Assembly: GCA_025774865.1 (NCBI GenBank)
Contig: JALGZO010000580.1
Span: 1 to 22,189, forward strand
DNA from: a bacterium
GTDB taxonomy: Bacteria > ARS69
Length of the DNA stretch: 22,189 bases
Reading direction: 5' to 3'
Positions within the stretch are counted from its first letter, which is position 1. Each line of letters starts with the position of its first letter. The notes below the pieces were generated by a model. That model was not told the DNA's origin. It did not search any database and saw nothing but the letters and a program-made list of their open reading frames with translations. This document shows positions 1-22,189 of the stretch, in pieces. A program made the translations under genes and the position numbers.

Positions 1-9
1 ACGGGAACC

Positions 10-25
10 TGGCACGAACCTCGCG
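10..25 (+). promoter_or_regulatory. Candidate sigma-54 (-24/-12) promoter
   Basis: The sequence TGGCACG-N4-TCGCG carries the invariant GG (11-12) and GC (23-24) separated by exactly 10 bases. The -24 element matches the consensus TGGCACG at all seven positions; the -12 element reads TCGC instead of TTGC. Transcription would start near base 36, about 55 nt before the ATG at 92. Only 9 bases lie to its left in the window, so enhancer (activator) sites cannot be examined. Assignment rests on motif and spacing alone. Confidence 0.42.
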
Positions 26-91
26 CGCTGAGGTACTCTCGACGCTCGTGGTTCGGCGGAATCCACCCGCCCGTCTCGAAAGGTCCGTTCG

Positions 92-865
92 ATGGCTCGA
101 GCCCGTCCCCTTCTCGTCGCCGCGCTCGTCTTCGCGGCCGGAGCTTCGGCAGGCGCAGACGCACCGGAGCATCCGATCCGAGAGTTCGACGACCGGAGGG
201 AGGGGATCCTGGAACAACGTACGATCGTCCCGGGCGAGAAGATCTCGTTGTACGCGGCGTTCATCGAGAACGCGGAAGCGGAGCCGGCCGACGAGACGTC
301 CCCCTTTCAGGTCGCGTTCTGGATGGCCGACAGCGCGAGCGCGAACGTGCTCGTACGGGACTTCGCGACGCTCTACCAAATGGAGCCGCTGCAGAAGGAG
401 TTTCTCCCGGGACTGTGGCAGTTCTCCTGGCCCCCCGACATCGCCTCCCAGTACGAGATCGAGCTGGCCGACCTGTCGCCGCTCGCGCTGCACATGCCGC
501 GGGTCCAGCGGACGGTCTATCCCGCCTTGGTGTTCCGAGAGCGCCCGGTGATTACCGAGCTTCGCTACGTGTTCTCGCTCGTTCCGCGCGTCCCGGTAAC
601 GCTACTCGACTGGGATTTTCGGGAGAGCGAGAGTGCCGAGACCGTGCACTCCGGCACTCTGCGCGGGATTCCGGCCGATCGACCGTTCGAAGTGACATGG
701 ACACCGAAGAACGAGGACGGAGAGCCGGCACCGGCCGGGATTTACGACTTCTTCGTCAGAACTTCGTTCCAGCCGCAGCCGGGGACGCCCGCACGCAAAG
801 TGGTCGCGAAGTATCGCTTCCATCACGTTCCGGAATTCCTCGAGAGCCTCGGGCTCTCCGAGTAG
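92..865 (+). CDS. Secreted protein of unknown function with a FlgD-Ig-like C-terminal segment
   Basis: The 257-residue product begins with a signal peptide (RARPLLVAALVFAAGASAG, likely cut near residue 21), so it should be exported. The mature part is beta-rich with no catalytic motif I recognise. Around residues 199-232 the run TWTPKNEDGEPAPAGIYDFF resembles the 'W..D..G.PVPAGVY' signature of FlgD-type Ig-like domains, which often form the C-terminal portion of exported proteins in GC-rich uncultured phyla. The ATG at 92 is supported by an AAAGG Shine-Dalgarno at 79-83 and by the signal peptide that follows directly. The fpg start lies 9 bp after the stop, so the two genes are probably co-transcribed, but no functional link is evident. 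The gene is real; its function is unknown. Confidence 0.82.
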   Translation: MARARPLLVAALVFAAGASAGADAPEHPIREFDDRREGILEQRTIVPGEKISLYAAFIENAEAEPADETSPFQVAFWMADSASANVLVRDFATLYQMEPLQKEFLPGLWQFSWPPDIASQYEIELADLSPLALHMPRVQRTVYPALVFRERPVITELRYVFSLVPRVPVTLLDWDFRESESAETVHSGTLRGIPADRPFEVTWTPKNEDGEPAPAGIYDFFVRTSFQPQPGTPARKVVAKYRFHHVPEFLESLGLSE

Positions 866-874
866 CCGACCGAC

Positions 875-1714
875 ATGCCCGAGCTCCCCGAAGTCGAACG
901 CGGCCGACGCATCGCCGAAGGCGTCGCTCGAGATCGCAGGATCTCGACGGTGCAATGCGACGACGATGACATCGTCTTCGACGGGGTCGCTCCCGCGCAC
1001 GTTCGACGCGCGTTGAAAGGAGCTACGGTACGGGCCGTCCGGCGCCGCGGCAAGCACCTGTGGTTCGAGCTGGATCGTGCGCCTCACCCGCTCTTTCACT
1101 TCGGAATGACTGGAGCCTTCTTGACCCCCGGGATCGCGGCGCTTCGCCTCGCGTCGAGTCCGAAGAGAGTCCGCGATGACGGCTGGCCGCCTCGCTTCAC
1201 GAAGATTCACATCCGGTTCGACGACGGCGGCGAGCTCGTGATGACGAACAAACGCCGGCTCGGAAGGATCCGACTCCGGGAGGATCCGGAGCGGGAACCG
1301 CCGATCTCGGAGCTCGGCTTCGATCCGCTGCTCGACCTCCCGACGCCTCGTCGCTTCTTCGATCTCTTGACGGGAAGATCCGCCGTGTTGAAGTCGGTGC
1401 TTCTCGATCAGGGCTTCGCGGCCGGGGTGGGCAACTGGATCGCGGACGAGGTTCTCTACCAGGCCGGGATCGATCCGAGGCGACGCACCGATTCGTTGGC
1501 CAGGGACGAGGCCGAGCGGCTCCGGCGGAAGCTCGGCGCGGTGGTGCGGCACGCGGTCCGGGTGGACGCCGACAAGGATCGCTTTCCGAAGAGCTGGCTC
1601 TTCCACCACCGCTGGGGCAAGGACGGCGCGGCGAGAACGGCCAAGCGGGAGAAGATCCGGTTCCTCACCGTCGGCGGACGGACGACGGCGTGGGTGCCAG
1701 CGGCTCAACGGTGA
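875..1714 (+). CDS. mutM: Formamidopyrimidine-DNA glycosylase (Fpg/MutM), zincless plant/fungal-like type
   Basis: This is a base-excision repair enzyme that removes oxidised purines (8-oxoguanine, FaPy) and nicks the resulting abasic site. The 279-residue protein starts MPELPEVE, supplying the catalytic N-terminal Pro2 and Glu3. A conserved lysine sits at residue 60 (RRRGKHLWFEL). The helix-two-turn-helix appears as GVGNWIADEVLYQAGIDP around residues 187-205. The C-terminus lacks the four-cysteine zinc finger of classical MutM. Instead it has the zincless finger seen in plant and fungal FPG, ending FLTVGGRTTAWVPAAQ, with the finger arginine kept in GGRTT. The phrases LLDQGF, NWIADEVLYQA and GGRTTAWVP match my memory of Arabidopsis FPG closely. 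It follows the secreted-protein gene by 9 bp and converges on selB, leaving 16 bp between the two stop codons. Confidence 0.93.
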   Translation: MPELPEVERGRRIAEGVARDRRISTVQCDDDDIVFDGVAPAHVRRALKGATVRAVRRRGKHLWFELDRAPHPLFHFGMTGAFLTPGIAALRLASSPKRVRDDGWPPRFTKIHIRFDDGGELVMTNKRRLGRIRLREDPEREPPISELGFDPLLDLPTPRRFFDLLTGRSAVLKSVLLDQGFAAGVGNWIADEVLYQAGIDPRRRTDSLARDEAERLRRKLGAVVRHAVRVDADKDRFPKSWLFHHRWGKDGAARTAKREKIRFLTVGGRTTAWVPAAQR

Positions 1715-1730
1715 CCCGTCAGGGCGGAGC

Positions 1731-3632
1731 TCACCCCTGTTTGAGCAATGCCCGGACGTCGCCGTTGCGCCGGGTCACCTTGAGCGCGTCGAACGTCTCG
1801 AGCAGCGGGACCGCGTACTTCCTCGAGATACCGAGCTCGTCCCGGAAGGCGCCGACGGTGATGCCGCCGTCGCGCGCGTGGATGGCGAGCAGCGCGGCGT
1901 GGGCGCGCTCCCATGCTTCCCGATGATAGTAGATGTCCTCGGAGAGCTTCCTCAAATCACCGACGTCCACGAGCGCCGCGACGACTTCCTCGGCGAGGCC
2001 GGCGTCCGCGGCGGCCGAGACCACCTCCTTGAGATCGGGGGGCGAGCAACCCGCCTCCAGATAGAAACGGTCGATCCGCTCCCGCTCGGCCAGCGCCTTT
2101 CCCTCGAAGACCACGTCGCCGCCCCCGACGCGCACGCGGTCGGCGGAGAGCTCGATCTCGCCCTCGATCACCAGCTCGGCGAGGAGCTCCGCCATCACGG
2201 TCGGCGACGCCTGTCCGCCAACGATCGCTCGCAGCTCCTCGCGCGGCATCCCCCAGCGGAGCGGGTGCCGATCGCGGAAGCGCGCGCCCTCCTCCAGAAC
2301 CGTGCGGGCCGCGACGCGCCAGGCGTCTTCGGACAGCACTCGGCCGCCGCTCGTGACGCGCAGGGTACCCGCTTTCGTTTCCTCCTCTACCGCGCGATCC
2401 ACTTCGTCGCGGCTCATCGAGGTAGCGCCGACGAGATCCTTCGGCTTCACGCCGGCGAGCCCCTTTTCCGCGACGGCCTCCAGCAGCAGCGCAATCGGTC
2501 CTCCACCTTCGCGCCGCGCGATCGCTTCGACTTCTTCGGGTCGGTTCCGTCGGTGTTTGTCGGGATGGGCGTCGACGATCGTTCCGCCCGCCATCGCGTG
2601 CATCGGTGAATACGATCGCAGTACGAAGCGGTCCCCCACCGCCGGTACGACCGGCGTCTCGAGGCGGATCTGCGCGAGGCAATCGTCGCCCGGGGCGAGC
2701 TCGTCGCGGTCGAGAAGGACGATCCGGGCGAGGTCCTCGGCCGAAGCGAGGTGGAAGCGCACGCGTTCGCGATTGCGCACCGGCCGAACCCAGCGCGGGG
2801 AGGCGCGGACTCGCACGTCGAGCATCCACGACGTGGCCAACGAGCCCGGCGAGATCAGCTGCTGGCCGCGGTCGAGCTTCTCCTTGTCGACCCCGTGCAC
2901 GGCGAGCGCCGTTCGCTGTCCGGCGAGAGCCCTTTCGACGTCCTTCCCGTGCACCTGTACGCGCCGGATGCGAACGGTCTCACCGAGCGGCAACACCTCG
3001 AGCCGATCGCCGACTTTCACCGATCCGGCGCTTCCGGTCCCCGTCACGACGGTGCCGAACCCTTCCATGGTGAACACGCGGTCGATCGCGAGGCGGTACG
3101 GACCGTCGTCGGGTCGTGGATTCACGTTCCGCGCCGCCTTGGCCAGGGCCTCCTTCAGCTCGGGAAGCCCGTCCCCCGTCGCGCCGCTCACCGGGATGAT
3201 CGGAAGCCCCTCGAGTACCGTTCCGTGCAACGCGTCTTGAACGTCGAGGTGAGCGATGTCGCGAGTTTCCTCGTCGACGAGGTCGCACTTCGTGAGCGCC
3301 ACGACCCCGTGCTCCACGGCGAGGAAGTCGATGATGTCGAGGTGCTCACGCGTCTGCGGCATCACGCCCTCGTCGGCCGCCACGACGAGCATGACGAGGT
3401 CGATTCCGCCCGCGCCGGCGAGCATGTTCTTGACGAAGCGCTCGTGCCCGGGAACGTCAACGATCCCGAACCGCACGTCGGAGACGTCCAGTCGCGCGAA
3501 ACCGAGCTCGATCGAGATCCCGCGGCGGCGCTCTTCTTCCAGGCGATCCGTGTCGACCCCCGTCAGCGCTTTGACGAGCCGGGTTTTCCCGTGGTCGATG
3601 TGTCCGGCCGTGCCCAGGATGACGGACTTCAC
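1731..3632 (-). CDS. selB: Selenocysteine-specific translation elongation factor SelB
   Basis: SelB is a GTPase that delivers Sec-tRNA(Sec) to UGA codons marked by a SECIS hairpin. The 633-residue protein (E. coli SelB is 614) opens with the EF-Tu-like G domain: G1 GHIDHGKT at residues 10-17, the SelB-typical [21 protein letters not shown]3 DVPGHERF and G4 TKCD. Domains II-III follow. The C-terminal third consists of winged-helix modules ending in [20 protein letters not shown], the SECIS-binding end. I chose the GTG at 3632 because it places G1 at the usual distance from the N-terminus; an in-frame extension to about 3818 reads through unrelated sequence. GTG overlaps the stop of the upstream 42-residue ORF as GTGA, which suggests translational coupling. 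No selA, selD or selC is visible here. Confidence 0.95.
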
Positions 3633-3757
3633 AGGACCGCGAAGCCCCGGAGGACGAGCCAGAGAACCGCGAGCCCGGACGCGGTCGTGAACACCCAGGC
3701 GAGGGTGGTCTCGGCGTGCGTGGGCCGGTAGCCGCTCTTCGGTTTGAGAAACCTCAT
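3629..3757 (-). CDS. Small single-pass membrane protein (42 aa), translationally coupled to selB
   Basis: An unrecognised mini-protein. It begins [12 protein letters not shown], a basic, presumably cytosolic N-terminus, followed by a hydrophobic stretch from about residue 19 to 42 ([18 protein letters not shown] and onward) that should span the membrane. Nearly all codons end in G or C, as in the neighbouring genes, which supports coding. Its TGA overlaps the selB GTG as GTGA. No convincing Shine-Dalgarno precedes the ATG, so translation may depend on upstream genes or on another start. It lies 64 bp after the lipoprotein gene. Function unknown; a role with SelB is only suggested by position. 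Confidence 0.5.
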
Positions 3758-3793
3758 GGCGAAGGATGGCACGTAGGCGGAGCGGGGGCAAGG

Positions 3794-3817
3794 TGCGCGC
3801 GGGGCCGGCCGCACGCA
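3794..3817 (-). terminator. GC-rich hairpin after the lipoprotein gene
   Basis: On the minus strand TGCGTGCGG and CCGCGCGCA pair over 9 bp, including one G-U, around the 6-nt loop CCGGCC, 4 bp after the lipoprotein stop codon. No U-tract follows, so it is not a standard intrinsic terminator; it may only mark or protect the 3' end of that transcript. Confidence 0.3.
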
Positions 3818-3821
3818 TGCG

Positions 3822-4313
3822 TCACGACCCGACGATCTCGATGCCGACCCGGTTCGACCGGTTGACGAAGACGTCTCCCTCCCGCCGGAGACCGATCTGG
3901 ACTTCGTATCGCCCGGCGGGAAGCGGGCGCCGCACCCCGGCGATCTCCACGGCCCCGTCCCACTCGATCTCCCGGGTCCAGGTCTGCAGCGCCCCGATCG
4001 GCACCAATCGGGGAAGCTTGATCGTATCGACGTCCGTGAAGTAGAGGCCTCCATCCGCCTCGTAGATCGCGAGCCCGAGCTGCCGGCGCGGGGGGAACTG
4101 AAACTGCATGAAGTCGGGCCCCGTGTTCGAGAGCGTCAGGATCAGTCGGGTGGTGTCGTTCGGTTCGAGCGTAGTCCGCTCGATCCAGAGTTCCGTCTCG
4201 AGATCGTCGAAGTTGCGCTCCGGATCCTCCGCGAACTCGTAATGGGCGGGCGAGCTCGCACAAGCGCAGACGAACGGGATCAGGAACCCGACGATCCGGG
4301 CACGCCGGAACAT
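3822..4313 (-). CDS. BsuPI-domain (intracellular proteinase inhibitor-like) lipoprotein
   Basis: The 163-residue product starts MFRRARIVGFLIPFVCAC, a signal peptide with a lipobox-like VCA-C giving a lipidated Cys18, so it should be anchored to a membrane facing the periplasm or surface. The mature part resembles the BsuPI domain: a single beta-sandwich with the pattern LTLSNTGPDFMQFQFPPRR, a later aromatic 'IYEADGG' strand, and the closing RRPLPAGRYEVQIGL. BsuPI itself is a Bacillus intracellular protease inhibitor, but many exported homologues have no known function, so inhibition is not established here. The ATG at 4313 is chosen because the signal peptide and a GGAGG Shine-Dalgarno (7 nt spacing) fit it; longer in-frame ORFs run back into clpB. 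It has its own promoter inside an inverted repeat (see 4319-4366). Confidence 0.8.
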   Translation of the reverse strand: MFRRARIVGFLIPFVCACASSPAHYEFAEDPERNFDDLETELWIERTTLEPNDTTRLILTLSNTGPDFMQFQFPPRRQLGLAIYEADGGLYFTDVDTIKLPRLVPIGALQTWTREIEWDGAVEIAGVRRPLPAGRYEVQIGLRREGDVFVNRSNRVGIEIVGS

Positions 4314-4318
4314 GACAC

Positions 4319-4364
4319 GACCTCCGTGGCTCGCCACACTATGCGAAGGCGAGCCACGGAGGTC
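4319..4364. repeat. Perfect 17-bp inverted repeat spanning promoter and RBS of the lipoprotein gene
   Basis: Arms 4319-4335 (GACCTCCGTGGCTCGCC) and 4348-4364 are exact reverse complements, separated by a 12-nt centre (4336-4347). The minus-strand -10 hexamer lies in the centre, and the gene-proximal arm holds the expected transcription start and the GGAGG ribosome binding site of the lipoprotein gene. As DNA this looks like an operator. As RNA read through from clpB it would form a very stable hairpin that hides the ribosome binding site. Confidence 0.85.
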
Positions 4365-4366
4365 AA
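4338..4366 (-). promoter_or_regulatory. Sigma-70-type promoter for the lipoprotein gene
   Basis: Minus strand: -35 TTGACC (4366-4361, 5/6 match), a 17-bp spacer, -10 CATAGT (4343-4338, 4/6 match). The start would fall near 4331, giving a leader of about 18 nt that already contains GGAGG 7 nt before the ATG. The -35 overlaps the distal arm of the inverted repeat and the -10 sits in its centre, so a protein bound to the arms would block RNA polymerase. Confidence 0.6.
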
Positions 4367-4446
4367 TTCCCCGGGCGGGTACGTCCCGGGTGCGTCGGTA
4401 ATCAGGAGGGAGGTTGGAGTTGCTCGACCGAGCCCGGCCGGGTCCC

Positions 4447-7122
4447 TCAGACGCCGGCCGGCTCTGTTCGCGAGGGCACCTCTTCGCCGGACCCGGGCAC
4501 CGGAGCCGGGGGCGCCGCGGTGATCCGAAAGACGAGCTCGTCCCGGGCCGCGTCCACCTCCACGGACGACCCGTCGGGAAGATCGCCCGCGAGTACCTTC
4601 CGCGCGAGCGCCGTTTCCACGTCACGCTGAATGAGTCGTTTCAACGGCCGCGCTCCGTAAACCGGGTCGTAGCCGCGGCGCGCGAGAAGGTCCCGGCCGG
4701 CCTGAGTCGTCACGAGCTCGATTTTCCGCTCGGCGAGCCTCGCCCCCACGTGCGCCATCTGCAGCTCGACGATCTCGCCGATCTCCTCCAGCGTGAGCGG
4801 CTTGAACAGCACGGTGTCGTCGATGCGGTTGAGAAACTCCGGACGGAACGAACCCCGAAGCTCACCGAGTACGCGCGCTTGCACGTCTTCGCGAATGGAT
4901 CCGTCCTCGCCGATGCCCTCCAGCAAGTCCGGGGAGCCGACGTTGCTCGTCATGATCACGACCGTGTTCTTGAAGCTGACGGTGCGACCCTGCGAGTCGG
5001 TCAGGCGACCGTCGTCGAGCAGTTGCAGCAGGACGTGGAAGACGTCCGGGTGCGCCTTCTCGATCTCGTCGAAGAGAAGCACCGAGTACGGCTTGCGGCG
5101 CACCGCTTCCGTGAGCTGACCTCCCTCGTCGTAGCCGACGTAGCCCGGCGGCGCCCCGACGAGCCGCGACACCGCGTGCTTCTCCATGTACTCGGACATG
5201 TCGATGCGAACGAGATTGTCCTCGCTGTCGAAGAGCGACGCGGCCAGCGTCTTCGCGAGCTCGGTCTTCCCGACCCCCGTCGGTCCGAGGAACAGGAAGG
5301 AGCCGAGGGGACGTGCCGGATCCTGGAGGCCGGCGCGCGCCCGCATGACGGCGTCGGCCACCGTCTGCACGGCTTGATCCTGGCCGATGACGCGCTCGTG
5401 CAGAACGCGATCCATGTTCAGGAGCTTCTCCCGCTCCGATTCCACCAGGCGGGTCACCGGAATCCGCGTCCACCTCGCGACCACCTGGGCGATCTCCTCG
5501 TCGGTGACCTCTTCGCGCAGAAGCGGCGCTTCGCCCTGCCGTTCCTGCAGGCGCGCCTCCTCGTGTCGGAGGTCCTCCGTGAGCTTCGGCAGCGTCCCGT
5601 GGCGGAGCTCCGCCACCTTCTCGAGCTCGTACGCACGCTCCGCTCGCTCCATCTCGAGGCGAACCGCCTCGATCCGCTCGCGGATCTCGCGAACCTTCCC
5701 GATCGCCTTCTTCTCGTCCTCCCACCGGGCGCGCATGGCGTCGGCTTCGGCCTTGGCGTCGGCGAGCTCCTTTCGCAGCGCCTTCAACCGCTCTCGGCTC
5801 GCCGCGTCCTTCTCCTTCTTGAGCGCCGTCTCTTCGATCTCGAGGCGCATGACCTTGCGAGTCACTTCGTCGAGCTCGGTCGGCAACGAGTCGATTTCGG
5901 TGCGGATGCTCGCGCACGACTCGTCGACGAGATCGATCGCCTTGTCGGGAAGGAAACGATCGGAGATGTAGCGATCGGAAAGCACCGCAGCCGACACGAG
6001 GGCGGCGTCCTGGATCCGCACACCGTGGTGCACTTCGAACCGTTCCTTGAGGCCGCGGAGAATCGAGATGGTGTCCTCGACCGTCGGCGCGTCGACGACG
6101 ATCGGCTGGAAGCGCCGCTCGAGCGCCGCGTCCTTCTCGATGTGCTTGCGATACTCGTCCAGCGTGGTGGCGCCGATGCAGTGAAGCTCGCCGCGGGCGA
6201 GCATCGGCTTCAGCATGTTGCCGGCGTCCGGCGAACCCTCCGTTTTCCCGGCCCCGACGATGCTGTGGACCTCGTCGATGAAGAGGAGGATCCGGCCCTC
6301 GGCCGCCTTGATCTCGTGCAGCACCGCCTTGAGCCGCTCCTCGAACTCGCCGCGGTACTTCGCGCCGGCCATCAGAGCGGTCAGGTCGAGCGCGAAGATC
6401 GTGCGGTCCTTGAGACCCTCCGGCACGTCACCGCGAACGATTCGCTGCGCGAGACCCTCGACGATCGCCGTCTTTCCGACGCCGGGCTCGCCGATGAGCA
6501 CGGGATTGTTCTTCGTCTTGCGCGAGAGAATGCGCACGACGGAGCGGATCTCACCGTCACGACCGACCACGGGATCGAGCTTGCCGGACCGCGCCAGCTC
6601 GACGAGATCCGATCCGTACTTGGTGAGGGCCTCGTACTGGGCTTCCGGCGCATCCGTCGTGACGCGCTGCGTGCCGCGCACCGAGGACAGAGCCTGGAGG
6701 AATGTCTCGGCGGTAACGCCCTGCTCCGCGAGGATCCGCCCGGCCGCGGTCTCCTTTCCTTCTCGGAGGAAGGCGAGCAGGAGGTGCTCGACCGAGACGA
6801 ACTCGTCGCGGAGGGCGTCTGCTTCGTCGCCGGCCTTCACGAGGAGCGCGCTGAGACGCTGGGTCACGTAGAATTTGCCGGCCTCGACCGAACCGCCGGT
6901 GACACGCGGTCGCTTCGCGAGCTCGTCCTCGACCCGCGCTTTCAGCGTCGGGACGGACGCGTCGCACCGCTCCAGCACGCGCGCCGCGAGCCCGTCCTCC
7001 TGCTCGAGGAGCTCCAGGAGAAGGTGCTCGCCATCCACTTCCTGATGACCGAATCGCAACGCCTTCGCGTGCGCGGCCTCGAGGGCTTCTCGGCTCTTTC
7101 GGGTCAGTTTTTCCGCGTTCAT
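4447..7122 (-). CDS. clpB: ATP-dependent protein disaggregase ClpB
   Basis: ClpB is a hexameric AAA+ chaperone that, with DnaK, pulls polypeptides out of aggregates in the cytosol. The 891-residue protein shows the double Clp N-domain (residues 1-150), NBD1 with Walker A GEPGVGKT at 211-218 and Walker B LLFIDE, and a coiled-coil middle domain rich in E/K/R (about 410-530) that separates ClpB from ClpA/ClpC. NBD2 follows, with Walker A GPTGVGKT near 610, pore motif GYVGYDEGG and Walker [11 protein letters not shown], then the C-terminal oligomerisation domain. It ends in a Pro/Glu-rich tail of about 25 residues not typical of the family. Its ATG overlaps the stop of a 33-codon ORF as ATGA, and a GGAGGGA Shine-Dalgarno lies inside that ORF. 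It is probably the last gene of the cluster beginning with hsp20. Confidence 0.97.
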
Positions 7123-7220
7123 CTCTCACTCCCTCCATCCGTCTCGGAGGTGGGCGGGTCTCCGTTCGGGTAGTACTTCGGCGCGGCGCCGAACACGGCA
7201 CCCACCATTGCGACATCCAT
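7119..7220 (-). CDS. Small ORF (33 aa) between the zinc protease and clpB
   Basis: An ATG 12 nt after the yugP-like stop is preceded by AGGAAAA at a workable distance, and the ORF ends TGA overlapping the clpB start as ATGA. The product begins [20 protein letters not shown] and continues with an acidic, Ser/Thr/Pro-rich end; there is no membrane segment or motif I know. About 70% of codons end in G or C, lower than the neighbours but not random. It could be a small protein, or a translated leader that carries ribosomes to clpB, whose Shine-Dalgarno lies in its last codons. Confidence 0.4.
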
Positions 7221-7232
7221 GACGCGCTTTTC

Positions 7233-7931
7233 CTAGCGTCGGCCGCCGAGCAAGCCCGTCCGCAACGCGAAGTAGAGGAGCTGCCCCAGCGCGGCGATCG
7301 TCGCCGCGACGTAGGTCAGTGCCGCGGCGTTCAACACGGCTGCGACACCGCCGGCTTCCTGCTTCGACTGAATGATGCCGAGGCTCATCAGCTGCTGCTT
7401 GGCGCGGTTGGACGCATCGAATTCGACCGGCAGCGTGATGAGCTGGAACAGGACCACCGCCGCGAACATGATCACGCCCGCCACGGCGAGGTTGTTCATG
7501 TGGAGAAAGATGCCACCGAGTAGCAACGGGAAATACAGCCTGGAGCCGATGTTCGCCACGGGAACGAACGCAGTCCGCAGCGCCAGCGGCGCGTAGCCCT
7601 TCGCGTGCTGCAACGCGTGACCGGCTTCGTGGCACGCGATGCCCATCGCCGCGACCGACTGTCCTTGATGCACGTCCGGCGACAGCCGGAGCTTCCGCGA
7701 TCGCGGATCGTAGTGGTCGCTGAGAAAACCCTTCGCCGGCTCGACGCCGACGTTGTTCAGACCAGCGTTCTGCAACATTCGCTGCGCAGCCTGCGCACCC
7801 GTCATGCGCGACGACGCCGCCACCTTGCTCCACTTACCGAACGCGCTCTTGACTCTCATCTGCGCCCAGAGCGCGAGCAGCATCGTGGGACCGACGATCA
7901 TCCAGTAGACGGGATCGAACAATCCGAGCAT
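7233..7931 (-). CDS. YugP-like membrane zinc metallopeptidase (Zn_peptidase_2 family)
   Basis: This 232-residue integral membrane protein carries the zinc protease motif HEAGH (within ACHEAGHALQHA, residues 101-112). It has an N-terminal transmembrane helix (about 8-24) and hydrophobic segments after the active site (about 122-172 and 200-225), the arrangement of the YugP / Pfam Zn_peptidase_2 family. The conserved LPVEFDASNRA follows the third hydrophobic segment, where a third zinc ligand is expected. Substrates are unknown; a role in membrane-protein turnover is inferred. AAGGAG sits 7 nt before the ATG. It lies 93 bp after hsp20 and 12 bp before the small ORF leading into clpB, so all four probably form one stress-related unit. 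Confidence 0.9.
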   Translation of the reverse strand: MLGLFDPVYWMIVGPTMLLALWAQMRVKSAFGKWSKVAASSRMTGAQAAQRMLQNAGLNNVGVEPAKGFLSDHYDPRSRKLRLSPDVHQGQSVAAMGIACHEAGHALQHAKGYAPLALRTAFVPVANIGSRLYFPLLLGGIFLHMNNLAVAGVIMFAAVVLFQLITLPVEFDASNRAKQQLMSLGIIQSKQEAGGVAAVLNAAALTYVAATIAALGQLLYFALRTGLLGGRR

Positions 7932-8024
7932 GACTCGCTCCTTCGTGACTGGCTTCCGAGCGTGAAACCCGGCGGGCGGGACCCCGGTTCCGGAGCCCCA
8001 CCCGGTCGCCGGCCGTAAGCCTCG

Positions 8025-8471
8025 CTAGCCCTTCACCTCGACCTTGCGGGGAAGAGCCGCCTGGACCTTCGGCAGCGTGATCTTCAGAACGCCGTCCTGG
8101 AAGGACGCTTCGATCTTGCTGTCGTCGATGTCCACCGGGAAGCGGAGGATCCGCTCGAACTTGCCAGTGTGCCGCTCCCGACGATGGAACGTCTTGTGGT
8201 CCTCGTCGCTCGAAGCCTCGTGGGTTCCGGTGAGCGTCAGTTCGTTCCCGAGCACGGAGACGTCGATCTCCTGGCGCGTCAATCCCGGCAGCTCCGCTTC
8301 GACGAAGTAGTTCTTCTCGTCTTCCCAGCTGTTCACCAAGGGGTATCGATCACCGTTGCCGCCCCACGCCGTCGTGTTGAACGGAAAGCCTTCCACCAGC
8401 TCGTCGAACAGTCGGTCGATGGCCACTCGGTCGGTCCGCGACGGGATCAGCGTGCCACGTCTCACCAGCAT
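8025..8471 (-). CDS. Small heat-shock protein, Hsp20/alpha-crystallin family
   Basis: This ATP-independent holdase binds unfolding proteins in the cytosol and passes them to DnaK/ClpB. The 148-residue product has a short N-terminal region, an alpha-crystallin domain (about 45-140) containing YFVEAELPGLTRQEIDVSV and the signature GVLKITLPK, and a short tail with KVEV in place of a clear I-x-I motif. AAGGAG lies 7 nt before the ATG. It heads the hsp20-yugP-clpB cluster, a sensible pairing because Hsp20-bound aggregates are ClpB substrates. Upstream are a near-consensus sigma-54 promoter and two leader hairpins; no CIRCE element was seen. Confidence 0.95.
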   Translation of the reverse strand: MLVRRGTLIPSRTDRVAIDRLFDELVEGFPFNTTAWGGNGDRYPLVNSWEDEKNYFVEAELPGLTRQEIDVSVLGNELTLTGTHEASSDEDHKTFHRRERHTGKFERILRFPVDIDDSKIEASFQDGVLKITLPKVQAALPRKVEVKG

Positions 8472-8488
8472 CGTCCTTCTCCTTGCTT

Positions 8489-8509
8489 ACCCGCCCCGGG
8501 GGGGCGGGT
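8489..8509 (-). promoter_or_regulatory. Leader hairpin just upstream of the hsp20 ribosome binding site
   Basis: ACCCGCCCC and GGGGCGGGT form a perfect 9-bp GC stem around a 3-nt loop. It ends 9-10 nt before AAGGAG, leaving the Shine-Dalgarno unpaired, so it is not a classic ROSE or FourU thermometer. It may stabilise the message or position the ribosome. Confidence 0.4.
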
Positions 8510-8522
8510 GGGTCCGTGTCGA

Positions 8523-8539
8523 ACCCCGCATTTCGGGGT
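8523..8539 (-). promoter_or_regulatory. Second leader hairpin upstream of hsp20
   Basis: ACCCCG/CGGGGT pair over 6 bp around a 5-nt loop. It lies between the predicted sigma-54 start (near 8550) and the 9-bp hairpin, so the leader would carry two consecutive stem-loops. Confidence 0.3.
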
Positions 8540-8560
8540 CGTCCATTCGGTCCCTCTAAG

Positions 8561-8576
8561 AGCAGAGAGCGTGCCA
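8561..8576 (-). promoter_or_regulatory. Near-consensus sigma-54 promoter for hsp20
   Basis: Minus strand TGGCACG-CTCT-CTGCT differs from the sigma-54 consensus TGGCACG-N4-TTGCW at one base. GG and GC are spaced by exactly 10 nt. The start would fall near 8550, giving an hsp20 leader of about 80 nt. The site is intergenic and correctly oriented, and no better sigma-70 promoter is visible between murA and hsp20. Confidence 0.6.
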
Positions 8577-8708
8577 CCCGAACGAGTCTCGCCGCAACTG
8601 ATTGGTTTTAATGCAGTTCGGGCGAATCGGCTTCCCGGGCGCGTGTCACCGGGACTGTCACAATGGCGGATTTATCGGCGATTCATCGGGTCTTGGCCGA
8701 AAAGTGTG

Positions 8709-10004
8709 TCAAACTGGCGGAGCTGGCCATGCCGCGCTCGACACGGACTCCTCCACGCGCTCGATGTCGGCGCCTACGGCCCGCAGCTTCTCCTCGATTC
8801 GCTCGTACCCACGATCGATGTGGTAGACGCGACTCACGCGAGTCTCCCCCTCCGCGACGAGCCCCGCGAGGATCAGGGCTGCGGATGCGCGCAGGTCCGT
8901 CGCCATGACCCTGGCGCCGGAGAGCCCCTGGATGGGATGGATGACCGCGGTGTTCCCTTCGAGCCGAATGTCGGCGCCGAGCCGGGAGAGCTCGGCCACG
9001 TGCGTGAATCGGTCGGTGTAGATCGTGTCGGTAATCACGCTGACGCCCTTGCCGACCGAGGCGAGCGCCATCATCTGAGCCTGCATGTCGGTGGGGAAGC
9101 CCGGGTACGGAGCGGTGACGATGCGCATTCCCACGGGGGGCGTCACCCCCCGGCAGCGCACCTTCCCCTTCTCCACGTCGATATGCGAACCCGCGCGGCG
9201 AATCGTCCGAATGACGCTGTCGAGGTGGCGCACGCAGGCGCCGGTCAGCGTGAGATCTCCGCCGGTGATCGCCGCCGCGACGAGGAACGTCCCGGCCTCG
9301 ATTCGATCGGGAATGACGGACACGCGAGCCGGCGCCAGCCGTTCGACGCCGTCCACCCGGATCATCCGGCCGCCCTGTCCTTCGATCCTCGCCCCGCACG
9401 CCACGAGGAAGTCCGCGAGCGCGACCACCTCCGGCTCCTCCGCCGCATTCTCCAGCGTCGTGGTGCCGTTCGCCGTCGCACAGGCCAGCAGAGCGTTGCA
9501 CGTTGCGCCGACGGACGAGATGGGAAAACGGATGGCGGCCCCCGTGAGCCCACCGGGGGGCGCGGTCGCGACGAGGTAGCCGTGCTCCACCTCGACCTGG
9601 GCCCCGAGCCGCTCCATCGCCAGGACATGAAGATCGACCGGCCTCGGCCCCCAGGCACATCCGCCGGGCAGCGAGACGCGCGCGCGGCCGACGCGCGCCA
9701 GCAGCGGCCCGAGCACGTAGACGGATGCGCGCATCTGCCGGACGAGATCGTATGGCGCTTCGTACGACTCGAGACCGGCGCCGTTCAGCGTGATCGTCTT
9801 GCCGGCGCGGCTCGTGGAGATGCCGAGACCGCCGAGAAGCTCGAGCAGCGTGTCGATGTCCCGGAGCTCCGGGACGTTGTCGACCAGCAGCTTGTCGTCG
9901 AAGAGGATGGACGCCGTGAGGATCGGTAGCGCCGTGTTCTTGGACCCGCTGACGTGAACCTCGCCCTCGAGCGGTCCGTTTCCTCTCAGGAGAATGGCAT
10001 CGAT
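8709..10004 (-). CDS. murA: UDP-N-acetylglucosamine 1-carboxyvinyltransferase MurA, apparent ATC start
   Basis: MurA catalyses the first committed step of peptidoglycan synthesis, adding enolpyruvate from PEP to UDP-GlcNAc in the cytosol. From the ATC at 10004 the protein has 431 residues (E. coli 419). It shows SGSKNTALP with Lys22/Asn23, APYDLVRQMRAS, the catalytic-loop cysteine in SLPGGCAWGPRPVD (Cys116, so fosfomycin-sensitive type), FPTDMQAQ, and the closing YHIDRGYERIEEKLRAVGA. No ATG, GTG or TTG occurs in frame upstream of codon 91, which is far too late because it would delete Lys22. The ATC codon aligns without gaps to Met1 of E. coli MurA (xDAILLRG... K22 N23). ATT at 9995 is an alternative. 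The gene overlaps prmC by 19 bp and is the last of the rho-to-murA series. Confidence 0.93.
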   Translation of the reverse strand: MDAILLRGNGPLEGEVHVSGSKNTALPILTASILFDDKLLVDNVPELRDIDTLLELLGGLGISTSRAGKTITLNGAGLESYEAPYDLVRQMRASVYVLGPLLARVGRARVSLPGGCAWGPRPVDLHVLAMERLGAQVEVEHGYLVATAPPGGLTGAAIRFPISSVGATCNALLACATANGTTTLENAAEEPEVVALADFLVACGARIEGQGGRMIRVDGVERLAPARVSVIPDRIEAGTFLVAAAITGGDLTLTGACVRHLDSVIRTIRRAGSHIDVEKGKVRCRGVTPPVGMRIVTAPYPGFPTDMQAQMMALASVGKGVSVITDTIYTDRFTHVAELSRLGADIRLEGNTAVIHPIQGLSGARVMATDLRASAALILAGLVAEGETRVSRVYHIDRGYERIEEKLRAVGADIERVEESVSSAAWPAPPV

Positions 10005-10924
10005 CGGTTTTCCCCCCCCGCCCAGATTCCCCGCACGAACCGATCCCGGCCGGTCAGATCCGGCAGGACCTGCACCCCCTCGTACCGCAGATCGGCCAAT
10101 ACCGCTACCACCTCCGGACCCTGCGTCTCCCCGATCTCCAATGCGATCGTGCCTCCCGCCACGAGGAAGTCCCGCCCCCGCCGCGCGATCCGCCGGTGAA
10201 AACCGGTGCCGCCGTCCGGGTCGAACAGGGCATCCGCAGGATCGCCCATCCTCACTTCCACGGGAAGCGTGTCGGAAACGGTCGGTTCGACGTACGGCGG
10301 ATTGGACACGAGAACGTCGATCCTCCCCTCCAAATCGGCAAAAGCGGAGAAGAGATTAGACCTCCGGACGTCGACCTTCTCGGCCACGCCGTTTTCCTCC
10401 GCGTTACGTCGGGCCAGGCGCACGGCCTGAGGGTTCCAGTCGGCGGCCCAGACCCGCACCTCACGCCGATCGCGGAACTCCGCCGCGACCGCGATCGCGA
10501 CCGCGCCGGTTCCCGAGGCGATGTCGAGAACGCGGACGCGGCGACGACCGCCCTCTAGACGACTCCTCACGGCGATCACCGCCTCCTCCGCGAGGAGCTC
10601 GGTCTCCGGACGCGGAATGAAGACTCCGCGCTCCAGCCGAAGCGTGATGCCGTGGAAGCCCGTCTCGCCCAGGAGAAGCTGCAAGGGCACCCCGGTCGCC
10701 CGCTGGCTCACGAGGTGCCAATAGCGTTCGGTCTCGGACGTCGGGGCGAACTCGCCGCCGTGCGTGATCAGATGTTCGCGGCCGCAGCCGACCGCGGCCA
10801 TCAGTAGCACCGACGCTTCGTGCCGAGGATTCTCGCGCGCCGCGCACTCCGACCACTCGAGCTCGCGCGCGCCGGCCTCGACCAGCTCGCGCAGCGTGGT
10901 GGGCTTGCGACTCCCGGCGATCAC
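9986..10924 (-). CDS. prmC: Release factor glutamine methyltransferase PrmC (HemK)
   Basis: PrmC methylates the glutamine of the GGQ motif in peptide release factors, using S-adenosylmethionine. The 312-residue product has an N-terminal helical substrate domain, the SAM-binding motif [16 protein letters not shown], and the family signature NPPY (VSNPPYVEP). The GTG at 10924 overlaps the prfA stop as GTGA and puts the helical domain at the expected position; longer in-frame ORFs run into prfA. Its substrate RF1 is encoded immediately upstream, the common arrangement. The C-terminus is odd: after [10 protein letters not shown], where homologues usually end, a run of eight G adds [10 protein letters not shown] and the frame runs into the start of murA. 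A miscounted G run would change this tail. Confidence 0.95.
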
Positions 10925-11988
10925 TCTTTCGTCCCTTCGAGCTTGAGGCTCACGACCTTCTCCCGCAGTGCTTCCACGATCTGATCGAGCTCGCCCTGGA
11001 GAACACCGTCGATGTCGTGCAGGGAGAGCCCTATGCGGTGATCGGTGACTCTGTTCTGCGGAAAGTTGTACGTGCGAATCTTCTCCGAGCGATCGCCCGT
11101 TCCGATCTGGCTGCGCCGAGCCTCCGCCCGCTCCGCCGCTGCCGTCTCGCGTTCCCGGTCGAGAAGCCGCGAGCGTAACACGCGAAGCGCCTTCGCCTTG
11201 TTCTTGTGCTGGCTTTTCTCGTCCTGGCACGACACGACGATTCCCGTCGGGATGTGGGTGACGCGCACCGCAGAGTCCGTGGTGTTCACGCTCTGGCCCC
11301 CGGGCCCCTGCGAGCGGAACACGTCGATGCGGAGTTCCTCGGGTTCGAGCTGCACGTCGACCTCCTCCGCCTCCGGCAGAACCGCCACCGAGACCGCCGA
11401 AGTATGGACCCGGCCGCTGGCCTCGGTCTCCGGAACTCGCTGGACTCGGTGGACACCGCTCTCGTGGCGCATCGCGCCGAACGCCCCCTCTCCCTGAAGC
11501 GAAAAGACGGCCTCCTTGACGCCGCCCCTCCCGCTCTCGTGGACCGAGAGGGTTTCCGCCTTCCAGCCCCGGTGGTCCGCGAAACGAAGATACATCCGGT
11601 AGATCTCTCCGGCGAACAACGCCGCCTCGTCCCCACCGGTGCCCGCGCGCACCTCGATGATGGCGTTGCGGGAGTCGTCCGCATCCTTCGGGATCGAGAG
11701 GACCCGCAGGCGTTCTTCGAGCGCCTCGAGCTTCGGCTCGAGCACCTCCACGTCCTGGCCCGCGATCTCGCTCAGCTCGGCGTCCGGGCCCTCGGCGAGC
11801 TCGCGCGCCTCGGTGAGGTCCGCCTCCACTTGCTCATACTCCTGAGCTGCGGTCGCGAGCTCTTCGAGCTCCGCGCGCTCCTTGCCGAGCTCGCGCATAC
11901 GGTCGACGTTGGAGAGGACCTCGGGTGACGCCAACATCTCGCTGATTTCCCGGTACCGCGCGAGAGACGAACGGGCGAGCTGGTTCAT
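10921..11988 (-). CDS. prfA: Peptide chain release factor 1
   Basis: RF1 recognises UAA and UAG in the ribosomal A site and triggers peptide release. The 355-residue protein has the N-terminal helical domain, the codon-reading PxT tripeptide (PET within [14 protein letters not shown]) that marks RF1 rather than RF2, and the GGQ loop ([17 protein letters not shown]) that enters the peptidyl-transferase centre. Length matches the family (E. coli 360). Its ATG overlaps the DUF1385 stop as ATGA and its stop overlaps the prmC GTG as GTGA, so DUF1385, prfA and prmC are probably translated as a coupled series. Confidence 0.97.
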
Positions 11989-12920
11989 GACTCGTTCACT
12001 TCCACCGCCGACGCCAGCACCGGTTCGGGCTCGGGGTGGCCGCGGCTGAGGGCGGTCCGCAGCGCGATCACGGCCACTTCGAGCTGAGTCTCGTCGGGCA
12101 CCGCGGTCGTGAGGAGCTGAAGCCCCAGCCCGGGCGCGACCAGCATCTTCCCGAGAACCGTCTGGTCGAATCGCGCGGACAACCGAATGACCTCGTACGA
12201 GATCCCACCGATGAGCGGCACGAAGGCGATGCGGATCAGCCGCTCACTGACCGTCTCCGGCTTGCCGAGCATCGCGAAGACGAAGATCGAGACGATCATC
12301 ACGAAGAAGAGAAAGCTCGTGCCGCATCGCGGGTGAAGCCTCGGCCGGGTTTGCGAGTTCGCGACCGTGATCGGAACCTCTGCTTCGTAGTTGAAGATCG
12401 TCATGTGCTCGGCGCCATGGTACTGAAACACGCGCTTCATCTCTCCCCAGCGTGTGATCGCGAAGAGGTACAGGAAGAAGATAACGAGCCGGAATACGCC
12501 GTCTACCAGGTTGTAAACGAAGCCGTTCCGGACGCCCGTGAGATCAGTCAGGATCAGCGGCAGATAGAAGAAGAGCCCGAGTCCCAGTGCGAAGGACACC
12601 ACGACGACGACGCCGAAGCCGATCTTCTCCCAGGTCGGCGTCTGCTTCCGCTCCTTGCCCTCTTCGCGCGCCGCCTCCTCGGCGCTGTACATGAGCGATG
12701 AGATCCCGAGAACGAGCGCCTCGATCAGCGTCACCGCGCCGCGCAGAATCGGTAGCCGGAACGGAAAGAACCGGTGCGCGAACGGAACGTGATTCTGGTA
12801 GCGCACGCTGATGACTCCGTCGGGGCGCCGGACCGCGGTCGCCACCCCGCCGGGGGCACGCATCATCACACCTTCGATGACGGCCTGGCCGCCGACCAGC
12901 GCCTGGGGAGCTTTGGGCAT
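11985..12920 (-). CDS. DUF1385 (YqhQ-like) multi-pass membrane protein
   Basis: This 311-residue protein shows the family hallmarks: [17 protein letters not shown] at the N-terminus, [15 protein letters not shown] with conserved His/Glu around residue 170, and [13 protein letters not shown]. Several strongly hydrophobic segments (about 100-128, 138-160, 200-222 and 232-250) indicate an inner-membrane protein. The conserved HGAEH and HPRCG suggest a metal or redox site, but I know of no firmly established activity. It commonly neighbours rpmE and prfA in many phyla, as here. No clear Shine-Dalgarno precedes the ATG, which lies 12 bp after the rpmE stop. Confidence 0.92.
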
Positions 12921-12932
12921 GGTGGCCGGCTT

Positions 12933-13337
12933 CTACGTCTCGCTCGACTCGGTGGACTCGGCGGACGCTTCGGGTGCATCGACGGGCGCCGCTTTCGGCT
13001 TCGGCTTCGGCTTCGGCTCGGACGCTTTCACCGGCTTCGACGGCGCCTTGGCGGTAGTCTCGGCCGCGCCCGTGGCGGCTTCCTTCTCCGCCTGCTCGGC
13101 CGCCGCCTTCTCCGCTTGATCGGCCTTCATTTTCTCGACCTTCTCGTAGCGCCGGCGGAACCGCTCCACCCGCCCCGCGGTGTCGACGAGCTTCTGCTTG
13201 CCGGTATAGAACGGGTGGCACGCCGAGCAGATGTCGACCTGCAGGTCACCACTGATCGTGCTGCGCGTCTCCCAGCTGTTGCCACAGACGCACTTGACCG
13301 TGGTTTTCGTGTACTCCGGGTGGATCTCGGCTTTCAT
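12933..13337 (-). CDS. rpmE: 50S ribosomal protein L31 (zinc-binding type) with long C-terminal tail
   Basis: L31 bridges the 50S and 30S subunits. Residues 1-70 give the canonical protein: MKAEIHPEY, then the zinc ligands CVC (KCVCGNSW) and CSAC ([15 protein letters not shown]), which mark the zinc-containing type rather than the zinc-free paralogue. A tail of about 60 residues rich in Ala, Lys, Glu and Pro follows, including KPKPKPK, roughly doubling the normal ~70-residue length. AGGAG precedes the ATG at 13337; an in-frame ATG at 13406 only adds leader sequence. It follows rho by 115 bp, and that gap carries two hairpins. Confidence 0.95.
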
Positions 13338-13387
13338 AAGATCTGCTCCTCGGGATAGGACGCCTCGTGGGACGTCCGGCCGGGATT

Positions 13388-13406
13388 GTGGCGGCGAGGC
13401 CGCCAC
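13388..13406 (-). promoter_or_regulatory. Perfect hairpin in the rpmE leader
   Basis: GTGGCGGC and GCCGCCAC pair over 8 bp around a 3-nt loop, about 50 nt upstream of the rpmE ATG. Its ribosome binding site is not included. L31 leaders with autoregulatory structures are known in several bacterial groups, and this may be another type, but no match to a described L31 leader was recognised. Confidence 0.4.
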
Positions 13407-13416
13407 GGGAACGTTC

Positions 13417-13445
13417 GCCCCCGCCGAAATGCGCTTTTCGGGGGC
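13417..13445 (-). terminator. Strong hairpin directly after rho
   Basis: Seven bases after the rho stop codon the minus strand folds as GCCCC/GGGGC, a 3-nt one-sided bulge, then CGAAA/TTTCG, with loop AGCGCA: 10 bp in total. No U-tract follows, so it is either a non-canonical terminator, an RNA 3'-end stabiliser, or part of the rpmE leader on read-through transcripts. Confidence 0.4.
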
Positions 13446-13452
13446 TTCCTAG

Positions 13453-14787
13453 TTACTCTCCAGTCGCCATGCTGTCCAGGAACTTCTTGTTGCTCTTGTA
13501 CATCGCGAACCGCTCGACCAGGAACTCCATCGCCTCGACGACGTTGAGCTCGTTGAGGTACTTGCGAAGAATCCAGGTGCGGTTGATCTCCGTCTTGTCG
13601 AGAAGCAGCTCTTCCTTACGGGTACCGGACCGCTGAAGGTCGATGGCCGGGAAGATCCGCCGATCCGCGAGCTTCCGCTCGAGCACCAGCTCCATGTTCC
13701 CGGTACCCTTGAACTCCTCGAAGATCACCTCGTCCATCCGCGATCCCGTTTCGATGAGCGCGGTTCCGATGATCGTGAGGCTTCCGCCCGCTTCGATGTT
13801 GCGCGCCGCGCCGAAGAACCGTTTCGGCCGCTGCAGAGCGTTCGCATCGACGCCGCCGGACAGGATCTTGCCGGAGTGCGGAACCACCGTGTTGTGGGCG
13901 CGTGCGAGGCGGGTGATCGAGTCGAGAAGAATCACGACGTCCTTGCCGTACTCCACGAGACGTCGCGACTTCTCGATGACCATTTCCGCCACCTGCACGT
14001 GGCGCGTGGCCGGCTCGTCGAACGTGGAGCTCACGACCTCGCCCTTCACGCTGCGTTGCATGTCGGTCACTTCCTCGGGACGTTCGTCGATGAGGAGGAC
14101 GATCAACGTGATCTCGGGGTGGTTCGCGGTCACTGCGTTCGCGATCTTCTGGAGCAGCACGGTCTTGCCGGTCCGCGGCGGCGACACGATCAATCCCCGC
14201 TGTCCCTTCCCGATGGGAGCCAGCAGATCCATGATCCGGGTCGAGATGTCTCCGGGGTCGTGCTCCAGCTTGACCCGTTCCTCGGGATAGAGCGGAGTGA
14301 GGTTGTCGAAGAGAGTGCGCTTGCGTGCCGACTCCGGGTTCTCGAAGTTGATCGCTTCCACCTTCAGAAGCGCGAAGTAGCGCTCGCTCTCCTTCGGCGC
14401 GCGAACCTGTCCCGAGATGGTGTCGCCGGTCATGAGGTCGAAGCGTTTGATTTGCGACGGCGAGACGTAGATGTCGTCCGGGCCGGGGAGATAGCTGTAG
14501 TCGGCCGAACGAAGAAACCCGTAGCCCTCGGGCAGGATCTCCAACACGCCCTCGGCGAAGATCAAGCCGCTCTTCTCGGTCTGCGCCTCGAGAATCTTGA
14601 AGATGAGCTCCTGCTTACGGAGGGCCGACGTCCCGGGGATGTCGAGATCGTTGGCGACTTCGACCAGGTCCGACATCGTCTGGTTCTTCATGTCGGCCAG
14701 GTTCATCTTCGGTTCGTTCGAAACGGTCTTGCTGGCCGTTTTCGACTCGGCCTTGGTCGCCGATTTCTCTTTCGTTGCTCGAGGCAT
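13453..14787 (-). CDS. rho: Transcription termination factor Rho
   Basis: Rho is a hexameric RNA-dependent ATPase that ends transcription at C-rich, untranslated RNA. The 444-residue protein begins with a Lys/Ser/Thr-rich stretch of about 28 residues, then the Rho N-terminal helical domain ([15 protein letters not shown]), the cold-shock-like RNA-binding fold ([23 protein letters not shown]), and the RecA-type motor with Walker A SPPRTGKT and Walker [17 protein letters not shown]. Length is close to E. coli (419) plus the N-terminal extension. The ATG at 14787 follows a weak purine stretch (GAAAGAGACGAAG). The gene has its own sigma-70 promoter and a structured leader of about 165 nt, as expected if Rho controls its own synthesis. 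Confidence 0.97.
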
Positions 14788-14890
14788 CTTCGTCTCTTTC
14801 GTGGGGATGTTCGGAGCCGGCCGGAGAGCGCGGGCTCGCGTGGCTGAGCTCTAGGAACTCGAGGGAAACGCAGACGAACGGGCCGGCGGT

Positions 14891-14929
14891 GCTCCCGGAG
14901 CGAGGCAGTTCGTACCTCGGAACGGGAGC
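14891..14929 (-). promoter_or_regulatory. Two-stem hairpin in the rho leader
   Basis: Outer stem GCTCCCG/CGGGAGC (7 bp), a symmetric 3x3 internal loop, inner stem CGAGG/CCTCG (5 bp) and a 9-nt loop. It lies about 25 nt after the predicted start and more than 100 nt before the rho ATG. It could take part in autogenous attenuation of rho, which is documented for the E. coli rho leader; here it is inferred. Confidence 0.45.
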
Positions 14930-14959
14930 GATCGGCAAGCGGCTGACTCGATTGAACAG

Positions 14960-14988
14960 ATAGTAGGTTTCGGCCCGGGCACTGTCAA
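14960..14988 (-). promoter_or_regulatory. Sigma-70 promoter of rho
   Basis: Minus strand: consensus -35 TTGACA (14988-14983), a 17-bp spacer, -10 TACTAT (14965-14960) with the key first, second and last positions intact. The TGA inside TTGACA is the stop codon of the upstream KARI-like gene. Transcription would start near 14953, giving a leader of about 165 nt. Confidence 0.75.
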
Positions 14989-16007
14989 CCTCCCCCGCCC
15001 TCGACTCCTCCCCGGGGGGCCGCGACACCGCCTCCGAGCTCCTCCCGCACCCGGTGGCCCACCTCCTCCATCGGATGGGCAGCCTCGTCGCGGAGCAAGC
15101 CCGTGAGCCGCGAGGAACCGGCGGCGCGTTCCTCCATCCACTCCGCCGCGAATCGGCCGTCGCGGATCTCGTCCAGGATCCGCCGCATCTCCTCGCGCGC
15201 CGCGGCACCGACGAGACGCGGGCCGCGCGTGAGTCCGCCGTACTTCGCGGTGCCCGAGATCCGCCCCCGCATCCCGGCCGGTCCCTCGCGAGCCACGATG
15301 TCCATGATCTGCTTGAGTTCCTGAACGCACGAGTAGTAGGCGATCTCCTCTGCGACCCCGCCCGAAACGAGCGTTTCCCACGCTGCCCGTATCAACTCGA
15401 CGACGCCGCCGACGAGAACCACTTGCTCCGCAAAGAGGTCGCTGACCACTTCCTCTTCGAGGTTCGTGGTAAGGAGTCCGGCTCGAGTCATCCCAAGAGC
15501 CGCCGCGTACCCGAGGGCTCGGGTCTCGGCCGAACCGGTGGCGTTCCGCACGATCGCGAAGAGTCCGGGGAGCCCGCGGCCCTCGAGAAAGCGTTCACGC
15601 AGCAGGGTCCCGGGGCCGAGCGGCCCGACGAGCGCGACGTCGAGATCTTCGCGGATCGCGAGGGGCTCCTCCCGGACCGCGAATCCGTGCGCGAGCACGA
15701 GGAGCGCACCTCGCTTCACGCGCGGACCGATCGACCCTTCCAGCACGCCCCGCTGAGCCTCGTCGGGAACGAGCACGGCGACGACATCGCAGGCTTCGAG
15801 CGCTTCGAGCGGACTCGGCTCGAATTGCTCCGCCCGAGCCCGAGCTCCGGACGGGCCCCCGGGCCGCACAAACACGCGGACGTCGAGCCCGGCGTCCCGG
15901 AGACAGAGCGCCTGCGCCGACCCCTGGTTCCCGAAACCGAAAACGCCGACGGTCGCCCCCTGCAGAGACGTAACGTCGGCGTCGGCGTCGCGCAGAATGC
16001 GCGTCAT
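14985..16007 (-). CDS. Ketol-acid reductoisomerase (IlvC) homologue with altered active site
   Basis: The 340-residue protein aligns over its full length with class I KARI, the Mg- and NAD(P)H-dependent enzyme of branched-chain amino-acid synthesis. The Rossmann motif is GFGNQG (24-29). In class I numbering His107 (AHGF), Asp190 and Glu194 (SDLFAEQ), Glu230 (QELK) and Ser251 (RISGTAKYG) are present. The catalytic lysine of the usual APKAPGH is missing: this protein reads GPLGPGT, with Leu130 and Thr for His. The first glutamate of FECLHE is Ser226. Loss of a metal ligand and the active-site lysine makes normal KARI activity doubtful, so I assign no ilvC symbol. Its ATG directly follows the stop of the TPR gene with no gap; the rho promoter overlaps its stop codon. 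Confidence 0.85.
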   Translation of the reverse strand: MTRILRDADADVTSLQGATVGVFGFGNQGSAQALCLRDAGLDVRVFVRPGGPSGARARAEQFEPSPLEALEACDVVAVLVPDEAQRGVLEGSIGPRVKRGALLVLAHGFAVREEPLAIREDLDVALVGPLGPGTLLRERFLEGRGLPGLFAIVRNATGSAETRALGYAAALGMTRAGLLTTNLEEEVVSDLFAEQVVLVGGVVELIRAAWETLVSGGVAEEIAYYSCVQELKQIMDIVAREGPAGMRGRISGTAKYGGLTRGPRLVGAAAREEMRRILDEIRDGRFAAEWMEERAAGSSRLTGLLRDEAAHPMEEVGHRVREELGGGVAAPRGGVEGGGG

Positions 16008-17162
16008 CTACTCGCTGGTACCGGTGACCTCGGCCTCCTTCATCTCCTCCCACTTCATGATGTCCTGGGAAGCCTGTTCCTGGTTGCCCTTCTTCGCGTG
16101 GGCCGTTCCCCGCTTGATGTAGTAGTCCTTGTTGTCCGGCTCGATCTCGATGAGCTGGTCGAAGGCGTCGATGCAGCCGTCGTAGTCGCTGGTGTACAGG
16201 CAGCTCAGCCCGACCACGTAGAGGGCTTTCAGCCAGATCGGGTCCGTCTCGTCGTCGATCTGGTCCATGACCGTCTTGAGCGCCTGCGTCGCGGGACCGT
16301 AGTCGTCGTTGTTGTAGAACTCGATCCCGATGTTGTAGAGCTCTGCAATCTTCTCCGGCGCGATCTCGGTCGCCTTCGTTACGTGCTCGAGCGCGGTCTC
16401 GTTATCGCCCTCCGCGAACGCGAAGTCCGCAAGTTGCAGATGGGCGGCGGCACGATCCTCGGACTCGACCTGCGATCCCTCCGCCACGAGCGCGTTCAGG
16501 ATTCCCCGCAGCTTTTCGGTTACATCGGCGATGGCCACGGTGTCCCGCGCGTCCGCGCTCCGGAGTTCCTTGAGCTTCAGGTTGAGCGCGTCCCAGTAGT
16601 AGAGCGGCGCCTGCTCGTGTTCGGGATCCAGCGACAACGCCGTCTCGAACGAAGCCAACGCCGCGTCGAGGTCGTCGCGTTGCGTCTCCGTGAAACCGCG
16701 GTTCAGGTATGCGTCGATCTTCTCAGGGTAGATCTTCGTCGCGATGTCGAACTCGGCGTAGGCTTCCTCGTACTCTTCCGCCTTCACGAGCTCGAGGCCG
16801 CGGTTGAAATGAGTCTGGTAGTAGAAGAGAGCCTGCTTGTCGGCCAAGTCCGCGTGCTTGCGCGTGTTCTTGTCGTCCGAGTCCTTGCGCTCGATCAGCC
16901 AATGGAAGGACGTCCAGGCGTCCTCCCACTGACCGGTCTCGGCCATGCACCACGCGGCATAGAACCGAGCCTCAGGATCATCCGGATACTTCTCGACCGC
17001 CGCCTGGCAGTGTTTCAGCCCCTGCTCGAAGTCGCCTGTCGTCTTGGTGTAGTACTTGCAATTCGCGAGTGGATCACTCTGCGCGAAGACGGCGGTAGCG
17101 ATGGCACCCGCGGAAAGTGCCGTCATGAGCGCCGCCAGCAAGCCAGTGCGTTTCACGATCAT
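16008..17162 (-). CDS. Exported TPR-repeat protein
   Basis: The 384-residue product has a signal peptide (KRTGLLAALMTALSAGAIA, cut near AFA-QS at about residue 30) and then tandem tetratricopeptide repeats nearly to the end. Recognisable units include AVEKYPDDPEARFYAAWC, IYPEKIDAYLNRGF, IAELYNIGIEFYNNDDYGPA and LIEIEPDNKDYYIKRGTAHA. It is acidic and should act as a periplasmic or surface protein-binding scaffold; its partner is unknown. The ATG at 17162 is chosen over an in-frame ATG 18 codons upstream because GGAGGAG lies at the right distance and the signal peptide starts there. Its TAG abuts the ATG of the KARI-like gene, so the two are almost certainly co-translated. The link between an exported scaffold and a cytosolic reductase fold is unexplained. 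Confidence 0.88.
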   Translation of the reverse strand: MIVKRTGLLAALMTALSAGAIATAVFAQSDPLANCKYYTKTTGDFEQGLKHCQAAVEKYPDDPEARFYAAWCMAETGQWEDAWTSFHWLIERKDSDDKNTRKHADLADKQALFYYQTHFNRGLELVKAEEYEEAYAEFDIATKIYPEKIDAYLNRGFTETQRDDLDAALASFETALSLDPEHEQAPLYYWDALNLKLKELRSADARDTVAIADVTEKLRGILNALVAEGSQVESEDRAAAHLQLADFAFAEGDNETALEHVTKATEIAPEKIAELYNIGIEFYNNDDYGPATQALKTVMDQIDDETDPIWLKALYVVGLSCLYTSDYDGCIDAFDQLIEIEPDNKDYYIKRGTAHAKKGNQEQASQDIMKWEEMKEAEVTGTSE

Positions 17163-17218
17163 GGTCTCTCCTCCGGGGGACGGACCCGGCAGGCCGGAAC
17201 TCGGGGAGCGCCGCAAGC

Positions 17219-17248
17219 ACCTTAGTCACGAGGCCGAAGACGCGTCAA
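17219..17248 (-). promoter_or_regulatory. Possible sigma-70 promoter for the TPR gene
   Basis: Minus strand TTGACG (17248-17243), an 18-bp spacer, TAAGGT (17224-17219). The -35 matches 5 of 6 bases; the -10 keeps the first, second and last. It would give a leader of about 50 nt ending in a strong Shine-Dalgarno. Moderate support only. Confidence 0.4.
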
Positions 17249-17281
17249 GGAGGGGATTCACGCGGGTTACAACCGTTTCAA

Positions 17282-17326
17282 CCCCCATACGGGGGATCGA
17301 GTTCCGGGCCGAACCCCGCGTGGGGT
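17282..17326 (-). terminator. Tandem small hairpins after priA
   Basis: Two short GC stems follow priA on the minus strand: ACCCC/GGGGT with loop ACGC, overlapping the stop codon, and CCCCC/GGGGG with loop GTAT, followed by TTGAAACGG. The T content after the second is poor, so intrinsic termination is only possible; termination by Rho is equally plausible. Confidence 0.3.
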
Positions 17327-19857
17327 CAGAGCATGTCCAGGGGATCGGTGTCGACGATCACCTCCACGTCGGGGTGTCCCGTCAGCGGCTCCAGCGCGCG
17401 CGCGGCCGCGGCGCGCACATCTTCTCGAAGTTCGCCCTTGATGAGCAAACGTAGCCGATGCTTGCCGCGAAGCTGCGCGAGAGGAGCAGGGGCAGGCCCG
17501 AGTACCTCGATCCATCGAGAACCGTCGAGCACGGCTTCGGCCACCCGGTCTCGCACGATCGTCGCGGCGCTCTCGACGCGTGACAGGTCCGGTCCGCGCA
17601 CGAGCACGGACGCGAGGCGCGCAAACGGCGGGTAGCGCATATCCTTGCGCTGCACGATCTCCGTTTCCCGGAACGCCATATCGTCGTGCTGCGCAGCCGT
17701 TTTCAGGCACGTGTGCTCCGGGCAGCGGGTCTGGACGAGTACGTCGCCACCGAGCTCGCTCCGTCCGGCACGCCCCGCGACCTGGGCGAGCAACTGGAAC
17801 GTGCGTTCCGACGCCCGATAGTCGGGCAGATGAAGGCCGATGTCCGCGTTGACGACTCCGACCAACGTCACGCGCGGGAAGTCGAGACCCTTGGCGACCA
17901 TCTGCGTGCCGAGCAACACATCGATTTCTCCGTCGAGGAATCGGCCGAGGATGTCCTCGTGCGCGCCGGGCCGGCGGACTGCGTCCGAGTCGAGGCGCGC
18001 GAGACGCACGTCCGGGAACTGGCGGCGCAGTTCCTCCTCCACGCGCTGGGTTCCCGTGCCACGGAGGTAGAGCCTTCGTGCCCGGCAGACGGGGCAGGCC
18101 TCTGGCATCGGCGTGACGTGGTCGCAATAATGACATCGAACGCTTTCGTCGACCCGGTGATACGTGAGAGTCACGGCGCACTGACCGCAACGGATGGCGT
18201 CGCCGCACGCCCCGCACTGCACGAACGGACTGAAGCCTCGACGGTTCAGGAACAGAATGATCTGCTCCTTCTTGCGGAGCCGATCCCCGACGGCCTCCAG
18301 AAGCTCGTTCGAGAAGATGCCCTTGGTACCGCGGAGGTCGACGAGCTGTACGGCCGGGAGCGGAAGGTCGGAGACGCGGTCCGGCAGCCGGAGGATTTCG
18401 AGCTCGCCGGCGGTTCCGCGCGCGTGCGTCTCGATGTCGGGCGTGGCCGAGCCCATCACGACGACGCCTTCCTCCAGGCGGGCCCGCTCGATCGCCACGT
18501 CGCGGGCCTGGTAACGCGGCGTCTCCTCTTGTTTGTAGGCGCCGTCGTGTTCTTCGTCGAGGACGATGACTCCGACGCTCGGCAACGGCGTGAAGACGGC
18601 GGAACGCGGGCCGAGCACCACGTCGTAGTCGCCGCGGCGCGCGCCGTGCCAGATGCGCCGCCGCTCGGCGTCGGACAGACGTGAGTGGAAGACGGCCGCG
18701 CGGCCCCCGAACCGCCCACGGACCCGGGACACCGTCTGCGGCGTCAACGTGATCTCGGGGACGAGGAGGATCGACTGCCGGCCAAGGCGACGAGCTTCCG
18801 CCATCGCGCGAAGGTAGACCTCGGTCTTGCCGCTGCCGGTGACCCCGTGCAGCAGGAAGACGCGGTGACTCTTCGACCGCACGGCTTCCGCGATCGCGTC
18901 GACCGCGGTGCGTTGCGCCGGGTTCAGGTCCGGCTCCGGCACCCGGACGTGTCGTTCCACGTCGCGTCCCTCCCAGAGCTCCGTCGTCACCGTGGCGAGT
19001 CCCTTTTCGACGAGGCGGGGCACGGCGCCGCGCGAGCCCGCGAGCGAGGCGGCGAGATCACGTAGCGGGATCTCGCCACCGGCCTCGCGGAGCATTTCCA
19101 CGCAACGGGCCTGGAGCGGGGCGCGGGCGACCGCGGTCAGCGCCGGTTCCTCGGCCACGACGACGCCTCGGGCCGGCGGACCGGGATCGGAGCGCGGCGG
19201 ATCGGACGGCGCCAGGGCCGCGTCCGTCAAGCGCACGATCTTGATGCGGGGCAGACCGGTCGGCGTCCGGCCGACGACCCGTTCCGAGAGGCGCAGGCGC
19301 CCCGCGCGGACGAGCCGCTGCATCTCGCGTTGGACGTCGGCGACCCGCATCCCGAGCTTTTTTGCGAGCTTGGGAAGCGACAGCTCCTCCGCCTCGCCCA
19401 CCGTCGTGAGGATCCGATCCTCCAGGGTCTCGATCGTCTGGGCACCGAAGAGATCCCCGGCCCGGGGGGCGCCGAGGGAGAGGATCTTCTCGCGGCGCGG
19501 CGGGGCGTGTCCGGGCAACGCGGCGCGGAGGGCCTCACCCCACGAGCAGAGCGTTCGGTCGGCGATCCAGCTCGTGAGCGCGAGCAGCGACTCGTCGACC
19601 AGCGGCTCCGGATCCACGATCGAGTGCACTTCTTTGAGCTCGGCGGGGGCGTCGGGCGGGTCGAAGCCGACGACGAATCCGGTGAGCAATCGTGACCCGA
19701 ACGGCACATTCACGCGGCAACCGCGCTGCAACTGCGCGCGCAGCGGGCGCGGAATCCGGTAGGCGAACGTCTTTCGGACCGGAACGGGCAGCGCCACGTC
19801 GGCGACGGCGGAGGTGGAACGAACGGAGGCGGCTGGTTCGACGGGCGGCGGCATCAT
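17326..19857 (-). CDS. priA: Primosomal replication-restart helicase PriA
   Basis: PriA recognises stalled forks and reloads the replisome as a 3'-5' DNA helicase. The 843-residue protein (E. coli 732) shows the N-terminal 3'-end-binding domain (VALPVPVRKTFAYRIPRPL, PFGSRLLTGFVVGF) and an extended winged-helix linker with low-complexity Pro/Ala stretches that explain the extra length. The helicase core has Walker A GVTGSGKTEVYLRAM, DEEH (VIVLDEEHDGAYKQEE) and YQARDVAIERA. A zinc cluster of four CxxC pairs follows (CGAC, CGQC, CHYC, CPVC), then VLLGTQMVAKGLDFPRVTLV. I prefer the ATG at 19857 (second ATG at 19854) to an in-frame ATG at 19890, which adds a basic stretch with no homology. No clear Shine-Dalgarno was found. 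It is divergent from the porin gene. Confidence 0.95.
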   Translation of the reverse strand: MMPPPVEPAASVRSTSAVADVALPVPVRKTFAYRIPRPLRAQLQRGCRVNVPFGSRLLTGFVVGFDPPDAPAELKEVHSIVDPEPLVDESLLALTSWIADRTLCSWGEALRAALPGHAPPRREKILSLGAPRAGDLFGAQTIETLEDRILTTVGEAEELSLPKLAKKLGMRVADVQREMQRLVRAGRLRLSERVVGRTPTGLPRIKIVRLTDAALAPSDPPRSDPGPPARGVVVAEEPALTAVARAPLQARCVEMLREAGGEIPLRDLAASLAGSRGAVPRLVEKGLATVTTELWEGRDVERHVRVPEPDLNPAQRTAVDAIAEAVRSKSHRVFLLHGVTGSGKTEVYLRAMAEARRLGRQSILLVPEITLTPQTVSRVRGRFGGRAAVFHSRLSDAERRRIWHGARRGDYDVVLGPRSAVFTPLPSVGVIVLDEEHDGAYKQEETPRYQARDVAIERARLEEGVVVMGSATPDIETHARGTAGELEILRLPDRVSDLPLPAVQLVDLRGTKGIFSNELLEAVGDRLRKKEQIILFLNRRGFSPFVQCGACGDAIRCGQCAVTLTYHRVDESVRCHYCDHVTPMPEACPVCRARRLYLRGTGTQRVEEELRRQFPDVRLARLDSDAVRRPGAHEDILGRFLDGEIDVLLGTQMVAKGLDFPRVTLVGVVNADIGLHLPDYRASERTFQLLAQVAGRAGRSELGGDVLVQTRCPEHTCLKTAAQHDDMAFRETEIVQRKDMRYPPFARLASVLVRGPDLSRVESAATIVRDRVAEAVLDGSRWIEVLGPAPAPLAQLRGKHRLRLLIKGELREDVRAAAARALEPLTGHPDVEVIVDTDPLDML

Positions 19858-19982
19858 CGGAACATAGCGGCGCCCCCTTGGCGCCGGCAACCGATCTGGT
19901 TCGTATTGGAGAAACCGTCGATTGAGCGTACCCTGCGCGTTTCGATCCCGATGCCCGGCCCGACCGGATCAACGAGGAGCCC
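19858..19982. promoter_or_regulatory. Divergent intergenic region between priA and the porin gene
   Basis: These 125 bp must hold the promoters of both genes, but neither is clear. On the plus strand TTGGAG-N17-TACCCT is a weak candidate for the porin. A 7-bp inverted repeat CGGCGCC...GGCGCCG (19868-19886, loop CCCTT) lies close to the priA start. GAGGAG precedes the porin ATG at a slightly short distance. Confidence 0.3.
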
Positions 19983-21551
19983 ATGCGCGACCCGTTCCGA
20001 CCTCTCGCGCTCCTTCTGGCAGTGACACTCTTCGCCGCGGCCCCTTCCGTCGCGCAGACGGAGACCACCTCGTCCGGCGGCGAGGAGGCCGACGCCCGAA
20101 TCGAGGACCTCGAGACCTCGGCGAATGCGCGGCTCGAAGAGATCGAAGATCTGAAACAAAGGCTCCGTGAGCAAGAAGACCGGATCGCGACCCGCGACTC
20201 CCTGATTTCCGAACAGCGTCAGCGAATCGAGGAGTTGCAGCGCGCCGTGAAGGAGCAGGAAGACCGGCTCGCCGAATCCGATTCCGTCGCCGCCGAGACG
20301 ATGCAGCACATGGACGAGCTCAACGGCCTCGTCCTCGATCTCACGAACCGGCTGCTCGTCCTCGAAGACGCCGCCCCCATGGATTCGCTCAGCCAGGTCT
20401 TGATCGACCGGATGGCCCGACTCGAGGCCTCCGTGGAGGAGATCCCCGAGATCCCGCCGGATGTCGTGTCCGCGGGAAATTTCCCGGGCTCGTTCCAGAT
20501 CCCGGGTACTGGCGCGGCGCTCAAGATCGGGGGCTGGGTCCGGCTCAGTTCCGTCGTAACGTTCGACCCGCTCGGATCGGAGGACCGCTTCATCTGCGCG
20601 GAGATCCCGGTGGGAGCGGAGGACACGCAGATCGGCACCCGCACCAGCCTGTCCGCGCAGACGAGCCGGTTCAACTTCGACGTTCGATCGCCGACCGAGG
20701 TCGGCCAAATGCGGGCGTTCATCGAAGGCGATTTCGCCGGGGTCGGCTCGACCCTGCGCCTGCGTCACGCGTACGGGCAGTACCGCAGGATCATCGCCGG
20801 GCAAACGTGGTCCACCCTCGTGGACCTCAAGGCCTCCCCGGCGGAGCTCGACTTCGAGGGATTGAACGCCCGCATCCAGTTCCGGCAGTCGCAGATCCGC
20901 TGGTTCGACGGGATCGGCGACCACCTCGACGTCGCCATCGCCGCAGAGGACGCAGAACCCGATCTCACCGGCGCGGAGGGGATCAGTTACCTCCCGGATT
21001 TCACGGGTCGTCTCGTCTGGGCGCGTGATCCGAACCACGTCCAGGTGGGCGCGGTTCTGCGTCAGCTGCGGACCGAGCCGGAGCCGGGGCGGACGGCGAG
21101 CGCCTCGGGGTGGGCAGTCTCTCTCAGCAGCAAGGTCGTCGTGCCCGCGCTCGACGAGCGCGACGATCTGACGCTCGCCCTCACGGTGGGCGAGGGCATC
21201 GGGCGCTACATTACCGATCTCCGGTCGGAGGGTGGCCAGGACGCCGTCTACGACTCCACGTCCCAGGAACTGCATCCGCTTCCCGCCCTCAGCGCGTACG
21301 GCGCCGTCCACCACTACTGGTGGGGCAACCTCCACAGCACCCTCCTCTACGGCTTCGTCACCGTGGACAATCTCGAAATCCAGCCGGATGACGCGTACCA
21401 CCAGACCCAGCGCGTCACCGCCAACATGATCTACACGCCCATTCAGCGCATGGATCTCGGCGTGGAGTACATCTACGGAACACGGCGGAACAAGAACGAC
21501 GACCGGGGAAGCGCGAGACAGCTCCAGATCGCCGGCACGTTTCGCTTCTGA
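19983..21551 (+). CDS. DcaP-like outer-membrane porin with N-terminal coiled coil
   Basis: The 522-residue protein has a signal peptide (PLALLLAVTLFAAAPSVA, cut near residue 24), then a heptad-rich coiled coil from about residue 35 to 125 (RIEDLETSANARLEEIEDLK and onward). A linker leads to PGSFQIPGTGAALKIGGWVR, the entry into the beta-barrel of the DcaP / porin family, which forms trimers. The barrel ends in a terminal phenylalanine (AGTFRF), the usual recognition signal for the outer-membrane assembly machinery. DcaP-type channels pass small organic acids and similar solutes; the substrate here is unknown. The coiled coil probably trimerises and spans the periplasm. The PAS-domain gene follows 60 bp later on the same strand. 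Confidence 0.88.
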   Translation: MRDPFRPLALLLAVTLFAAAPSVAQTETTSSGGEEADARIEDLETSANARLEEIEDLKQRLREQEDRIATRDSLISEQRQRIEELQRAVKEQEDRLAESDSVAAETMQHMDELNGLVLDLTNRLLVLEDAAPMDSLSQVLIDRMARLEASVEEIPEIPPDVVSAGNFPGSFQIPGTGAALKIGGWVRLSSVVTFDPLGSEDRFICAEIPVGAEDTQIGTRTSLSAQTSRFNFDVRSPTEVGQMRAFIEGDFAGVGSTLRLRHAYGQYRRIIAGQTWSTLVDLKASPAELDFEGLNARIQFRQSQIRWFDGIGDHLDVAIAAEDAEPDLTGAEGISYLPDFTGRLVWARDPNHVQVGAVLRQLRTEPEPGRTASASGWAVSLSSKVVVPALDERDDLTLALTVGEGIGRYITDLRSEGGQDAVYDSTSQELHPLPALSAYGAVHHYWWGNLHSTLLYGFVTVDNLEIQPDDAYHQTQRVTANMIYTPIQRMDLGVEYIYGTRRNKNDDRGSARQLQIAGTFRF

Positions 21552-21611
21552 ACGCGACCCGACGCTCGACAGCGGTGCCCGTCGCGCGGCATCCTGGGAA
21601 TCGGGGGCGCC

Positions 21612-22189
21612 ATGGCGAAGACCGGATCCGACCTCGAGCGACGAGCGGCCGAGCGCATCGCTCTCCTCATGGCGGTCACCGAGGGTACGCCCGACGCGTT
21701 GTTCGCGAAGGACCTCGAGGGTCGCTACCTGATGATCAACTCGGTCGGCGCCGACTTCGTCGGCACGCCGATCGACGAGGTCCTCGGAAAGACGGACTTC
21801 GAGGTGTTCCCTCGCGAGACTGCGGAGCGGATCACGGGGCAGGATCGGGAAACGGTCCGCGACGGCCGAACACAAACCTACGAGACCGCCGCCAAGAACC
21901 CCCAGGGCCAGGCCCGCATCTATCTCACCCACAAGAGTCCGTGGCGTGACGATCGAGGCGAGGTCATCGGCGTCATCGGGGTCTCACGAGACATCACCGA
22001 GCAACGATCCGCCGAGACCGCACTGCGCGCGTCCGAGGCCGAACATCGCGCCCTCGCCGAGAAGCTCGCGAAGTCGGAGGCCCTCTGGCGGTCGATCGCC
22101 GAGAACCCGTTCGACTTCGTGGTCAAGGTGGACCGTGATCACCGCTTCACGTTCGTCAACCACCTGGCGCCCGGACTTCGCAAGGAAGA
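21612..22189 (+). CDS. PAS-domain signalling protein, N-terminal part (cut by window edge)
   Basis: The frame opens at ATG 21612 and stays open to the last base (192 codons seen). Residues about 15-130 form a PAS domain: PDALFAKDLEGRYLMINSVG, the GKTDFEVFP turn, and the closing VIGVIGVSRDITEQR of a PAS/PAC unit. A helical linker (ALRASEAEHRALAEKLAKSE) leads to a second PAS domain beginning LWRSIAENPFDFVVKVDRDH and cut at the edge. Such tandem-PAS proteins usually continue into a histidine kinase, GGDEF or sigma-54 activator output domain, which cannot be seen. There is no signal peptide or membrane helix in the visible part, so it is probably cytosolic. A G-rich stretch (GGGGGC) shortly before the ATG may serve as ribosome binding site. 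Confidence 0.88.
   Translation, partial: MAKTGSDLERRAAERIALLMAVTEGTPDALFAKDLEGRYLMINSVGADFVGTPIDEVLGKTDFEVFPRETAERITGQDRETVRDGRTQTYETAAKNPQGQARIYLTHKSPWRDDRGEVIGVIGVSRDITEQRSAETALRASEAEHRALAEKLAKSEALWRSIAENPFDFVVKVDRDHRFTFVNHLAPGLRKE

Follow-up and report, generated by a model that had tools for sequence, protein, structure and literature searches.

The murA gene analysed here encodes an essential enzyme of cell-wall synthesis, and at the position where its first methionine codon belongs stands ATC, which as AUC is a rare start codon. How, then, is the protein made? The gene lies in a 22,189-nucleotide stretch of DNA (the window) from a 4.7 Mb metagenome-assembled genome (MAG) that comprises 785 contigs, with 8.3% contamination. 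A sequence-only reading of the window had offered three answers: true initiation at ATC, a ribosomal frameshift that fuses MurA to the product of the preceding gene, prmC, or an error in the sequence. We compared the locus across five genomes of the phylum, one per genus and all of one family: the window's own (G000) and four relatives (G001 to G004). The comparison strengthened the first answer and weakened the other two, and we consider it very probable, on the sequences compared, that AUC is a genuine near-cognate start codon at which translation of murA begins. The features concerned are collected in Table 1.

Table 1. Positions in the window of the features discussed in the text
Feature	Position	Strand	Remarks
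murA (UDP-N-acetylglucosamine 1-carboxyvinyltransferase)	8709..10004	−	431 codons from ATC, plus stop; TIGR01072
murA start codon ATC	10002..10004	−	sole start-like codon at Met1
First canonical in-frame murA start (ATG, codon 91)	9732..9734	−	a start here drops Lys22/Asn23
prmC	9986..10930	−	GTG start overlaps prfA stop; TIGR03534; tail collinear in G004
G8 run (C8 on the + strand), putative Shine–Dalgarno core	10012..10019	−	ends 7 nt before ATC

The murA frame and the end of prmC

Read from ATC, MurA is a full-length match to the TIGR01072 profile, with a score of 524.7 bits against a curated cut-off of 392.7; residues 4–416 of the protein correspond to positions 4–416 of the profile. Because residue 4 aligns with profile position 4, the ATC codon itself falls at position 1, the Met1 position, just where the sequence-only reading had placed it. 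The codons GAT GCC ATT CTC follow. Upstream, the frame is open for 117 codons, to an in-frame stop at 10355, and contains no ATG, GTG or TTG. Direct reading of the frame thus bears out the earlier statement that the first canonical codon is codon 91, and no canonical start in the frame could yield full-length MurA. An out-of-frame ATG is present at 9998–10000, 4 nt past the A of ATC, in the prmC frame, and this meets a TGA after four codons. The same ATG occurs in G001 and G004 but not in infC, and it probably reflects the prmC tail.

The prmC gene (TIGR03534; 214.9 bits, cut-off 199.1, also by profile search) ends with TGA at 9988–9986, and so overlaps murA by 19 nt. Within it, just upstream of ATC as first described, lies the G8 run; the window has no other run of 8 bases. 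The suggestion that this run could serve as a Shine–Dalgarno (SD) sequence is supported by its predicted pairing: the duplex of the region with ACCUCCUUU has a computed energy of −10.4 kcal/mol at a spacing of 7 nt. For comparison, nine canonical starts of the window give −2.5 to −9.8 kcal/mol, and random sequence of matching GC content has a median near −3.8 kcal/mol. The 3′ end of 16S rRNA in G003 is the normal GGATCACCTCCTTT; that is, the anti-SD of the phylum is normal in that genome.

Homologous start codons in related genomes

The codon homologous to the first of murA is ATC in G001, GTG in G004, ATG in G002 and CTG in G003. A search of relatives for ATG at this position thus found it in G002, and found ATC and GTG instead in G001 and G004; the position itself is matched by the canonical starts of G004 and G002. 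The genome of particular interest is G001, a 67%-complete MAG of a different genus, whose MurA is 74% identical to the window's. It shares the sequence ATCGATGC at the murA start, and the same 19-nt overlap with prmC, and its SD energy is −12.2 kcal/mol. An in-frame TGA lies six codons upstream of its ATC, only GGG GGG TGT GGT CCC intervenes, and no canonical start appears for 75 codons. What supports initiation at AUC is that this codon recurs in a second genus, together with a strong, G-rich SD sequence 7 nt upstream inside the end of prmC, and an overlap of identical length. In G003, the gene could begin with CTG at Met1, with an SD sequence at 4 nt, or with ATG at codon 4, with an SD sequence at 13 nt.

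In a wider survey across many phyla, 108 MurA loci could be scored, of which some were fetched twice. Within a few codons of Met1, 82 have ATG, 12 have GTG and 11 have TTG (105 together); the remaining three rows are the window genome and G001 (twice), all with ATC. Six further loci, read by eye, are canonical. Judged across these sequences, ATC at the Met1 position is not a product of chance: among the scored loci, only G000 and G001 lack a canonical start. Within the family, ATC occurs in two of the five genomes, and the one independent instance comes from a single other MAG, G001. G001 and G004 have the most similar MurA proteins (80% identity), and G000 comes next. ATC is not strictly conserved, since the nearest relative of G001, G004, starts the gene with GTG; ATC would be either ancestral to the group with the prmC overlap, with GTG in G004, or else acquired twice.

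These comparisons bear on the alternatives to initiation at AUC. An error of sequencing or assembly, in which a true ATG or GTG was misread or the Gs of the run were miscounted, would be easy to suspect in so fragmented and partly contaminated a MAG, at a codon close to a homopolymer. It would, however, have to have happened identically, in the same context, in two MAGs of different genera. The prmC tail of G004 (GGGAGGGGAAAACCA GTG) is collinear with that of the window genome without gaps across the G run, which confirms the length of the run, and ATC is two changes removed from the GTG of G004. We regard an error as very unlikely. A −1 frameshift at the G run, with a PrmC–MurA fusion as the sole source of MurA, is hardly more credible. 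The window genome has both a slippery G8 run and an open frame, so that ribosomes slipping there would indeed pass into the murA frame without meeting a stop, and six Gs stand in a row in G001, too. But the TGA in the murA frame of G001 lies just ahead of its G run; in G004 the run is interrupted (GGGAGGGG) and a GTG stands in frame; the prmC of G003 stops short of murA; and G002 has no prmC tail that overlaps murA. The combination of slip site and open frame expected of a programmed frameshift is not conserved, and the run sits at an ideal distance for an SD sequence. Initiation at an in-frame CTG seven codons upstream (10025–10023) can be set aside as the least probable alternative, since this codon has no counterpart in G001 and the GTG and ATG starts of relatives align with ATC.

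Other near-cognate starts in the lineage

Initiation factor 3 (IF3) is present in the lineage. Its gene, infC, is on contig C87 of the window genome, and the product matches solved IF3 over its full length. Five genomes were searched for infC, and in all four in which it was found, the gene starts with ATC. The window genome reads GAGGAGGACTAGTCC ATC GAT AAA, where an in-frame stop stands two codons ahead of ATC; in G003, an in-frame stop directly precedes it. SD energies at these infC starts are −10.3 to −11.6 kcal/mol, and the spacing for the ATC codons of murA and infC alike is 7–8 nt.

A third gene, hflX, has CTG as its start codon in three genera: G000 (contig C19, minus strand), G001 and G002. 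In G000 and G002 this CTG is the only sensible start and shares bases with the stop codon of a rex-like gene (CTGA); in G001 it lies a few bases past that stop. G004 has ATG at exactly this residue (M-GKRRERSAENADH, versus L-NKRRERSAQNADH in G001). Near-cognate starts are not, therefore, confined to murA. The hflX gene surfaced when change-points in codon usage were used to look for coding sequence ahead of first canonical starts; the scan otherwise returned mostly antisense or overlap artefacts. Orthologs were compared over approximately 140 kb of G000, 0.65 Mb of G002 and 1.2 Mb of G003, and among 323 best-hit pairs 49 ORFs were flagged, of which infC, murA and hflX were judged real. Nearly all of the others were rejected by inspection, as having a canonical start just past a conserved, off-frame upstream gene. 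The tally of near-cognate genes is a lower bound, because the test passes over any gene whose true start is soon followed by a canonical codon.

One further gene drew attention: behind an acyl-carrier-protein gene of G002 (contig C17, minus strand), a KBL-like, PLP-dependent acyltransferase gene has 150 codons of open frame without a canonical start, and conserved sequence begins approximately 100 codons earlier. This gene has either a near-cognate start or a sequence error. An initiator tRNA with a changed anticodon was considered as well: among the 29 tRNA hits of the window genome, which is incomplete, ARAGORN found two CAT tRNAs, neither with initiator features as read, and thus did not recover the initiator. 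A literature search for AUC starts with infC, or for murA with prmC and start codons, returned nothing relevant.

Probable initiation at AUC and its possible regulation

How might initiation at AUC proceed? The fMet-tRNA would initiate at AUC by pairing of the initiator tRNA with only the first two bases; this poor codon would be compensated for by the strong SD sequence inside prmC, and ribosomes terminating at the prmC stop just downstream might help, too. IF3 rejects near-cognate start codons, and, by analogy with infC and Streptomyces sigR, initiation at murA may be kept low and IF3-sensitive. The level of MurA could be tied to that of IF3, because infC of the lineage also starts with AUC and has an equally strong SD sequence at the same spacing; synthesis of MurA would then follow the autoregulated level of IF3 itself. 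We put the likelihood of such control, which is argued by analogy, at about one half. The deliberate brake proposed in the sequence-only reading is plausible, and we give nearly even odds to a brake under selection and to one that is simply put up with.

The main rival to regulation accepts that AUC initiation is real and takes it to be passive: a weak start that is tolerated and persists by chance, or because prmC codons overlap it, and that has no regulatory meaning. We rate this a little short of even, and about as likely as regulation. ATC overlaps a serine codon (TCG) of prmC, and the near-cognate start of hflX may mean that the lineage is lax about start codons. Yet prmC of G004 tolerates a change here (Trp for Ser), so the overlap does not force ATC, and the SD sequences at ATC starts are stronger than those at most canonical starts.

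To our knowledge, few near-cognate start codons have been characterized, those of infC and sigR being the examples. Near-cognate starts of infC—AUU in Escherichia coli, ATC in Streptomyces—are repressed by IF3 (PMC5472188). The murA gene resembles this system in its AUC start and its strong SD sequence at 7–8 nt, as does the lineage's own infC. It differs in that it encodes a cell-wall enzyme rather than IF3 itself, and control by IF3 would apply to it by analogy. The GTC start of Streptomyces sigR, which has an extensive SD sequence, was shown experimentally to be repressed by IF3, and is kept across Streptomyces (PMC5472188). Like sigR, murA is a gene other than infC with a conserved near-cognate start, an extensive SD sequence and a start that gene callers would misplace; unlike it, the codon, gene and phylum are different, and ATC is found in two of five genomes rather than across a genus. 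Deinococcus deserti, too, has non-canonical start codons (Baudet et al. 2010, as cited in PMC3305630), and, as far as that citation conveys, offers a parallel for such starts beyond infC within one lineage.

In genomes such as these, standard gene callers would trim 90 residues from MurA, among them Lys22 and Asn23. A conserved AUC on murA, together with the AUC of infC and the CUG of hflX, would bring cell-wall synthesis within the reach of IF3-sensitive initiation. More speculatively, and we think it rather unlikely, infC, murA, hflX and perhaps more genes with near-cognate starts could form a translational regulon that responds to IF3. If true, a ribosome-associated GTPase and the cell's commitment to cell-wall synthesis would both be coupled to the level of an initiation factor.
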